Positions 1-64,000 of a stretch of DNA of 64,000 nt are shown piece by piece (position 1 is the first letter of the stretch; each line of letters opens with the position of its first letter). Position numbers and translations under genes: made by a program. The notes under the pieces are model-generated. The model had not been told where the DNA came from. It was given only the letters and a program-made list of their open reading frames with translations, and searched no databases. The stretch covers positions 1 through 64,000 of the forward strand of contig JAUYMY010000017.1 in the NCBI GenBank assembly GCA_030699385.1, read 5' to 3'. The stretch is from Methylobacter sp. GTDB taxonomy: Bacteria > Pseudomonadota > Gammaproteobacteria > Methylococcales > Methylomonadaceae.

Positions 1-56
1 ATTATTCGCGGCCGGGTGGCCGCTCCCACCTCAGCTTTACAAACGGAGACATCCAA

Positions 57-239
57 ATGATCAGAATCAAAGCGCTAAAAAACGGCTTTCGCCGTTGCGG
101 CATAGCACACCCGGCTACGCCGGTCGAATACGAAGACGGGCACTTTACCGCCGCCCAGCTGGCCGCGCTGCAAGCTGAGCCGATGCTGTCGGTGACAGTG
201 ACGGAAGACAAGCCCGAAAAGACCGGCAAGGCTAAGTAA
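57..239 (+). CDS. Mu-like prophage FluMu N-terminal-type small protein
   Basis: A 60-residue protein that begins with a positively charged stretch (IRIKALKNGFRRCGIAHP), then has EYEDGHFTAAQLAALQAEPML and a lysine-rich tail. This pattern matches the small FluMu N-terminal family found between the major capsid protein and gp36 in Mu-like prophages. Its function is not known. A GGAG ribosome site lies just upstream (45-48), and the stop codon directly abuts the next start at 240, so it is translationally linked to the gp36-like gene. Confidence 0.75.
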   Translation: MIRIKALKNGFRRCGIAHPATPVEYEDGHFTAAQLAALQAEPMLSVTVTEDKPEKTGKAK

Positions 240-653
240 ATGCCGTACTGCACCAAACAAAACCTGATTGACCGCTTCGGCGAGGCCGAGTTGATCCAGC
301 GCACCGATCGCGCCGGCACCGATGCAATCGATGACGAGGTGCTGAATGAAGCCATTAGCGACGCGGATGCCGAAATCGACGGCTATTTAACGGCGTATCC
401 ATTGCCGTTAACGACTGTCCCGGCCAATCTGGAGCGCATGGCCTGCGACATGGCCCGTTATTACCTGTTCGGCGACGGCATGATCGAGCAGGTCAAGGTG
501 CGCTATGACAATGCGATCAAGTATTTAAACCTGGTCGCAAAAGGCGTGGTGCTGTTGGCACCGTCGACTGACGGCGTATTGGTCGATCCTGCCAGCGACA
601 ACGTGCAATTCGGCTCCAGCCCGTCGGTATTTGGACGCTCGTCATGCAGTTAG
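240..653 (+). CDS. Mu gp36-like phage protein (DUF1320 family)
   Basis: A 137-residue protein opening with MPYCTKQNLIDRFGEAELIQRTDR, the hallmark start of the DUF1320/gp36 family, which in Mu-like phages lies between the capsid and tail genes and is thought to belong to the head-tail connector. A conserved tyrosine/arginine segment (MACDMARYYLF) and VRYDNAIKYLNLVAKG follow. The length is normal for the family. It overlaps the next gene by 10 bases, as expected in a compact morphogenesis operon. The connector role is inferred from synteny. Confidence 0.82.
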   Translation: MPYCTKQNLIDRFGEAELIQRTDRAGTDAIDDEVLNEAISDADAEIDGYLTAYPLPLTTVPANLERMACDMARYYLFGDGMIEQVKVRYDNAIKYLNLVAKGVVLLAPSTDGVLVDPASDNVQFGSSPSVFGRSSCS

Positions 654-1063
654 CCCCGGTCATTGCGCGCATTGATGCGCAGCTGCCCACGCTAAAGCTG
701 GTGACGGCGGCGGCCACTGTGCCGCTGGCGATAACGGCGCTAAAGGTTTACCCATCGGCGTGTGTGGTGATGCCGCGCGGCAGTGCCTCTGGCAATAATC
801 TGCTCAACGGTGTCAGCCAGCAGGTCAAAGACGAGTTTTTAGTGGTCTTGGCTTGTCGCAATGTCACCGATATGCGCGGGCTGGCAGCAATGGCGGAAAT
901 GGATGCGTTGCGGCCGTTGCTGAACGCGGCGCTATTGAACTGGGTGCCAGCCGCCGCGTATGACCCGATTGAATATGCGGGCTATCAGATGGTTGCCAGC
1001 CAGGACGGGCTGCTGTTTTGGGCAGACCATTTTACCAGCAGGCACTTTGTGCGGTCAGTGTAG
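644..1063 (+). CDS. Mu gp37-like tail terminator-type protein
   Basis: A 139-residue protein with an N-terminal helix (APVIARIDAQLPTLKLV) and a central VKDEFLVVLACRN strand region, typical of the gp37-like tail terminator/completion proteins that follow gp36 in Mu-like phages. Such proteins cap the tail tube end next to the head. It starts inside the end of the gp36-like gene and is followed by a short gene and the tail tube gene, which fits. I rely on position and weak sequence likeness. Confidence 0.6.
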   Translation: MQLAPVIARIDAQLPTLKLVTAAATVPLAITALKVYPSACVVMPRGSASGNNLLNGVSQQVKDEFLVVLACRNVTDMRGLAAMAEMDALRPLLNAALLNWVPAAAYDPIEYAGYQMVASQDGLLFWADHFTSRHFVRSV

Positions 1064-1094
1064 ACCCACAGGACAATTAATTTTTGGAGGCATT

Positions 1095-1241
1095 ATGCAA
1101 GATAAATACGCAGGACAAGCCGGGGAATTTGTCAACGACCCCGATACCGGCACCCGCATTCCGTTAGCGGAATGGGAAGCCAAACAGGCTAAAGCTGCAA
1201 AGCCCAAGCCGCTTACTAAACAACCTAAAGAGGAATCCTAA
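1095..1241 (+). CDS. Short lysine-rich phage protein upstream of the tail tube gene
   Basis: A 48-residue protein. The open frame extends upstream to 960, inside the gp37-like gene, but the ATG at 1095 has a strong GGAGG ribosome site 5 bases upstream, so I place the start there. It contains NDPDTGTRIPLAEWEAKQAK followed by a lysine-rich tail. The stop overlaps the start of the tail tube gene (TAATG). Similar short proteins precede tail tube or sheath genes in Mu-like phages. Function unknown. Confidence 0.65.
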   Translation: MQDKYAGQAGEFVNDPDTGTRIPLAEWEAKQAKAAKPKPLTKQPKEES

Positions 1242-2416
1242 TGTCCTTGTCACAACGAAAACGCGTCATCCTGGTCAAGCCGGAAGGCACCTACGGCACG
1301 GATTCAGTGCCCACGGCAGCGGAAGCGGTGCTGTGCAGCAATCTGGATATTACCCCGCTGGACGGCTCATCGGTCGAGCGCAACAACATCCAGCCGTATT
1401 TCGGGCAATCCGGCTCAATCCGGGTGGAGAATTTTGTCTCGATGACCTTTGACACGGAAATTGCCGGATCAGGCACGGCAGCGACTGCGCCGGAATGGGG
1501 GGCATTGCTCAAAGCGTCGAACTTTAGCGAGACCGTGACTGCGGCACCGATTACCGGAACCGGTACGGCGGGCACAACGTCATCAATTACGCTGGCGGCC
1601 GGGGCATCGGCAGTTAACGATTTTTACACAGGCATGAGCATCAGTATTACCGACGGCACCGGTGTCGGCCAAACCCGCGAAATTATCGGCTATGTCGGCT
1701 CAACCAAAGTGGCGACAGTCGCCACGCTGTTTACGGTAGCGCCTGATGCAACCAGCGCTTACAGCATTGGCGCTAACGTGATGTATTTGCCAAATTCAGA
1801 TTTCGGCACATCAACCGCCAACACCTCGGTATCGATTTATTTCAACGTCGACGGGGTGCGTCATGTATTGCTCGGGGCGCGCGGTACGCCGAGCTTTGAT
1901 CTGTCGGCGAAAGCCATTCCGAAAATCAAGTGGAAGTTTACCGGCTTGCTGGGCACCATTGCTGATGCCACGCTGCCATCAGCCGACTTTACCGGCTGGC
2001 AAACGCCTGTCACCACCTCGACCGCCAACACCACCGACATTAACCTGTTGGGCTACACCGGCGCAGTGCTGCAAACGCTGACCTTCGACATTGCCAATGA
2101 GGTCAAATACCGGCAGTTGATTGGATCTGAATGGGTGATGATCGGCGACCGCAAGCCGACCGGCAATGTATCGATTGAGGCTGTGACGGTGGCGACAAAA
2201 GACTGGTGGACGACGGCGAAGACTGCGGGAACTGGGGTGTTTTGCGTTAAACACGGTCAGGTTGCCGGGAATATCGTTGGCTTTACCGCGCCGAAAGTGC
2301 AGCTGACAAATCCAAAGTACAGCGATTCGGACGGCGTGACCATGTTGGATTTCGGTATGGATTTTATCCCATCGGCCGCAGCAGGCAACGACGAAATACG
2401 TATTTGCTGTAAGTAG
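1241..2416 (+). CDS. Phage major tail tube protein
   Basis: A 391-residue protein starting MSLSQRKRVILVKPEGTYGT, which resembles the N-terminus of siphovirus/Mu-like tail tube subunits. A middle section (roughly residues 105-180) rich in glycine, threonine and serine, with TGTAGTTSSITLAAGAS and ITDGTGVGQTREIIGYVG, looks like an inserted surface beta-domain. The C-terminal part has VQLTNPKYSDSDGVTMLDFGMDF, typical of tube subunits. It precedes the tail assembly chaperone and tape measure genes, the standard siphovirus order. The identification is family-level. Confidence 0.75.
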   Translation: MSLSQRKRVILVKPEGTYGTDSVPTAAEAVLCSNLDITPLDGSSVERNNIQPYFGQSGSIRVENFVSMTFDTEIAGSGTAATAPEWGALLKASNFSETVTAAPITGTGTAGTTSSITLAAGASAVNDFYTGMSISITDGTGVGQTREIIGYVGSTKVATVATLFTVAPDATSAYSIGANVMYLPNSDFGTSTANTSVSIYFNVDGVRHVLLGARGTPSFDLSAKAIPKIKWKFTGLLGTIADATLPSADFTGWQTPVTTSTANTTDINLLGYTGAVLQTLTFDIANEVKYRQLIGSEWVMIGDRKPTGNVSIEAVTVATKDWWTTAKTAGTGVFCVKHGQVAGNIVGFTAPKVQLTNPKYSDSDGVTMLDFGMDFIPSAAAGNDEIRICCK

Positions 2417-2432
2417 AAAAACAAAACTGTGC

Positions 2433-2501
2433 CGGACGGGGCATGTTGCCCCGTCCGAAACGTTTTATGTTCAAAACGTTGCAACGGGGTACATACCCCG
2501 T
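2433..2501. repeat. Three consecutive hairpins after the tail tube gene
   Basis: Three separate inverted repeats follow each other. Positions 2433-2457 have an 11-bp perfect stem (CGGACGGGGCA) with a 3-base loop, 2459-2480 have an 8-bp stem (AACGTTTT) with a 6-base loop, and 2484-2501 have a 7-bp stem (ACGGGGT) with a 4-base loop. None has a T-run, so simple intrinsic termination is unlikely. They may set the mRNA level or stability of the highly expressed tail tube gene, or be an inserted palindromic repeat unit. Confidence 0.7.
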
Positions 2502-2515
2502 CGCGCGTTAGGTCT

Positions 2516-2572
2516 CGCAGAGTTTTTTAAATCCTTTGCGTAACTCTGCGCCGCACTCTGCGTAACTCTGCG
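2516..2572. repeat. CTCTGCG inverted and direct repeat
   Basis: CGCAGAGTT at 2516-2524 is the reverse complement of AACTCTGCG at 2542-2550. The 13-base unit GCGTAACTCTGCG occurs twice in direct orientation (2538-2550 and 2560-2572). Repeats of this type are commonly dispersed between genes in many proteobacteria. Here it lies inside a phage morphogenesis operon, directly downstream of the triple hairpin. Confidence 0.65.
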
Positions 2573-2604
2573 GTTAAAAAACTAATTAACACTATAAAGA
2601 GATA

Positions 2605-2799
2605 ATGAACGAAAAAATTAGAGTTTTGCCAAATAAGGAGGTCGATCAATTTCAGCAAATGATTGATTCCAGCGAAAGACAGCTTTTACAGCGGTCTCAG
2701 CTTATGGCGCTAGTCGCTAAAGAAAGGAAAATATCGTTTGATGCGCACGTTGCAGCTGGCTTTACCCAAATGCAAGCGCTTGATTTGTGTCACAGATAA
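2605..2799 (+). CDS. Small hypothetical phage protein
   Basis: A 64-residue, mostly helical, charged protein (NKEVDQFQQMIDSSERQLLQRSQL) with a purine-rich AAAGAG ribosome site upstream. It sits between the tail tube and tail assembly chaperone genes, flanked by repeat-rich spacers of about 190 and 90 bases, unlike the tightly packed neighbours. I recognise no family. It may be a late insertion (moron), and a small helical DNA- or protein-binding role cannot be assessed from sequence alone. Confidence 0.5.
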   Translation: MNEKIRVLPNKEVDQFQQMIDSSERQLLQRSQLMALVAKERKISFDAHVAAGFTQMQALDLCHR

Positions 2800-2890
2800 T
2801 CTGGCAGTGTGGAATCACATCGAATTCCACTGCTTTTAAATCGCGGCTAACCCCGCAAACCCTAACCTTAACCAACAAGAGAAAATAATC

Positions 2891-3256
2891 ATGGCATTCG
2901 CATTAAAAAAAGGCAGTAGTAAAACTCGTAAAATTGACGTTATTGCTAAAGAATTGGGAGATTTTGATGAGGTCATTAGCACACTTAAATTTAAGGCTGA
3001 ATTTACTCACACGGGATCAAAGCAATGGGCGGTCGATACTGACAACATGACGACTGAGGAGTTGCTGCGCGACAAGTTGGTCGATGTTACCGGCGTTAAA
3101 AACGAAGACGGCACACCTGCGCCTTTTACGCCTGAACTGGTTGACGCACTGCTCGCTGAAAGTTTTATCGCGAACGCGTTAGTGCAGGCCTTATTGGTCA
3201 CGCAAGGCGGCGGCAAACAGGCCGATTGGCACAAGCAGGCCAAGCTAAAAAACTAA
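2891..3256 (+). CDS. Tail assembly chaperone, G-type (unshifted product)
   Basis: A 121-residue protein at the position of lambda gpG, between tail tube and tape measure genes. It begins MAFALKKGSSKTRKIDVIAKELGDFDEVISTLKFKAEF and ends LVTQGGGKQADWHKQAKLKN. Family members coat the tape measure protein before tube polymerisation. The final sense codons contain a slippery heptamer directly before the stop, so part of the product should be extended in the -1 frame into the adjacent DUF1799-like reading frame. AAGAGAA lies upstream of the start. Confidence 0.75.
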   Translation: MAFALKKGSSKTRKIDVIAKELGDFDEVISTLKFKAEFTHTGSKQWAVDTDNMTTEELLRDKLVDVTGVKNEDGTPAPFTPELVDALLAESFIANALVQALLVTQGGGKQADWHKQAKLKN

Positions 3257-3615
3257 GCGACGCGGGTTACTTTTGGATCAGTAATAGCCAAAGTAGCCCC
3301 ACCACTGAGGCACTGGAAGATGACGCCTTGCTGCTGGGTGTTATCTTGCCGGAACTGCCTGAACCGCCCGAGATTGAAGCCTTTGAATACTGGCACGAAT
3401 GCGACGAGGCGGTGCGCTGTTATATGGATGTACACGGGCAATGGTTGTATAGCTTTGATGGCATCGCGGGAATAAACATTCAAGGCATGATGCCCATTAT
3501 CGCCCTGTATCAGCCTGATGAAAAAAAGCGCTTGGAGTTGTTTCGGGAAGTTAAAGCCTTTGCCAGTGGGGTTTTGCAGTGGATTAATGAACAGCGGGAA
3601 AAAGCGCGTAAATAG
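3226..3615 (+). CDS. T-part of the GT tail assembly chaperone (DUF1799-like), expressed by -1 frameshift
   Basis: This frame is open from a TTG at 3226 to the stop at 3615 and overlaps the G-type gene. There is no good ribosome site at its own TTG, and it lies exactly in the -1 frame relative to the G-type gene. I therefore interpret it as the extension of a 241-residue GT fusion (2891-3615, shift at 3253). The acidic, aromatic sequence (PEPPEIEAFEYWHECDEAV, then MPIIALYQPDEKKRLELF) resembles DUF1799 phage proteins. In lambda the T part recruits tail tube subunits onto the tape measure. Confidence 0.7.
   Translation: MAQAGQAKKLSDAGYFWISNSQSSPTTEALEDDALLLGVILPELPEPPEIEAFEYWHECDEAVRCYMDVHGQWLYSFDGIAGINIQGMMPIIALYQPDEKKRLELFREVKAFASGVLQWINEQREKARK
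3247..3253 (+). promoter_or_regulatory. -1 programmed ribosomal frameshift site (A AAA AAC)
   Basis: In the frame of the upstream gene the codons are CTA AAA AAC TAA, which place the canonical X XXY YYZ heptamer A-AAA-AAC immediately before the stop at 3254-3256. A -1 slip continues as CTA-AGC-GAC (LSD...) into the frame that is open to 3615. This is the same arrangement as lambda G/GT tail chaperones. I did not identify a clear stimulatory pseudoknot downstream. Confidence 0.8.
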
Positions 3616-3616
3616 A

Positions 3617-3718
3617 TTATTTCATCTTGCCGAACGCCGCATCGGCGATTAGCCAGATCACTTTAAGCACAATAATAAAGAGTCCGGCAACGCCTAGTAA
3701 TAAATCGAACAGGGACAT
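3617..3718 (-). CDS. Putative 33-residue membrane peptide, antisense in the tail operon
   Basis: On the minus strand an ATG at 3718 opens a 33-residue frame reading MSLFDLLLGVAGLFIIVLKVIWLIADAAFGKMK. It is one convincing transmembrane helix with a basic end, preceded by GAGG about 10 bases upstream. It exactly fills the only non-coding gap between the tail chaperone and the tape measure gene, and its start region overlaps that gene's ribosome site and start. It could be a real small membrane protein or a chance frame. Confidence 0.4.
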   Translation of the reverse strand: MSLFDLLLGVAGLFIIVLKVIWLIADAAFGKMK

Positions 3719-3720
3719 TT

Positions 3721-6700
3721 ATGAGCGACCTCAGTTTAACTTTACGCATTAGAGCCAATGCCGACGGCACTGTGTCGGTGTTGAATGGTACGGCAAATTC
3801 AGTCAGAAATATAGGGGCGGAAACCGGACGCGCCCGCGATGCGATGGAGCGCTTGACCAGCTCCATTGCCCGTGTCGGCCATTATGCCGGGCTTGCCTTT
3901 GGTGGTGCTTGGCTGGGCGGCAAGGCCAGAGACGTTATCATGCTGGCCGATCAAATGACGCTACTGGACGCTAGGATCAAAATAGCAACCTCCAGCATCA
4001 AAGATTATCAAACCGCAAACGCCCAACTGACGCAAATATCCCTGCAAACCGGCAGTTCCTTAGAAGCCAATGCCCAATTATTTGGCCGCTTGAATAAAGC
4101 GGTTGAGGGCATGGGCGGCACCGTTAACACTACGCTCGGTTTGACTAAAACGCTGGCCCAAGGTCTGAAAGTATCGGGCGCATCGGCAGGCGAAGCCACC
4201 TCAGTAATGATTCAGCTCTCTCAAGCGCTCAGTTCCGGCGTGTTAAGGGGCGATGAATTTAACAGTATCATGGAGAACGGTTCGCGCATTGTCGACGCCC
4301 TAAGCACAGCGACCGGCAAAAGCCGTGGCGAACTGCGCAAAATGGCCGAAGATGGCAAGCTCAGTGCTCAAGTCGTGGTTGAAGCATTACAAAGTCAGGC
4401 CGGCGCTATCGATAAAGATTTTGCCAAAATCCCGTTGACCATTGGCATGGCGATGGAAAACATCAATACCAGTTTTGCCCGCTACGTTGAAAACGCCAAT
4501 CAATCGGCAGGCGCAACCGGCTTTTTTGCACAATCACTGAACGGCCTCTCGCAAAATTTAACGCCTGTCATCGACAGCTTGTTGACACTGGGTCAAATCG
4601 GCGTAACGGTATTTGTGGCACGGCTGATACCCGCGCTAACCGCCTATATCGCCGCTAAATACAGCGCGATTACCGTAGAAATGGCACACGCCGCCGCGAT
4701 TACCATGGATTTGGAGCGCACCGTGGCTTTAACCGCAGTACAAGCCGCCAACACCACGGCCACCGTGGCATCCTTGCAGGCCCAGTTGGCGGTCACGGCA
4801 GCCATGGGGCCAAGAATGGCGTTGACCAACTCGCTCAACATTGCCCTGGTTGCGCAAACCTCAGCCACAGCGGCAGCGACCGCCGCCACCGAAGCTTTGG
4901 CAGTCAGCACAGCCAGCGCTACTTTGACGCTGAAATCATTACTGAGTGTCACGTCGTTGGTTAATGTCGCCCTGGCCGGTTTGGTTGGCTGGGAGATCGG
5001 CGGCTGGCTGAATAAGTTTGAAACGGTGCGTCGGGTGGCCAATGATGCGCTGTACTCCATCTTAACCGTGCTGGAAGAGGTTAGTTATCGGTGGGATAAG
5101 GTGTTTAGTAGTAAAGGCAGTGCTGAGATTGAAACCGCTCATGCCGCTACAACAGCATCGTTACAAGATTTAATTTCAGAAACCAATAGCTATGTGAAAG
5201 GCAGTAATGACGCAGCAAAAGCCACTACACAACAGGCGGCAGCACTTGCCCCGCTTGCAGCAGGACATGAAGCCATAGGGAAAGCGGCCAAAGCTCATGC
5301 AGCCGGATTGAGCGAAGCTGAAAAAGCAGCAAAGAAATTGGCACAAGAAGAAGAAAACTTCCAAGCCAAGGCGATCAGTTTTTTAAACGGCCAGGCCGAA
5401 CAGCTACGCCTGCTCAAATTAACCGGCAAGGAGCGCGAACTGGAAGCGAAAATTTCCAGCGATTTAAACTCGGTATTGGGCGAACTGTACGATTCAACAA
5501 AGATCTACACCGAGGCGAAAGCCATGCTGATTGCCGAGGTGATGAATAACACCATGGCGATTGCCCGGGAAACCGAAGCGCAGGAGCGCCAAAATGAAGC
5601 GTGGGCGGAAGCGGTCAAACAAGCCAATGAACTCTACGACATCAAGCGCGACACCAGCGACACGCAAGAACTCGCCCGGATGGCCGAATCGCTGCACCTG
5701 ATGGGCGCGACCAATGCCGAAATTAAGCAGCGCATCGATCTGGAAAAACAACTCAGCGATGCAGTCAGGGCGCACCCCGATCAAGACCCGCAAGTGATCC
5801 GCGACCAGCTGATTGCACGGCAACGCGCATCCGACGAAATAGCCCAATACACCGACAGCAACACCGAGAAATCCGCCGAATGGATGGAAGCTCAGTTTAA
5901 AAAAGCAGCGGAAAACATCCAGGACAGTTTCGCTGATATGTTTGAAAGCATGTTAAACGGCGATGCAATGGACAGCATTGAGGCGTTTGCTCAAAACATC
6001 CGTAAAACCATCAATCAGGCGATTAGCCAACAACTCGCTTTAGATTTGCAAAATCTATTTTCAGAAAACGGCAGCATTGTTAATGTGCTGAAAAGTGGCT
6101 TTATGTTTGCCATTGCCGCCGCTGTGAATTGGTTTAAGAAAGCTCCAGCCGTACGCACCGCCGCACCGTCTGAAGTCGGCAATAGCACTGTTGCTGGCAC
6201 AGGCGCAATGCACATAGCTGATAGCCTCGGGCGGGATCGTGGTTTTGAATGGCAGACTCAGACGGTTATCGAGTTTAATAAGAATCTTGATAATCTGACT
6301 TATACACTAATGTCCACGGCTAAAATGGGCATGGCAACCTTTAGCAAAGAGATTGCATCGTTTAGCAGTTCTCTAACTAATAGTCTGGTAATGTCTAAGA
6401 TTACCGACTTTTTTAAACCGGTCGCCGACATGGTGTCATCAGCGTTCACAGCGACAAAAGATTTATTTAAACCTGTGGTTGATGTTGTTTCGAGCGGTCT
6501 AAAGGCTGCTGGCGAAGCACTTGGCATTGTCGCTAAGGAAACCACCACGGCTGTTGTGGGCGGGGCAAAAGAATTGGCGGGCGGGGCTATTAAAGCCGCA
6601 GGACAAGTGGTCGCGGTGGTCGGTGCCATTTATACCGCATTCGAGTATTTCTCTGGACTGAGCGACATGATAGAGCGCGGCAGCGTCACTGAAATCATCA

Positions 6701-9700
6701 GCAAAACAGGTATGTTGATCGGTGCAGGCATGATGGCAGCAGCAGCGCTGATGGCAACTATCCCAGTAGTCGGTTGGATTGGTGCGGCCATTGCCCTAAT
6801 TGCCTCAGCTATCGGCTTAATGGGTAAGCCCAAAGTGCCGAATTTTTGGATGAATAACTACAATCCAGATCAAAGCGGCGCTGATTATAAATACAACGCA
6901 GGCGCACCTGAATATACGCACACAGGCAACAAGGACGCGCACATAGGCCGTGAAACGCCGTTCGGTATGTTGGTGTTTTCTAGTCACGAAATGAGCCTAA
7001 CCGTCGATCAAATGCGCTCACAATTTGGCGAACTGTTAGACACGGTGGTGCAGTTCGATACCTCGCTATACAACACCATTATGGGCTTGGATGAAGCCGC
7101 CGGTGAAGCGGGTAAAACTATGCTTTATTTCAACAATCTGTTGAAAGACGGCAATCAAGGCGTAACCAGCATAGCCACCAAGCAAAACTCCAGCGATTTA
7201 AACACCGGCGATATGCTGCAAGTCCGTTATACATGGATCGTTGATAAGCTGGCTGAATCCGGTAGCGAAGTCGGCCAGTACATCAACGCCTGGTTCGATG
7301 TGATTACCGAAAAATTCATTGATGTGTCACAAGATAACTCGATGTTCGTGGTCGGCGTTATCGGCATGTTGGCGGAAAATGTTGAAAAGTTTATGGCCTT
7401 GCCGCTGGAGCTGGTGGACTTAATCGGTCAATCAGTTAAAGCCGTTTCAGCCGGCGGCACACCCGACACGGTACGCGATGAAATCAATGGCGTGTTAAAT
7501 GCCTTTGTTACCGTGCAGGCAGGACTCGCCATGCTGGATTTATCGGTTGATGATAATCGCGTTATTTCATTCTTGGCCGGGATCAATAAAATCGGCTTTG
7601 GTGTCGAAGATGCGGCGGTTAATTTAGTCTCCTACGGCATGGCGATTGAGCACCTCAACGGCTCACTGATTGCATCAGGCGACGAACTGATGGCAACGGT
7701 AGAAGCCAAGTTTGCCAGCCTTAAAGGCCACGGCTTAGACAACGCCCAAATCAACGCCTTTTTCGGCTCGTTCGGCTTAATGTCTAAAATGTTTGCCGAG
7801 GCGGATGTGGCTTTCAGCGAGGCCGACTTAGACAATGCTGCACAAAGCATTCATAACTTAGCAAAAGCCTCGGTCGAAGTCGCAAAAAACAGCATCGATC
7901 ATTTGATAGCCACTGAAAAGCTAACCGCTGTTACCCGCGAATCCGCCATAGCCACGTTGGTTAAAACCGGCAAGCTGGAAGAAGCCACCGTAGCAGAAGC
8001 CGAATATGGCGCGTCGATCATGACAGTGACCAAAGACTTGCTGTCACAAATGGGCTTTATCCAGCAGGTCGGTTATTTGGCAGGTCAAACGCTGGGCGAA
8101 ATGGGCATCAGTGCCAACACTTGGGTGGCCGCCGCGCAAAATGTGGTCAACGTGTTTGGCGACATGGAAGCGGCCATGCAATGGCTCGACGCGACAGCAA
8201 AGAATTTCCTAAACCCCACCGAATACAGCCAATACAACCTGGACACCGCACAGCGCAGCATTGCCGGTATGGTGGCGGCCAATCCCGCACTGGAGGGCAT
8301 CACCGCCGATTCCATCCGCGCGGTCTTGCAGTCGGGCGCTATCGAAGGCTTTATCGAAAGTTTTGCACAAGGCAATGGCGATCTGGCTAAAGAAATAGTC
8401 ACCATGATTAACCTTGTCGGCAGGCAAAGCTACGCACAACGCGCCTTAAATGAAGCTATCACCGCCAACGTGCAACTGGCACCGGCGCAAGTGTACGCGC
8501 TGGATGCAGTCAAAGTGGCCACCGAGGACAACACCAACGCCACCGACGATTTAGCCAAAGCGGCCGCCGATGCGGCAGCGCTGGCCAAGCAGTATCGGGA
8601 AATGGAAATTACGCTAATGGGCTTGCAAGGATTAACCCACCAAGCTCTGATTGAAAAGCGCAACGACGAACTGGCGGCGATGGACAGCAGCTTGGTGAAA
8701 CTGCAAAAACAAATCTATGCGCAGGAAGATGCCAACAAGACCCGAGAGCTCGAACACAAGCTAATGACCCTGCAAGCCAAAGAAGCCGAAGTTTTAACCG
8801 CGACACGGGCAAAAGAATTGCTGGCGTTAAGCGGCACCGATGCAGCCATCCAGCAGCTTATCTGGGGCTTGGAAGATGCCGCTAAGGCAGCGGAATTAGC
8901 CAAAAACGCCATTGCTTTATTCTCGACGCCAGAACAAAAACAAGCCGCTCTAGGCCAGTCATTATTTGACAAGTTAAGCGGTGTATTTGCCGCATCAGAA
9001 CTTGAGTTTATGGCTAAAGGCGGTAATAAAGCCGTTATTGAGATGTACAACTGGCTGTTATCAACAGGCGAACAAGGTGCGGCTAAAATAGCGGCATTGA
9101 ATGCAGTAGCACCTGATGTTAAAGCCTTTACCGATAATGTTGATGCCGCGACTCAAGCAATAAAATCTGCGATTGATTTATTCTTAACGCCTGAACAAAA
9201 ACTGGCTAATTTAGGCCAAGAGCTGTACGACAAACTGTTACCCGCATTCGGCGATGACTTGCTGGTACGCATGGCTGAAGGTGGCACGCAAGCGGTTGTC
9301 GACGTGTACAACGAACTCGGCAACATGGGCGCAGAGGGCAAGGCATTGCAGGCCATATTGCTTGCCAATGCCGGTGCTATCAGCGAGTTTTCAAATGGCG
9401 TAGGCGATGCGTCTATTGCCTTGCATAAGGCCGCTATAGACCTGTTCTCAACACCTAAACAATTACATGCATGGTCAGGTGACAAATTAGTAAATGAATT
9501 GGGCGCTTTATTCTCGCAATCAGATATTGAACTGATGGCACAAGGCAAAGATTCAACCATTGCCCTTTATAATTCGCTGTTAGATTTAGGGGGTGACGGT
9601 AAAGACAAAATAGCGCTGTTAGATAAGTTGCATGTTGAAATCAAGGCATGGCTGGATTACGAAGAAGCCATTTTAACTAAGCGGCATGAAATGGAAATGA

Positions 9701-11301
9701 CCTTGCTGGAAGCGCAAGGCTACAGCTTTGACGCGCTGATCTTAAAACGGCAGGCCGAACTTACTGTGATGGATGAAAGCTTGGTTGACTTACAGCTCGC
9801 GATTAACGCCGCTCAAGACGCGGCCAAAACCCGCGCCTTAGAAATCGAGCTGCTTAATCTAGCCGGTGCGGATATTAAAGCCCTGGCCATGACCCGCGAA
9901 GATGAATTAAAAGCCCTGTCGGCCACTGACCAGGCCATTAAGCAACAAATCTACTTGTTGCAAGACCTGCAAAAAGCGGTTGATGACGCCAAAACAGGCA
10001 CCGATACCGCCATGAAAGTGCTGCAAAAAGCCGTTGAAGCTGAACGCAAAACCATCACCGAAAAATACAACGCCGGTATCAAGACCACTCAAGATGCCAT
10101 CGACTTGCTGGGCAAATCAACCGACAAACTGAAAGGCCTGTCCTCGGCACTCAAATCGTTTTTGGATAACTTGGTTATCAAAGGCCAGGAAGCGTTCTAC
10201 CGGGCTGAAGCGCAAGCACAGCTTTCAACAGCGTTAATCATTGCTAAAGCAGGCGGCGGCATTAACAACCCTGACGAATTGATTAAAGCGATCAATACAG
10301 TTGCAAGACCAAGTGAAGATTTGTTCGGTAACTTCATCGACTACCAGCGCGACTTTTTACTGACCGCCAACACGATCAGCGAGTTAAACGATTTAACTGA
10401 CGTGGCGTTGTCGGTTGATGAGTTGCAGCTTAAAGCACTAAAAGATTCACTAGACATTGACAAAAAATGGTATGACGCTGAAATGTCTCGGCTTGACGAC
10501 ATTGTAGATAACGCACAGGCGCAAATCGACGCGGTTAATGGTGTGACCGTGGCAGTGATGACTGTTGACGCAGCTATTAATAATCTGGCCGTAGCTATGA
10601 GTGCTCAGGCAGCTGCACAGACCACATTGGTAAGTGCTAAATCGGCAGCAGGTGGCGGCGGCGGTGGCGGTATAGCCAGAAATCCAGCGCCAATTTATGA
10701 TCCAATCTATGGAGGCATAGACCCCAATTACGGCAATGTCATAGCGCCAGTAACGCCTGCGCCATCAACTCCAGCACCTGCACCAGCGGCAAAACCTTAC
10801 GTGCCTAGCGCAGCCGTATCTGCCGCATTGTCATCAGGACAAAACTTTGCAGCTACCGTAAGGACATTTGTCAATGACACCTTGGCTAATGGCAACCCTA
10901 TCGACATTTACCGTTCTGCCATTGAGCAGAACGTAAAGGCTGGAACTCTTGATGGCATCATGGGCTGGGCTCCAGGTACATCTAATGCGTGGGCAACTGA
11001 AAATAACCTGCCAAAATTTGCCCAAGGCATCAATGAAGTGCCGTTTGATATGACAGCGCAAATACACCAGGGCGAACGCATCCTGCCAGCGGCGGACAAC
11101 AAAGAGCTGATGCTGCGGCTGTCTGAGCCACGCGATAGCGGCAGCAAAGAGCTGGCGGCAGAAATACGCGCCCTTCGCGCCGAAGTGGCTAGTCTGAAAG
11201 CGAGTAACGAAGATTCTGCCCGGAGCAACCGCAAGACCGCTGACACGCTGGAGCGCGTCACCCGTGGCGGTGAAGCCATGCAAACCGAGGCGTACGTATG
11301 A
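3721..11301 (+). CDS. Giant phage tape measure protein
   Basis: A 2526-residue protein. Residues about 60-260 match the tape measure N-terminal domain (LNKAVEGMGGT, GEATSVMIQLSQALSSG, NGSRIVDALSTATGKS). Hydrophobic helices, including a long run near 997-1035, could cross the host membrane. The C-terminal half has two copies of a ~100-residue coiled-coil unit (near 1624 and 1987) flanking three ~88-residue units starting IDLFSTPEQK-like (near 1729, 1817, 1905). A glycine run near 2311 and a Pro/Ala linker precede a C-terminal coiled coil. Tape length sets tail length, so a tail of several hundred nanometres is expected. AGGGA precedes the start, and the stop overlaps the next start (ATGA). Confidence 0.95.
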   Translation: MSDLSLTLRIRANADGTVSVLNGTANSVRNIGAETGRARDAMERLTSSIARVGHYAGLAFGGAWLGGKARDVIMLADQMTLLDARIKIATSSIKDYQTANAQLTQISLQTGSSLEANAQLFGRLNKAVEGMGGTVNTTLGLTKTLAQGLKVSGASAGEATSVMIQLSQALSSGVLRGDEFNSIMENGSRIVDALSTATGKSRGELRKMAEDGKLSAQVVVEALQSQAGAIDKDFAKIPLTIGMAMENINTSFARYVENANQSAGATGFFAQSLNGLSQNLTPVIDSLLTLGQIGVTVFVARLIPALTAYIAAKYSAITVEMAHAAAITMDLERTVALTAVQAANTTATVASLQAQLAVTAAMGPRMALTNSLNIALVAQTSATAAATAATEALAVSTASATLTLKSLLSVTSLVNVALAGLVGWEIGGWLNKFETVRRVANDALYSILTVLEEVSYRWDKVFSSKGSAEIETAHAATTASLQDLISETNSYVKGSNDAAKATTQQAAALAPLAAGHEAIGKAAKAHAAGLSEAEKAAKKLAQEEENFQAKAISFLNGQAEQLRLLKLTGKERELEAKISSDLNSVLGELYDSTKIYTEAKAMLIAEVMNNTMAIARETEAQERQNEAWAEAVKQANELYDIKRDTSDTQELARMAESLHLMGATNAEIKQRIDLEKQLSDAVRAHPDQDPQVIRDQLIARQRASDEIAQYTDSNTEKSAEWMEAQFKKAAENIQDSFADMFESMLNGDAMDSIEAFAQNIRKTINQAISQQLALDLQNLFSENGSIVNVLKSGFMFAIAAAVNWFKKAPAVRTAAPSEVGNSTVAGTGAMHIADSLGRDRGFEWQTQTVIEFNKNLDNLTYTLMSTAKMGMATFSKEIASFSSSLTNSLVMSKITDFFKPVADMVSSAFTATKDLFKPVVDVVSSGLKAAGEALGIVAKETTTAVVGGAKELAGGAIKAAGQVVAVVGAIYTAFEYFSGLSDMIERGSVTEIISKTGMLIGAGMMAAAALMATIPVVGWIGAAIALIASAIGLMGKPKVPNFWMNNYNPDQSGADYKYNAGAPEYTHTGNKDAHIGRETPFGMLVFSSHEMSLTVDQMRSQFGELLDTVVQFDTSLYNTIMGLDEAAGEAGKTMLYFNNLLKDGNQGVTSIATKQNSSDLNTGDMLQVRYTWIVDKLAESGSEVGQYINAWFDVITEKFIDVSQDNSMFVVGVIGMLAENVEKFMALPLELVDLIGQSVKAVSAGGTPDTVRDEINGVLNAFVTVQAGLAMLDLSVDDNRVISFLAGINKIGFGVEDAAVNLVSYGMAIEHLNGSLIASGDELMATVEAKFASLKGHGLDNAQINAFFGSFGLMSKMFAEADVAFSEADLDNAAQSIHNLAKASVEVAKNSIDHLIATEKLTAVTRESAIATLVKTGKLEEATVAEAEYGASIMTVTKDLLSQMGFIQQVGYLAGQTLGEMGISANTWVAAAQNVVNVFGDMEAAMQWLDATAKNFLNPTEYSQYNLDTAQRSIAGMVAANPALEGITADSIRAVLQSGAIEGFIESFAQGNGDLAKEIVTMINLVGRQSYAQRALNEAITANVQLAPAQVYALDAVKVATEDNTNATDDLAKAAADAAALAKQYREMEITLMGLQGLTHQALIEKRNDELAAMDSSLVKLQKQIYAQEDANKTRELEHKLMTLQAKEAEVLTATRAKELLALSGTDAAIQQLIWGLEDAAKAAELAKNAIALFSTPEQKQAALGQSLFDKLSGVFAASELEFMAKGGNKAVIEMYNWLLSTGEQGAAKIAALNAVAPDVKAFTDNVDAATQAIKSAIDLFLTPEQKLANLGQELYDKLLPAFGDDLLVRMAEGGTQAVVDVYNELGNMGAEGKALQAILLANAGAISEFSNGVGDASIALHKAAIDLFSTPKQLHAWSGDKLVNELGALFSQSDIELMAQGKDSTIALYNSLLDLGGDGKDKIALLDKLHVEIKAWLDYEEAILTKRHEMEMTLLEAQGYSFDALILKRQAELTVMDESLVDLQLAINAAQDAAKTRALEIELLNLAGADIKALAMTREDELKALSATDQAIKQQIYLLQDLQKAVDDAKTGTDTAMKVLQKAVEAERKTITEKYNAGIKTTQDAIDLLGKSTDKLKGLSSALKSFLDNLVIKGQEAFYRAEAQAQLSTALIIAKAGGGINNPDELIKAINTVARPSEDLFGNFIDYQRDFLLTANTISELNDLTDVALSVDELQLKALKDSLDIDKKWYDAEMSRLDDIVDNAQAQIDAVNGVTVAVMTVDAAINNLAVAMSAQAAAQTTLVSAKSAAGGGGGGGIARNPAPIYDPIYGGIDPNYGNVIAPVTPAPSTPAPAPAAKPYVPSAAVSAALSSGQNFAATVRTFVNDTLANGNPIDIYRSAIEQNVKAGTLDGIMGWAPGTSNAWATENNLPKFAQGINEVPFDMTAQIHQGERILPAADNKELMLRLSEPRDSGSKELAAEIRALRAEVASLKASNEDSARSNRKTADTLERVTRGGEAMQTEAYV

Positions 11302-12215
11302 GAGTGATACCCCCACTGGAAATAACCGCCGGTCGTTTTACCAGCAGCACGATTGCTGAACCGGATGCAGGTGAAACCGCATGGAACGCGGCCACCAGCT
11401 ACACGGTTGGCGATATTGCAATAAGAACCACCACGCATCGAAAATATCAAAACCTGATAGCCGGTGTCGATGCGACTAACCCCGAATCCGCGCCGACGCG
11501 CTGGCTGGATGTAGGCCCAACCAATAAATGGGCGATGTTTGACACGATACGCAACAGCGCCACGATTAAAGCCACCACAGTAACCGTAGTATTAACTCCA
11601 GGCGTTCGCGTCGATGCAGTTGCATTGCTCGGTGTAGTCGCCAATTCAGCCGTCATTAGCATGACCAGCGTCACCGGCGGCGGCACGGTCTACAACAGCG
11701 GCACGATTAATCTGAATACCCGTGAAGTGCTGGATTGGTACGACTATTTTTTTAAAGCCTTCAGTACGCAACCCAGTATTGCCTTGTTTGATTTGCCGCC
11801 TTATTCGGACGGCATCATCACCATCACACTGAATGCCACTTCGGGCAATGTCGAATGCGGCGCTTGTGTCATTGGCTCACAGTTTTACTTAGGCGGCGTG
11901 CAATACGAGGCCGAAAACGATGTGCTGAATTTTTCCAGCGTCACCCGTGATTTCGCCGGGGGTACGGCAACCATGGTGCAACGCCGCAATGTGCCCAAAA
12001 CCATCCAAAGTATCTGGGCGGATAAAAGCCGCGTTAATGCCATACGCGATCTACGTGATTCACTGAACGCTATGCCAGCCGTTTGGTCTGGTCTGTATGA
12101 CGATACCGATCAGTATTTTGAAGCGTTATTAATCTTGGGATTTTATAAAAAATTCTCTATCAATTTGCGCTATCCGCAACATGCAATTATTAGTTTAGAA
12201 CTAGAGGAAATCTAA
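11298..12215 (+). CDS. Phage distal tail/baseplate protein with carbohydrate-binding-like segment
   Basis: A 305-residue protein overlapping the end of the tape measure gene by 4 bases, the position of distal tail proteins in siphoviruses. Near residues 28-55, AWNAATSYTVGDIAIRTTTH resembles the WxxxTxYxxGDxV pattern of small CBM5/12-type chitin-binding-like modules seen in tail proteins. The middle is beta-rich, and the end (AIISLELEEI) is acidic. A role at the tail tip, perhaps with weak glycan binding, is an inference from position and that motif. Confidence 0.6.
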   Translation: MRVIPPLEITAGRFTSSTIAEPDAGETAWNAATSYTVGDIAIRTTTHRKYQNLIAGVDATNPESAPTRWLDVGPTNKWAMFDTIRNSATIKATTVTVVLTPGVRVDAVALLGVVANSAVISMTSVTGGGTVYNSGTINLNTREVLDWYDYFFKAFSTQPSIALFDLPPYSDGIITITLNATSGNVECGACVIGSQFYLGGVQYEAENDVLNFSSVTRDFAGGTATMVQRRNVPKTIQSIWADKSRVNAIRDLRDSLNAMPAVWSGLYDDTDQYFEALLILGFYKKFSINLRYPQHAIISLELEEI

Positions 12216-12799
12216 TGGCACAAACCAACCCCACGGCTATTTCGGCGCTGCCCACTGCGCCAAGTACCGCTAATCCGGCAAGCTTCGCTACGCTGGCTGA
12301 TGCGTTTATTGCGGCGTTGGCTACGTTACGCACTGAAACTAATGCCATTTCAACCGTCAATTACAACAATGCGGTCGATGCGTTTAACAATGCGGTTGCA
12401 GCGGCGGCAAGTGCTGCCGACGCGGCCACACAGTTTTCTTTAGCCACGACACAGGCCAATAACGCCGCTGCCAGCGCTTTTACTGCTGTCAATGCACCTG
12501 GCACATCAGCGACATCAACTACATCACTGACGGTAGGGTTAGGCAGTCAATCACTTACCATCCAAACCGGGAAAAGCTGGGTTATCGGCCAATTTGTCGT
12601 TATCGCATCAACGGCAAGCCCGGCTAATTATATGACCGGCCAGATAACCGCTTATGACTCGGGGACAGGCGCTTTAGCAGTGTTAGTTGACCGTTCCAGC
12701 GGTGCAGGCACTCTTGCTGCGTGGACAATCTCATTAACAGCGCCTGTCCATGACATAGAGCGCACCTTATCAATCGCGTCACTTAAACTATTAGGTTAA
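12215..12799 (+). CDS. Alanine-rich phage tail fibre-like protein
   Basis: A 194-residue protein starting in a TAATG overlap with the gene before. Residues about 50-95 are an alanine/asparagine-rich helix (VDAFNNAVAAAASAADAATQ) typical of trimeric coiled coils in tail fibres. A short beta domain (VGLGSQSLTIQTGKSWVIGQFVVIAS) follows and resembles repeated phage fibre modules that begin ITxGxKxFTVQ. It lies between the distal tail protein and the glycine-rich adhesin, so I infer a structural fibre or linker subunit. Confidence 0.6.
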   Translation: MAQTNPTAISALPTAPSTANPASFATLADAFIAALATLRTETNAISTVNYNNAVDAFNNAVAAAASAADAATQFSLATTQANNAAASAFTAVNAPGTSATSTTSLTVGLGSQSLTIQTGKSWVIGQFVVIASTASPANYMTGQITAYDSGTGALAVLVDRSSGAGTLAAWTISLTAPVHDIERTLSIASLKLLG

Positions 12800-12802
12800 A
12801 CA

Positions 12803-13102
12803 ATGGCACTGAAAATACAACAACTCACCCCGGCGGCGGAGACATTAACCTCATTCGCCGCCGTCCCAGCCGGTAAGGAGTGGCTCTGGGACATCAATAT
12901 ATGCAGCCGTGCTCAATCTGATGTGACTATCAGACTGGCTGTCACGGTTGGCGCAACTACCGCTTATCTTGAATACGGGAGAGCGCTATCACCCGGGGAG
13001 CCGTTGGAGCGCACTAGCCGGAAGCTACCAGAAAATGCGCTGGTTAAAGTATGGGCATCCGAGGCGGATGTTGATTTTACACTTGAATATGTGGAGGAAT
13101 AA
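12803..13102 (+). CDS. Small beta-rich phage tail-associated protein
   Basis: A 99-residue, all-beta protein (MALKIQQLTPAAETLTSFAAVPAGKEWLWDINIC) that resembles a recurring small tail protein family located beside fibre genes in siphoviruses and Mu-like phages. The family's function is not established; a coat or attachment subunit is likely. It starts 3 bases after the previous stop and ends 2 bases before the next start, so it is tightly co-transcribed. Confidence 0.6.
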   Translation: MALKIQQLTPAAETLTSFAAVPAGKEWLWDINICSRAQSDVTIRLAVTVGATTAYLEYGRALSPGEPLERTSRKLPENALVKVWASEADVDFTLEYVEE

Positions 13103-13104
13103 TC

Positions 13105-14886
13105 ATGGCTATTAGTACAAGTAAAGATAAACCGGCTCGATTCAACAACCGACAGGCATTTGTGAATAGTTTTGGTGCAGAGTTCGTAGTACCGAATGGT
13201 GTTACTGATGTTTATGCCACACTGGTTGCAGCCGGTGGTAGGCATGGAACCGCAAATACCGCCCCGATTTCAGTAGGTGCTGCTGTAGCAATGGCAATTA
13301 GTGCCAATGGACGTTATACGATTTCATCGGTTAATTCTGGTGCTCCATGTGACCTATTATTAGCTGACCCAGTTGGCCGAAAGCTGGCAAGACGAGCAAC
13401 GTCTGCGGCAGTAACTACTGCGCATGGTGGATACCAAACAATCGCATTGGACAATGGTTTTTTCATCACTGCTGGAAGTGCAACTACAGGTTCCTGTAGT
13501 TTAAATGCCGGTGTAACTGTATCCGCTGACATCGGCACTTTGCTAACTGGCTATAGCACCATTGCCGCTGCGCCTATTATGGAGTTTGCACCTACCGCGG
13601 ATGTTAGGGCGTGTTACGTCAATTCTACCACCACGACATTAACACTATGGAACGGTACAAATTGGACTAATGGCTATGGAGCATATTCAGGAAAATCATT
13701 CGCTTCTATGTCCTATGCAAACGGCTTTTTTATTGCTGGGGAAAATAACGCTACCAGCAAAACCAGCCTTTATTACCAGACAGAAGCCTTAGCCAACACG
13801 GCGGCTGCATGGAGCAATGTTGTTATTGATGCAGTTGATAATGTCATCATCCGCGATGTGATTTACGGCGGCGGATTATATGTTGCAGTAGGTGCAGGTG
13901 GCAAGATTTACACCAGCGCAACGCTAGGAGGAACATGGACGGCGCAGACTTCAAATACTGCTCAGGATTTGTATGCTGTTAAGTATGCTAATGGCCGTTA
14001 CGTTGCTATTGGGTCAAATGGGGCTACTACCACATCTATTAATGGCATAACCTGGGTAGCTACGACAGCAAGCGCACTTGCCAGATACCGAAAAGATTTA
14101 TGGTATTGGAAGGCGCAAAGTGTTTGGGTTTTAGGAGCAGGTGCATCATCAACATGGTACTACTCAACTGACGCAACCTCATGGACTGTCGGGCCGGTTG
14201 CGTCTACTTATGGTGTTTGCGTAACAACAGCAGGCCTCATTTATGCAACCGGTAGCGCAACGCAATTCATTACAACCAATCCTGCCACGCCTGGAGCAGT
14301 GCTCTCTACATCAAACGATGGGGGCAATGCAGCGGTTAGTAGTGCAACGAGAGGAGTGCTGGTTTCAGTTGCCGGTGGCATCATAGGCGCGGCTAATGTC
14401 GGTGGAGACGGAGGCTCCAGCACTGGTACTGCCATGAAAGGTGGTCAATCCGCAACTGTCCCAGCACAGGGTGATAATGGTAATGGTGGCATCACGACCA
14501 CCATCATTGCTACTGGAACAGGAGGCCCAGCAGGTGCAGCTAATCTGTATGGTGGAGGTGGTGCGACGCTGCTATCAACAGTGATGGAATGGCTAGAAGG
14601 CCTGTTTATTCCTGGAGCTGCCGGAGCTTGGTGGACAACATCTGCCTTATCTGGTGGCGGTGGCTCTGCGCTTGCTCGTGGTGGTGTTGCTGGTGGTTCC
14701 GGTATGGGGCCAGGAGGTGGTCAAGGTAGTACAACTGCTGGTGCGGGTGGTGGAGGTGAAGCCGTTGTCCGCTACAAACTCACAGTAACGCCGGGGGAAA
14801 TTCTTTCGGTATCTACTGGTCTGGCTGCCCAGAACGGTGCTGAAACTATTAAACCTTTTTGCGGCTGGGCTGCATTGGAGTGGTAA
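13105..14886 (+). CDS. Tail adhesin with Asp-box-like repeats and glycine-rich C-terminus
   Basis: A 593-residue protein with a GGAGG ribosome site. Roughly residues 220-390 hold several Asp-box/BNR-like turns (for example TSINGITWVATT, STDATSWTVGP, KIYTSATLGGTWTAQ), suggesting a beta-propeller. Residues about 410-560 are a glycine-rich domain (GGGGSALARGGVAGGSGMG, AGGGGEAVVRYKLTVTPGEIL) like those of phage glycine-rich adhesins, where glycine loops form the receptor-binding tip. Together with its place at the 3' end of the tail cluster this points to host-receptor recognition. The receptor is unknown. Confidence 0.75.
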   Translation: MAISTSKDKPARFNNRQAFVNSFGAEFVVPNGVTDVYATLVAAGGRHGTANTAPISVGAAVAMAISANGRYTISSVNSGAPCDLLLADPVGRKLARRATSAAVTTAHGGYQTIALDNGFFITAGSATTGSCSLNAGVTVSADIGTLLTGYSTIAAAPIMEFAPTADVRACYVNSTTTTLTLWNGTNWTNGYGAYSGKSFASMSYANGFFIAGENNATSKTSLYYQTEALANTAAAWSNVVIDAVDNVIIRDVIYGGGLYVAVGAGGKIYTSATLGGTWTAQTSNTAQDLYAVKYANGRYVAIGSNGATTTSINGITWVATTASALARYRKDLWYWKAQSVWVLGAGASSTWYYSTDATSWTVGPVASTYGVCVTTAGLIYATGSATQFITTNPATPGAVLSTSNDGGNAAVSSATRGVLVSVAGGIIGAANVGGDGGSSTGTAMKGGQSATVPAQGDNGNGGITTTIIATGTGGPAGAANLYGGGGATLLSTVMEWLEGLFIPGAAGAWWTTSALSGGGGSALARGGVAGGSGMGPGGGQGSTTAGAGGGGEAVVRYKLTVTPGEILSVSTGLAAQNGAETIKPFCGWAALEW

Positions 14887-14888
14887 TC

Positions 14889-15290
14889 ATGTACGCATAC
14901 ATTCGTGATGGAGTGGTTGCCCATATAGCAACTAGCAATGGGGAATATTTACAGGGCGTGGAAGCAGTTGTTCCGTGTGATGAGTTGGTTACAGTGGGTA
15001 TGTTGTGGGATGGCACAGCATTTGGCAGACCAAGTGTTGTTGCGGCTTATCCCAAAGTATCCCCAGTGGAATTTAAGTTGCTGTTTACCTCGTCCGAGCG
15101 GGTGGCCATTAAAGCCATTCGGCCAACCGACGCTATTGTCGATGACTTCTACGACATTATGGACGACCCACGGTTGACCGAGGTTGATTTAGCCTTGCAG
15201 TCGGTACAGGCTGCACTGGGTTATCTAACCGCGCTGGGGATGCTGGCGGCGGGGCGCAGGGAAGACATCCTGTTAGGTGTGGTGCAGTAA
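14889..15290 (+). CDS. Phage tail fibre assembly-like/fibre-associated protein
   Basis: A 133-residue protein. The frame is open from 14859, but the ATG at 14889, placed as TAATC-ATG just after the adhesin stop, gives the plausible start MYAYIRDGVVAHIATS. The N-terminal ~50 residues resemble small phage proteins that sit at the very end of tail clusters. The C-terminal half has LLFTSSERVAIKAIRPTDAIVDDFYDIMDDPRLTEVDLA, a pattern found in several phage proteins after fibre genes. Function unknown; chaperone or fibre-associated roles are possible. Confidence 0.6.
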   Translation: MYAYIRDGVVAHIATSNGEYLQGVEAVVPCDELVTVGMLWDGTAFGRPSVVAAYPKVSPVEFKLLFTSSERVAIKAIRPTDAIVDDFYDIMDDPRLTEVDLALQSVQAALGYLTALGMLAAGRREDILLGVVQ

Positions 15291-15615
15291 ACCAGTCGGG
15301 TGGCGTAACAGCTACCTGTCAATGGGGCGTGCTGGTGTAATTTTATCCGGTTAAAACGTTGATGACAGTATTGTGACTAATGAAAATAGTTATCACATTA
15401 TGAAAGTGATGGAGCCGCCAAATATCGCACAAATTAACGCCAAATATCGCGCGGCGCTACAGATGGGTTAATAATCGACTGGCTAGGGCATCCGGCGCGC
15501 GTCAATTAATGCGTACTTTTTACGGTTGCATCGGCGTTGCAATATCACATTCAGTCTTTTTAGCGCCTAGATTGACGGGTTGCAAACTTAAGCCCGTGCT
15601 GCGTACCTCTGGACA
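15291..15615. other. Spacer between tail cluster and toxin-antitoxin genes
   Basis: No convincing gene. One 23-codon frame at 15400-15471 (+) reads MKVMEPPNIAQINAKYRAALQMG and could be the remnant or start of a small phage gene, but it lacks a ribosome site. This spacer marks the change from GC-richer tail genes to the AT-richer accessory block and is the likely transcription end of the tail operon, although I see no strong plus-strand terminator here. Confidence 0.4.
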
Positions 15616-15640
15616 CAAAAAAGCCGCTTGGTTAGCGGCT
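15616..15640 (-). terminator. Intrinsic terminator of the hicBA-like operon
   Basis: AGCCGC (15622-15627) and GCGGCT (15635-15640) form a 6-bp stem with a 7-base loop. On the minus strand the stem is followed by a T-run (15616-15621). The hairpin overlaps the stop codon of the HicA-like gene at 15639-15641. Confidence 0.7.
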
Positions 15641-15884
15641 ATAGTTGCTTAAAAATCTGGTAAAAATCTTTCTTCTTCCCCTCGGCTTGTTCGGCCATGC
15701 TCTTGATAAGGGTCTGTGAAAAAGGTGCTTTAGGACAATCGACAGTTACCTTGTACAACCTGCCTTGTTCTTCTTTAACCCATTGCTCGTGTGAAGTGCC
15801 TTTTGTGGGACGGGAAATAAAACCTAAGTAAGCGAGAATCCTTTTAACGTCTTTACACGTAAGCGGCGGATATTCTCCACTCAT
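15639..15884 (-). CDS. HicA-like toxin (putative mRNA interferase)
   Basis: An 81-residue protein resembling the HicA dsRNA-binding-fold family: PPLTCKDVKRILAYLGFISR, then the short TKGTSHEQWV motif containing the conserved histidine equivalent of the HicA G-S-H catalytic site, then YKVTVDCPKAPFSQTLIKSMAEQ. HicA toxins cleave mRNA when freed from HicB. Its start overlaps the upstream HicB-like gene by 4 bases (ATGA), so the antitoxin is translated first, the reverse of the classic hicA-hicB order. It lies in the prophage accessory block and probably acts in stabilisation or defence. Confidence 0.75.
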   Translation of the reverse strand: MSGEYPPLTCKDVKRILAYLGFISRPTKGTSHEQWVKEEQGRLYKVTVDCPKAPFSQTLIKSMAEQAEGKKKDFYQIFKQL

Positions 15885-16195
15885 GCCGGAATTAGCGGCA
15901 TGGTTTCATCAAATACATGCTCTGCGCTATGGAACATCGCTATCTTCAGTTTAATAAAGTGGTATTTAAGCCAGAAAGAAAGCGGCGCTCGCCTTGATAA
16001 TAATTGAGCCGCATAGGGCTTATCTTCCCCCGCCAATGCGTCATAAACATATTCGGCAATCATAGCTTCCAGCTTGCTTTTAACTTCTTCAAAAGAATCA
16101 CCTTGGGATGCCAGATTAAAATCAAGGCATACAGCAACCCAGCAATCCCCTTCTTGTTCAGAGTAACATCTTACAATTAGTTCTTTTGGATTCAT
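15881..16195 (-). CDS. HicB-like antitoxin
   Basis: A 104-residue protein with the partial RNase-H-like HicB pattern: GDCWVAVCLDFNLASQGDSFEEVKSKLEAMIAEYV corresponds to the family's xxYxAxCPDLPGxxxxGDTxEEAxxNxxEAI. The C-terminal part (RRAPLSFWLKYHFIKLKIAMF) is not an obvious DNA-binding domain, so autoregulation may be absent or use another route. It sits 24 bases downstream of a small co-oriented gene and overlaps the HicA-like gene. Confidence 0.72.
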   Translation of the reverse strand: MNPKELIVRCYSEQEGDCWVAVCLDFNLASQGDSFEEVKSKLEAMIAEYVYDALAGEDKPYAAQLLSRRAPLSFWLKYHFIKLKIAMFHSAEHVFDETMPLIPA

Positions 16196-16219
16196 CGCAT
16201 CTTCTCCATGCTCGTTGAA

Positions 16220-16402
16220 TCAAGCATTAGGTTGCAGTTTGAACGCTTCGCCTTTCTTTATTTTTTCGCTGATTTCACGACCACGCGCTAACGCCGCCAA
16301 TGCCAACGGGTTAGTTTTATCTTCGTTCATGTGCTGGACGAACCTCGCCGCATCTTTACCACTTAACTCGATACGCCCAAACGTGCTGCTTTTGATTGCC
16401 AT
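16220..16402 (-). CDS. Small conserved hypothetical protein upstream of hicBA
   Basis: A 60-residue protein. A GTG three codons further upstream (16411) is possible, but the ATG at 16402 has AGGG about 10 bases before it. The sequence MAIKSSTFGRIELSGKDAARFVQHMNED followed by NPLALAALARGREISEKI is compact and looks like a genuine small domain. It precedes the HicB-like gene in the same orientation with a 24-base gap, so the three genes probably form one operon. Role unknown; an additional antitoxin or regulator is one possibility. Confidence 0.55.
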   Translation of the reverse strand: MAIKSSTFGRIELSGKDAARFVQHMNEDKTNPLALAALARGREISEKIKKGEAFKLQPNA

Positions 16403-16543
16403 AGAATTCACGCCCTGATAAATAAATTTCTGGCAACCATTGTATTATAAACAACTGCCGATATGTACAATCCGCTACAAAAAAACCGATAAAGCTACTG
16501 GCTAAGACTCAATATGGATTAATCCGTTAAATCTCAGTTTCGC

Positions 16544-16811
16544 TCAATCGCCACTTGTGCGCTTAATATTGATTTTATCTTTTCTATTGCGCCTGAGACT
16601 TGCAGTAGTGTACATTGCGGCTTCTGTTCCTCCGTCGTTAGAGTTCCATCCCATAGCAGCTAAAGCTTGTGTCATATAAAGGTACTTGGAAGCGGCTTAC
16701 TACAGGCGTATAGTGAATAGGCAGGAACTAACGCGCTATATTGCTCAGTTAGTTTAGTAAATACAGTTTCATCAAGTCTATTGCCATGCGAGACTTGGAG
16801 TTGAATATACC
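16544..16811 (-). pseudogene. Possible frameshifted small-gene remnant
   Basis: On the minus strand a 43-codon frame from ATG 16675 to the stop at 16544 (MTQALAAMGWNSNDGGTEAA...) is preceded in another frame by an open stretch ending PAYSLYACSKPLPSTFI. A one-base shift near 16672 would join them into one ~90-residue product. The remaining spacer up to 16856 shows nothing else. This is weak evidence; chance open frames cannot be excluded. Confidence 0.22.
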
Positions 16812-16856
16812 ATATCCTTTAGTTAACTGATTCTTATACTGCGGTGATAAATAAAT

Positions 16857-17459
16857 ATGCAAGTCTTCGATAAATTTGAAAAAAAGTTCTTATTTGGTTT
16901 AACTAGAATATTTGCGATGCTGATTATTTTAGGCATATTAATCGCTGTCGGAGTTGGTGGCATAATGTTTGCCGATCTGTCTAAAGGTATTGATACCAAA
17001 GTCACAGCAATTGAAGTAACCAATGCAATAAAGCCGCCAGCCGTTGTGGATATGGTATCAATCCCTTCTACACAATCACCAGAAAATCAAAACCTTCTAC
17101 CGTTTGTAAAACTGCCTTTTGTCTTACAAAAGCACTTTAACGAACCTGGATCCGTTAAAATCCTAAAAGGCTGGTTAGATGCTTTACCTCTTAGTGCGCA
17201 TCAAAATTTTATCGATGAAATGGCAAAGACAGTCACAGAATCCGATAAATTAAAACTTCCATATGCTGAGGCAATCGACAAGTACAAGCAGTTGAAGTTT
17301 AAAAAGCTTAACGAGGAAATATCAGCAAAAGCTGAACGTCGAACACAGCAGTTATATTTTATTGGAGCTATTTTTGGTGCAATAGCTTTGATTGCTTTGT
17401 TCAGCTTGATTCTTGTATTGTTAGCCATCGAACGAAATACCAGACGGGTAGAAGGATGA
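16857..17459 (+). CDS. Two-helix membrane protein of unknown function, partner of the lipoprotein gene
   Basis: A 200-residue protein with a transmembrane helix near residues 14-40 (ILGILIAVGVGGIMF), a ~120-residue loop rich in charged helices (LKGWLDALPLSAHQNFIDEM) and a second helix near 166-190 (GAIFGAIALIALFSLILVLLAI), ending in a basic tail. Topology suggests an inner-membrane protein with a periplasmic loop between the helices. The stop overlaps the next start by 4 bases, so the pair is co-translated. I recognise no family. It sits in AT-rich prophage DNA with no phage morphogenesis role suggested. Confidence 0.7.
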   Translation: MQVFDKFEKKFLFGLTRIFAMLIILGILIAVGVGGIMFADLSKGIDTKVTAIEVTNAIKPPAVVDMVSIPSTQSPENQNLLPFVKLPFVLQKHFNEPGSVKILKGWLDALPLSAHQNFIDEMAKTVTESDKLKLPYAEAIDKYKQLKFKKLNEEISAKAERRTQQLYFIGAIFGAIALIALFSLILVLLAIERNTRRVEG

Positions 17460-19150
17460 AATTCAGTTTTTTTACTGTAGTTATGCCGTTGGCATTAATG
17501 CTGACAGCTTGCGATAAACAAGAAGAAAAGTTTGCTGGATTTTCAGCGGTTAGTATGGATCAAAAAACCGCTAATTTTTTTATTGATACCAATACCATCA
17601 AACGAAGCCGTAACGGTACAGTTAGCTTTAACATGATCAGGAAGTTATCTGAAGGCTATGTAATTCAAAACGCTTCAACAGATTGTGAAAACGACCTCAA
17701 GAGCTTGGAAGGTGTCAAGTACCTTGAAGATGGGACAAGCCAAGAAAGGTTTGCTTCTGAAACCTTTGCATTACCGCCTAATAAAGATAATACAGAAGTT
17801 GTTGCACTGGTAACATTGGCCTGTGATAAAGCAGAAAAAGATCGAATTATTACGGGAGATTTCGATGAGGGTAAAGCCCTAGAAATTTTACATGACGAAT
17901 ATCACCCTATTGACAAAACGGCAACATGGAAAAATATCAACCCGCCAAGCAGTATAGAAGGTTATGAGAAATTTCCTAATAATTCTGGGATAGTAAAGAT
18001 TCTAGCCTCTGAAAATTTCACACAAGATGATAATACAAAACATGTATTATTAACTTCAACATCGAACAGATTAACTTCTGATGTTTTATTAAGTGCTACA
18101 GTTTTTGTCAAGAAAAGTGATGAATGGCTGATTGAAAAAGATTATCCATACTTGACAATAACTAAAGAAACTACAATTGCACACTGGCAGCGTATTGGTA
18201 AAAATAGTTATGGAATAGTTGTAGAAGTTAATGATTACATGGGAAATAAAAATGCTTTTTTATTCGATGTTAATAATTCCGAAAAATTACTAGAATTGGA
18301 TTCATCAAGTTATGGAAGTTTAACTTTTTCTAATTATGACAAAGAGCACCCTGATTTAACGGTAACCATCGGCAGTAATGAAGATATTTATCGATTCATA
18401 AATGGAAAATATGAGTTTTTAGGGAGTGGTAATTTGAATTCGTTTCAAACAAGACTTTTGAAAGAGTTCGAAAAAAATGGGCGTACTAAAATTTGGATTG
18501 AGCAGTCATTTAAAGATGAAAAAAATGAGGAGTTACATGTAGTTTTCACTGAAACACATCCAATAGAAAATGGTCGCGATTGTGATTATAACGCATGTGC
18601 TGCTAATATTGGGCAAATAACCTACAAACAGATAAATGGTGCGTGGATAGTTATCTCTCAAAAACAGAAAATAGCAGAAATTGGCGGATCTGGTCAAGCT
18701 CCACTAGTTGAAAAACCTTTACAAATACTCAAATTACCGTCAAATAAATTACTCTTTTTAGCACATAACGAGGTTGGCTACCAATACCAGGATCATACTA
18801 GTACAATTCACTATTTATGGGTATTTTCCAAGAATAACTGGAGTTTTGTTGGTTATTTGATCTCTAGTGTTGAATATATAGGGTGTTCATATTCAACAAC
18901 TAAATGTTTTAACTACAAAGGAACATTGTCAATTATTCCTAGTAAAAAAGAATATCCTGATTTACTGCTAACAAAAACAGGAACAGAACTGGATGATAAT
19001 TCTAATACTGTTACCGCAAAAAATAGTCTTTATATTTACAATGGAAAGGAATATATAGAAAAAATAAATAAAAAAAATCCATCTGTCAAAAATGAAAATT
19101 TAAGTAACGATAATAGAGCCATTGTTACAGATTCGCCTGCTAAAAAATAA
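17456..19150 (+). CDS. Putative lipoprotein of unknown function
   Basis: A 564-residue protein with a type II signal peptide and lipobox (MKFSFFTVVMPLALMLTACDK, lipidated cysteine near residue 19). The mature part is beta-rich with repeated strand-turn units (for example HPDLTVTIGSNEDIYRFINGKYEFLGSGN and YPDLLLTKTGTELDDNS), suggesting FG-GAP/propeller-like repeats, and has paired cysteines (CDYNACAA, CSYSTTKC). It is codirectional and overlapping with the membrane protein gene. Codon use is AT-rich, unlike the tail genes. A lysogenic-conversion or surface-exclusion role is conceivable but not shown. Confidence 0.72.
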   Translation: MKFSFFTVVMPLALMLTACDKQEEKFAGFSAVSMDQKTANFFIDTNTIKRSRNGTVSFNMIRKLSEGYVIQNASTDCENDLKSLEGVKYLEDGTSQERFASETFALPPNKDNTEVVALVTLACDKAEKDRIITGDFDEGKALEILHDEYHPIDKTATWKNINPPSSIEGYEKFPNNSGIVKILASENFTQDDNTKHVLLTSTSNRLTSDVLLSATVFVKKSDEWLIEKDYPYLTITKETTIAHWQRIGKNSYGIVVEVNDYMGNKNAFLFDVNNSEKLLELDSSSYGSLTFSNYDKEHPDLTVTIGSNEDIYRFINGKYEFLGSGNLNSFQTRLLKEFEKNGRTKIWIEQSFKDEKNEELHVVFTETHPIENGRDCDYNACAANIGQITYKQINGAWIVISQKQKIAEIGGSGQAPLVEKPLQILKLPSNKLLFLAHNEVGYQYQDHTSTIHYLWVFSKNNWSFVGYLISSVEYIGCSYSTTKCFNYKGTLSIIPSKKEYPDLLLTKTGTELDDNSNTVTAKNSLYIYNGKEYIEKINKKNPSVKNENLSNDNRAIVTDSPAKK

Positions 19151-19573
19151 AAATAGCAAATATCCTGTGCGTAGATATTTATTAAGTAGAATAATAGAAT
19201 AATAGAATAAAAATTCTAACTCCAAGCACATTGGAAACAGGCTACCACCACTACTGCACATCACTTTTTTACTTGAATAAATATCCTCGTTTAATACACC
19301 AAAGAGCCGACAAGTCAGTTAAAAAATACGTGCTGAGCAACGATTAACCCGCAAGCCATTTATCCTAAGCCCTATCATGAAATATAGCTTAAATCGGCCT
19401 ATATAAAACCTTAGTATTTAGTTGATATATACCAATAGCATTGCGTTAACATATCCATCATTGAAAACAACAATAAGTCTCCTGCGTGACTACAACCATA
19501 TAGATTAAATGGTATTTATATGAAGACTATTTATAGTAGTGACAGAATTCAACAAGATAGGAATTATAAACAG
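19151..19573. other. AT-rich spacer between convergent accessory genes
   Basis: I see no gene here. It lies between the 3' ends of the lipoprotein gene (+) and the 342-residue orphan (-). A short tandem AGAATAAT array (three imperfect copies, about 19186-19210) occurs directly after the lipoprotein gene. There is no strong hairpin with a T-run. Confidence 0.4.
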
Positions 19574-20602
19574 TTAATTATTAGCTAACTTTATCTTCTT
19601 TTTAATGATCTGTTTACAAATATCAATTTCTTCAACTGGAGCGCCTATAGCAACATCCCCTTCTTCATGAATTTGTTTTCTTTGATCTGCAGTAGTTACG
19701 CCTGACCAAGACTTATTATATGAATTAGCTACAGACTTAAGTAATGATACTAATACCGTTAAATTTAATTCATGCAAATTTTCTGGATGTTTTAGTAAAT
19801 TACTTCTTCTTTCAATTAGGTTTCTATTAGATACAATTCTATTAACTTTTTTAAAATAAGTTATTCCTTCTTTTTTTGCTTTAGCCACAGTCGCTGAAGT
19901 AAACTTTTCATAAAAGCCATTATTTTTAATGTTTTTAACAAAAACTTCTTGAATGGTTCCACAATCAAATTCTGCTAAAGTTTTATTTATTATATCTACA
20001 ATAAACAAATGTTCAGCATCAGTTGCAGGACGCCGTTCTTTATTTTCTTTTACTACAATAAAAGTCTTTCCCCATATAATGTAATGTCTTTCTTGCAATG
20101 AAAGCAAAGAATTAGAAAGTGTTTGTTTCAATCTACTATTGCTCAATACGGCACATTCCCTATCTAATCTGTAAAAATCGATATAAATATCCTCTGGCCT
20201 TTCTATGTCAGTAAAATCTACTTTATCCCATAAATTAGTAGCCGACATCCCAAGCTGTAATATTAACTCCTCATTTGATCTATAAATTTCTACTGTATCC
20301 GAACCTTTTTGTAGGTTGACTGAAAGAATATTCATAAGTAAAGGTTCGATGTACTTTGTATATTTTCCAGTTGGCTCATTCGGTAGTGGTTCTGGATATA
20401 CATGAGTAATAGTTATTTTATGACTGCCTTCATGATTTTTGAATTGAAAGTATCTGCTCATAAGTTTTTTATAAGTAGCTTTAGCCCTAGAATCTGTCCT
20501 ATTGTATGGTAAGTTTAATGCAACACATAACTTCTTCCAGTTATCGAACACCATTCCTTCTTTTATTGCATTACAATTCAATGCGCTATATATTATTTTC
20601 AT
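19574..20602 (-). CDS. Orphan protein of unknown function in the prophage
   Basis: A 342-residue, lysine- and asparagine-rich protein, with AAGG just before the ATG. The N-terminal part (residues 20-65: FDNWKKLCVALNLPYNRTDSRAKATYKKLMSRYF) is helical and basic, like a DNA-binding or replication-type domain. The middle carries many strands and the C-terminal part is helical (LHELNLTVLVSLLKSVANSYNKSW). I recognise no family. Its AT-rich codon use and isolation between two spacers suggest separate acquisition. Confidence 0.6.
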   Translation of the reverse strand: MKIIYSALNCNAIKEGMVFDNWKKLCVALNLPYNRTDSRAKATYKKLMSRYFQFKNHEGSHKITITHVYPEPLPNEPTGKYTKYIEPLLMNILSVNLQKGSDTVEIYRSNEELILQLGMSATNLWDKVDFTDIERPEDIYIDFYRLDRECAVLSNSRLKQTLSNSLLSLQERHYIIWGKTFIVVKENKERRPATDAEHLFIVDIINKTLAEFDCGTIQEVFVKNIKNNGFYEKFTSATVAKAKKEGITYFKKVNRIVSNRNLIERRSNLLKHPENLHELNLTVLVSLLKSVANSYNKSWSGVTTADQRKQIHEEGDVAIGAPVEEIDICKQIIKKKIKLANN

Positions 20603-21062
20603 ACCTTAAAAATGTATGCTAAAAATTATTATATAAAAAAACCATATAATATAATAAAAAATTACATACATTTTATAGCCTCTCTTTGGTTAGTATTAGC
20701 AATGTTTTATGTTGTTACCTATCTATAAAACAACCTTTGACAACTTTGAAATTCAGAAATGTTGGTCATGTTACTATTAAATTAAGCTAATTGTAGTTAG
20801 TTTATTACCTTTTAGTGTGACTTATCCACTGTCGATAAGTCACACTAATTTTTCGTTTATATCTATTCTTGAGGAAGAAAGTTATGTCTAAGTATTTTTT
20901 CGCGTGTGTTACTCCTACTATTAACTGAAGTTAATATAGACAATTAAGAACTGAATGTATTTATTCATTTGGCTAGTGAATATAAATAATTAGTTCTCGC
21001 CTATTCCCTATACGCCTATAGTAATATCTTGCCAAGTACCTTTTACTGTAGAACAAATTATC
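20603..21062. other. AT-rich intergenic region with a strong hairpin
   Basis: No protein-coding gene is evident. The region holds the hairpin at 20813-20847 and presumably the promoter of the 342-residue orphan gene. A plus-strand transcript ending at the hairpin would be non-coding, since only tiny frames lie upstream of it. Confidence 0.4.
20813..20854 (+). terminator. Strong hairpin with plus-strand T-run, no gene upstream
   Basis: TAGTGTGACTTATC (20813-20826) pairs perfectly over 14 bp with GATAAGTCACACTA (20834-20847) around a 7-base loop, followed by ATTTTT. It has the form of an intrinsic terminator for a plus-strand transcript, but no plus-strand gene precedes it. The perfect dyad could also act as an operator for a prophage regulator. 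Confidence 0.6.
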
Positions 21063-21269
21063 TTATAAAAAACTATTATTCTGATCTTCCAGCCATAAGA
21101 AGAACTTTTCTTCATTGATAAGAACGCGCCGACCATTTCTGATAATTACACCCGATTTCTTTAGTCCGTTGGTTTCTTCGTTGAATATCCTGTGACGTAG
21201 TCCACCAATAGGAAATGCAGGATGCTTTTCTGAGAATTGTTTAACTGTTGATAGTGTTGGTGTTGTCAT
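21063..21269 (-). CDS. AlpA/excisionase-like small DNA-binding protein
   Basis: A 68-residue protein. An upstream ATG at 21296 lacks a ribosome site, whereas ATG 21269 follows AAGGGG, so I choose the latter (MTTPTLSTVKQFSEKHPAFPIGG...). The layout, an N-terminal helix, IGGLRHRIFNEE, then GVIIRNGRRVLINEEKFFLWLEDQ, is that of winged-helix MerR-like excisionase/AlpA proteins, with the wing ending in VLINxEKFxxWL. It lies upstream of nothing on its strand but close to the integrase operon, fitting a directionality factor or regulator of excision. Confidence 0.7.
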   Translation of the reverse strand: MTTPTLSTVKQFSEKHPAFPIGGLRHRIFNEETNGLKKSGVIIRNGRRVLINEEKFFLWLEDQNNSFL

Positions 21270-21421
21270 AATTGCCCCTTGATTGAGAAGTTCCACAGCG
21301 TTGTGCTTTGGCTTGTGAAGAACTATATACCGATAAATTTAAATATGTTCTTAGCACACCTTGTTTCTGTTCTTTCTGCTATCGCCGCCTTAGTACCGTC
21401 TTAGTGCCGTTTTTTAGACAT

Positions 21422-21447
21422 AAAAAAACCGACTTAGTGCCGGTTTT
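21422..21447 (-). terminator. Terminator of the integrase-linked operon
   Basis: AAAACCG (21425-21431) pairs with CGGTTTT (21441-21447). Read on the minus strand, the hairpin is followed by further T residues and lies 14 bases beyond the stop of the 300-residue gene at 21461. The motif CTTAGTRCCG also recurs three times between 21389 and 21443. Confidence 0.65.
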
Positions 21448-21460
21448 GTGTTGATAACTA

Positions 21461-22363
21461 CTAAAGTTTAAATCGCTTTCGATATTTCTCTAAGAAGTCG
21501 CTTCTTTCTAATGGTGCTCCATCTGAAAGAGTAATAGCCTTTCTTGTTGCTGAAACAGCTTTTATATACTCACTTGAAAATTCACTTGATACGATTCTAC
21601 CCCAAGCATCCACTCCAGATAGCTCGTTTAAGTAAACAACTTTGTAATGTTTGAAAATATCATAAAGCAATAAAAGAGCTGTATTGGTTTCTCGCTGAAT
21701 TGGTATTAACTTTTTTTGCAGTTTACTTTCGATTTGTTCCGGCATGACTTCTAATATTTTATTAAAACTGTTTATTTTTTCCAAGTTGTATTCAATACCT
21801 ACTTGACTATTTTTATCTACAATTAACGTTGCTTTATTATTAACTAGCAAAGTTAATTTATTAAATTCAGCAGCAGGAGTATTTTTTAATTTCGTAGACA
21901 GAACAAACTTTACATCCTTATATTCTCTATCCTCATTATAAACAGCGTTTCTTGCTATACTTACTTTTAAGAATTTCCATTCATACATCGGAATAACGGT
22001 AGGATAAGGGTTATCAATGTCGCTGTAACCAAAAGCTACAAAATGCGCATTTTTACCGCGTATCAACAACTTGCACATTTCACCTTCCCTTATACCGGCT
22101 TCAATTTCTTGAGGTGTCTCGAATATAAAATCAGATTCTTGATAAATTCTGTTACGGGAATAATAATCGGAAGAGTTTTTTAACTTACTACAGTTATTGT
22201 GTAAATCAAGAGCTTCACCGATCATTTCAATCTGATTTTTATCAAAAATGCTAGAAGGTATATAGTCATCAACACGTTTACCTGCTTCATCATAAATAAC
22301 ATTAACATCTAACATTTCATAAAGGCTAAGACCGCCATTGTATAATTCCTTTATAAAGTCCAT
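21461..22363 (-). CDS. Integrase-coupled protein of unknown function
   Basis: A 300-residue protein whose ATG overlaps the integrase stop (TAATG), making translational coupling very likely. It is acidic and asparagine/lysine-rich, with a beta-rich middle (MCKLLIRGKNAHFVAFGYSDIDNPYPTVIPMYEWKFLKV) and a helical C-terminal part (LLLLYDIFKHYKVVYLNELSGVDAWGRIVS). No catalytic motif or known domain is recognisable. Position directly behind an integrase is typical of cargo or regulation genes of integrative elements. AT-rich codon use contrasts with the GC-richer integrase. Confidence 0.65.
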   Translation of the reverse strand: MDFIKELYNGGLSLYEMLDVNVIYDEAGKRVDDYIPSSIFDKNQIEMIGEALDLHNNCSKLKNSSDYYSRNRIYQESDFIFETPQEIEAGIREGEMCKLLIRGKNAHFVAFGYSDIDNPYPTVIPMYEWKFLKVSIARNAVYNEDREYKDVKFVLSTKLKNTPAAEFNKLTLLVNNKATLIVDKNSQVGIEYNLEKINSFNKILEVMPEQIESKLQKKLIPIQRETNTALLLLYDIFKHYKVVYLNELSGVDAWGRIVSSEFSSEYIKAVSATRKAITLSDGAPLERSDFLEKYRKRFKL

Positions 22364-23424
22364 TAGATACCGCCGAAAATCTTTTCATTCATCGAAGCAA
22401 CCACATTGCTAACATGTGTGTCTGATAGATGTGAATAACGCTTAACCATCTGTAGTGTTTTATGCCCCAACACTGCCGCTATATCTGCCATACTTGCGCC
22501 ATTCATCGCCAGATATGACGCGGTGCAATGTCTCAGGTCGTGCCATGTAAAATCCGTTATCCCTGCGTTTTTCCGCGCTGTCTCCCAAGGTGTCTGTAGG
22601 TCAATCGGGTTCAATGGGTTTTTAATGCCGGGGAATAGCAGAGGTGTGTCAAGCCGCCTAACTTTGGCATGGTCGCGTAACAGCTCCAGACAATGCCCGG
22701 TTAGGGGAACGCGCCGCCGGTCGCCGTTTTTGGTTTCATGCAGGATTAAAAAACCGTCCTTTAAATCCACATCCGCCCATTTAAGGCCAAACAGTTCAGC
22801 TTGCCTCATGCCGGTAGACATCGCCAGAACCACGGTCATATAAAGTAGTTTGTTTCTGGATTCCTTGCAGGCGATTAACAGGCGTTCGCGTTCGTCATCA
22901 TCCAAGAACCGAACCCGCCCACGCGCCGCCTTGGGTTTTTTGATGTTCTTCATTGGGGAATCTTCCAGCCACGCCCAATCCCGAACCGCTGTCGTAAATG
23001 CCGTACTCAGCGAGGCCATATATCTCAGTACCGTGGTCGGGCTGCGATACTTGCCCCTAACTTGCTCGTTCAAGAGCTTTTCTTTAACCAGTGTTAAGGT
23101 GTCGGCGGTCACATCCGCCAGCAACATATAACCGATTTCATCCTTCCAGCGCCGTAAGTGCAGGCCGGTATGGTCATCTTGAACTTTATTGAGTTTTGCG
23201 CCGGTTAAGTAGCGGTCAATCATTTCCGCCACGGTGTGCTTTTTGGCCTCAGCGGTTTTGAAGTGCCTGCCCTCCCTGATTGCGGATTCGGTGTCTTGAA
23301 TCCACTTTTTGGCATCGGTTTTCCGTTTGAATGTGGCTCGTTGCGCTGGATAGCCTTTTAGCCGGACTTCTGCCCGATAATGTGCCGTTCCATCTTTAGC
23401 TGTACGTTCTGTAATAGTTGCCAT
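22363..23424 (-). CDS. int: Phage-type site-specific tyrosine integrase
   Basis: A 353-residue tyrosine recombinase. Residues 1-60 are an arm-binding-like domain (AHYRAEVRLKGYPAQRATFKRK), about 65-150 a SAM-like core-binding domain and about 170-345 the catalytic domain. Active-site residues are visible: Arg in TGMRQAELFGL, His/Arg in HDLRH, His in VLGHKTLQM and the nucleophilic Tyr in VKRYSHLS. The 5' end faces the tRNA-Met fragment 285 bases away, as expected for an integrase beside its attachment site. It is followed by an overlapping 300-residue gene. Confidence 0.95.
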   Translation of the reverse strand: MATITERTAKDGTAHYRAEVRLKGYPAQRATFKRKTDAKKWIQDTESAIREGRHFKTAEAKKHTVAEMIDRYLTGAKLNKVQDDHTGLHLRRWKDEIGYMLLADVTADTLTLVKEKLLNEQVRGKYRSPTTVLRYMASLSTAFTTAVRDWAWLEDSPMKNIKKPKAARGRVRFLDDDERERLLIACKESRNKLLYMTVVLAMSTGMRQAELFGLKWADVDLKDGFLILHETKNGDRRRVPLTGHCLELLRDHAKVRRLDTPLLFPGIKNPLNPIDLQTPWETARKNAGITDFTWHDLRHCTASYLAMNGASMADIAAVLGHKTLQMVKRYSHLSDTHVSNVVASMNEKIFGGI

Positions 23425-23569
23425 GATTGCCCTCTATGGGATAGCAACCGGCTTTTTGATATGATGTATCGGCCATTGCTTAACCCTGTTCGTTAAGTGA
23501 ATTGGTAAGGCCTTGTTGGGTGCTGATACACCTGCAAGGCCGCTTTTTTTCTAGGGTTACAGTATAAAC

Positions 23570-23708
23570 CTGTGGCGCAATTTTGGCGCAATTAAGTATA
23601 AAAAAGGGCAATAAATGACAATAACGGGCAACACAACAATACAGTTAAGTTATTGAATTAATTGTTATTGTTTGTTGTGGCGTGTTGTGGATTTTGCTGT
23701 TTTTGGGA
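23570..23708. promoter_or_regulatory. Putative integrase arm-site region beside attR
   Basis: Between the integrase start and the tRNA fragment lie repeated motifs: GGGCAACACAACAA on one side, then TTGTTGTGGCG and TGTTGTGG on the other, plus an ATTGAATTAAT dyad. Short repeated or inverted motifs next to the core site are typical of integrase and host-factor arm binding sites. I cannot define the protein-binding sites from sequence alone. Confidence 0.35.
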
Positions 23709-23753
23709 TTCATAACCCCGGGGTCGGTGGTTCAAGTCCACCTATCGCCACCA
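23709..23753 (+). other. attR: 3' fragment of tRNA-Met(CAT)
   Basis: From the anticodon loop TTCATAA onward the sequence is a perfect tRNA 3' half: anticodon-stem strand CCCCG, variable GGGTC, T-arm GGTGG-TTCAAGT-CCACC, acceptor strand TATCGCC, then ACCA. The 5' half is missing; the bases before it do not pair with CCCCG as a tRNA requires. This is the fragment left when an element integrates into a tRNA gene. Acceptor TATCGCC implies a GGCGATA start, so elongator tRNA-Met fits better than initiator. Confidence 0.85.
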
Positions 23754-23761
23754 TATAAAAC

Positions 23762-23795
23762 AAGCACTTAGGTGAAAACCAAGTGCTTTTTTTAT
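23762..23795 (+). terminator. Terminator of the interrupted host tRNA
   Basis: AAGCACTT (23762-23769) and AAGTGCTT (23781-23788), with an inner GGT/ACC closing a GAAA loop, followed by seven T. It lies 8 bases after the tRNA 3' end and supports this side being original chromosome. Confidence 0.8.
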
Positions 23796-23884
23796 GCTTG
23801 GAATAAAGTTTCCTCATTCCTGCTCCATTTCTAAAAAAAAATCACAACACTTGCAATAATTCAGCCACAAAAAAACCGGTATTC

Positions 23885-23928
23885 TTCGTGGTGATAATCT
23901 TTTTACCTGTCATTAACGAGACGTTACA
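23885..23928 (+). repeat. Dispersed repeat, copy A
   Basis: Contains TTCGTGGTGATAATC, then TTTTTACCTGTCATTAACG and AGACGTTAC. Near-identical sequence recurs at 25722-25761 (same strand) and, as reverse complement, at 27695-27726. It lies between attR and the decayed integrase. Confidence 0.75.
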
Positions 23929-23947
23929 AATAGAGTGGGTTATTATC

Positions 23948-24044
23948 CGGTGCCGAAAATCGTTTCGTGCGTCGAACCTAACACATAGCTTACATGGCTG
24001 ACAGGTGGCTGTGCCGCGTTTAATCAGGATCCCAGTACCGCCAT
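23948..24044 (-). pseudogene. Decayed 3' end of a second tyrosine integrase
   Basis: On the minus strand, translation in shifting frames gives AVLG..LIKR..SHLS..HVSYVLGSTHETIFG followed by a stop. This lines up with the intact integrase C-terminus AVLGHKTLQMVKRYSHLSDTHVSNVVASMNEKIFG. Small deletions and insertions break the frame, including the loss of HKTLQ and DT. It has the same orientation as the active integrase but lies outside attR. It is therefore a relic of an older element that used the same tRNA. Confidence 0.7.
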
Positions 24045-24535
24045 TAGGGCCGCCGCACGCAACTGAAACGCTCGCTCCAATAACGGTTTTTAAGGCTGGA
24101 CACCAGCACTTTGCCGGTGCGCTGGCTAGGTGCATGAATGAAGTTGTCACCATTGACATAAATGCCGACATGAGAAGACGGTTTGCCGTTAATGTCAAAG
24201 AAAAGTAAATCGCCGGGATAAAGTTTATGTTTAGGCACCGGTGACAGCGCTTGCATCATGCCTTTGGTTGAACGCGGCAAGGTGATGCCGTGACGCCCGT
24301 ACACATGCTTAACAAAACCGCTGCAATCAAAACCTTCTTCGGGCGAACTTTTGCCGTAACGATAAGGCGTGCCCTGCAAGCTTAAGGCATAACCGACGAT
24401 AGGTGAATGACCCGCCACCGGTTTGTTTTCCGAAACGCTGGCGCAACCGGAAAATAAAACCATCCCGCCAAGTAACGCGCCTCGGATAAGCAAACAGCGA
24501 CAGCTTGCAGTAATGAATAAGCCCAATTGAGTCAT
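24044..24535 (-). CDS. NlpC/P60-family lipoprotein (cell-wall endopeptidase)
   Basis: A 163-residue protein with an N-terminal hydrophobic segment and lipobox LFSGC (near residue 31), then an NlpC/P60 domain. Catalytic Cys is in DCSGFVKHVYG, His in SSHVGIYV and the third polar residue in NFIHAPS. Such enzymes cut gamma-D-Glu-diaminopimelate bonds in peptidoglycan from the outer membrane. The C-terminus (SCVRRP) ends exactly where the integrase relic begins, so its last residues may have been replaced by that insertion. It belongs to the host side of attR. Confidence 0.9.
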   Translation of the reverse strand: MTQLGLFITASCRCLLIRGALLGGMVLFSGCASVSENKPVAGHSPIVGYALSLQGTPYRYGKSSPEEGFDCSGFVKHVYGRHGITLPRSTKGMMQALSPVPKHKLYPGDLLFFDINGKPSSHVGIYVNGDNFIHAPSQRTGKVLVSSLKNRYWSERFSCVRRP

Positions 24536-24690
24536 AACGCCTTTAATAAATGCAGCAGAAATTGTTTACAAGCATAGTTAAAAGCAGGGAAAGGTGAAGG
24601 GTTCAAGGCCAAAGGCGCAAAAATCTCGCCCCCAGCAGGGTGTGCAGATAGAATAGGCGACTTTCTTCTTGGCTATCGAGAACATTTGTT

Positions 24691-25647
24691 ATGAAATTTA
24701 ATGCCTTTTTTATCAGTCTCTGCCTGCTTGTATCGGCCAACAGTGCGGCCGCAGAGAAAACCATTATCCGCATTGGCGTCCAGGCTTCCGGCACGGTTGA
24801 TTGGGAGCTGGCGGCTTTACAGGAGAATCCTCAAGCTGATTTTAAACTGGACATACAGCATGTAGCCAATGCCGAGGCGGGCAAGATTGCCTTGCAATCC
24901 GGCGCGGTCGATATGATTGTGTCGGACTGGATTTGGGTATCCAGACTGCGCGTTGCCGGTTCCGATTTCACTTTTTACCCGTATTCAACCACGTCGGGCG
25001 CGTTGATGGTGGCAAAAGACAGTCCGATTCATAGCGTAAAAGATCTCAACGGCAAGCGTTTGGGCATTGCCGGGGGCGAACTGGACAAAAACTGGCTGTT
25101 GCTGCAAGCCTTGGCCGGACAACAACAGCTGGATTTGAACGCGTCGGTGGAAAAGGTGTTTGGCGCGCCGCCGCTGATTAACGAGCAGCTTAAACAAAAC
25201 AGGGTTGATGCGGCGCTTAATTACTGGCACTTTGCCGCACGGCTTGAGGCTGAAGGTTACCGCCAAATTATCGATGGTAAAGCGATTTTAAAAGGCTTAG
25301 GCATTGAAGAGGCTGTGCCTAATTTGGGTTATGTGTTTAAACAAAGCTGGGCCAATGAGCATAAACAAGCGCTCAAGGGATTTTTTAGCGCCGGCAAACA
25401 GGCCAAAAATCAGCTGTGTACAGATGATGCCGCTTGGAAAAAAATCATCCCGTTAACCAAAGTTGATGACGCCGCTACTCAAGCCAAATTGCGCCAGCGT
25501 TATTGCGAAGGCGGTATTGAGCAGTGGGGCGAGGCACAGCAGCAAGCGGCGGGGCGGATTTATGCGCTGTTACGTAAACTCAGCAACAATCGGCTAACCG
25601 GACAAGCGGACAACCTGCAACCCGGCACTTTTTGGTCGGTTGAATAA
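24691..25647 (+). CDS. ABC transporter substrate-binding protein (nitrate/sulfonate/taurine type)
   Basis: A 318-residue protein with a cleavable signal peptide (cut near ANSAAAE, residue 22) and a periplasmic binding fold of the NMT1/SsuA type: IRIGVQASGTVDWELAAL, LQSGAVDMIVSDWIWVSRL, KDLNGKRLGIAGGELDKNW and INEQLKQNRVDAALNYWHFAA. The dispersed repeat, then permease and ATPase genes, follow, so this is the periplasmic part of one importer. The ligand cannot be told from sequence; sulfonates, nitrate, taurine or a thiamine precursor are all handled by this family. Confidence 0.85.
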   Translation: MKFNAFFISLCLLVSANSAAAEKTIIRIGVQASGTVDWELAALQENPQADFKLDIQHVANAEAGKIALQSGAVDMIVSDWIWVSRLRVAGSDFTFYPYSTTSGALMVAKDSPIHSVKDLNGKRLGIAGGELDKNWLLLQALAGQQQLDLNASVEKVFGAPPLINEQLKQNRVDAALNYWHFAARLEAEGYRQIIDGKAILKGLGIEEAVPNLGYVFKQSWANEHKQALKGFFSAGKQAKNQLCTDDAAWKKIIPLTKVDDAATQAKLRQRYCEGGIEQWGEAQQQAAGRIYALLRKLSNNRLTGQADNLQPGTFWSVE

Positions 25648-25667
25648 GGCCGGCGTTATTTCATTCA

Positions 25668-25761
25668 CCACGAAGATCACGAAGTCCACGAAGAATGAAA
25701 CTTCGTGTTCTCCGTGGACTTTGTGGTGATAATCTTTTTACTCGTCATTAATGAGACATTA
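25668..25761. repeat. Dispersed repeat, copy B, with long inverted repeat
   Basis: CACCACGAAGATCACGAAG (from 25668) is matched after a short spacer by an imperfect inverted copy ending ACTTTGTGGTG (25727), forming a long hairpin. It continues into TGATAATCTTTTTAC, then TCGTCATTAATGAGACATTAC (to 25761), shared with copies A and C. The end of the repeat overlaps the first four codons of the ABC permease gene. Confidence 0.8.
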
Positions 25762-26506
25762 CCTTCACCTCAATAAATGCTTACCAACCCTGTCCGCGCT
25801 GGCTTTTTTGGCGCTCTGGCAAGGCTTGGCGGCCTATTTAAACAGCAGCACCTTGCCGATGCCGGAAGTGGTCGCCAAGGTTTTCTGGCAAGCCTGTGTT
25901 TCCGGGCAATTGCCTTATCATTTAGGCGTGACTTTGCTGCGGCTGGTGGTCGGTTTTGCCGTCGCTATGTTGCTCGGTTGCGCCATTGGCATCGTGCTGG
26001 GGCGCAATAAAAAACTCGATGCGTTCTTCGACAACTGGCTGGTGATGTTCTTAAATATCCCGGCGTTGGTCACTATCATCCTGTGCTACGTTTGGTTCGG
26101 CCTGATTGAATCGGCGGCGATACTAGCGGTGGTGGTCAACAAACTGCCCAATGTCATCGTCACCATCCGCGAAGGCACGCGCACACTGGATCAGGACTTG
26201 CTGGAGATGGCGCGCTGTTACCGTTTCGGCAAACGCAAAACCCTGATTCATGTGATTTGGCCGCAATTGCATCCGTTCGTGATGGGCGCGACCCGTTCCG
26301 GTTTGGCCTTAATCTGGAAAATCATCCTTGTGGTCGAGCTGTTGGGGCGCAGTAACGGCATGGGCTATCAGCTGCATTTATTTTTTCAGTTGTTTGATGT
26401 CGCCAGTATTCTGGCTTACACCATCGCCTTTGTTGGCGTCATTCAGCTGATCGAGTTGCTGGTGTTAAAACCGCTGGACAAAAAAGCCCTACGGTGGCGC
26501 CGATGA
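25751..26506 (+). CDS. ABC transporter permease (nitrate/sulfonate/taurine type)
   Basis: A 251-residue inner-membrane protein of the BPD_transp_1 family with about six helices (for example LSALAFLALWQGLAAYL, VGFAVAMLLGCAIGIVLG, NIPALVTIILCYVWFG). The coupling EAA loop is REGTRTLDQDLLEMARCYRFGKRKTLIHVIWPQLHPFVMGATRSGLALIW. The start codon and codons 2-4 (MRHY) are provided by the dispersed repeat, and no obvious ribosome site precedes it. The stop overlaps the ATPase start (ATGA). Confidence 0.85.
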   Translation: MRHYLHLNKCLPTLSALAFLALWQGLAAYLNSSTLPMPEVVAKVFWQACVSGQLPYHLGVTLLRLVVGFAVAMLLGCAIGIVLGRNKKLDAFFDNWLVMFLNIPALVTIILCYVWFGLIESAAILAVVVNKLPNVIVTIREGTRTLDQDLLEMARCYRFGKRKTLIHVIWPQLHPFVMGATRSGLALIWKIILVVELLGRSNGMGYQLHLFFQLFDVASILAYTIAFVGVIQLIELLVLKPLDKKALRWRR

Positions 26507-27231
26507 CCGACATACACATCAATATCCGCAGCAAGCTCTACCCGACAGCAACAACGCCGAGCATCAGCAATTTTAAGCTGTCGCTACAATCCAATGAGTT
26601 TATTTGCCTGGTCGGCCCATCCGGCTGCGGCAAAACCACGCTGTTGAATATTATTTCCGGTTTGGATGAAGATTACGACGGCGATATTTTGGTTGGCGAG
26701 CAGCACACGCAGCCCAAAATCGGCTACATTTTCCAAAATCCACGCCTGTTGCCCTGGCGCACTGTCAGGGAAAATATCGAGCTGGCGCTTGATGCGGCTG
26801 TCGATGCAGCCGTCATTGATGAATTGCTTGAGCTGATGCAATTAACCCAGGCGCAACACAGCTATCCAGAGCGATTGTCCCTGGGCATGAGTCGCCGTGT
26901 CGCCATCATCCGCGCCTTTGCTATTGATCCTGAGGTCTTGCTGATGGATGAGCCGTTTGTATCGCTGGATGCGCCGACAGCCCGGCAAGTCAGGGAATTG
27001 TTGTTGAAATTATGGCTGCAACGCCCACATACTGTGTTATTTGTCACCCATGACTTGCGTGAAGCGATTGCTTTGGCCGACCGGCTGATTTTTTTATCGG
27101 CTTCGCCGATGCAGGTGGTCAGCGAAATCAGTGTGCCTATCGCCCGCGACCAGCGCGATGATGAGTCGGCGATTGAAGCCTTCCGCCAGCAATTGCTGCA
27201 ACATCATCCCGACATTAAACAACTTTTGTAA
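26503..27231 (+). CDS. ABC transporter ATPase (nitrate/sulfonate/taurine type)
   Basis: A 242-residue ATPase. A GTG three codons upstream (26494) is possible; I choose the ATG that overlaps the permease stop. Walker A is GPSGCGKTTLLN, the Q-loop FQNPRLLPWRTV, Walker B VLLMDEPF and the switch histidine VTHDLREA. The signature motif is unusual, LSLGMSRRVAIIRA in place of LSGGQxQRVAIARA, so the Gly-Gln pair is lost, a change that recurs in some members of this importer subfamily. It powers uptake with the two preceding genes. Confidence 0.88.
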   Translation: MTDIHINIRSKLYPTATTPSISNFKLSLQSNEFICLVGPSGCGKTTLLNIISGLDEDYDGDILVGEQHTQPKIGYIFQNPRLLPWRTVRENIELALDAAVDAAVIDELLELMQLTQAQHSYPERLSLGMSRRVAIIRAFAIDPEVLLMDEPFVSLDAPTARQVRELLLKLWLQRPHTVLFVTHDLREAIALADRLIFLSASPMQVVSEISVPIARDQRDDESAIEAFRQQLLQHHPDIKQLL

Positions 27232-27376
27232 GCCGCGCTTTGTGGCTCGAAAAACAGTTGCGGATTGCGCCAAAATACCCGATACTTTTTGCCCGTCAAG
27301 CCCTAACCGGCCTGTACATGGCGTGTTTTTTCAATCACTAATCCCACCACCTAACGACACCAAGGTTAATAAGCCT

Positions 27377-27622
27377 ATGAAAAAAATAATTATCTTAGGA
27401 CTGGTAACGACTGTTATTAGCTTAACTTCATTATCTGCAGCGGCTACAAGCGATGAGCAATACCCTGCTGCAAATTTCCAACCTAAAGTCATTTACCTAG
27501 ACCAAGCCGCCGTCAAACCTTCATCAGACACATGCAAAAGCGAAAAAAAGGCCGAAAATAAAGTTGAGTTTGACCCGCAATACCCTGCAGCCAATTTCCA
27601 GCCCAAAGTCATTTATCCGTAA
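27377..27622 (+). CDS. Small exported protein with a duplicated QYPAANFQPKVIY motif
   Basis: An 81-residue protein. The frame is open from 27131, but the ATG at 27377 begins a clear signal peptide (MKKIIILGLVTTVISLTSLSAAA). The mature part of about 58 residues carries QYPAANFQPKVIY twice, at its start (after SDE) and at its very end, separated by a lysine/glutamate-rich linker with one cysteine. The stop follows the second motif by one residue. I recognise no characterised family. A strong terminator follows, so it is probably a single-gene unit after the ABC operon. Confidence 0.7.
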   Translation: MKKIIILGLVTTVISLTSLSAAATSDEQYPAANFQPKVIYLDQAAVKPSSDTCKSEKKAENKVEFDPQYPAANFQPKVIYP

Positions 27623-27647
27623 GCTCAAACGGGCTTTCGTCGATTGA

Positions 27648-27684
27648 AAAAGCGAAAGGCGATGTCGTCGCCTTTCGCTTTTTA
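27648..27684 (+). terminator. Intrinsic terminator
   Basis: AAAAGCGAAAGGCGA (27648-27662) pairs perfectly with TCGCCTTTCGCTTTT (27668-27682) around a 5-base loop and ends in T residues. It lies 26 bases after the small exported protein gene. Confidence 0.9.
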
Positions 27685-27694
27685 TTTGGTAATT

Positions 27695-27810
27695 TCTCAT
27701 TAATGACAGGTAAAAAGATTATCATCAGAAGACCGCCGAGGTCAAAAGTAGGCGCTTTAGGCGACACGAAGGGTGAAGCTTCTTGATCTCCGTGGTCTTC
27801 GTGGTGAATA
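27695..27810 (-). repeat. Dispersed repeat, copy C (inverted, split)
   Basis: TCATTAATGACAGGTAAAAA followed by GATTATCA (from 27698) is the reverse complement of the core of copies A and B. At about 27786-27810 a second arm, TCTCCGTGGTCTTCGTGGTG, resembles the palindromic arm of copy B. About 60 bases of unrelated sequence lie between the arms. No gene is seen from 27685 to 27920. Confidence 0.7.
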
Positions 27811-27920
27811 AAATATTTTCAATGACCATTCAGTGCTCAATGAATAGTCGATTTATAAGTGGGCGCACAGGAAAACGTTTAAATTACTGGATAGGCATGA
27901 TGCTTAAGGAGAGTTACTGA

Positions 27921-29069
27921 ATGCTAAAACAAACGCCGCTTTACCCGCTTCATGTTGAACTGGGCGCTAAAATGGTGCCTTATGCCGGTTATTCGATGCC
28001 GTTGCAATACGGTAAAGGTACGCTGCACGAACATCTGCATTGCCGCAGTCAGGCCGGATTTTTCGACATTTCCCACATGGGATTGTGCCTGGTTTTGGGC
28101 GATGACGCCGCTCATGGGCTTGAGCAACTGACATCTTGCGATGTCGCAGGACTCGAACCCGGCGAACAGCGCTACACGGTCTTGACTAACAAAAAAGGCG
28201 GGATTATCGATGACATCATCATTATCCGTCTGAATTCGGGCTTGCTGATTGTGATTAATGCCGCCTGCAAGGAAAAGGACTTTGATTATCTGTATCAGCA
28301 TTTGTCCACCCGTTGCTGCGTTAATATGCTGACAGGGCTGTCTTTATTCGCTTTGCAAGGCCCTGCGGCAGTTGATGTAATGCAGCGATTTTCCCCGCTG
28401 GCCGCTAAATTGTATTTTATGCAAGCCTGCGGAACCCATATCAACGGCATAAAATGCAATGTTACCCGTAGCGGCTACACCGGCGAAGACGGTTTTGAAA
28501 TCATGGTGGCTAATGAGTACGCCGAAGAGTTGGCTCGCCTGTTGCTGGCAGAAAAGGAAGTTGAGCCTATTGGTTTGGCGGCTAGAGATACGTTGCGTCT
28601 GGAAGCGGGTTTATGTCTGTACGGACACGAGCTCAGCGAATCGATTACGCCGGTAGAAGCCGGTCTGCAATGGTTGTTTAAAAAGAGCCATAACCCTTCC
28701 TTGGATTTGGCTCAAAACAGATTTCCCGGTGCTGCCAAAATTTTAGTCCAGTTGCAGCGCGGTTCGAGAAGAATCCGTGCCGGCCTGCTGGTCAACAGCA
28801 AGATACCGGTGCGAGACGGTGCTGAACTTTATAATAACAAAGATGTTGTGGTCGGCTACGTCACCAGCGGCAGTTTTTCGCCCAGCTTAGGTCAGCCGAT
28901 TGCAATGGCTTTGCTTAAACGCAAGGAGGCTAAAATCAATAATAGGTTGTACACCAAGGTACGAGATCATCGGATTGAAGTGACCGTAACATCGTTACCT
29001 TTTGTCCCGCATCGCTATGTTAGACAGTCGGTGCAAAACGATAAACCAAGCCTTAATTCAACCATATAG
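27921..29069 (+). CDS. gcvT: Glycine cleavage system aminomethyltransferase (T protein)
   Basis: A 382-residue GcvT/YgfZ-fold protein. The N-terminal folate-binding region includes YAGYSMPLQYG, HCRSQAGFFDISHMG and TVLTNKKGGIIDDIII. The catalytic aspartate-equivalent is in the DISHMG segment, the folate-contacting arginine region is RSGYTGEDGFEI and the C-terminal barrel has LLVNSKIPVRDGAELY. T protein transfers the methylene group from H-protein-bound glycine to tetrahydrofolate. No gcvH or gcvP is adjacent, so the complex must be encoded elsewhere. AGGAGAG precedes the start. Confidence 0.92.
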   Translation: MLKQTPLYPLHVELGAKMVPYAGYSMPLQYGKGTLHEHLHCRSQAGFFDISHMGLCLVLGDDAAHGLEQLTSCDVAGLEPGEQRYTVLTNKKGGIIDDIIIIRLNSGLLIVINAACKEKDFDYLYQHLSTRCCVNMLTGLSLFALQGPAAVDVMQRFSPLAAKLYFMQACGTHINGIKCNVTRSGYTGEDGFEIMVANEYAEELARLLLAEKEVEPIGLAARDTLRLEAGLCLYGHELSESITPVEAGLQWLFKKSHNPSLDLAQNRFPGAAKILVQLQRGSRRIRAGLLVNSKIPVRDGAELYNNKDVVVGYVTSGSFSPSLGQPIAMALLKRKEAKINNRLYTKVRDHRIEVTVTSLPFVPHRYVRQSVQNDKPSLNSTI

Positions 29070-29082
29070 CTGGACACTGCCG

Positions 29083-30606
29083 ATGACTATCATTCGCCAA
29101 AACGACCTGATTCAAAGTATTGCCGATTCGCTGCAATATATTTCCTATTATCATCCGCTGGATTTTATCGAGGCCATGCATGCCGCTTATCAAAAGGAAG
29201 AAAATCCGGCGGCTAAGGATGCTATTGCGCAAATCCTGATTAATTCGCGGATGTGCGCCGAAGGGCATCGCCCGATTTGTCAGGATACCGGCATTGTCAC
29301 GGTGTTTTTAAAGGTCGGCATGAAGGTGCAATGGGACGCCGATATGAGTCTCGCGGATATGATCAACGAGGGGGTGCGCCGCGCTTATTTGAATGCTGAT
29401 AATGTGCTGCGCGCATCGATACTGGCCGATCCTGCGGGTAAGCGCATCAACACCAAAGACAATACGCCGGCGGTGATACATACAGAAATCGTGCCCGGCG
29501 ATACGCTGGACATCGAGATAGCGGCCAAAGGCGGCGGTTCCGAAGCCAAGGCCAAGTTTGCCATGCTCAACCCTTCCGACAGCATTGTCGATTGGGTGCT
29601 GAAAACGGTGCCTACGATGGGCGCGGGCTGGTGTCCGCCGGGCATTTTGGGCATCGGCATCGGCGGCACGGCGGAAAAGGCCATGATTCTGGCGAAACAG
29701 GCATGCATGGGTTCGATAGATATTCAGGAGCTGATTGCACGCGGTCCTGGCAATGCGTTGGAAGAGTTGCGCTTGGAACTGTACGACAAAGTCAATGCTC
29801 TGGGCATTGGCGCGCAAGGTTTGGGCGGTCTGACCACGGTGCTGGATATTAAAATCCTGGATTATCCGACCCATGCGGCCAACAAGCCGGTGGCGATTAT
29901 TCCCAACTGCGCGGCGACCCGGCATGTGCATTTTGTGCTGGACGGCAGCGGTGCCGCCGAATTTAAGCCTCCGCGTCTGGACGATTGGCCGGAAATCACC
30001 TGGAATACCGGCGCGACTGCGCGCAGGGTCAATCTGGATACGCTGACGCAACAGGATTTGGCCGACTGGAAAACGGGGGAAACTTTATTGCTGAGCGGCA
30101 CCTTGCTGACCGGCCGCGATGCCGCGCATAAACGCATGGCCGAGATTCTCGGGCGCGGCGAAGCTCTGCCGGTTGATTTCACCAATAAATTCATTTATTA
30201 CGTCGGCCCGGTTGATCCGGTGCGCGATGAAGTGGTAGGGCCTGCAGGTCCTACCACCGCAACACGGATGGATAAGTTCACCGAAGTGATGCTGGATAAA
30301 ACCGGCTTGCTCGGCATGATAGGTAAAGCCGAGCGTGGGCCGGAAGGTCTTGCCGCGATTAAAAAGCATCAAGCCGTATATTTGATGGCGGTTGGCGGCG
30401 CGGCTTATCTGGTGTCCAAGGCTATCCGCAAGGCGCGCATTATCGCTTTTGAAGATTTGGGCATGGAAGCGATACACGAGTTTGTGGTTGAGGATATGCC
30501 GGTGACGGTAGCCGTCGATACGCAGGGCGTTTCGGTACACCAATCCGCGCCCAGCATTTGGCAGGCCAAGATTGGCAAGATTCCGGTTGTGGTTGAGGGC
30601 AAATAG
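29083..30606 (+). CDS. fumA: Fumarate hydratase, class I (iron-sulfur)
   Basis: A 507-residue protein of the [4Fe-4S] class I fumarase type, with alpha and beta domains fused. The open frame runs upstream into gcvT, but ATG 29083 starts 13 bases after the gcvT stop and gives the expected N-terminus. Signatures include RPICQDTGIVTVFLKVG (cluster cysteine), GGGSEAKAKFAMLNPSD, GAGWCPPGILGIGIGGTAEKA and AVGGAAYLV. It interconverts fumarate and malate in the TCA cycle. The C-terminal part has the beta-subunit pattern LLSGTLLTGRDAAHKRM. Confidence 0.93.
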   Translation: MTIIRQNDLIQSIADSLQYISYYHPLDFIEAMHAAYQKEENPAAKDAIAQILINSRMCAEGHRPICQDTGIVTVFLKVGMKVQWDADMSLADMINEGVRRAYLNADNVLRASILADPAGKRINTKDNTPAVIHTEIVPGDTLDIEIAAKGGGSEAKAKFAMLNPSDSIVDWVLKTVPTMGAGWCPPGILGIGIGGTAEKAMILAKQACMGSIDIQELIARGPGNALEELRLELYDKVNALGIGAQGLGGLTTVLDIKILDYPTHAANKPVAIIPNCAATRHVHFVLDGSGAAEFKPPRLDDWPEITWNTGATARRVNLDTLTQQDLADWKTGETLLLSGTLLTGRDAAHKRMAEILGRGEALPVDFTNKFIYYVGPVDPVRDEVVGPAGPTTATRMDKFTEVMLDKTGLLGMIGKAERGPEGLAAIKKHQAVYLMAVGGAAYLVSKAIRKARIIAFEDLGMEAIHEFVVEDMPVTVAVDTQGVSVHQSAPSIWQAKIGKIPVVVEGK

Positions 30607-30797
30607 CCGTAAAAATGACCGTGTCGGCAATGATAAGCGCGCTTGAATTTATAAAAATGCACCCCACTGTGTTGTGTGATGAATCAGTAAAATCAGGCAA
30701 TACACGGTTTTAACGAAAAAAACAGCCGTATTGATTTGTGTTGGTTTGTAATTGCAGTTATCTTAATCAATGGTTTTAAATAATAAGGAGAAATAGG

Positions 30798-31037
30798 ATG
30801 TCAAAAGGTCAAAATTTACAGGACAATTTTTTAAATGCACTTAGAAAAGAGCATACGCCCGTTTCTATTTTCCTGGTCAATGGCATAAAGCTGCAAGGCA
30901 AAGTCGATTCGTTCGATCAATACGTTGTGATGCTAAAAAATACTTCAAGTCAGATGGTTTATAAACATGCCATATCGACCATCGTGCCGAGCAAAGCGGT
31001 AAAAATGCCGCATGAGCATGAGCAAACCGAAGAATAA
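30798..31037 (+). CDS. hfq: RNA chaperone Hfq
   Basis: A 79-residue Sm-like protein with the conserved core: [31 protein letters not shown] (Sm1) and the YKHAISTI Sm2 motif. It binds small RNAs and mRNAs as a hexamer. The AAGGAG ribosome site is 8 bases upstream. The C-terminal tail is short and His/Glu-rich ([10 protein letters not shown]). It is followed by a weak hairpin and hflX, the classical hfq-hflX order; miaA is not upstream in this genome. Confidence 0.98.
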
Positions 31038-31056
31038 ACCTATTCAATAGAACACC

Positions 31057-31094
31057 AGAACACCGATTTAAGGCGAGCCCCGGTGTTCTATTGT
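31057..31094 (+). terminator. Hairpin between hfq and hflX
   Basis: AGAACACCG (31057-31065) pairs with CGGTGTTCT (31081-31089) around a 15-base loop, followed by ATTGTTT. It is a partial terminator candidate that could tune hflX expression relative to hfq. Confidence 0.55.
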
Positions 31095-31148
31095 TTCGGC
31101 TGCTGAACCCTCTCTTCTTTTTACACGCTATCTCTATGGGGTATTTAA

Positions 31149-32414
31149 TTGTTTGATCGTCCCGAATCGGGTGAACGGGCTGTTCTCGTTCATCTGGCAC
31201 TCCGTTCCATGCAGGAGGATATTTTAGAATTAAAAGAGCTGGCCAAATCAGCTGGAACCGATCCGGTCTATGTGCTGACAGGTAGCCGCAAAAAACCTGA
31301 CGCCAAGTTTTTTATCGGTAAAGGCAAGCTTGAAGAGCTTAAAGTCATTATCGAAACCTATGAGGCCGACATTGTCTTATTCAATCACCCGCTTTCACCC
31401 AGCCAAGAAAGAAATCTTGAAGGTTATTTAGGTGTCCGCGTGGTTGACAGGAATGGGTTGATTCTGGATATTTTCGCCCAACGCGCACAAACCTTTGAAG
31501 GCAAGTTACAGGTTGAACTGGCGCAATTGCAGCATTTATCGACCCGCTTGGTACGCGGCTGGACGCATTTGGAGCGGCAAAAAGGCGGTATCGGCTTGCG
31601 CGGGCCGGGCGAAACCCAGCTGGAAACCGACCGGCGTTTGTTGAGTTTACGCATCAAGCAGATTCAGCAACGTTTGGATAAAGTCGACAAACAACGGCAT
31701 CAAGGCCGCAGCAAACGCAAAAAAGCCGAAGTGCCGTCGGTGTCTTTGGTCGGCTACACCAATGCCGGTAAATCGACCTTGTTTAATGCACTGACCGGTG
31801 CCGATATTTACGTCGCCGATCAGCTGTTTGCGACCTTGGACCCGACTTTGCGCAGTTGTCCGTTGCCCAATAACAGCGAGGTTGTGCTGGCCGATACCGT
31901 GGGTTTCATCCGGCATTTGCCGCATGAGCTGGTGGCGGCGTTTAAATCCACCTTGCAGGAAGTCAGTGAAGCGGATTTGTTGCTGCATGTGATTGATGCC
32001 AGCAGCGATGACAGGGTCGAGACTATTTATCAGGTTAATCAGGTGCTTGAAGATATTGAGGCCAATGAAGTCAGGCAGCTTGAGGTATTCAATAAAATCG
32101 ACTTGTTGACCGATATTCAGCCGCGCATTGAGCGCGATGATGTCGGCAATCCGACGCGGGTCTGGCTATCCGCCGAGACCGGCGTCGGTGTCGATTTGCT
32201 TTATCAGGCACTGTCGGAAATATTTTCCAATACCAAAGTCAAAAGAATCTGTCATTTGCAGCCGGATCAAGGCGACATCAGAGCCAAATTATTTGCTTGC
32301 GCCAAAATCATCAGCGAGAAAACCGATGAATTTGGCGGCTGTGAATTGGTCGTCGAAATGGACACAAAATATTTGGGCTTGCTGAAAGCGGTTGATATTT
32401 CCGACATCACCTGA
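31149..32414 (+). CDS. hflX: Ribosome-associated GTPase HflX
   Basis: A 421-residue GTPase that splits stalled ribosomes. The initiator is TTG at 31149, giving MFDRPESGERAVLVHL, which matches the usual HflX N-terminus. The N-terminal nucleotide-binding domain is at residues 1-190 (VYVLTGSRKKPDAKFFIGKG, LSPSQERNLEGYLGVRVVDR). The G domain has G1 GYTNAGKSTLFN, G3 DTVGFIRHLPHELV and G4 NKIDL. A helical GLRGPGETQLETDRR segment links the two. It follows hfq, as in most gammaproteobacteria. Confidence 0.97.
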   Translation: MFDRPESGERAVLVHLALRSMQEDILELKELAKSAGTDPVYVLTGSRKKPDAKFFIGKGKLEELKVIIETYEADIVLFNHPLSPSQERNLEGYLGVRVVDRNGLILDIFAQRAQTFEGKLQVELAQLQHLSTRLVRGWTHLERQKGGIGLRGPGETQLETDRRLLSLRIKQIQQRLDKVDKQRHQGRSKRKKAEVPSVSLVGYTNAGKSTLFNALTGADIYVADQLFATLDPTLRSCPLPNNSEVVLADTVGFIRHLPHELVAAFKSTLQEVSEADLLLHVIDASSDDRVETIYQVNQVLEDIEANEVRQLEVFNKIDLLTDIQPRIERDDVGNPTRVWLSAETGVGVDLLYQALSEIFSNTKVKRICHLQPDQGDIRAKLFACAKIISEKTDEFGGCELVVEMDTKYLGLLKAVDISDIT

Positions 32415-32462
32415 TTCCCCCGCGTCGCTTATAATACCGCCCAATTTTAACCAATTTTCTCA

Positions 32463-35393
32463 ATGGCACTTTCACCCATGGAACAGTTTATCCCCGGCCA
32501 ACGCTGGATCAGTAACACCGAATCAGAGCTCGGTTTAGGCCTTATTCTTGAGGCGGTACACAAGCGCGTCACCGTGCTTTTTTTAGCCTGTGACGAAAAA
32601 CGTATCTACGCACAAGATAACGCACCGTTAACGCGGGTGCGTTTTTCCGCAGGCGATGTGATCGAATCGATTGATGAAGAAAAAGTCACCGTCACCGCTT
32701 TGACCGAACAGGATGGCTTGATCACTTATCTGGGCAAAAACGAGGCGGGTGAGGAAGTCGAACTCGATGAAGTCGAACTAAACCATCATATTCAATTCAA
32801 TAAACCCCAAGACCGGCTGTTTATCGGCCAGGTTGATCCTACCGCCTGGTTTTTGTTGCGTTATGAAACTTGGCTCCGATTGCAGCAACATCAACAATCG
32901 CCGGTTAAAGGCTTATTGGGCGGGCGCGCTTCGCTGATTCCGCATCAGTTGTTTATTGCCCACGAATCGGCTAACCGGTCGGCGCCACGCATTATGCTGG
33001 CGGATGAAGTGGGGCTGGGCAAGACTATTGAAGCCGGGTTGATTTTGCATCATCGGCTGATTAACGGCTTGAGCAAACGGGTGTTGATTATCGTGCCGGA
33101 AACGCTGTTGCATCAATGGCTGGTGGAAATGTTGCGGCGCTTTAATCTGCGTTTTAGTATTTTTGATGAAGCGCGCTGTCTCGACACTTATGCCGAAGAC
33201 GATATGCTCGCCGACGCCGATGAAGTCGATAACACAGGCGATAATCCGTTTTTAACCGAACAATTGATACTGTGCAGCCAAGGCTTTTTTTCCAACTATC
33301 CGCGCCGCCAGCAACAGGCGATAGCCGCCGGTTGGGATATGGTGATTGTCGACGAGGCGCACCATTTGCAATGGAGCGAACAAGCGCCCAGCGCCGATTA
33401 TCTGTTTGTTGAGCAATTGGCGCAAATTTCCCCCAGCCTTATTTTATTGACGGCAACGCCCGAACAATTGGGTAAGGAAAGCCATTTTGCCCGTTTACGT
33501 TTGCTCGATCCCGACCGCTTTTACAGTTTCGCGGCCTTCGTTGAAGAAGAGCGTTTATTTGAGCCGGTGGCCAACGCGGCTAAATTGCTGCTGGCGGAAG
33601 AAGCGCTGGATGAAACGGCGCAGCAACATTTAACCGCGCTGCTTAAAGATGATAATGTCGACGGTTTGCTGAAAAATGTTATCGCCAGGGATGGTGTGTA
33701 TGCCGCAAACCTGCCGGGAGCAGGTGCGGCAAATGATGCTGAAAAATCGGCGGCAGCGCGTGATGCGTTGGTGAATGTGCTGCTCGACCATCACGGCACC
33801 GGGCGGATTTTGTTCCGTAATTCGCGGCAAACCGTGCAGGGTTTTCCTGAGCGGGAGCGTTACGGCTATGCCTTAAGCGGATCAGCGAACAGCGATGATT
33901 TGCAACAAGACCCGCGTTATTTGTGGTTGGTGGACAAAGTTAAGCAATTGGCCGGTCAAAAAGCCTTGGTGATTTGCAAACAGGCGCAGACCGCGATTGA
34001 TTTCGAACAAACGTTGAAGAACCGCGCCGGCATTGCTTCGGCGGTATTCCATGAAGGCATGAGCATTATCGAACGCGATAGGGCGGCGGCGTATTTTGCC
34101 GATCCTGACAGCTCGGCACGCTTGTTGATTTGCTCTGAAATCGGCAGTGAAGGCCGCAATTTCCAGTTTGTGCATCATTTGATCTTGATGGATTTGCCGA
34201 CTAATCCCGATCTGTTGCAGCAACGTATCGGCCGTCTTGACCGTATAGGGCAAAAACATATTATTCAGATTCATGTGCCCTATCTGGAGCAGACCGATAA
34301 CGCGGTGCTGTACCGCTGGTATGATGAAGGCCTCAATGCCTTTGCCTGTAACAGTTCATCGGCGCAGCGGGTTGCGGATATTTTGCATGATGAGTTGGCG
34401 GCGGTTTTAGCGAGTAATATCGCCAGGGATGGTGTGTATGCCGCAAACCTGCCGGGAGCAGGTGCGGCGCAGGCCGATATTGACGCACTTATCGCAAAAA
34501 CCCGGTCACTCAGCACTGAGCTGGAAACTCAAATGCATAATGGCCGCGACCAATTGCTGGAGTTAAATTCCTGCCGCAAGGAATTGGCTAGCGAACTGAT
34601 TGCACAGCTGAATGCGTATGAAAAGGAAGGCGTGTTGTGGCCGTATATGGAAGATGTGTTTGAATGCTACGGCGTCGATACCGAGTTTCATTCGCCCAAT
34701 TGTTTTATAGTGCGTCCTAGCGATCATTTGCGCGTGTCGCATTTTCCCGGTTTAACCGAAGACGGCATGACCCTCACCGTCGACCGGCAGATTGCGCTGG
34801 CGCGTGAAGACATGCAGTTTATGACCTGGGAGCATCCATTGGTGACTGCGTCGATGGATATGGTGCTGTCTTCCGAAACCGGCAATGCCGCAATCAGCGT
34901 GATTAAACACAATGATCTTAAAGGCGGTCAGTTCTTGTTGGAGTGTTTGTTTATTGTCGAATGCAGCGCGCCTGCCGAACTGCAAATCGGCCGGTTCCTG
35001 CCGCACACGCCGATTCGGGTGTTGATAGATCAAAACCGAAAAGATTTAACGGCGGAAATAGAGCATCGCGATTTGCTTGAAGCCGGTATCAAGTTTGATA
35101 AACATAAGATTATCGCCTTTTTGAGCAGCCAACGGCCTTATCTGATTAATATTCTGGGCGTAGCCGAACAAACCGCTAAAGCTGAAATGCAGCAGTTGGT
35201 TGAACAGGCCACCCAGGCTATGCTGGAATCGCTTGGCAATGAGATCAAGCGCTTGGTCAGGCTGAAAAAAGTTAATCCGACCATCAGGACTGAAGAAATC
35301 GAGCTGTTAAAGGACATGACCCTGTTGGCGCATGAAAACATCCAGGCCGCGCAGTTAAGGCTGGATGCGGTCAGATTTGTGATTACCAGTTGA
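32463..35393 (+). CDS. rapA: RNA polymerase-associated ATPase RapA (HepA)
   Basis: A 976-residue SWI/SNF-type ATPase that recycles RNA polymerase. It has N-terminal Tudor-like domains, Walker A DEVGLGKTIEAGL (near residue 180), the DEAH box VDEAHHL, the helicase motif V/VI region EIGSEGRNFQFVHHLI and QQRIGRLDRIGQ, and C-terminal RapA-specific domains. Two identical 17-residue insertions (IARDGVYAANLPGAGAA) at residues 407-423 and 653-669 have no counterpart in E. coli RapA as I recall its sequence. Each lies in a presumably exposed linker and preserves the frame. Confidence 0.95.
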   Translation: MALSPMEQFIPGQRWISNTESELGLGLILEAVHKRVTVLFLACDEKRIYAQDNAPLTRVRFSAGDVIESIDEEKVTVTALTEQDGLITYLGKNEAGEEVELDEVELNHHIQFNKPQDRLFIGQVDPTAWFLLRYETWLRLQQHQQSPVKGLLGGRASLIPHQLFIAHESANRSAPRIMLADEVGLGKTIEAGLILHHRLINGLSKRVLIIVPETLLHQWLVEMLRRFNLRFSIFDEARCLDTYAEDDMLADADEVDNTGDNPFLTEQLILCSQGFFSNYPRRQQQAIAAGWDMVIVDEAHHLQWSEQAPSADYLFVEQLAQISPSLILLTATPEQLGKESHFARLRLLDPDRFYSFAAFVEEERLFEPVANAAKLLLAEEALDETAQQHLTALLKDDNVDGLLKNVIARDGVYAANLPGAGAANDAEKSAAARDALVNVLLDHHGTGRILFRNSRQTVQGFPERERYGYALSGSANSDDLQQDPRYLWLVDKVKQLAGQKALVICKQAQTAIDFEQTLKNRAGIASAVFHEGMSIIERDRAAAYFADPDSSARLLICSEIGSEGRNFQFVHHLILMDLPTNPDLLQQRIGRLDRIGQKHIIQIHVPYLEQTDNAVLYRWYDEGLNAFACNSSSAQRVADILHDELAAVLASNIARDGVYAANLPGAGAAQADIDALIAKTRSLSTELETQMHNGRDQLLELNSCRKELASELIAQLNAYEKEGVLWPYMEDVFECYGVDTEFHSPNCFIVRPSDHLRVSHFPGLTEDGMTLTVDRQIALAREDMQFMTWEHPLVTASMDMVLSSETGNAAISVIKHNDLKGGQFLLECLFIVECSAPAELQIGRFLPHTPIRVLIDQNRKDLTAEIEHRDLLEAGIKFDKHKIIAFLSSQRPYLINILGVAEQTAKAEMQQLVEQATQAMLESLGNEIKRLVRLKKVNPTIRTEEIELLKDMTLLAHENIQAAQLRLDAVRFVITS
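33680..33730 (+). repeat. In-frame palindromic repeat in rapA, copy 1
   Basis: A 51-base segment identical to 34418-34468. Its 3' half folds as GCCGC/GCGGC and CCTGC/GCAGG around a CGGGA loop, with two unpaired A. It encodes residues 407-423. Its length is a multiple of three and it carries no stop in this frame. Confidence 0.9.
34418..34468 (+). repeat. In-frame palindromic repeat in rapA, copy 2
   Basis: Identical base for base to 33680-33730, in the same orientation and reading frame, encoding residues 653-669. The flanks of the two copies share nothing beyond these 51 bases, which points to insertion of a mobile unit rather than domain duplication. Confidence 0.9.
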
Positions 35394-35407
35394 ATTTGTA
35401 ATAAATT

Positions 35408-36238
35408 ATGATAAATATCGGCAAAATAAATAAGCTGAACGTGGTTAAACAACAAGGTGCCGATGTCTATCTCGACGACGGCACTTCGGGCAAAGTGCTG
35501 CTGGCGGACAGACGTCTGCCTGCAAACTGCGAAGTCGGCGACAGCCTTGATGTGTTCGTTTATGTGGATTCGGACGGCCATTTGGCCGCTACCAGCAAAA
35601 AACCGTTAGCCCAAGTAGGCGATATTGCCTGGCTGAAAGTGGTGGCGCTCAATTATGTCGGCGCGTTCCTGGATTGGGGGCTGCCGAAAGATTTGTTGGT
35701 GCCGTTTAGCGAGCAATATCACGAAATGGAAGTGGGGCGGTTTTATCTGGTCAGGGTGTTTTTGGATGAGCAAAACCGCATTGCCGCAACCACCAAGATT
35801 GATAAAACGCTGAGCGATGAATCGGTTGATTTTGAAGTCGGTCAAAAAGTGTCGCTGATTATTGCCGGCACCTCCGATTTGGGTATTAAAGCCATCATCA
35901 ACAACAGCCATTGGGGCATGTTGTATCAAAACGAGCTGTATCAGCCGGTCAAAAAAGGCCAGAAACTGGACGGCTACATCAAGCAGATACGGGAAGACCA
36001 AAAAATCGATCTCAGTTTGCAGCAGCCGGGCTACGGCAAAGTCGTCTCGCTGACCGACAGCATTATAGCCAAGCTGAAAGCCAATGACGGCGAGTTGATG
36101 CTCAGCGATAAAAGCCCGCCGGAAGCCATTTATGCCGCATTCGGGGTCAGCAAAAAAGTATTTAAGCAGGCGATTGGCGCGCTGTATAAGCAGCAGCTTA
36201 TTACCATGGATAAAAGTGGAATTAAGCTGATAAGTTAA
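35408..36238 (+). CDS. CvfB-family S1-like RNA-binding protein
   Basis: A 276-residue protein with the layout of CvfB/YitL proteins: three S1-like OB modules (INIGKINKLNVVKQQGADVYLDDG; VGDIAWLKVVALNYVGAFLDWGLPKDLLVPFSEQ; VSLIIAGTSDLGIKAIINNSHWGMLYQNEL) and a C-terminal winged helix (SPPEAIYAAFGVSKKVFKQAIGALYKQQLI). The family binds RNA and influences virulence or competence genes in Gram-positives; in proteobacteria the role is unclear. It starts 15 bases after rapA and ends just before the J-domain gene, so it is probably co-transcribed. Confidence 0.85.
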   Translation: MINIGKINKLNVVKQQGADVYLDDGTSGKVLLADRRLPANCEVGDSLDVFVYVDSDGHLAATSKKPLAQVGDIAWLKVVALNYVGAFLDWGLPKDLLVPFSEQYHEMEVGRFYLVRVFLDEQNRIAATTKIDKTLSDESVDFEVGQKVSLIIAGTSDLGIKAIINNSHWGMLYQNELYQPVKKGQKLDGYIKQIREDQKIDLSLQQPGYGKVVSLTDSIIAKLKANDGELMLSDKSPPEAIYAAFGVSKKVFKQAIGALYKQQLITMDKSGIKLIS

Positions 36239-36244
36239 CGCTGA

Positions 36245-37312
36245 ATGGCTAAACTCAGAACTCATTATGACAATTTAAACGTATCGCGTGATGCGCCTGC
36301 CAATGTGATCAGGGCGGCGTATAAGGTGCTGTGTCAAAAGTATCATCCCGATAAATATACCGGCGGCGCTGAAGAAGCTATTCGGATTATGAAAGTGATT
36401 AACGGCGCTTATGCGGTTTTATCGGATACCGGCAAAAGGCTGCAATACGATCACTGGATAACGCAGCAAGAAAGAAGACAAGCGAGTGATGATGCGCGGC
36501 GGATGATGCAGGTGATTGCCAACAGCTATGCGGCGCCTTTAGCACAGATGAAAAAGAAATCATTGGTTTTGGTAGCGATCGATAAATGTCGTAAACAGGC
36601 TGGCTTGATCTGGGATAGCTGTTTTCAAGTGTTTAGAAAAATACGCTGGATATTGTTGCTAACGGGCATTGTATTGATTGCTGCATTTTTTTATCCGTCT
36701 GATTTACCGACGACGACAGCGGCCACCGTGGTGGTTAATCAACAGGCAATCGCGCAATTACAAAAGGCCAAGCAATGGCTTAATCAGGGGCAAGCGGCAA
36801 AAGCATTGCCGCTGTATGTGCAGCTGGCGCAGCAGGGTCATGCCGAGGCGCAGTTTCAGCTTGCTATGATGTATGCCGATGGTCGTGGCATTGCCAAAGA
36901 TTACGAGCTGGCGGCTAGCTGGTTTGATAAAGCGGCAAAGCAGGGGTATATCGAGGCGCAAACTAAATTGGGCTTTATGTATGCGACCGGAACCGGTGTG
37001 GCGCAAAATGATAGCTCAGCGGTTTATTGGTGTTATCAAGCGGCCGAACAAGGCAATGCAATTGCTCAATATAATTTGGGTTTGATGTATGCAGCAGGGC
37101 AGGGTGTAGCGCAGGATAATAAGCTGGCGATGTCTTGGTACACTAAAGCGGCGGCGCAGGGCGAGGCTTACGCGCAATATCATTTGGCCGAAATGTATGC
37201 AAAAGGTGTCGGAGTGGCTATAGATGACAATAAAGCGCTTGGTTTGTATCAAAAGGCGGCAAAGCAGGGTGTGGCGGAGGCTATCGTGGCTTTAAAACGG
37301 TATCCGAGGTGA
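36245..37312 (+). CDS. J-domain, membrane-anchored Sel1-repeat protein
   Basis: A 355-residue protein. Residues 1-70 form a DnaJ J domain with the HPD motif at 34-36 (YHPDKYTGG), the part that stimulates DnaK. A transmembrane helix follows near 135-152 (ILLLTGIVLIAAFF), then from about 195 at least four Sel1 repeats of 36 residues (AEAQFQLAMMYADGRGIAKDYELAASWFDKAAKQG and three more). Topology would place the J domain in the cytoplasm and the Sel1 array outside it. A chaperone-recruiting membrane scaffold is an inference; the substrate is unknown. Confidence 0.85.
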   Translation: MAKLRTHYDNLNVSRDAPANVIRAAYKVLCQKYHPDKYTGGAEEAIRIMKVINGAYAVLSDTGKRLQYDHWITQQERRQASDDARRMMQVIANSYAAPLAQMKKKSLVLVAIDKCRKQAGLIWDSCFQVFRKIRWILLLTGIVLIAAFFYPSDLPTTTAATVVVNQQAIAQLQKAKQWLNQGQAAKALPLYVQLAQQGHAEAQFQLAMMYADGRGIAKDYELAASWFDKAAKQGYIEAQTKLGFMYATGTGVAQNDSSAVYWCYQAAEQGNAIAQYNLGLMYAAGQGVAQDNKLAMSWYTKAAAQGEAYAQYHLAEMYAKGVGVAIDDNKALGLYQKAAKQGVAEAIVALKRYPR

Positions 37313-37344
37313 TGAATGTGTGCAGATGTGATGGGTGAAAATAA

Positions 37345-37380
37345 AAAACTTCCAAGTCTGTTAGGGCTTGGAAGTTTTAA
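37345..37380. terminator. Bidirectional intrinsic terminator
   Basis: AAAACTTCCAAG (37345-37356) pairs perfectly with CTTGGAAGTTTT (37367-37378), with a 10-base loop and T-rich flanks on both strands. It can end both the Sel1-protein gene (+) and the small membrane protein gene (-). Confidence 0.85.
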
Positions 37381-37411
37381 TTGGCGTGCTTAAGGCGTTC
37401 AAATAGTAACC

Positions 37412-37585
37412 TCATTTGCATAAAAATTGATCAGATTTGATTCTTTTCCGGTTTAAGTTAACGTTGCTGACAATAGCCGCCGATGCGAACAAGGTAGATG
37501 AGATAATGAATTCACCGGAAATAAAGCCCAGTAGGCCGGTTACAAATACCGTTCCAGTTAAAATATCTTTGTGAAAGTCGCTCAT
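37412..37585 (-). CDS. Small hydrophobic membrane protein (57 residues)
   Basis: Minus-strand frame from ATG 37585 to TGA 37412, reading MSDFHKDILTGTVFVTGLLG, then FISGEFIISSTLFASAAIVS and NVNLNRKRIKSDQFLCK. It has one long or two short hydrophobic helices (residues 8-42) and a basic C-terminus. Evidence for reality is good: GAGGG lies 7 bases before the start, a promoter with near-consensus boxes lies upstream and a bidirectional terminator lies downstream. No family is recognised. Confidence 0.65.
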   Translation of the reverse strand: MSDFHKDILTGTVFVTGLLGFISGEFIISSTLFASAAIVSNVNLNRKRIKSDQFLCK

Positions 37586-37625
37586 GATGAAGCCCTCATA
37601 TCAGTTGAAAGGTTTTTACTACGAC

Positions 37626-37657
37626 TTCACTATAGTGAAAGCCCCTATTGTTGACAA
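37626..37657 (-). promoter_or_regulatory. Sigma-70-type promoter with overlapping palindromes
   Basis: On the minus strand TTGTCA (37652-37657), a 17-base spacer and TATAGT (37629-37634) form a near-consensus promoter for the 57-residue membrane protein. The -10 box lies in a perfect 14-base palindrome, TTCACTATAGTGAA (37626-37639), and the -35 box overlaps ATTGT-TG-ACAAT. Both look like operator half-sites for repressors. Confidence 0.65.
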
Positions 37658-37876
37658 TAACACTAGGGATACATAGATTGTTTCTTCATTTGATACATTG
37701 GGTTCACAAGTTATTCATGTAAGTCGTGTAAAAGGTTGAAAATTTAATCAGCTGTCGGCTGCATCAATAACTATTGCCACTGCGCTAAAATAGGGCGCAA
37801 CGCTTGATTCGAGAAAATTGTTAATGACCCAAACCGCATAATCTCGTAAAATTAGCCATAGTTTTGTTTTTTTTAT

Positions 37877-37910
37877 AACGGGGTGAGTCCTTAGGGAGTC
37901 ATCCCGTTTT
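37877..37910 (+). terminator. Hairpin in the carA leader (attenuator candidate)
   Basis: AACGGGGTGAGTCC (from 37877) pairs, with one G-T and one mismatch, with GGAGTCATCCCGTT (to 37908), followed by TT and preceded by a T-run. It lies about 20 bases before the carA start. It may end upstream transcription or act as a leader attenuator of the pyrimidine/arginine-responsive carAB operon. Confidence 0.5.
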
Positions 37911-37930
37911 GCACATTTGAGGTGACGTGT

Positions 37931-39058
37931 TTGACTAGGTCTGCTTTATTGGTTTTGGAAGATGGAACGGTGTTTTACGGGGCGGCTATAGGTGCAGATG
38001 GGTGTTCCGTAGGTGAGGTGGTTTTTAATACGGCAATGACCGGCTATCAGGAAATTCTCAGCGATCCCTCTTATGCCCGGCAAATTGTGACCTTGACCTA
38101 TCCCCATATTGGCAATGTCGGAACCACCCACGAGGATGACGAGTCTGTCGGTGTTTTTGCCAGTGGCTTGGTAATCAGGGATTTGCCGTTATTGGCTAGC
38201 AACTGGCGTAGCGAAAAAACTTTAGAGCGCTATCTGCTGGATAACAATGTGGTTGCTATTGCTGATATTGACACCCGGCAATTAACCCGGTTGTTGCGCG
38301 ATAAAGGCGCACAACGCGGTTGCATTATGGCGGGCGAGTCGGTCGATGTGGACGTGGCTAAAAAAGCGATTGAAGGTTTCCCCGGCTTGAAAGGCATGGA
38401 TTTGGCTAAGGAAGTCACTGTCGATCAACCTTATGAATGGACTGAAAATATCTGGGATTTGCAGCGGGGGCATACGCCTGCCGAGAATCTGACTAAGCAT
38501 GTGGTGGCCTACGATTTTGGCGTTAAGCGCAATATCTTGAGATTACTAGCCAATCGCGGTTGCCGGGTTACCGTTGTGCCTGCCACCACGCCTGCTGAAA
38601 CGGTATTGGCGATGAATCCTGATGGCGTTTTCTTATCTAACGGCCCCGGCGATCCTGAACCGTGTACTTATGCGATAGAGGCGATTAAAACGATATTGGA
38701 AAAAAAGATTCCGGTATTTGGCATTTGTCTAGGGCATCAGTTATTGGCGTTGGCCAGCGGCGCCAAAACCGAAAAAATGAAATTCGGCCATCATGGCGCC
38801 AACCATCCAGTTCAGGAAATAGCCACAGGGCGGGTCATGATCAGCAGTCAAAATCACGGCTTTGCGGCTAATGAAGCCAGTTTGCCTGATAATGTAGTAG
38901 CGACTTACCGGTCATTGTTTGACGGCAGTTTGCAGGGCATCAAGCGCACCGATTGCCCGGCGATGAGTTTTCAGGGGCATCCCGAAGCAAGCCCTGGGCC
39001 GCATGATGTGGAGTCTTTATTTGATGATTTTATTGAGATGATGGAGCAAGTTAAATAG
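37931..39058 (+). CDS. carA: Carbamoyl-phosphate synthase small subunit
   Basis: A 375-residue glutaminase subunit that supplies ammonia for carbamoyl phosphate (arginine and pyrimidine synthesis). An in-frame GTG at 37922 is possible, but TTG 37931 is 8 bases after GAGG and gives [17 protein letters not shown], the expected N-terminus. The class I amidotransferase domain shows the nucleophile in [13 protein letters not shown] and the His-x-Glu pair in [11 protein letters not shown]. Its partner carB follows after an intervening Uma2 gene. Confidence 0.96.
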
Positions 39059-39098
39059 ATTTAGTGGTAAATGATTGGAACTACAGCAGGAGATATTT

Positions 39099-39668
39099 AT
39101 GACGCCATCAACAGCTATTCAACATCATTTACTGAGTGTTAGCGATTATTACCGTATGGCAGAAGTTAATATCCTAGCCGAAGATGAGCATGTCGAATTA
39201 ATTAACGGAGAACTGTTCGATATGGCGCCTATAGGTAGTTTTCATGCGGGTTTAGTGACTCGTTTAAGTCGATTACTGATTAACCAGTTAGGCGAGTTAG
39301 CCATCGTTACCGTGCAAAATCCATTGTATTTAGCTGAGTTTTCTGCACCTGAACCCGATATTGCCGTGTTAAAACCGAGGGCTGACGACTATATGCAGTC
39401 GTTACCTACTGCACAAGATGTGCTGTTGCTTATTGAAGTTGCAGATACATCGTTACATTATGACCGTAACATTAAATTGCCGCTGTACGCTAAATATCAA
39501 ATTCCTGAAGTTTGGCTAATTGATGTAAAAGAAAAACGCTTAGATATTTATCAACAGCCGGATAACGATTATTACCATTTACATTTACGCCCTAAAGCCA
39601 AGGCAGAAATTAAACCGCTGTTAGTTGCATCGGTTAGCCTGGATTGGCAGGCTTTATTTAGTTATTAG
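39099..39668 (+). CDS. Uma2-family (DUF820) putative restriction-fold endonuclease
   Basis: A 189-residue protein. An upstream TTG (39075) is in frame, but ATG 39099 has AGGAGA 5 bases before it. The Uma2 pattern is complete: EHVELINGELFDMAP, APEPDIAVLKP (PD motif), VLLLIEVADTSLHYDRNIKLPLYAKYQIPEVWLIDVKEKRLDIY (ExV and tail). The fold is PD-(D/E)xK; the biological role is unknown, and such genes are abundant in cyanobacteria and methylotrophs. It is inserted between carA and carB in the same direction. Confidence 0.88.
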   Translation: MTPSTAIQHHLLSVSDYYRMAEVNILAEDEHVELINGELFDMAPIGSFHAGLVTRLSRLLINQLGELAIVTVQNPLYLAEFSAPEPDIAVLKPRADDYMQSLPTAQDVLLLIEVADTSLHYDRNIKLPLYAKYQIPEVWLIDVKEKRLDIYQQPDNDYYHLHLRPKAKAEIKPLLVASVSLDWQALFSY

Positions 39669-39748
39669 GCGCGTATTTAATTTGTACAAGAATACCCAGT
39701 GATTTATTTTAAAAATCGGTCATTTTAATCAACAGACAAAGTAACAAC

Positions 39749-42967
<3,219 letters not shown>

Positions 42968-42976
42968 GACTGAAGG

Positions 42977-43014
42977 CTAAGGGTGAATGGAGCGGCTAGT
43001 TTCTTCGCCCTTAG
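42977..43014 (+). terminator. Hairpin between carB and greA
   Basis: CTAAGGGTGAA (42977-42987) pairs with TTCGCCCTTAG (43004-43014), with one G-T pair. It is not followed by a T-run, so it is more likely a processing or stability element than an efficient terminator. Confidence 0.4.
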
Positions 43015-43044
43015 TCTAAAAAATAATTACTGGAGTTTTAAAGA

Positions 43045-43521
43045 ATGATTAAAGTGCCTCTCACTGTCAAAGGTGCGGAAAAATTACGTGCTGAACTAGA
43101 AGAATTAAAATCAGTGGTGCGTCCGCGTATCATTAACTCAATTGCGACAGCTCGTGCGCACGGCGATTTGAAAGAAAATGCCGAATACCACGCGGCAAAA
43201 GAGCAGCAAAGTTTTGCTGAAGGACGCATTTCTGAAATTGAAGGGAAATTGTCTAACGCGCAAATTATTGACGTGACCAAGGTTGACGCCAATGGCAAGG
43301 TGGTATTTGGGGCGACGGTAGAAATCGAAGATATTGAATCCGAAAGAAAAGTGATTTATCAGATTGTTGGCGAGGATGAGGCCAATATCAAAGAAGGGCG
43401 GATTTCAATAGGCTCGCCCATTGCCAGAGCTTTGATCGGCAAAGAAGTTGAAGATGTGGTGACGGTGAAAGCGCCGGGCGGCAATGTCGATTATGAGATT
43501 ATCTCGATTGAGTATATTTGA
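43045..43521 (+). CDS. greA: Transcription elongation factor GreA
   Basis: A 158-residue protein with the N-terminal coiled-coil hairpin ([46 protein letters not shown]), whose tip acidic residues trigger transcript cleavage in backtracked RNA polymerase, and the C-terminal FKBP-like domain ([33 protein letters not shown]). TGGAG is upstream. It is in its conserved position after carB. Confidence 0.98.
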
Positions 43522-43560
43522 AGTGCAAGGTTCAAGTTTTTATTCTTGAACCTTGCGCTT
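43521..43560. terminator. Bidirectional terminator between greA and yhbY
   Basis: AAGTGCAAGGTTCAAG (43521-43536) pairs with CTTGAACCTTGCGCTT (43545-43560), 16 bp with one G-T pair, around TTTTTATT. The two genes converge on it. Confidence 0.8.
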
Positions 43561-43563
43561 ACT

Positions 43564-43830
43564 TCATTTATTGGGGTTTAATCGGTAAATAACTGCAATT
43601 TGACCGATGCTTTGAATCGGCTCGGCACCGGTTTCGGCACATATTTTTTCGCCAATCAGTTTGCGCTCGTCGCGTTCGGCGCGAATGCGCACTTTAATTA
43701 ATTCGTGGGCATCAAGAGCTAATTCAATCTCTGCCAGCACGGCTGCCGTAAGTCCTGATTGTCCAATCATGATCACGGGTTTTAAGCTGTGCGCGTCGGC
43801 CCGGAGTTTTTTCTTATCTGCAGCATTCAC
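43564..43830 (-). CDS. yhbY: CRM-domain RNA-binding protein YhbY
   Basis: An 88-residue CRM-fold protein: KKLRADAHSLKPVIMIGQSGLTAAVLAEIELALDAHELIKVRIRAERDERK, with the GxxG-like loop GQSG. YhbY associates with pre-50S ribosomal particles. As in other gammaproteobacteria it is divergent from rlmE, with 48 bases between the starts, so the two promoters overlap. Confidence 0.95.
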   Translation of the reverse strand: MNAADKKKLRADAHSLKPVIMIGQSGLTAAVLAEIELALDAHELIKVRIRAERDERKLIGEKICAETGAEPIQSIGQIAVIYRLNPNK

Positions 43831-43878
43831 TCTTTCAATTCCTAAGTAAAAATTGCAAATTTTACACTAAATACAGTT

Positions 43879-44496
43879 ATGGCACGAAGTAAAAGTAGTG
43901 GGCGCTGGATGCAGGAGCATTTCGATGACGAATACGTCAAAATGGCGCAAGCGCAGGGTTATCGCTCGCGTGCGGTTTTTAAGCTGAAAGAAATTCAGGA
44001 AAAAGACCAATTGATTAGGCCGGGGATGACGATTGTCGATTTGGGCGCAGCTCCCGGCGGATGGTCGCAGTTTGCGCGGCAGCTTGTTGGTAAAAAAGAC
44101 AAGATTATTGCGTTGGATATTCTGCCGATAGATCCGCTCGAAGGTGTCGATTTTATACAGGGTGATTTTCGCGAACAAGTTGTTCTGGATCAGCTCTACG
44201 CTACTTTGGATGCGTCGCCGGTTAATCTGGTGATGTCGGATATGGCGCCAAATATGAGCGGCAATAAAGGTGTAGATCAGCCCCGCGCTATTTATTTAGG
44301 GGAGTTGGCTTTAGAAACGGCGAAGGCTGTGCTGACAAAAGACGGCGTTTTTTTGGTTAAATTATTTCATGGCGCGGGTTTTGAGGATTTCTTTAAGGAG
44401 GTTCAGCAGTCTTTCACCAAAGTCGCCATCAGGAAGCCAAAAGCGTCAAGACCTCGCAGTAATGAAGTTTATATTTTAGCGAAAGGCTTTAAATAA
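43879..44496 (+). CDS. rlmE: 23S rRNA 2'-O-ribose methyltransferase RlmE
   Basis: A 205-residue FtsJ-type methyltransferase modifying U2552 of 23S rRNA. It opens [22 protein letters not shown] and has the SAM-binding motif [14 protein letters not shown], the catalytic K-D-K-E residues (Lys in YRSRAVFKL, Asp in [11 protein letters not shown], Lys in VFLVKLFHG, Glu in [12 protein letters not shown]) and the normal family length. It lies upstream of ftsH in the conserved order. Confidence 0.97.
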
Positions 44497-44653
44497 TCAT
44501 TTGCAGCCCTAATAGTTGTCATATTGGGCGTGTCAAGACGGTGAAATAGATGAGTGCGCTCTAAATAACGATAATCAGGACTTAACTCCTGATATAATTA
44601 CTCAGTTTTTAAATCGAGAGCCGTTCAGGCCCAGGGTGTGTAAGTTGAACGAT

Positions 44654-46576
44654 ATGATGAAAAATATAATCCTATGGGTCGTCATTGCAGTTGTTTTGAT
44701 GTCCGTGTTTAATAATTTTGGCCCGCAAACTGACAGGGCCGATTCGTCGATGTCTTATTCGCAATTTATTGATGCAGTAAAAGCAGGTCAAGTTCAGCAA
44801 GTGATGATTGAAGATAAAATCATCAAGGGCAAGATGCAGGGCGGTCAGATATTTAAGACTTATGCACCGTCTGATCCGCATTTAGTCGATGATTTGCTGG
44901 CAAATGGTGTTGAAATTAAAGCGGTTCCACCCGAACAGCCTTCTTTGTTAATGCAATTGCTGGTGTCTTTTGGGCCGATGCTGTTGCTGATTGCGGTCTG
45001 GGTTTTCTTTATGCGGCAAATGCAGGGCGGCGGCGCTGGCGGCCGTGGCGCGATGAGCTTTGGTAAAAGCAAAGCGCGTATGCTGGAAGAAGATCAAATT
45101 AAAGTGACGTTTGCTGATGTGGCAGGTTGTGACGAAGCGAAAGAAGAAGTTGTCGAAATGGTCGATTTTCTTAAAGATCCGGCAAAATACCAAAAATTAG
45201 GCGGCAAAATTCCGCGTGGCGCTTTGATGGTTGGTCCTCCGGGAACAGGAAAAACTTTGTTGGCCAGAGCGATTGCCGGCGAGGCTAAGGTGCCGTTTTT
45301 TACCATTTCCGGTTCCGATTTTGTGGAAATGTTTGTCGGTGTCGGCGCGTCCCGTGTGCGTGACATGTTTGAGCAAGCTAAAAAACATGCGCCATGCATT
45401 ATTTTTATCGATGAAATTGATGCGGTCGGTCGTCAGCGTGGCGCCGGTTTAGGTGGTGGCAATGATGAGCGTGAGCAAACACTCAACCAATTACTGGTTG
45501 AAATGGATGGCTTTGAAGGTAATGAGGGCATTATCGTTATTGCGGCAACAAACCGTGCCGATGTGCTGGATAAGGCCTTATTGCGTCCAGGTCGTTTTGA
45601 TCGCCAGGTAACGGTTGGTCTTCCTGATGTCAGAGGGCGTGAGCAGATTCTTAAGGTACACATGAACAAAGTGCCGGCTGCCGATGATGTCGAAGTTAAA
45701 TATATCGCCCAAGGTACGCCGGGGTTTTCCGGTGCCGATTTGGCTAATTTGATTAATGAAGCCGCTTTGTTCGCCGCCAGAATGAACAAGCGTGTGGTTA
45801 ATATGTCTGATCTGGAAAAAGCCAAGGACAAGCTGATCATGGGTGTTGAAAGGCATTCGATGGTCATGAATGAGAAAGAAAAGAAAATGACGGCTTATCA
45901 TGAGGCGGGTCATGCCATTGTTGGCAAATTGGTGCCTGAGCATGACCCTGTTTACAAGGTGAGCATTATGCCGCGAGGCCGAGCGCTGGGCATTACCATG
46001 TTTTTGCCCGAACGCGATCAATACAGCGCTAGCAAGCAAAAATTGGACAGTATGATTTCCAGTTTGTATGGTGGGCGTATCGCCGAGGAGGTGGTTTTTG
46101 GTCGGGAGCAAGTCAGTACCGGTGCCTCTAACGATATTGAGCGCGCCACTGAGTTGGCTAGAAATATGGTGACCAAGTGGGGCTTTTCTCAGCGTCTAGG
46201 GCCGTTATCCTACAGCGAAGAAGAGGGTGAAGTGTTTTTGGGGCGTTCGGTGACACAGCATAAAACCGTTGCTGAAGAAACGTCCCATACTATTGATGAA
46301 GAGATTCGTTCTTTTATTGACCGCAACTATGAGCGAGCTGAAGCTATCTTGAAGGAAAATATCGATATTTTACATGCCATGGCTGAAGCATTGATGAAGT
46401 ATGAGACTATCGATAAATATCAAATTGATGACTTGATGGCGCGCAAGCCGGTAAGAGATCCTCAGGGCTGGGACGATAAACCGCCTTCTCATGGTAGTGT
46501 TGTCGCCGATGATATTAAAAGCAAGGACGGCATAAAAACCGAGAAATCGATTGGCGGAGCTGCTGAGCAAAGTTGA
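44654..46576 (+). CDS. ftsH: ATP-dependent zinc metalloprotease FtsH
   Basis: A 640-residue protein. The frame is open from 44516, but the family N-terminus is [23 protein letters not shown], so I place the start at 44654 (44657 is equally possible). It has two transmembrane helices (near 5-22 and 103-120), Walker A GPPGTGKT, Walker [36 protein letters not shown] and the zinc site HEAGH. It degrades misfolded membrane proteins and regulators such as LpxC. The 160-base gap after rlmE probably holds its promoter. Confidence 0.98.
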
Positions 46577-46596
46577 TAATTTTCTAAGCTAAAATT

Positions 46597-46627
46597 AAAG
46601 GAGAGGTGTGATGCCTCTCCTTTTTTT
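46597..46627 (+). terminator. Terminator after ftsH
   Basis: GGAGAGG (46600-46606) and CCTCTCC (46614-46620) form a stem with a 7-base loop, extended by A-T pairs, followed by seven T. folP, usually here, is absent. Confidence 0.9.
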
Positions 46628-46661
46628 GTGTTTAATCTTTTTACCTTGTTAGGTTAGGGGC

Positions 46662-48002
46662 ATGACAAAAAAATATTTTGGAACTGATGGTATTCGGGGC
46701 AGGGTCGGCGAGCAGCCAATAACGGCAGATTTTTTTCTGAAGCTGGGCTGGGCTGCTGGCCGTGTATTCGCCAGTGAAGGACATGGCTTTGTTTTGGTAG
46801 GCAAGGACACACGAATTTCCGGCTATATGTTTGAGTCGGCGTTAGAGGCTGGATTGACTGCTGCCGGCGTCGATACGCGTTTGTTAGGGCCTATGCCAAC
46901 GCCGGGTATAGCCTATTTGACGCGGACGCTAAGGGCGCAGGCAGGTATTGTGATTAGTGCCTCTCATAATCCTTATTATGATAACGGCGTTAAATTTTTC
47001 TCGGTACAGGGGACGAAATTACCCGACGATATAGAGCAAAAAATTGAACGTTATATCGATGCGCCAATGACGACGGTGGATTCGTCAAAATTAGGCAAGG
47101 CAAAACGATTAGTTGATGCGGCCGGTCGTTATATCGAATTTTGCAAGGCGAGTGTGCCGACGCGGCTCGACTTTAGCGGCATGAGGATTATTATCGATTG
47201 CGCTCATGGCGCGACTTATCATATAGCGCCGCATGTGTTTAGCGAGGTCGGTGCTGAAGTGGTTACGATTGGGGCGGAACCCGATGGCCTCAATATTAAT
47301 GATGAGTGCGGTGCAACCAAGCCCGAAAAGCTGGCGGCAACGGTGTTGGCTTATCGTGCGGATTTTGGTATTGCCTTGGATGGTGATGGCGATCGCTTGA
47401 TCATGATTGATCATAAAGGTGAAATCGTTGATGGCGACGAGCTTATTTATATTATTGCCAAAGCCAGATTGGATAGAGGATTAATGGCTGGCCCTGTCGT
47501 CGGTACCTTGATGAGTAATCTGGGTATGGAGCATGGCTTGAATAAGTTGGGTCTCAGTTTGCTTAGGGCGAATGTGGGGGATCGTTATGTGATGGAGATG
47601 CTGACAGAACATAATGGGATTTTAGGTGGCGAAAATTCCGGGCATATCATTTGTCTGGATAGAACCACTACGGGCGATGGCATTATTGCGGCCTTGCAGG
47701 TTATGGCAGAGATGCAGGATAGCGGTAAGAGCTTGCATGAATTGAAATCGGGGATGCAAAAATACCCACAAGTTCTGGTTAATGTTAAAACTAATAAAAA
47801 AATAAATCCAGATCAGGACGAAATCATACAAAAAACGGTGAAGGCTGTTGAGAAAAAGCTCGGCGATAGTGGTCGAGTATTGCTTAGGGCTTCCGGAACA
47901 GAGCCATTAATTCGTGTCATGGTAGAAGGGCGGCAAGGCGATTTGGTCAAAAACTATGCGCATCAAATTGCTGATGACGTGAAGAAAGTAATGGGGGCTT
48001 GA
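46662..48002 (+). CDS. glmM: Phosphoglucosamine mutase GlmM
   Basis: A 446-residue hexose phosphate mutase converting glucosamine-6-phosphate to glucosamine-1-phosphate for peptidoglycan and LPS. It has [13 protein letters not shown], the phosphoserine loop [13 protein letters not shown] (Ser101), the metal-binding DGDGDR, the sugar loop GGENSGHI and the phosphate-binding [15 protein letters not shown]. The TTAGGGG ribosome site is upstream. It follows ftsH directly, without the usual folP. Confidence 0.98.
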
Positions 48003-48057
48003 ATTAGATGCTATTACTATATATCATAAGCGGTTTGATTCTATGTGAGGAGTAGTG

Positions 48058-48804
48058 ATGCGTCAGTCTCTAGTTGTAGGAAATTGGAAGATGAATGGAA
48101 CCCTTGCCAGTGCTGAGTCGCTTGCAAAAGGCATCATTGCTGGGTTAGGTGAAAGTAGTGCGGCTATCGCAATCTGTGTGCCTTATGTGCATATGCCTGC
48201 AGCCAGTGTATGGGTAAAAGATACCGCCTTGGCATTAGGTGCGCAAAATATTGCTGACAAAGCTTCGGGCGCGTTTACCGGTGAAATTTCAGCAGCAATG
48301 TTAGCTGAATTTGATTGTAAATATGCTATTGTGGGTCACTCTGAACGGCGTTCTTATTATGGCGACACCAATGAATCAGTCGCTGCGCGTTTTTGTCAGG
48401 CGCAAGAACAAAATATTATTCCTGTGTTATGTGTAGGCGAAACACTCGAACAGCGCGAACAGGATCAAACCTTTGCGGTCATTGATGCCCAGCTTGATGC
48501 TGTCATTAATTTAGCTGGTATAGCGGCTTTTAATGCAGCGGTGATTGCTTATGAGCCGGTTTGGGCTATCGGCACAGGCAAAACGGCAACGGATGAGCAG
48601 GCTCAGGAAGTTCATCAGTATATAAGACAGTATATTGCTGCTAAAGACCCAGCCATTGCTGCTAAAATACAAATTTTATATGGCGGTAGCGCTAAGCCGG
48701 ATAATGCAAAAGGCTTGTTTGCTATGCCGGATATTGATGGCGGTTTAATTGGTGGGGCTTCGTTGGATGCGGAATCCTTTTTAAAGATTTATCATTCAAT
48801 TTAA
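48058..48804 (+). CDS. tpiA: Triosephosphate isomerase
   Basis: A 248-residue TIM-barrel enzyme interconverting dihydroxyacetone phosphate and glyceraldehyde-3-phosphate. Catalytic residues are seen in GNWKMNG (Lys), IVGHSERR (His) and AYEPVWAIGTGK (Glu); the phosphate site is ILYGGSAKPDN and GGLIGGASL. A GTG one codon upstream (48055) is possible, but ATG 48058 with GAGGAG fits better. It lies between glmM and secG as in other gammaproteobacteria. Confidence 0.98.
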   Translation: MRQSLVVGNWKMNGTLASAESLAKGIIAGLGESSAAIAICVPYVHMPAASVWVKDTALALGAQNIADKASGAFTGEISAAMLAEFDCKYAIVGHSERRSYYGDTNESVAARFCQAQEQNIIPVLCVGETLEQREQDQTFAVIDAQLDAVINLAGIAAFNAAVIAYEPVWAIGTGKTATDEQAQEVHQYIRQYIAAKDPAIAAKIQILYGGSAKPDNAKGLFAMPDIDGGLIGGASLDAESFLKIYHSI

Positions 48805-48821
48805 GTAGTTTAGATTTTATT

Positions 48822-49226
48822 ATGTATCAGGTAATTATTGTTGTTCATGTGTTGTTAGGTTTAGGCGTTGTTGGCTTGGTATTAATGCAGCAAGGCAAAG
48901 GAGCTGATGCGGGTGCAGCTTTTGGTACAGGGTCTTCTGGTTCCGTTTTTGGTGCCCAGGGCGCAGCATCATTTCTGTCAAGAGCTACAGCGATTTTGGC
49001 AACGTTGTTTTTTATGACAAGCTTAGGTTTGGCCGTATTAAACAGTAAGCAGGGTACAAGTTATGACTTTATGAGTAGCACGCCTAAGGTTGAGCAAGAT
49101 ACGCTTGGTATTCCTAATGTGGATGGGATAAAAGAGGGTAATGGCCTGTCTCCCGATATTAAATCCGAAGATATGCCAGTGACTGTTCCGGCGCCTTCTG
49201 CAAGTCAGCCTATTGAGAAAAAGTAA
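48822..49226 (+). CDS. secG: Protein translocase subunit SecG
   Basis: A 134-residue protein with the SecG core: first helix VIIVVHVLLGLGVVGLVLMQQGKGADAGAAFG, the SSGSVFGAQGAASFLSRATAIL loop and a second helix (ILATLFFMTSLGLAVL). It assists SecYEG-dependent export. The C-terminal ~55 residues are an acidic, proline-rich extension of variable type. It is followed by tRNA-Leu, the standard order. Confidence 0.96.
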   Translation: MYQVIIVVHVLLGLGVVGLVLMQQGKGADAGAAFGTGSSGSVFGAQGAASFLSRATAILATLFFMTSLGLAVLNSKQGTSYDFMSSTPKVEQDTLGIPNVDGIKEGNGLSPDIKSEDMPVTVPAPSASQPIEKK

Positions 49227-49312
49227 TAAATATTGTTTATGATGCTTGCATACGCTCTATCTAAAAAGATAATTAAAGCAGTGTATTAGTAGTATCTTAC
49301 AATCATGTTTTA

Positions 49313-49397
49313 GCCGATGTGGTGAAATTGGTAGACACGCCATCTTGAGGGGGTGGTGACGTAAGTCGTGCCGGTTCAAATCCGGCCATCGGCACCA
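49313..49397 (+). tRNA. tRNA-Leu (anticodon GAG)
   Basis: The 85-base sequence folds as a class II tRNA: acceptor GCCGATG pairs with CATCGGC, anticodon arm CCATC-TTGAGGG-GGTGG (anticodon GAG), a long variable arm (TGACGTAAGTCG), T-arm GCCGG-TTCAAAT-CCGGC and an encoded CCA end. It lies directly after secG, as in many gammaproteobacteria. Confidence 0.97.
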
Positions 49398-49402
49398 AAT
49401 AT

Positions 49403-49438
49403 ACCCCGCCAGGGATTCTCCCTAGCGGGGTGTTTTTT
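49403..49438 (+). terminator. Terminator after tRNA-Leu
   Basis: ACCCCGC (49403-49409) pairs with GCGGGGT (49425-49431), with an inner AGGGA/TCCCT stem, followed by GTTTTTT. It sits 6 bases after the tRNA. Confidence 0.9.
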
Positions 49439-49585
49439 GTCTGTTACAATGGAAGTATAGAAATGACTTTCTATATTTAAACCGAGTGCGATATGGCAAA
49501 AAATAACTAGACTGTAATCGAACATAGGGTGCTGTAAATTTAGCGTGGGTTTTGCTTTGGAAATTAGAGATTAATGGAGAAAACA

Positions 49586-49948
49586 ATGGCAAGTATTCTT
49601 GCAGTTGACGATTCGGCTTCAATGAGAAAAATGGTTTCATTTACGTTAAGAGCTGCTGGATACGATGTCGAGGAAGCAGTCGACGGGGTTGATGCTTTAG
49701 AAAAAGCACAAGCCAGGAAATTTGATTGTGTGGTAACCGATGTCAATATGCCAAATAAAGACGGGATTACTTTGATTAGAGATTTACGTGCTCTGCCCGA
49801 TTACAAATTTATTCCCATGCTGATGCTGACTACTGAGTCAGGCATAGAAAAAAAGCAAGAAGGCAAAGCCGCTGGCGCAACAGGGTGGATGGTCAAGCCT
49901 TTCAACCCCGATCAACTATTAAAAACATTACTAAAAGTTTTGGGCTAG
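49586..49948 (+). CDS. cheY: Chemotaxis response regulator CheY
   Basis: A 120-residue stand-alone receiver domain. An ATG four codons upstream (49574) is in frame, but ATG 49586 has GGAG 7 bases before it. The acidic pair is D8/D9 (ILAVDDSASMRKM), the phospho-acceptor D52 (VVTDVNMPNKDG), Thr/Ser switch LMLTTES and Lys in WMVKPFNPDQ. It should bind the flagellar motor or another output when phosphorylated by CheA. First gene of the chemotaxis operon; no cheZ is seen. Confidence 0.93.
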   Translation: MASILAVDDSASMRKMVSFTLRAAGYDVEEAVDGVDALEKAQARKFDCVVTDVNMPNKDGITLIRDLRALPDYKFIPMLMLTTESGIEKKQEGKAAGATGWMVKPFNPDQLLKTLLKVLG

Positions 49949-50117
49949 TTAATAGTATCGATCCTAAGTGTGTTAAGCGCGCGTAGGATTCTGTTTGTGC
50001 GTATCTCCACGCAAAATATGTAGATTTTAGGTGTTTATCCAGACAAAAAGACTAATAACAAAGTTTTGGGTTACGTTGATCTTGTTTAAATGAATTTAGG
50101 CGCATACAGGTAAGTCT

Positions 50118-52241
50118 ATGTCTATTGATATGTCACAATTCCATCAGGTTTTTTTTGAAGAATGTTTCGAAGGCCTGGAAGCAATGGAGTCAGGGTTATT
50201 AACTCTTGATATGGGGGATATTGATTCGGAAATAATCAATACCATTTTTAGAGGCGCGCACTCGATAAAAGGTGGCAGTGGGACTTTCGGTTTTACCGTT
50301 GTTGCTGAATACACCCACATCATGGAAACCTTGTTGGATGAAATGCGCGATGGACGCAGGAAGGTGACTCAGCCGGCTGTAGATGTTCTGCTTGGATCTG
50401 TTGATTGCCTTAGAGAGATGTTGACTGCAATACAGAATGAACAAGATGTTAATAACGCTAGCGTAGCAAAGCATAAGTCAGCCTTAGAAGTTGTGCTTAA
50501 TGGCGGATCAGCCCCCCAAGAATCAGCGACTTCAGTTGAGCATGAACCGGTAAAAGAAGAGGTAGTAAGTCATATTGCCGCTGAAGTTGTTGAAGAGAAA
50601 TCGGTTGAACCTGAATCTGAAGAACAAGGCTGGAAAATAGCCTTTTGCCCTTATTTGGATTTGCTTAAAACCGGCAATGACCCTGTCAGGCTATTTCGGG
50701 AACTGAATGAACTCGGCGAATTAACAACGACGGTTAATATTCAGGATGTTCCGGGGTTTTATGAGCTGGATCCTGAAGAATGTAATATTTCTTGGGATTT
50801 AAAGGTTGTCGGGGATATTTCTGATGATGACATCAGGGAAATATTCAATTGGGTTGAAGGCGATTGTGAGATGGAAATTCAGCCTCTTGCTAAAACGGTA
50901 AAAGCTGCAGCCCCCGCAGAAGAAAAAGCCGATCCAGAACCTGTCTCAGCAATGCTGGAAAGCAATGTCCCCGCTTCAAAACCTATAGAAACTAAGCCTA
51001 AAGTAGTCGCAGAAACCAAAAAAGCTGACACTCCAGATTCAGATAACGAGGCCGCAAAAGCCACGACAGCAAAAGCTAGTTCCATTCGGGTAGATACTGA
51101 CAAAATAGATACGTTAATCAATATGGTGGGCGAGGTGGTTATCACTCAGTCTATGTTGGGACTAGTGGGTGAAAACTTTACCATGGATAAGGTAGGGCAG
51201 CTTAAACGAGGACTTGCTCAGCTAGAGCGGCATACGCGTGATCTGCAACAAAGTGTCATGAATATTCGGATGCTGCCGATTAGTTTTGTTTTTAGCCGAT
51301 TCCCGCGCTTAGTGCATGACATTAGTAGCAAGTTGGATAAAAAAATTGTCCTGAAACTGGTGGGTGAAAATACCGAAGTTGATAAGGCTGTTGTCGAGTT
51401 GATTAACGATCCACTGGTTCATTTGATTAGAAACAGCCTGGATCACGGCATAGAAATGCCTGTGGACAGGGTTGCCGCAGGTAAGCCGGAAACGGGCACG
51501 ATAGAACTGAAAGCCTATCATCGCGGTGGCCATATTGTCATAGAAATTATCGATGATGGTCGCGGCTTGGATAAAGAAAAGCTGCTGTCGAAGGCTATAG
51601 AAAAAGGCCTTGTTGAAGAAAGTAATTTGCTCACCGAAAAACAGATATTTGAACTGATTTTTATGCCGGGCTTTTCTACCGCAGAGCAACTGACTGATAT
51701 TTCCGGTCGTGGTGTCGGTATGGACGTGGTACGAAGAAATATCCAGTCATTAGGCGGTAATATAGAAATTATTTCAGAATTGGGTAAGGGCACAACGATT
51801 GCAATTCACTTGCCGTTAACTTTAGCCATTCTTGATGGACAATCGGTTGCCGTCGGTGATGAGACCTATATTGTGCCGCTAGTTTCCATTATTGAGTCGA
51901 TTAATATTACCGAAAGAATGCTAAATAAAGTCGCTGGCAAGGGAGAGACTTTCCGTTTGCGCAATGAATATTTACCGGTTATTAGGATGCGCGGCATATT
52001 TAATGTTCATTCGGGTAATCCGACTAAATCGAAAGAAGGCGTACTTGTCGTTGTTGAAGGTCAGGGCGAGCTGTGTTGCTTACTTGTCGACGAGTTATTG
52101 GGACAGCAACAAGTTGTTATTAAATCATTGGAAGCGAATTACCGGCGGGTAGAAGGCGTTTCAGGAGCAACTATTTTGGGTGATGGTTCCGTTGCCCTTA
52201 TTCTTGATGTTCCAGGTCTGGTGCGATTTTCAATTCGCTAA
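50118..52241 (+). CDS. cheA: Chemotaxis histidine kinase CheA
   Basis: A 707-residue kinase. The P1 Hpt domain carries the phosphorylated His48 (RGAHSIKGGSGTFGF), a P2-like response-regulator docking domain follows (WKIAFCPYLDLLKTGNDPVRL to CEMEIQPL, about 175-255), then a Pro/Ala-rich linker, P3 dimerisation (VDTDKIDTLINMVGEVVI), P4 ATPase with N box RNSLDHGIE, G1 DDGRGLD and G2 GRGVGMDVV, and a C-terminal CheW-like P5 domain. It phosphorylates CheY and CheB. It lies 170 bases after cheY. Confidence 0.97.
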   Translation: MSIDMSQFHQVFFEECFEGLEAMESGLLTLDMGDIDSEIINTIFRGAHSIKGGSGTFGFTVVAEYTHIMETLLDEMRDGRRKVTQPAVDVLLGSVDCLREMLTAIQNEQDVNNASVAKHKSALEVVLNGGSAPQESATSVEHEPVKEEVVSHIAAEVVEEKSVEPESEEQGWKIAFCPYLDLLKTGNDPVRLFRELNELGELTTTVNIQDVPGFYELDPEECNISWDLKVVGDISDDDIREIFNWVEGDCEMEIQPLAKTVKAAAPAEEKADPEPVSAMLESNVPASKPIETKPKVVAETKKADTPDSDNEAAKATTAKASSIRVDTDKIDTLINMVGEVVITQSMLGLVGENFTMDKVGQLKRGLAQLERHTRDLQQSVMNIRMLPISFVFSRFPRLVHDISSKLDKKIVLKLVGENTEVDKAVVELINDPLVHLIRNSLDHGIEMPVDRVAAGKPETGTIELKAYHRGGHIVIEIIDDGRGLDKEKLLSKAIEKGLVEESNLLTEKQIFELIFMPGFSTAEQLTDISGRGVGMDVVRRNIQSLGGNIEIISELGKGTTIAIHLPLTLAILDGQSVAVGDETYIVPLVSIIESINITERMLNKVAGKGETFRLRNEYLPVIRMRGIFNVHSGNPTKSKEGVLVVVEGQGELCCLLVDELLGQQQVVIKSLEANYRRVEGVSGATILGDGSVALILDVPGLVRFSIR

Positions 52242-52275
52242 TACATAGTAAAAGCACAATAGATAAGAAGCAGAT

Positions 52276-52794
52276 ATGGCACAAGAAGAAGCTGAAAATA
52301 AAGATATTGACCAATATCACTACAGTAAAAATCTGGATAATGCAGTGCAATATCTGAGTTTTGCCTTAGGTAAAGAAGAATATGGCGTTGATATTCTTCG
52401 TGTCCAAGAAATAAGAAGCTGGGAGCCTGTGTCCAGAATACCTAATGTCCCTTGTTATGAGAAGGGCGTGGTTAATTTACGCGGTTCTATTGTGCCGATT
52501 CTCGATTTAAGGGAACGGTTTAATTTGAGCAAAGCTGAATATACGCCGCTGACGGTCGTGGTGGTATTGCAAACGGGTGATAGCAACAAGACGCGTATTA
52601 TGGGTGTTGTGGTTGACTCGGTTTCTGATGTTATTAATGTCGATAAAACTGAGATTCAGGGAGCACCCGACTTTGGCACTAAAGTCAGTAATGAGTTTAT
52701 CAATGGCTTGGTTTCGGTTAATGAGCGCATGGTGATGCTGCTTGATGTCGATAAGTTACTGAAACTAGAGGAACTGGATCAGGATGAGAGTTAA
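52276..52794 (+). CDS. cheW: Chemotaxis coupling protein CheW
   Basis: A 172-residue CheW: QYLSFALGKEEYGVDILRVQEIRSWEPVSRIPNVPCYEKGVVNLRGSIVPILDLRERF, with the conserved NLRG and Asp/Arg-rich receptor-binding face. An ~25-residue acidic N-terminal extension precedes the fold. It couples CheA to receptors. The operon has a second CheW after the receptor gene; the two differ in their C-terminal halves. Confidence 0.95.
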   Translation: MAQEEAENKDIDQYHYSKNLDNAVQYLSFALGKEEYGVDILRVQEIRSWEPVSRIPNVPCYEKGVVNLRGSIVPILDLRERFNLSKAEYTPLTVVVVLQTGDSNKTRIMGVVVDSVSDVINVDKTEIQGAPDFGTKVSNEFINGLVSVNERMVMLLDVDKLLKLEELDQDES

Positions 52795-52864
52795 TAATTT
52801 TCTGGTATCCTTCAATGATTAATATATTTCATATGGCTTGTGAGATTTTAAGAGGTAGCGTAGC

Positions 52865-55195
52865 GTGAAAATTAATATGCCGGTAACGAACAATGAACTC
52901 GTTCTGAAAAAAGGGCAAATCCTGGTTTCAAGAACCGATTTGATGGGGCGTATTACTTATGTTAATGATGCATTTGTTGAGACCAGTGGTTTTACCCGTG
53001 AAGAATTGATTGGGGCGGAGCACAATATTGTCCGCCATCCTGACATGCCTGCAGCCGCTTATGAAGAGTTATGGAAAACTTTAAAGCAGCTTAGACCTTG
53101 GCAGGGTTTGGTGAAAAATCGCTGTAAAAATGGTGACTATTATTGGGTTGAAGCTAATGCTATGCCGTTATTTAAAGACGGAAAAGTGTATGAATATCTT
53201 TCCGTTCGGCATCCACCAAAGCGCGATCTGATTCCCGCCACTGACCTGTTGTACAAGAAAATCAGTGCTGGCGAAGTTAAATTAAACCCTACCGGTTTGG
53301 CTTCGATATTTAAAGCTATTGACGAAATAGCCATAACGAAAAAGAATAATTTTGTGGTCTGTGCTTTTCTGGTGCCTATCATTTACCTGATGTATAGATT
53401 GTTCATGGAGCAAAATTACATCTTGTTAGCAGGCGTTGTCCTGTTAGCCACGATAGCATCGGCACTGAGCATTAATACGATTAAAGTAATAACCGATACT
53501 CTGGAAACGGCCATTACTATTTGTTACCGATTAAGCAGTGGTAGTTTCGGCAATAAGGTGAATTTGAAACGTGAAGATCAGTTGGGTGATTTTTTACGCG
53601 GCTTGTATTGCATGGAAGTTAAGCTGGGCGTCGATTTGGCTGATTTCAAACAAGGTCTTGCAGAATCCAAACGGATTACTCAGGCTCTGGATAATGTTCA
53701 ATCTCCTGTCATGGTGGCGAACAAGAATTTTGAAATCATTTACATGAACGATAGCGTTAAGAGGATGTTCGAGGTAGCAGAGAACGATCTTCGTAAAGAG
53801 TTACCTCATTTTTCTGCCAATAAACTGATGGGTTCAAATGTTGATCTATACCACTCTACAATTAAAAGTGGGGCTTTACAAAAAACACAGGAATCTGTTA
53901 AAGCCAATTTAGTTATTGGTGGTCGACATATGAGTATTATTGCTAGTCCTGTGAATAGCGACGGCGAGCGTATCGGCTATGTTGCCGAATGGCAGGATAG
54001 AACCCATGAAGTTTTAGTTGAGCAAGAAATCGATCACCTAGTGCAGGGTGTTAAATCAGGTGACTTAAGCACCCGTATAAAATTAGCAGATAAAGAGGGC
54101 TTTACCAAAACACTGTCTGCAGGTATTAATGAATTGACCGATGTCATTGAAAGTGTGTTTGGTGATGTTAACCGAGTTATGGAAAACATGGCTGAAGGTG
54201 ATTTAACGACTTCCATTACTAATGAATATCAAGGTGTCTATGCTGAATGTAAGAATAATATTAACGACACCTTGGCAAAACTCAGTGAGTTTATTATTCA
54301 AATCCGGGATGCCGCTGATTTCATCGACAGTTCATCGCAAGAGATGGCTAGCGGCAATAACAATCTGTCGCATCGGGCTGAGCAACAAGCGGCTAGTCTT
54401 GAAGAAACTGCTGCCAGTATGGAACAGCTTGCCAGTACGGTAAAAAATAATGCACAGAATACAGTCCAGGCAACTGAGGTCGTTAACTCTGCCAGTCAGT
54501 TAGCACAAAAAGGGGGGGGCGTCGTGCAATCGGCTATTGCTGCGATGCAGGAAATTAATGAAAGTAGTAATAAAATCGCTGAAATTATTGGTGTGATTGA
54601 TGAAATTGCTTTCCAAACCAATCTACTGGCATTAAACGCTTCAGTAGAGGCGGCTAGGGCAGGGGAGCAGGGCCGTGGATTCTCGGTTGTAGCAACCGAA
54701 GTTCGTAATTTGGCGCAACGCAGCGCAACGGCGGCACAGCAAAGTAATGAGCTGATTCAAAATAGTGTGCAGAAAGTTCGCGCGGGTACGGCGTTTGTTA
54801 ATGAAACCGGGGCCGCGCTCAATGAAATTGTTGAAAGCGTTGCCAAGGTTGGCGATATTGTTGCGCATATTGCCAGCGCCAGTTCAGAGCAATCGGCGGG
54901 TATCGAACAAGTCAATCAAGCGGTTTCTCAAATGGATGACATTACTCAGCAAAATGCGGCTTTGGCAGAACAGGCAGCCGCAGGCAGTATTGCTATGAGC
55001 GAGCAGTCTACCAATATGACTCAGTTACTCAGTTTCTTTAGGGTGAATTCAAAAAACGGATCGGCTTCAGTCAGGCCGGTTGCGCGCAGCAGCAGGGTGA
55101 CCCCACCACCGACAAGGGCACCGATAAAAACAGCGCCAGCTTTGCCTGTGAGTAAGCCAAAAGTAGATAGCAGTGATGAATGGGAAGAGTTTTAA
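52865..55195 (+). CDS. PAS-containing methyl-accepting chemotaxis protein (Aer-like)
   Basis: A 776-residue receptor. Residues about 15-120 are an Aer-type PAS (GRITYVNDAFVETSGFTREELIG, VRHPDMPAAAYEELW), followed by two helices near 170-210 inserting it in the membrane, a HAMP-like stretch, a second PAS (VQSPVMVANKNFEIIYMNDSV), a second HAMP-like segment and the MA signalling hairpin with tip NLLALNASVEAARAGEQGRGFSVVATEVRNLAQRSA. The last residues DEWEEF match the xWxxF CheR/CheB tether. A redox or energy-taxis input through the first PAS is likely. Confidence 0.93.
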   Translation: MKINMPVTNNELVLKKGQILVSRTDLMGRITYVNDAFVETSGFTREELIGAEHNIVRHPDMPAAAYEELWKTLKQLRPWQGLVKNRCKNGDYYWVEANAMPLFKDGKVYEYLSVRHPPKRDLIPATDLLYKKISAGEVKLNPTGLASIFKAIDEIAITKKNNFVVCAFLVPIIYLMYRLFMEQNYILLAGVVLLATIASALSINTIKVITDTLETAITICYRLSSGSFGNKVNLKREDQLGDFLRGLYCMEVKLGVDLADFKQGLAESKRITQALDNVQSPVMVANKNFEIIYMNDSVKRMFEVAENDLRKELPHFSANKLMGSNVDLYHSTIKSGALQKTQESVKANLVIGGRHMSIIASPVNSDGERIGYVAEWQDRTHEVLVEQEIDHLVQGVKSGDLSTRIKLADKEGFTKTLSAGINELTDVIESVFGDVNRVMENMAEGDLTTSITNEYQGVYAECKNNINDTLAKLSEFIIQIRDAADFIDSSSQEMASGNNNLSHRAEQQAASLEETAASMEQLASTVKNNAQNTVQATEVVNSASQLAQKGGGVVQSAIAAMQEINESSNKIAEIIGVIDEIAFQTNLLALNASVEAARAGEQGRGFSVVATEVRNLAQRSATAAQQSNELIQNSVQKVRAGTAFVNETGAALNEIVESVAKVGDIVAHIASASSEQSAGIEQVNQAVSQMDDITQQNAALAEQAAAGSIAMSEQSTNMTQLLSFFRVNSKNGSASVRPVARSSRVTPPPTRAPIKTAPALPVSKPKVDSSDEWEEF

Positions 55196-55231
55196 AGTTG
55201 CAAACCATATAACCGGCAGGAAACTATAACA

Positions 55232-55723
55232 ATGACAACAGATGTGCAGTCAACTAATAGTCGGGTAGAGCAATTTCTTACCTTTCAACTCGCAGATGAA
55301 GCATACGGAGTTGAAATTTTAAAAGTACAAGAAATTCGCGGCTGGGAAGCCGTTCGTATAATACCGAATACACCGGCTTTTGTTAAAGGCGTGTTGAATT
55401 TACGTGGATCCGTCGTGCCTATTATCGACTTACGTGAACGATTTTCTTTGGAACACTGTGACTATTCGCCCAAAACGGTAGTGATAGTACTTTGTGTTGA
55501 GCATGGTGCAAGCCAGTTTGTTATGGGCATAGTGGCTGATGCGGTTTCTGATGTGCTGGATATTAATCTGGAAGACATCAAAAAAGCGCCGAATTTTGGT
55601 TCAAAAATTGATACCCGTTACATGCGCGGTATGCATGTTTATAAGAAAAAAATGATCATGCTTTTGGATGTAGATAAATTGCTCAATCCTGATGAGGTTG
55701 AGGGTATTGATAATCTGGTGTGA
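55232..55723 (+). CDS. cheW: Chemotaxis coupling protein CheW (second copy)
   Basis: A 163-residue CheW paralogue (VEQFLTFQLADEAYGVEILKVQEIRGWEAVRIIPNTPAFVKGVLNLRGSVVPIIDLRERFSLE). It retains NLRG and the canonical core, without the acidic extension of the first copy. GGCAGGAAAC precedes the start. Its stop overlaps the start of the ParA-like gene, which fits co-operation of ParA-like ATPases with chemotaxis arrays. Confidence 0.95.
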   Translation: MTTDVQSTNSRVEQFLTFQLADEAYGVEILKVQEIRGWEAVRIIPNTPAFVKGVLNLRGSVVPIIDLRERFSLEHCDYSPKTVVIVLCVEHGASQFVMGIVADAVSDVLDINLEDIKKAPNFGSKIDTRYMRGMHVYKKKMIMLLDVDKLLNPDEVEGIDNLV

Positions 55724-56493
55724 TGGTGAGAATTGTAGCAATAATTAATCAGAAAGGTGGTGTTGGCAAAACAACGACGACTGCAAATTTATGTCACGCC
55801 ATTGCAGAATCTGGTTTGAAAGTCACCGCCATCGATCTTGACCCGCAAGGCCATTTGGCGGTTTCTTTGGGCGTTACTGCGCAAAATATCGGTGGTATTG
55901 ATGAAGCTATGCTGAAACAGAAAAATGTTCAGCAGCAGTTGATTCCAGTCAGGGATAACCTGCAATTAATTACAGCAGGATCCAGGCTTAAGGAGATTGA
56001 GCATCTAGTCGCCAATAATTCGCCCCGTGGTGTTTTGTTAAAAAATGCGTTGCATGACACGCTTAATGATCAGGACTTTGTTTTTATTGATTGCCCGCCT
56101 TCTTCAGGCTTGCTGGTTGCGAATGCGCTGATTGCTGCTGATGAAATATTAATTCCTATGGCCAGTGATTTCCTTGCTTTGCAGGGCTTGTCTCATCTAA
56201 TGGGCACAATCAAGCGATTTGAAAAGGCTTTGCAGAGGAAATATAAAACATTATTAGTAATGTCGCGCTATTCGCCCAATAGAAGAATATCGGTTCAGGT
56301 GTTAAATGTTTTGCTTGCGCATTTTCCAGAGCAAATATTAGCGACAGTAATTAGGGAAACGGCATTGCTCGCCGAGTGCCCCAGTTTCGGCAAAACAATT
56401 TTAGAATATAGTCCGAAAAGTCGTTCGGCAAGGGATTTTCGTAGTCTTGCTCATGATTTTCTTGAACACAGGGTGATGTATGGCAACAAGTGA
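55723..56493 (+). CDS. ParA-family ATPase of the chemotaxis operon
   Basis: A 256-residue MinD/ParA ATPase with the deviant Walker A NQKGGVGKTTTTANL, switch I region DLDPQGHLAVSLG and Walker B FVFIDCPPSSGLL. Alternative starts GTG 55720 and GTG 55726 lie next to the chosen ATG in the TGATG overlap with cheW. Genes of this kind in che operons (ParC, PpfA) position chemosensory arrays in the cell; that role is inferred from context. It overlaps the following STAS gene by 14 bases. Confidence 0.9.
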   Translation: MVRIVAIINQKGGVGKTTTTANLCHAIAESGLKVTAIDLDPQGHLAVSLGVTAQNIGGIDEAMLKQKNVQQQLIPVRDNLQLITAGSRLKEIEHLVANNSPRGVLLKNALHDTLNDQDFVFIDCPPSSGLLVANALIAADEILIPMASDFLALQGLSHLMGTIKRFEKALQRKYKTLLVMSRYSPNRRISVQVLNVLLAHFPEQILATVIRETALLAECPSFGKTILEYSPKSRSARDFRSLAHDFLEHRVMYGNK

Positions 56494-57079
56494 AGAAAAT
56501 GATTTAATTGGTTATGATCCTCTAGCTTGGATGGAGGGGGGCGCCGATAAAAATGAGGCGTTAATGGATGACGACGCTCAGCAAGAATGCCAACTTATTG
56601 ATGCTGAAAGCAGTATAACTGATAATTATGCAGACGATGTATTGGAAAATGTCGAAGAAGATTCGACTTTATCGGCTTTAAATGATGCCGAGGACAGTGT
56701 GGCTGAAGAAGATTTATCAATCATAGATGAATCCGAGGATGAAGGCGACAGCGTTATTATGGATGAGACCGTTGCCGAAGACTCGGCGACAGAAGAAGCA
56801 GATAGTTCTCAGGTTGATTTAGATGCGACACTGACTATTCAGCATGTCGTCAATTTGCATGAAAAGCTCAAGCAGGTTTTGGCTGCGCATGATCAAATCG
56901 AAATCAATGCCTCCGATGTTGCCTCAATAGATACAGCCACGCTGCAATTATTGGTTTCATTGAAGAAAGATGCTGTTAAGCTACAAAAGACAGTAAGTAT
57001 TATTTATCCATCGCCACGATTTGTTGAGTCTGCCCGGTTATTAGGTTTGTCGGATGTACTCGACGTTCATGATGTGTGA
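56480..57079 (+). CDS. STAS-domain protein with long acidic N-terminus
   Basis: A 199-residue protein. Residues 1-112 are strongly acidic and low complexity (many D/E, for example EDSVAEEDLSIIDESEDEGD). Residues 113-199 form a STAS domain (DLDATLTIQHVVNLHEKLKQVLAAHDQIEINASDVASIDTATLQLLVSLKKDAV), with an Asp-Thr pair in place of the usual Asp-Ser phosphorylation site. STAS proteins beside ParA and CheW genes recur in gammaproteobacterial che operons; the mechanism is unclear. It starts inside the ParA gene. Confidence 0.82.
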   Translation: MATSEENDLIGYDPLAWMEGGADKNEALMDDDAQQECQLIDAESSITDNYADDVLENVEEDSTLSALNDAEDSVAEEDLSIIDESEDEGDSVIMDETVAEDSATEEADSSQVDLDATLTIQHVVNLHEKLKQVLAAHDQIEINASDVASIDTATLQLLVSLKKDAVKLQKTVSIIYPSPRFVESARLLGLSDVLDVHDV

Positions 57080-57107
57080 TAACTGACCCACAGGGAAGTA
57101 GCTTAAA

Positions 57108-57947
57108 ATGGCCATTGTTGAGAAAGCTCGTGAATTTAAATTCACAGCCGACGACTTTAATTTTTTAAGAAAACTATCTAATGAGCATTCCGGTATTCAG
57201 GTACCTGATGAACGTTTTGATATGTTTTATTCCAGGCTGTCCAAGCGGGTAAGAAAGCTTGGTTTAGCGGATTTTAAGGCCTATTGCCAGTATCTTAATG
57301 ATTACCCGGATCATGAGTTTACTGAATTCATTAATGCCATAACAACTAACTTGACGGCTTTCTTTAGAGAAATGCATCATTTCGATTATGTCCGTGATGT
57401 CGTTATTCCTGAAGTCTTGATTAGAAATAAAACTTCCAAGCAAATTAGGGTGTGGTCTGCCGGTTGTTCTACCGGTGAGGAGCCTTACTCGTTAGCGATT
57501 ACTTTGTTAGAAAATGTACCCGCTGACTGGGATATTAAAATTTTAGCCACCGACTTAGATACTAATGTTTTAAAAACGGCATCCGAAGGCGTTTATACTG
57601 AAGATCGAGTGAGTGATTTGCCTGAAGAGGTACTTAAACAGTGGTTTATGCGCGGTAAATCATCACAGTCGGGCCAGGTCAAAGTAAGGCCTCAGCTACA
57701 GCAAATTATTCAGTTTAAAAAGTTAAATTTAATGCAAGATTGGCCGATGAAATGTCACTTTGATTTTATATTTTGTCGCAATGTTTTGATTTACTTTGAT
57801 CGTGAAACCAAGACCTTACTGGCAACAAGATATGCTCAGATGTTGTCTAGCCGGTCATGGTTATTTATCGGACATTCGGAATCATTAAACCAGCTTTCAA
57901 ATGAATTTGAGTTGGTTGCATGTACCAGTTATAGGAAAATTACGTAA
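57108..57947 (+). CDS. cheR: Chemotaxis receptor methyltransferase CheR
   Basis: A 279-residue SAM-dependent methyltransferase adding methyl groups to receptor glutamates. It has an N-terminal helical domain (FNFLRKLSNEHSGIQVPDERFDMFYSRLSKRVRKLG), NLTAFFREMHHF, the SAM motif VWSAGCSTGEEPYSLAI, ATDLDTNVL and FCRNVLIYFD. The receptor encoded upstream ends in a CheR-tether pentapeptide, consistent with this pairing. AGGGAAG is upstream. Confidence 0.97.
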   Translation: MAIVEKAREFKFTADDFNFLRKLSNEHSGIQVPDERFDMFYSRLSKRVRKLGLADFKAYCQYLNDYPDHEFTEFINAITTNLTAFFREMHHFDYVRDVVIPEVLIRNKTSKQIRVWSAGCSTGEEPYSLAITLLENVPADWDIKILATDLDTNVLKTASEGVYTEDRVSDLPEEVLKQWFMRGKSSQSGQVKVRPQLQQIIQFKKLNLMQDWPMKCHFDFIFCRNVLIYFDRETKTLLATRYAQMLSSRSWLFIGHSESLNQLSNEFELVACTSYRKIT

Positions 57948-57953
57948 ATACTC

Positions 57954-58592
57954 ATGAGTGCTAGTAATGATATTGGGCCGCCTTCAATTGACGGATTTGA
58001 GCATATTAATCGGTATTTAGATAAAGAGCGTGGCGTGATCGCTGCGAAGATTTTACCCGGTGAATACTATGTCACTCAAGAAGATGAATTAATTACCACT
58101 GTGTTAGGTTCTTGTATATCGGCTTGTATTCGGGATAAGGTATCGGGTTTAGGTGGCATGAATCATTTTATGTTACCGGAAACCACCGCCGATAAGCTGA
58201 GACAAGGCAATGAATCTGTAGTCGGCAATGCAACTCGCTATGGAAATTATGCTATGGAACATTTAATCAATACTATTTTGATTAATGGCGGAAAAAGAAA
58301 AAATTTGGAAGTCAAAGTATTCGGCGGCGGTAAAATTATTCCAACTTTGACCGATGTAGGACTTAAAAATATTGACTTTATTTTGGAGTATATCGATACC
58401 GAGGGTTTGCCCTTATTATCCCAAGACTTGGGCGATATTTATCCGAGAAAAATAATTTATTTCCCGAAAACAGGGAAAGTCGGCATGAAGAAAATTGAGC
58501 ATTTGCATAACGATACCATTATAAGAAGAGAACGGCAGTACTTTAATAATATCAAAAATGCGCCTGTTGAAGGTGACGTTGAGCTTTTTTAA
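57954..58592 (+). CDS. cheD: Chemoreceptor glutamine deamidase CheD
   Basis: A 212-residue CheD deamidating specific receptor glutamines. The catalytic Cys is in TVLGSCISACIRDK and the His in GLGGMNHFMLPE; GNATRYGNYAMEHLINTIL and KVFGGGKIIP follow. It starts 6 bases after the cheR stop. The family is usual in operons with this kind of receptor and cheB pair. Confidence 0.96.
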   Translation: MSASNDIGPPSIDGFEHINRYLDKERGVIAAKILPGEYYVTQEDELITTVLGSCISACIRDKVSGLGGMNHFMLPETTADKLRQGNESVVGNATRYGNYAMEHLINTILINGGKRKNLEVKVFGGGKIIPTLTDVGLKNIDFILEYIDTEGLPLLSQDLGDIYPRKIIYFPKTGKVGMKKIEHLHNDTIIRRERQYFNNIKNAPVEGDVELF

Positions 58593-58601
58593 GAGCATAC
58601 A

Positions 58602-59021
58602 ATGAATAAAATACGTGTATTGATTATCGATGACTCATTGTTAATCAGAAAGGTTTTGACGGAAATTTTAAACTCGTCTCCTGATATTGAGGTGGTTGGT
58701 ACTGCAGAAGATCCTCTTATTGCCAGAGAAATGATAAAGGAATTAAATCCGGATGTATTAACCTTGGATATTGAAATGCCGCGTATGGATGGAATTACTT
58801 TTTTACGTAACTTGATGCGTTTAAGGCCTATGCCTGTTGTGATGATTTCTGTATTGACAGAGAGTAATGCTGAGGTGACTTTAACGGCTCTGGAATTAGG
58901 TGCGGTAGATTTTATCGCTAAACCGGTAGTTGATGTGGAGAATACATTGAATGATTATGCCGAGGATATTATCGCCAAAGTCAAGGTAGCCTCTCAGGCT
59001 AATATTAGAAGGCTGACATAA
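58602..59021 (+). CDS. Receiver-only CheB paralogue
   Basis: A 139-residue protein matching the receiver domain and linker start of CheB ([25 protein letters not shown]; phospho-acceptor in [22 protein letters not shown]). It is highly similar to the first ~137 residues of the full CheB that follows 89 bases later. The methylesterase domain is missing; the frame ends with [11 protein letters not shown] at the domain boundary. It is probably the product of a tandem duplication followed by truncation and may act as a phosphate sink or competitor. Confidence 0.88.
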
Positions 59022-59110
59022 TGAAGGTTACAGTAATATAAAGTAAAGCGGCAGGAACATAAAAATGTACTTATTGGCACGGTGCGATGAGTTTCTTTTA
59101 GAGTGGAGTT

Positions 59111-60235
59111 ATGGGTAAGATACGCGTATTAGTTATTGATGATTCGGCATTAATCAGAAAAATACTGACCGAGGTTTTAAGTTCGTCGCCGGAGATTGAG
59201 GTTATTGGTGCAGCTGCCGATCCTCTTATTGCCCGGGAGATGATAAAGCAATTAAATCCGGACGTATTAACGCTGGATATTGAAATGCCGCACATGGACG
59301 GTATTACTTTCTTAAGTAACTTGATGCGCTTAAGACCGACTCCAGTTGTGATGATTTCAACACTGACTGAGCACGGTGCCGAGGCCACTTTGAATGCGCT
59401 GGCGCTAGGCGCGGTTGATTTTATTGCCAAACCTAGAGTTGATGTTGTTAATACGCTGAATGAATATGCCGAGGAAATTATTTCCAAAGTTATTGGTGCG
59501 GCGCAGGCTAAAGTCGGCAATGTTTATAACAGGGCAGTCAAGCCGCCTAAAAGTCCTGTTGCCGCAACGGTTGCTGAGGTGTCAGAAAAGCATTCAGTCG
59601 ATGTGATTCTAAAAGCCGCTCCGGTAAAAACTCATATTAGCCCGACCAATAAGATTATTGCTTTAGGTGCGTCAACGGGAGGCACTGAAGCCATTAAAGC
59701 TGTGGTTAAAGGTTTTCCGGCCGATACGCCGCCTATTTTAATTACCCAGCATTTACCCGCCGCTTTTAGTGAATCCTTTGTTCGTCATATTGATCTTGCC
59801 ACGGCAATGTCGGCTTGTATTCCAAAAGATGGTCAACTGATTGAGCCGGGTAATATTTATCTTTCACCGGGCGATAAGCACATGCTGGTGGTCAGGGAGG
59901 GCGGTAAATATATGATTCAATTGAATGACGGCTTGCCGGTTAACCGCCACAAACCTGCTGTTGATGTGCTGTTTCGTTCAGTGTCGCAATGCGCCGGTGC
60001 GAATGCTATTGCGGTGTTATTAACCGGCATGGGCGCGGACGGGGCAATGGGTATGAAAGAAATGCATGATGCCGGTGCTAAAACCGTGATTCAGGATGAG
60101 CAATCTAGTGTAGTTTGGGGGATGCCGGGGGCTGCATTTAAGTTGGGCTGTGCGGACTATGTGGTGTCGTTAGAGGAAGTCGCGAATAAAGTTTTAAGTT
60201 TGGTCAAGCCGGGTGGTGCTGGCAAGGGTAACTAA
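59111..60235 (+). CDS. cheB: Chemotaxis methylesterase/glutaminase CheB
   Basis: A 374-residue CheB: a receiver domain with D10, D11 and phospho-acceptor D56 ([13 protein letters not shown]), a ~45-residue linker, and a methylesterase domain with Ser in GASTGGTEAI, His in TQHLPAAFSESFVRHID and Asp in LTGMGADGAMGM. It demethylates and deamidates receptors when phosphorylated by CheA. TGGAG precedes the start. A hairpin (60242-60272) follows the stop. Confidence 0.97.
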   Translation: MGKIRVLVIDDSALIRKILTEVLSSSPEIEVIGAAADPLIAREMIKQLNPDVLTLDIEMPHMDGITFLSNLMRLRPTPVVMISTLTEHGAEATLNALALGAVDFIAKPRVDVVNTLNEYAEEIISKVIGAAQAKVGNVYNRAVKPPKSPVAATVAEVSEKHSVDVILKAAPVKTHISPTNKIIALGASTGGTEAIKAVVKGFPADTPPILITQHLPAAFSESFVRHIDLATAMSACIPKDGQLIEPGNIYLSPGDKHMLVVREGGKYMIQLNDGLPVNRHKPAVDVLFRSVSQCAGANAIAVLLTGMGADGAMGMKEMHDAGAKTVIQDEQSSVVWGMPGAAFKLGCADYVVSLEEVANKVLSLVKPGGAGKGN

Positions 60236-60241
60236 CATTAT

Positions 60242-60272
60242 CTTGCCAACTTTTGCGGATATAGTTGGCAAG
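60242..60272 (+). terminator. Hairpin after cheB
   Basis: CTTGCCAACT (60242-60251) pairs perfectly with AGTTGGCAAG (60263-60272) around an 11-base loop. No T-run follows, so it may only weaken readthrough into the next two genes. Confidence 0.45.
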
Positions 60273-60327
60273 CTTATGCCAAGTATATAATTTAAAAAAT
60301 ATTACTTTTCACGCGGTGTAATTAAAT

Positions 60328-60936
60328 ATGACTAATCAAACTAAATCACAATTTATTGCAGTCGCTTCGATTACTTCGGAGTTAAGTGCGGTTATGGTGG
60401 TTGCTAAAGAAATATCATTAGCAGCAGCTAATGCTAAGGCTATTGCCTTCAGGGCGGGCGATAAAGCAAAAGGATTCCAGCCAATTACCGATTTTATTAA
60501 TGAATTGGCTAAAGAAACTATCGAATTGGTAACGAATATCAATATCTATGCGTTGGTGTTATATCGATTAACTGTTAATGAATTTCAAAAAACGGTAGCT
60601 TATAACAAGTTTGAATTGGCGGCAAAACTGGCTGGAGATGCTGTTTATGCTAAATCGATGCAAGAGCCTGTTGAACATGCAAAATTGTCGATGCAGGATT
60701 GCCAGCGCCAATTTAAGCGGGACGTTTCGCAACTGCTAGGCCAGCTTGAAGCGGTCATGCATCATGCACGCGCGGCACGGGTTATTGCTGCAAACTCAAG
60801 AATTGAAGCATCACAGGCGGGTGAGTATTTACAAAGCCTGCAAGCCGTTGCTGAAAGTGTGGATAAAGCCGCACATACCATTCATGATAATGTGCAGCGC
60901 TGCAGAATCGCATTATCCATTTATCGCAATAGTTGA
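60328..60936 (+). CDS. Soluble helical protein resembling an MCP signalling hairpin
   Basis: A 202-residue, wholly helical protein without membrane segments. Residues about 28-64 (EISLAAANAKAIAFRAGDKAKGFQPITDFINELAKET) follow the pattern of the receptor tip ([33 protein letters not shown]) with most key residues substituted. A second similar helix (VIAANSRIEASQAGEYLQSLQAVAESVDKAA) near 150-185 could be the antiparallel or repeated partner. It lies 29 bases before the ODP-like gene. A CheA/CheW-interacting adaptor is an inference. Confidence 0.65.
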   Translation: MTNQTKSQFIAVASITSELSAVMVVAKEISLAAANAKAIAFRAGDKAKGFQPITDFINELAKETIELVTNINIYALVLYRLTVNEFQKTVAYNKFELAAKLAGDAVYAKSMQEPVEHAKLSMQDCQRQFKRDVSQLLGQLEAVMHHARAARVIAANSRIEASQAGEYLQSLQAVAESVDKAAHTIHDNVQRCRIALSIYRNS

Positions 60937-60965
60937 ACAGCTTAACTCAAAAGGTATTGTTTTTT

Positions 60966-61694
60966 ATGAAAATGACCAAAATATATGAAGGCTCGCATCA
61001 ATGGATTATGTTTGGTAGAGATGAGGGCAAGCCTAGCAATATCATCGACACCAATCAATATGTAGTACGCACGGCTAACCGCTGTCTGCTGTTGGATCCG
61101 GGCGGTGCTGAGTTGTTCGCACCGATGATGGCCGCTGTTTTGCATCATGCGCCGGTTGATCAAATAACCGATTTGTTCGCCTCGCACCAAGATCCTGACG
61201 TGATTTCTTCATTGGGTTTGTGGGATCAGGCCTTAACTAATGCCAAATTGCATGCACCGGCTTTTTGGGAGGGTTTTTTGCGGCATTACAGTTGCGAATC
61301 GATAGAATATGTGGGCATTCCTGATAATGGCGGAACCATTAAATTAGAATCAGTGGAGTTACAACTGATTCCTGCGCATTATTTACATTCTTCTGCGAAT
61401 TTTCATGTGTATGATCCGCAAGCTAAAATTTTGATGACGGGTGATGTTGGTGCGGCTATTGAAGGGCCCGATACACCTGTGTTTGTCGAAAATTTTTCTG
61501 CTCATGTGGAAAAAATGCGCCATTGGCATCAGCGCATTATGCCGTCAAATCAGGCTAAAAGAGTCTGGATTGAGCGGGTAAGAAATCTGGATATTGATAT
61601 TTTGGCGCCGCAACACGGTCGGATGTTTAAAGGCGATGATGTCAAACGCTTTTTAGATTGGTTTGATGCCTTACAGGTCGGTACCGCCGTTTAA
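60966..61694 (+). CDS. ODP-type di-iron oxygen-sensor homologue (metallo-beta-lactamase fold)
   Basis: A 242-residue protein. An upstream TTG at 60933 is in frame, but ATG 60966 follows AAAGG and gives MKMTKIYEGSHQWIMFGRDEG. The flavodiiron/MBL metal ligands are visible: H74, D76 and D78 in FASHQDPDVISSLG, His in LIPAHYLHSSANFHVY, Asp in ILMTGDVGAAI and His in APQHGRMFKGDDV. There is no flavodoxin domain. Oxygen-binding di-iron proteins of this kind signal to chemotaxis arrays in Treponema denticola; the same use here is inferred from its place at the end of the che operon. Confidence 0.82.
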   Translation: MKMTKIYEGSHQWIMFGRDEGKPSNIIDTNQYVVRTANRCLLLDPGGAELFAPMMAAVLHHAPVDQITDLFASHQDPDVISSLGLWDQALTNAKLHAPAFWEGFLRHYSCESIEYVGIPDNGGTIKLESVELQLIPAHYLHSSANFHVYDPQAKILMTGDVGAAIEGPDTPVFVENFSAHVEKMRHWHQRIMPSNQAKRVWIERVRNLDIDILAPQHGRMFKGDDVKRFLDWFDALQVGTAV

Positions 61695-61713
61695 TTCCTT
61701 AAAAAATCCCTAC

Positions 61714-61770
61714 GCCTTTCGACTTTATTGGAGAGCCTTGTCGAAAGGCGCTACGCGGCTTTTTCGTCAA
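61714..61770 (+). terminator. Hairpin after the chemotaxis operon
   Basis: GCCTTTCGAC (61714-61723) pairs with GTCGAAAGGC (61740-61749) around a 16-base loop. A further CGCTACGCGGCTTTTT segment follows, ending in a T-run near 61760-61765. It lies between the convergent ODP-like and UbiB-family genes. Confidence 0.6.
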
Positions 61771-61780
61771 TGATATAGCG

Positions 61781-63328
61781 TTATTCCAGCCATACCTGAT
61801 AGGTTTTTCTGCCGTCTTCGAACACAAATAATTGCTGCGGCGTAATGCCATTAGCACGAAGAGAGGCGTCCACTTGTTTAAGGTCAATCATTCCCGATGC
61901 TACAATGCGCGCCAGCACATCTTCGGGAATAAGATGTTCCAAATCCAGCACCGCTTCGGCGGGCATTTTGACTGAAACACGCTGTTCCCCGTCTTCATTG
62001 ACACGCACACATAACAAGGTTGCCTGCTGGTCAAAGCTTAATGCTGTTAATCTCGGCTGCTCGATTGTCGGCAAATTATAGTTTGTAGCCTGCCGGATAA
62101 GTTCCGCACCCACAGCCTGTTGCAGCAATGGCCACCACGGCAAATTGACTTCTAGCCGTTGCAGTTGCTGGATTAAGCCTTGAAATGCGCGCATCAGCAA
62201 AAACAAATCGGCAGGTCCTGCCGAACGAAACCACCAACGATAATCGCCCAGCAGCTCATTTACCGACTGCCCCAACTGCCATTGGGCGGTATCAAACGAG
62301 TGGTTTACTAAAAAAGGTTGAAATAATAACTGGCACAAAGCGGGTAGGGCGCCACTGATAGCCGCCAGTTTCTTGCTGTCGAAACCCAGCGCCGCAAAGC
62401 ACTCCAGCGGTTTGGTCGGGTTGCGTTCGCGGCAACCGACAATCAACTTGAGCAGCGCCAATCTGCGTACTTCGTCAATGCTAATCGTGCAACCGTAATC
62501 GAGTAAGGTGGCTTGCGGCTGACCGTAGTCGTCATGCGCATAAAAGACATTACCGGGGTGCGGATCGCCATGTACTTCACCGGCAACAAACAGGCTTTTG
62601 AACAGCGTCAATACCAGTATTTTGCCGACTTCCAGGCGATCTTGTTCCGACCATTGAGCAATCTTGTTTATCAAGACACCTTCCGCCCGACTTTGCACTA
62701 ACAGCCGTTCACTGCACAAATCTAAATACACGCTCGGCACTTTTAGCCCCGGAACCTGTATTATCCGGCCAAAATAATCCTGACGCAGGGCTTCCGAACG
62801 GTAATCCAGTTCGCGCTGCATATTGTTGCGCAGGCTGGTTTTATAAGCATCGAGATCAAAACCCCAGCGTTTCACCGGCCCCACGCCGGGCATCAGGCCA
62901 ACCAAGCGCAATTCGGCATCGACGGCATCGGTAATATCGGGGTAGCGGATTTTTATGGCGACTTTTTCGCCGTTTTTAAGTTCGGCCAAATGCACTTGGC
63001 CTAAGGATGCGGCGGCAATAGCAGGCTCGATAGCGCGAAAAACGCTTTTGACTTTTCGCCCCAGCTCTTTTTCCAATAACGGAATCATGGTTTTTAACGG
63101 CAACGGTTCTATGCCTTCGACCAGTTCCTGAAATGGCGTCGCGCCGTCGTTGCCTGCAAACAACTGGCCGACTTTCATGGTGATGCCGCGCGCATCGGCA
63201 AACAATCCGGCAAGCGCCTTTTTAGCAAGCAGACGCTCGGTCTCGTCCTGGGTGCGGTGCAGTTTTTTGGCCGCCAGCCCGATGCGGAAAAATTTTAGGG
63301 CGCGTTTTGCGGTTTTAAAGATAGTCAC
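61781..63328 (-). CDS. AarF/ABC1/UbiB-family atypical kinase-like protein
   Basis: A 515-residue protein starting with GTG at 63328. The ABC1 family signatures are present: the KxGQ motif in ITMKVGQLFAG, the glycine-poor nucleotide loop AAASLGQVHLAELKNGEKVAIKIRYPDI, HGDPHPGNVFY and the metal motif LLDYGC. There is no C-terminal membrane anchor. Family members support ubiquinone synthesis (UbiB) or unknown redox-lipid functions; this one diverges from UbiB in its C-terminal half, so I do not assign ubiB. Confidence 0.85.
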   Translation of the reverse strand: MTIFKTAKRALKFFRIGLAAKKLHRTQDETERLLAKKALAGLFADARGITMKVGQLFAGNDGATPFQELVEGIEPLPLKTMIPLLEKELGRKVKSVFRAIEPAIAAASLGQVHLAELKNGEKVAIKIRYPDITDAVDAELRLVGLMPGVGPVKRWGFDLDAYKTSLRNNMQRELDYRSEALRQDYFGRIIQVPGLKVPSVYLDLCSERLLVQSRAEGVLINKIAQWSEQDRLEVGKILVLTLFKSLFVAGEVHGDPHPGNVFYAHDDYGQPQATLLDYGCTISIDEVRRLALLKLIVGCRERNPTKPLECFAALGFDSKKLAAISGALPALCQLLFQPFLVNHSFDTAQWQLGQSVNELLGDYRWWFRSAGPADLFLLMRAFQGLIQQLQRLEVNLPWWPLLQQAVGAELIRQATNYNLPTIEQPRLTALSFDQQATLLCVRVNEDGEQRVSVKMPAEAVLDLEHLIPEDVLARIVASGMIDLKQVDASLRANGITPQQLFVFEDGRKTYQVWLE

Positions 63329-63429
63329 GTTGATCGGGCTTTACAGGTTTTATAATCAGATCGGGCAGCAACTTTTCATTGCCTGATATTTCATCGTTGG
63401 TAATTGAATGGAGAGGAGTATAGCCGAAA

Positions 63430-63461
63430 CCGACTGCTGCGTTTGAAAACGCAGCAGTCGG
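63430..63461. terminator. Long perfect hairpin
   Basis: CCGACTGCTGCGTTT (63430-63444) pairs perfectly with AAACGCAGCAGTCGG (63447-63461) around a 2-base loop. It lies between two minus-strand genes and may terminate the partial gene at the window edge, although no T-run follows on either strand. Confidence 0.7.
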
Positions 63462-63522
63462 TCATACCTGTTAGCTAGATATTACAATTGCCTGTTTTGG
63501 TTACATCAAGACATCATTAACC

Positions 63523-63999
63523 CTAATCAATTTTTATTAGCCCTGTCGGCGCCTCTCGGATGAATAACGGCACCATGTTGATACCAATCCAGTTCCGCGT
63601 ATCGGAGGGGTCGGTGTCGGAAACCACGAGCAATGCAAAAACCGAGTACATGCCTTGGGGTTCGCCACCTTTGGGCGAGTACTGAATACTTTGTCCCAAA
63701 ATGCCGGATATACTGAATGTAGAGTTTTGACTCATTTCAATGCCATGCGCAATGGGTGTGAGACCGCCTTTTAGGCTTTGCGCTCCAGCCTCCGCCACCC
63801 AAGTGGATGCGCCATCCTTTCCGGGTGGAATGAGGCCAAAATAAACATCGCTTTTGACTGGATAGTCTCCAAAAAACGCCCCCGGAAAGGAGATGGTGGC
63901 ATTGAAGGAGTAAGCGAACGACGAGGGCCTGACAACTGCGTCGAAAGTTTTGAAACCAGATGCAGTAACATCGATGGAGATAACGGGTGGGGATGTCAT
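63523..63999 (-). CDS. Partial hypothetical protein at the window edge
   Basis: A 158-residue C-terminal segment ending at 63523; the gene may begin beyond the window, since the methionine at 63999 may be internal. It is beta-rich with many aromatic and proline residues (SFAYSFNATISFPGAFFGDYPVKSDVYFGLIPPGKDG, YSVFALLVVSDTDPSDTRNWIGINMVPLFI), typical of extracellular or secreted beta-sandwich domains. No family is recognised and no catalytic motif is visible. Confidence 0.6.
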   Translation of the reverse strand: MTSPPVISIDVTASGFKTFDAVVRPSSFAYSFNATISFPGAFFGDYPVKSDVYFGLIPPGKDGASTWVAEAGAQSLKGGLTPIAHGIEMSQNSTFSISGILGQSIQYSPKGGEPQGMYSVFALLVVSDTDPSDTRNWIGINMVPLFIREAPTGLIKID

Positions 64000-64000
64000 C

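Follow-up and report, generated by a model that had tools for sequence, protein, structure and literature searches.

Two identical 51-bp inserts in a Methylobacter rapA gene, very probably copies of a palindromic mobile element that is tolerated within genes

We focus here on a rapA gene of Methylobacter sp. that carries two identical 51-nt inserts, which, as judged by sequence comparison, are very probably two copies of a palindromic mobile element, 51 bp long and non-autonomous, whose presence coding sequences tolerate. Behind this reading stand a repeat family, precise insertion, a target motif, the use of several reading frames, stem covariation and tandem arrays, all of them directly observed. 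The preliminary description had already proposed a mobile palindromic unit that tolerates coding insertion, and unrelated host genes, exact empty sites, a frame-independent target and covarying stems bear this out; the extent of the phenomenon, however, was underestimated, as there are three related families (F1, to which the rapA inserts belong, F2 and F3), tandem arrays and a genus-wide spread.

The window, that is, the whole 64,000-nt stretch of DNA that was analysed, contains rapA on its forward strand at 32463-35393. The gene encodes the RNA polymerase-associated helicase of 976 aa, which is matched by the RapA equivalog NF003426 (1202 bits), by the Pfam families RapA_C and Tudor_RapA and by RapA in the PDB. 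Both inserts lie within it on the same strand, 738 nt apart, at 33680-33730 and 34418-34468 in the extent first reported, and, as had been claimed, they are identical over 51 nt, share one frame and each encode the 17-residue peptide IARDGVYAANLPGAGAA, which thus occurs twice in one protein. Copy 1 scores 82.5 bits with the covariance model of the family (R1, built from 21 copies; model positions 1-51), copy 2 is the same sequence and is likewise matched, and R1 detects no F1 copy other than this pair anywhere in the 64 kb at E≤0.001. Folding confirms the hairpin described for the 3′ half, GCCGC-AA-ACCTGC/GCAGGT-GCGGC, with 11 pairs, a CGGGA loop and compensatory changes among copies (33702-33730 in copy 1, 34440-34468 in copy 2), and also reveals a smaller hairpin in the 5′ half, CGCCA GGGA TGGTG (33683-33696 and 34421-34434).

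In an alignment with E. coli RapA there is a counterpart of neither insert, in agreement with the initial comparison. Of the orthologues, 29 loci were aligned, one shorter ORF being omitted. Site 1 is filled in five of the 29 (our own locus L149, L150, L153, L173 and L174) and empty in the other 24, with a clean 51-bp step, and two units occupy it in L111 (Ca. M. oryzae LH-02apr19), the sixth genome in which it is filled; inheritance and loss, repeated insertion or recombination could each account for a site common to six genomes. Site 2 is absent from 27 of the 29 and filled only in our own genome and in L150, whose RapA is 98% identical to ours. It lies in a loop of variable length, at which homologues differ by 3 nt, and its exact boundaries are therefore not clean. 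A third RapA site, in the opposite orientation, is present in L079 and L111.

The repeat is not a chance feature of rapA, since the unit recurs at many further places in the same genome (3.57 Mb, 87.8% complete). BLAST with the unit gives 25 places at E≤1e-6, both RapA copies included and thus 23 further, among them a copy at the start of leuS that is identical to the RapA pair, and R1 gives 29 copies at ≥46 bits, 27 of them beyond the pair, with 42 matches at E≤0.01. The search of the genome and its relatives for the 51-mer that had been suggested thus has a clear outcome, and F1 is spread through the genus Methylobacter. Matches to R1 at E≤0.01 occur in 23 of 23 genus genomes, from at least 3 to at least 108 in each, these counts being lower bounds with up to 150 candidates scored per genome; G001, G010 and G020 are element-rich and G016-G019 element-poor, and even the genome poorest in F1 (G017) has a best E of 1.8e-7. 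Across the order, where up to 39 candidates per genome were scored, 32 of 151 genomes have an F1 match at E≤1e-6; ten of these are all the listed members of the genus, 19 belong to the same family and three to other families. In a scan with the exact core pattern, one genome per species, at least 114 stretches were found, and all matches listed are, by title, Methylobacter, Methylovulum, Methylococcaceae or Methylococcales, including M. tundripaludum SV96 and OWC-G53F and Ca. M. oryzae KRF1. Among phage and plasmid records, none was matched by the 51-mer at E≤0.01.

The two-hairpin structure is conserved at the level of pairing. Standard pairs fill 97.2% of the pair cells in 20 distinct copies, and seven pairs change on both sides, with 29 two-sided cells compared to 7.1 in shuffles; the inner stem, for example, occurs as ACCTGC/GCAGGT, GCCTGT/ACAGGC, GCCAGT/ACTGGC and GTCCGC/GCGGAC. 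The models of Rfam 15 have no match in 33600-34550 up to E=1 and, at gathering thresholds, none in eight loci that include non-coding arrays. The ends of F1, ATCGCC and GCGGCG, form no terminal inverted repeats, and the unit, ATCG...GGCG, lacks a GTAG or CGTC end tag.

How the element enters DNA can be read from its flanks. Our own genome and the at least 114 titled stretches gave 247 matches, from which 14 divergent ones (F2, F3, remnants and one doubtful match) were removed, leaving 233 F1 units in 166 arrays, a set that favours well-kept copies since the titled loci were picked by the exact core pattern; ten arrays near locus ends and 13 with partial end units or short flanks were left out. 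For 33 of 77 distinct sites an unoccupied homologue was available, and 27 of these 33 align without a gap across ±20 nt. This count excludes two rows removed by eye from an apparent 29 of 35 (#53 and #75, in which the supposed homologue was the filled site or its neighbour in a tandem array), and it includes #62 and #72, which look doubtful and are gapless over 201 and 177 nt; at the other six sites, some of the homologues are themselves doubtful. None of the 27 exact empty sites shows a target duplication. In the empty homologues the left-edge T is already present in 22 of 27, as is a G at the fourth position to the right (r4), also in 22 of 27. Both are thus part of the target, which leaves ATCGCC...GCGGC plus one base, usually G, as the inserted unit. 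The reported length of 51 bp stands, while the extent is likely to be shifted one base to the right: for copy 1 the inserted unit is most likely 33681-33731, as the empty sites suggest, and by analogy 34419-34469 for copy 2.

The resulting target motif is WT↓nnnG, the arrow marking the point of insertion. Over the 77 distinct filled sites the left-edge T is found in 74, W precedes it in 91% and G occupies r4 in 86%. At RapA the WT is TT at 33679-33680 for copy 1, with its matching G at 33735, and AT at 34417-34418 for copy 2, with its G at 34473. The G is not a codon effect, as it is found in each of the three main reading classes, defined by orientation and frame (31/34 in same-2, 15/19 in anti-0 and 11/13 in anti-1); other right-flank positions at the same codon phase have G in 16-47%. 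Insertion of F1 is thus exact, at a target independent of frame and without target duplication. Furthermore, the left edge of F1 itself, T↓ATCG, obeys the rule, which would account for the exact tandem arrays, where the gap between units is 0 at 66 of 67 junctions.

Most copies lie inside genes. ORFs of ≥150 aa contain 149 of the 156 arrays that lie 200 bp or more from the end of a locus, compared with 3376 of 4000 (84.4%) random 51-nt stretches (binomial p=2e-5), and by distinct sites the figure is 73 of 77 (p=0.007), so that the coding enrichment is real but modest. Relative to the host gene, 85 of the 149 coding arrays are in the same and 64 in the anti orientation, and they fall into the classes same-2 (75), anti-0 (37), anti-1 (22), same-1 (7), anti-2 (5) and same-0 (3). 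By distinct sites the counts are 34, 19, 13, 3, 3 and 1 in the same sequence of classes, with four sites in no such ORF, as against 19.1, 7.1, 15.9, 13.5, 12.3 and 5.1 expected for the 73 from WT↓nnnG positions in 603 ORFs (chi2 50, p=1e-9). We infer that insertion is little concerned with frame and that survival of a copy depends on the peptide that it encodes.

All six frames are free of stops in 135 of 191 distinct F1 units, compared to 1.4% of random 51-mers from the window, 8.8% of GC-matched ones, 5.3% of base shuffles and 6.2% of shuffles that preserve the structure; a tandem F1 dimer is likewise open in six frames. This property is not universal, since F2 carries a stop in one frame and only 5 of 31 of its units are open in all six. 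As F2 is open in five and not six frames, the openness of F1 may be partly luck, with a chance of about 6% per random unit.

The hosts are of unrelated kinds. Twenty ORFs of our own genome were compared with NCBIfam, and two had no family at 1e-10. Above cut-off, the F1 hosts are LeuS, ribonuclease R, AroA, an NtrCD-type ABC protein, SufD, NadD, ComEC, DapC, oligopeptidase A, a GspE/PilB ATPase, YhdP and FolP; RsmJ (F1) and CopD (F1 with F2) fall below it. F2 or F3 is found in FlhF and CobQ, above cut-off, and in CobD and RimI, below it. Several of the host genes are essential in model bacteria, and the enlarged proteins thus presumably work.

These observations suggest the following course of events. 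An element exactly 51 bp long, with a strand that forms two hairpins, would insert between the T and the next bases at W-T↓n-n-n-G, in either orientation and with neither duplication nor deletion. Insertion would add 17 residues and leave the gene unbroken, since the 51 nt correspond to 17 codons and, in most copies, all six frames are free of stops. Selection would then keep those copies whose frame yields a harmless peptide, and a new copy inserting at the edge of an old one, a form of self-targeting, would produce exact 51-bp tandem arrays. Finally, an enzyme supplied in trans would act on the unit as folded, probably single-stranded, DNA and move it, a step that we regard as quite possible while stopping short of calling it probable.

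We tentatively consider that F1, F2 and F3 may form a mobile DNA class of their own, adapted to genes, in which the 17-codon length, the nearly stop-free frames and the ends that recreate the target have been selected and in which the mover would be an undescribed target-specific enzyme that makes no duplication, being neither a RAYT nor of DDE type. Elements of the IS200/IS605 type have hairpins near their ends, a fixed left flank, no target duplication and a replication strand bias, and the hairpins, the absent target duplication and the T-rich left flank of F1 would all suit Y1 chemistry. It could thus be argued that F1 is an intragenic member of the REP/RAYT elements, moved as single-stranded DNA by a Y1 (HUH) transposase of the RAYT or IS200/IS605 kind, and Y1_Tnp matches are indeed found in 23 of 23 genus genomes, 141 in all. 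We nevertheless think this unlikely. First of all, F1 copy number correlates at best weakly with the number of Y1 matches (Spearman 0.30, p=0.17, 23 genomes): one genome (G001) has at least 108 F1 matches and one Y1, another (G019) at least three and six Y1. Second, at 32 Y1 loci out of the 141 matches, which may mix RAYTs with IS200/IS605 transposases, the flanks of up to ~1.5 kb contain a single weak F1/F2 match, and the one Y1 gene of our own genome has no adjoining copy. Third, the F1 arrays of SV96 are distributed as nine leading, nine lagging and three ambiguous, and this absence of bias, at low power and with direction taken from coarse GC skew, does not favour replication-coupled insertion of single strands. 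Lastly, F1 is also specific on the right side of its insertion point, at the r4 G, and we know of no such right-side target specificity in Y1 elements.

Three further explanations fare less well. Transcripts containing the structured unit could be reverse-transcribed or joined into DNA, and the RNA-like conserved fold with its covariation, as well as the location of most copies inside genes, would be in keeping with this; both orientations are common, however (85 same, 64 anti), and we regard this route as improbable. Recombination or template slippage at short homologies would be suggested by some targets, such as those at L040 and L142, that are similar to the element's own left end, and by the L057 array, in which alternating ABAB units look like a slippage-type duplication of units. 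A 51-bp step with fixed ends and a short target common to unrelated genes is, on the other hand, unexpected from slippage, which accounts for the growth of arrays and not for first insertions, so that we consider it very improbable as the origin of the family. That selection has spread the peptide as a functional module is hardly credible: although the IARDGVYAANLPGAGAA frame is the commonest class, used at 34 of the 73 distinct coding sites, the other 39 fall into five further frame and orientation classes in which the same DNA yields unrelated peptides, base changes preserve the pairing of stems, and the identified hosts are of unrelated kinds.

Repeats that frequently insert into genes in frame have been known chiefly from Rickettsia and Wolbachia, and to our knowledge neither the mover nor the target of these in-gene repeats is known. 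The preliminary description had likened the rapA inserts to Rickettsia palindromic elements, and the likeness fits in behaviour, not in membership. In published accounts these elements and their Wolbachia counterparts, like the repeats described here, are palindromic, occur in many copies, sit in frame within conserved protein genes and form several families per genome, and the Rickettsia elements are about 105-150 bp long (PMC10969869, PMC3767692, PMC2229807); a table entry gives 105-146 bp and marks the target duplication with a question mark (PMC2229807). F1 differs in its 51 bp, its gammaproteobacterial methanotroph hosts, its defined target, its exact tandem arrays and its mostly intragenic location in our sample. 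The comparison with the Rickettsia elements covers described behaviour and length; the F1 matches listed (at least 114) are all, by title, from Methylococcales.

Other short elements share some of these features. REPs and REPINs with their RAYTs are, like F1, short, non-autonomous hairpin repeats. Published accounts state that REPs rarely overlap coding regions (PMC12306157), that some lie within genes and that their end tag is GTAG or CGTC (PMC3733652), whereas F1 has 149 of 156 arrays in ORFs, no such tag and no RAYT linkage that we could find. Bacterial MITEs with ORFs (ERIC/RU-1 and the 107-bp form of Correia) are described as small non-autonomous elements that can fuse in frame (PMC2759123, PMC2229807) and that possess terminal inverted repeats and target duplications (PMC2229807), neither of which is seen in F1, which also sets it apart from DDE-type MITEs generally. 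PATEs, a name used in PMC4853749, are palindromic elements derived from IS200/IS605. They share with F1 the hairpins, the absence of target duplication and the fixed left flank; in F1, on the other hand, Y1 linkage was not found and the target requirement lies on both sides. Since the Rickettsia elements and the enterobacterial in-frame repeats are already published, the behaviour of F1 is known in kind; what appears to be new is this particular family, with its size, the bacteria that carry it, its target rule and its exact growth in tandem. The suggestion that such elements had not been described for this group agrees with the open-licence literature, where the matches listed include no description in Methylobacter, although this is weak evidence of absence.

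The same behaviour is thus now seen in free-living bacteria, one of which, M. tundripaludum SV96, is in culture. Since copies number in the tens, sister species have exact empty sites and the target can be read, the mode of movement becomes testable, as does the tolerance of 17 extra residues by proteins such as leucyl-tRNA synthetase. F1 also provides natural data for studying the sites and peptides that proteins accept.

The sister family F2 came to light through weak R1 matches. Its unit, GACCGCCAGGGATGGTGGAAGTGTCGC..., is also 51 nt long and has the same two-hairpin plan, and a model built from six copies (R2) matches 22 of the 23 genus genomes at E≤1e-6. In 100 of the at least 114 F1 pattern loci R2 finds no F2 copy, although the density of F2 in genomes suggests a few. 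Among the F2 arrays examined, 29 of 31 are in ORFs, and C directly precedes the unit in all 27 arrays made up of full-length units. F3 is nested within F2 copies, at L031 and, as judged by its flanks, L183 of our own genome and at L250, once more inside ORFs.

In the genome that contributed the window, LeuS (locus L015) carries an insert near its N-terminus, and an insert near the N-terminus is likewise present, at a similar position, in six proteins with a QRWYQTWEE-like N-terminus (loci L042, L047, L057, L085, L089 and L104), which look like ValS. The N-terminal region of LeuS and of these putative ValS proteins is perhaps an insertion hotspot. At another locus of the same genome (L031, contig C74:4000-12200), units of the third family, F3, are nested in units of F2, the sister family of the 51-bp element F1, within cobQ-like and cobD-like host genes; this constitutes an insertion into an insertion, and the host ORFs remain open. 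A local cluster of F1 was also seen in Ca. M. oryzae LH-02apr19, where a single 8-kb stretch (L097) holds five F1 arrays.

The sole match to a Y1 transposase in the window's own genome is an IS200/IS605-type tnpA (L179, contig C71:157898-161263), whose adjoining gene, judged by eye from its sequence, reads like a tnpB.

The window also contains, in the region from 23.9 to 27.8 kb, a further group of repeats in direct and inverted orientation, 42-52 nt long and 79-89% alike (at 23884-23927, 25657-25763 and 27686-27815, partly of the CACGAAGATCACGAAG type), and, elsewhere, a direct repeat of 300 nt, 76% identical, at 58602-58901 and 59111-59410 with a spacing of 509 nt.
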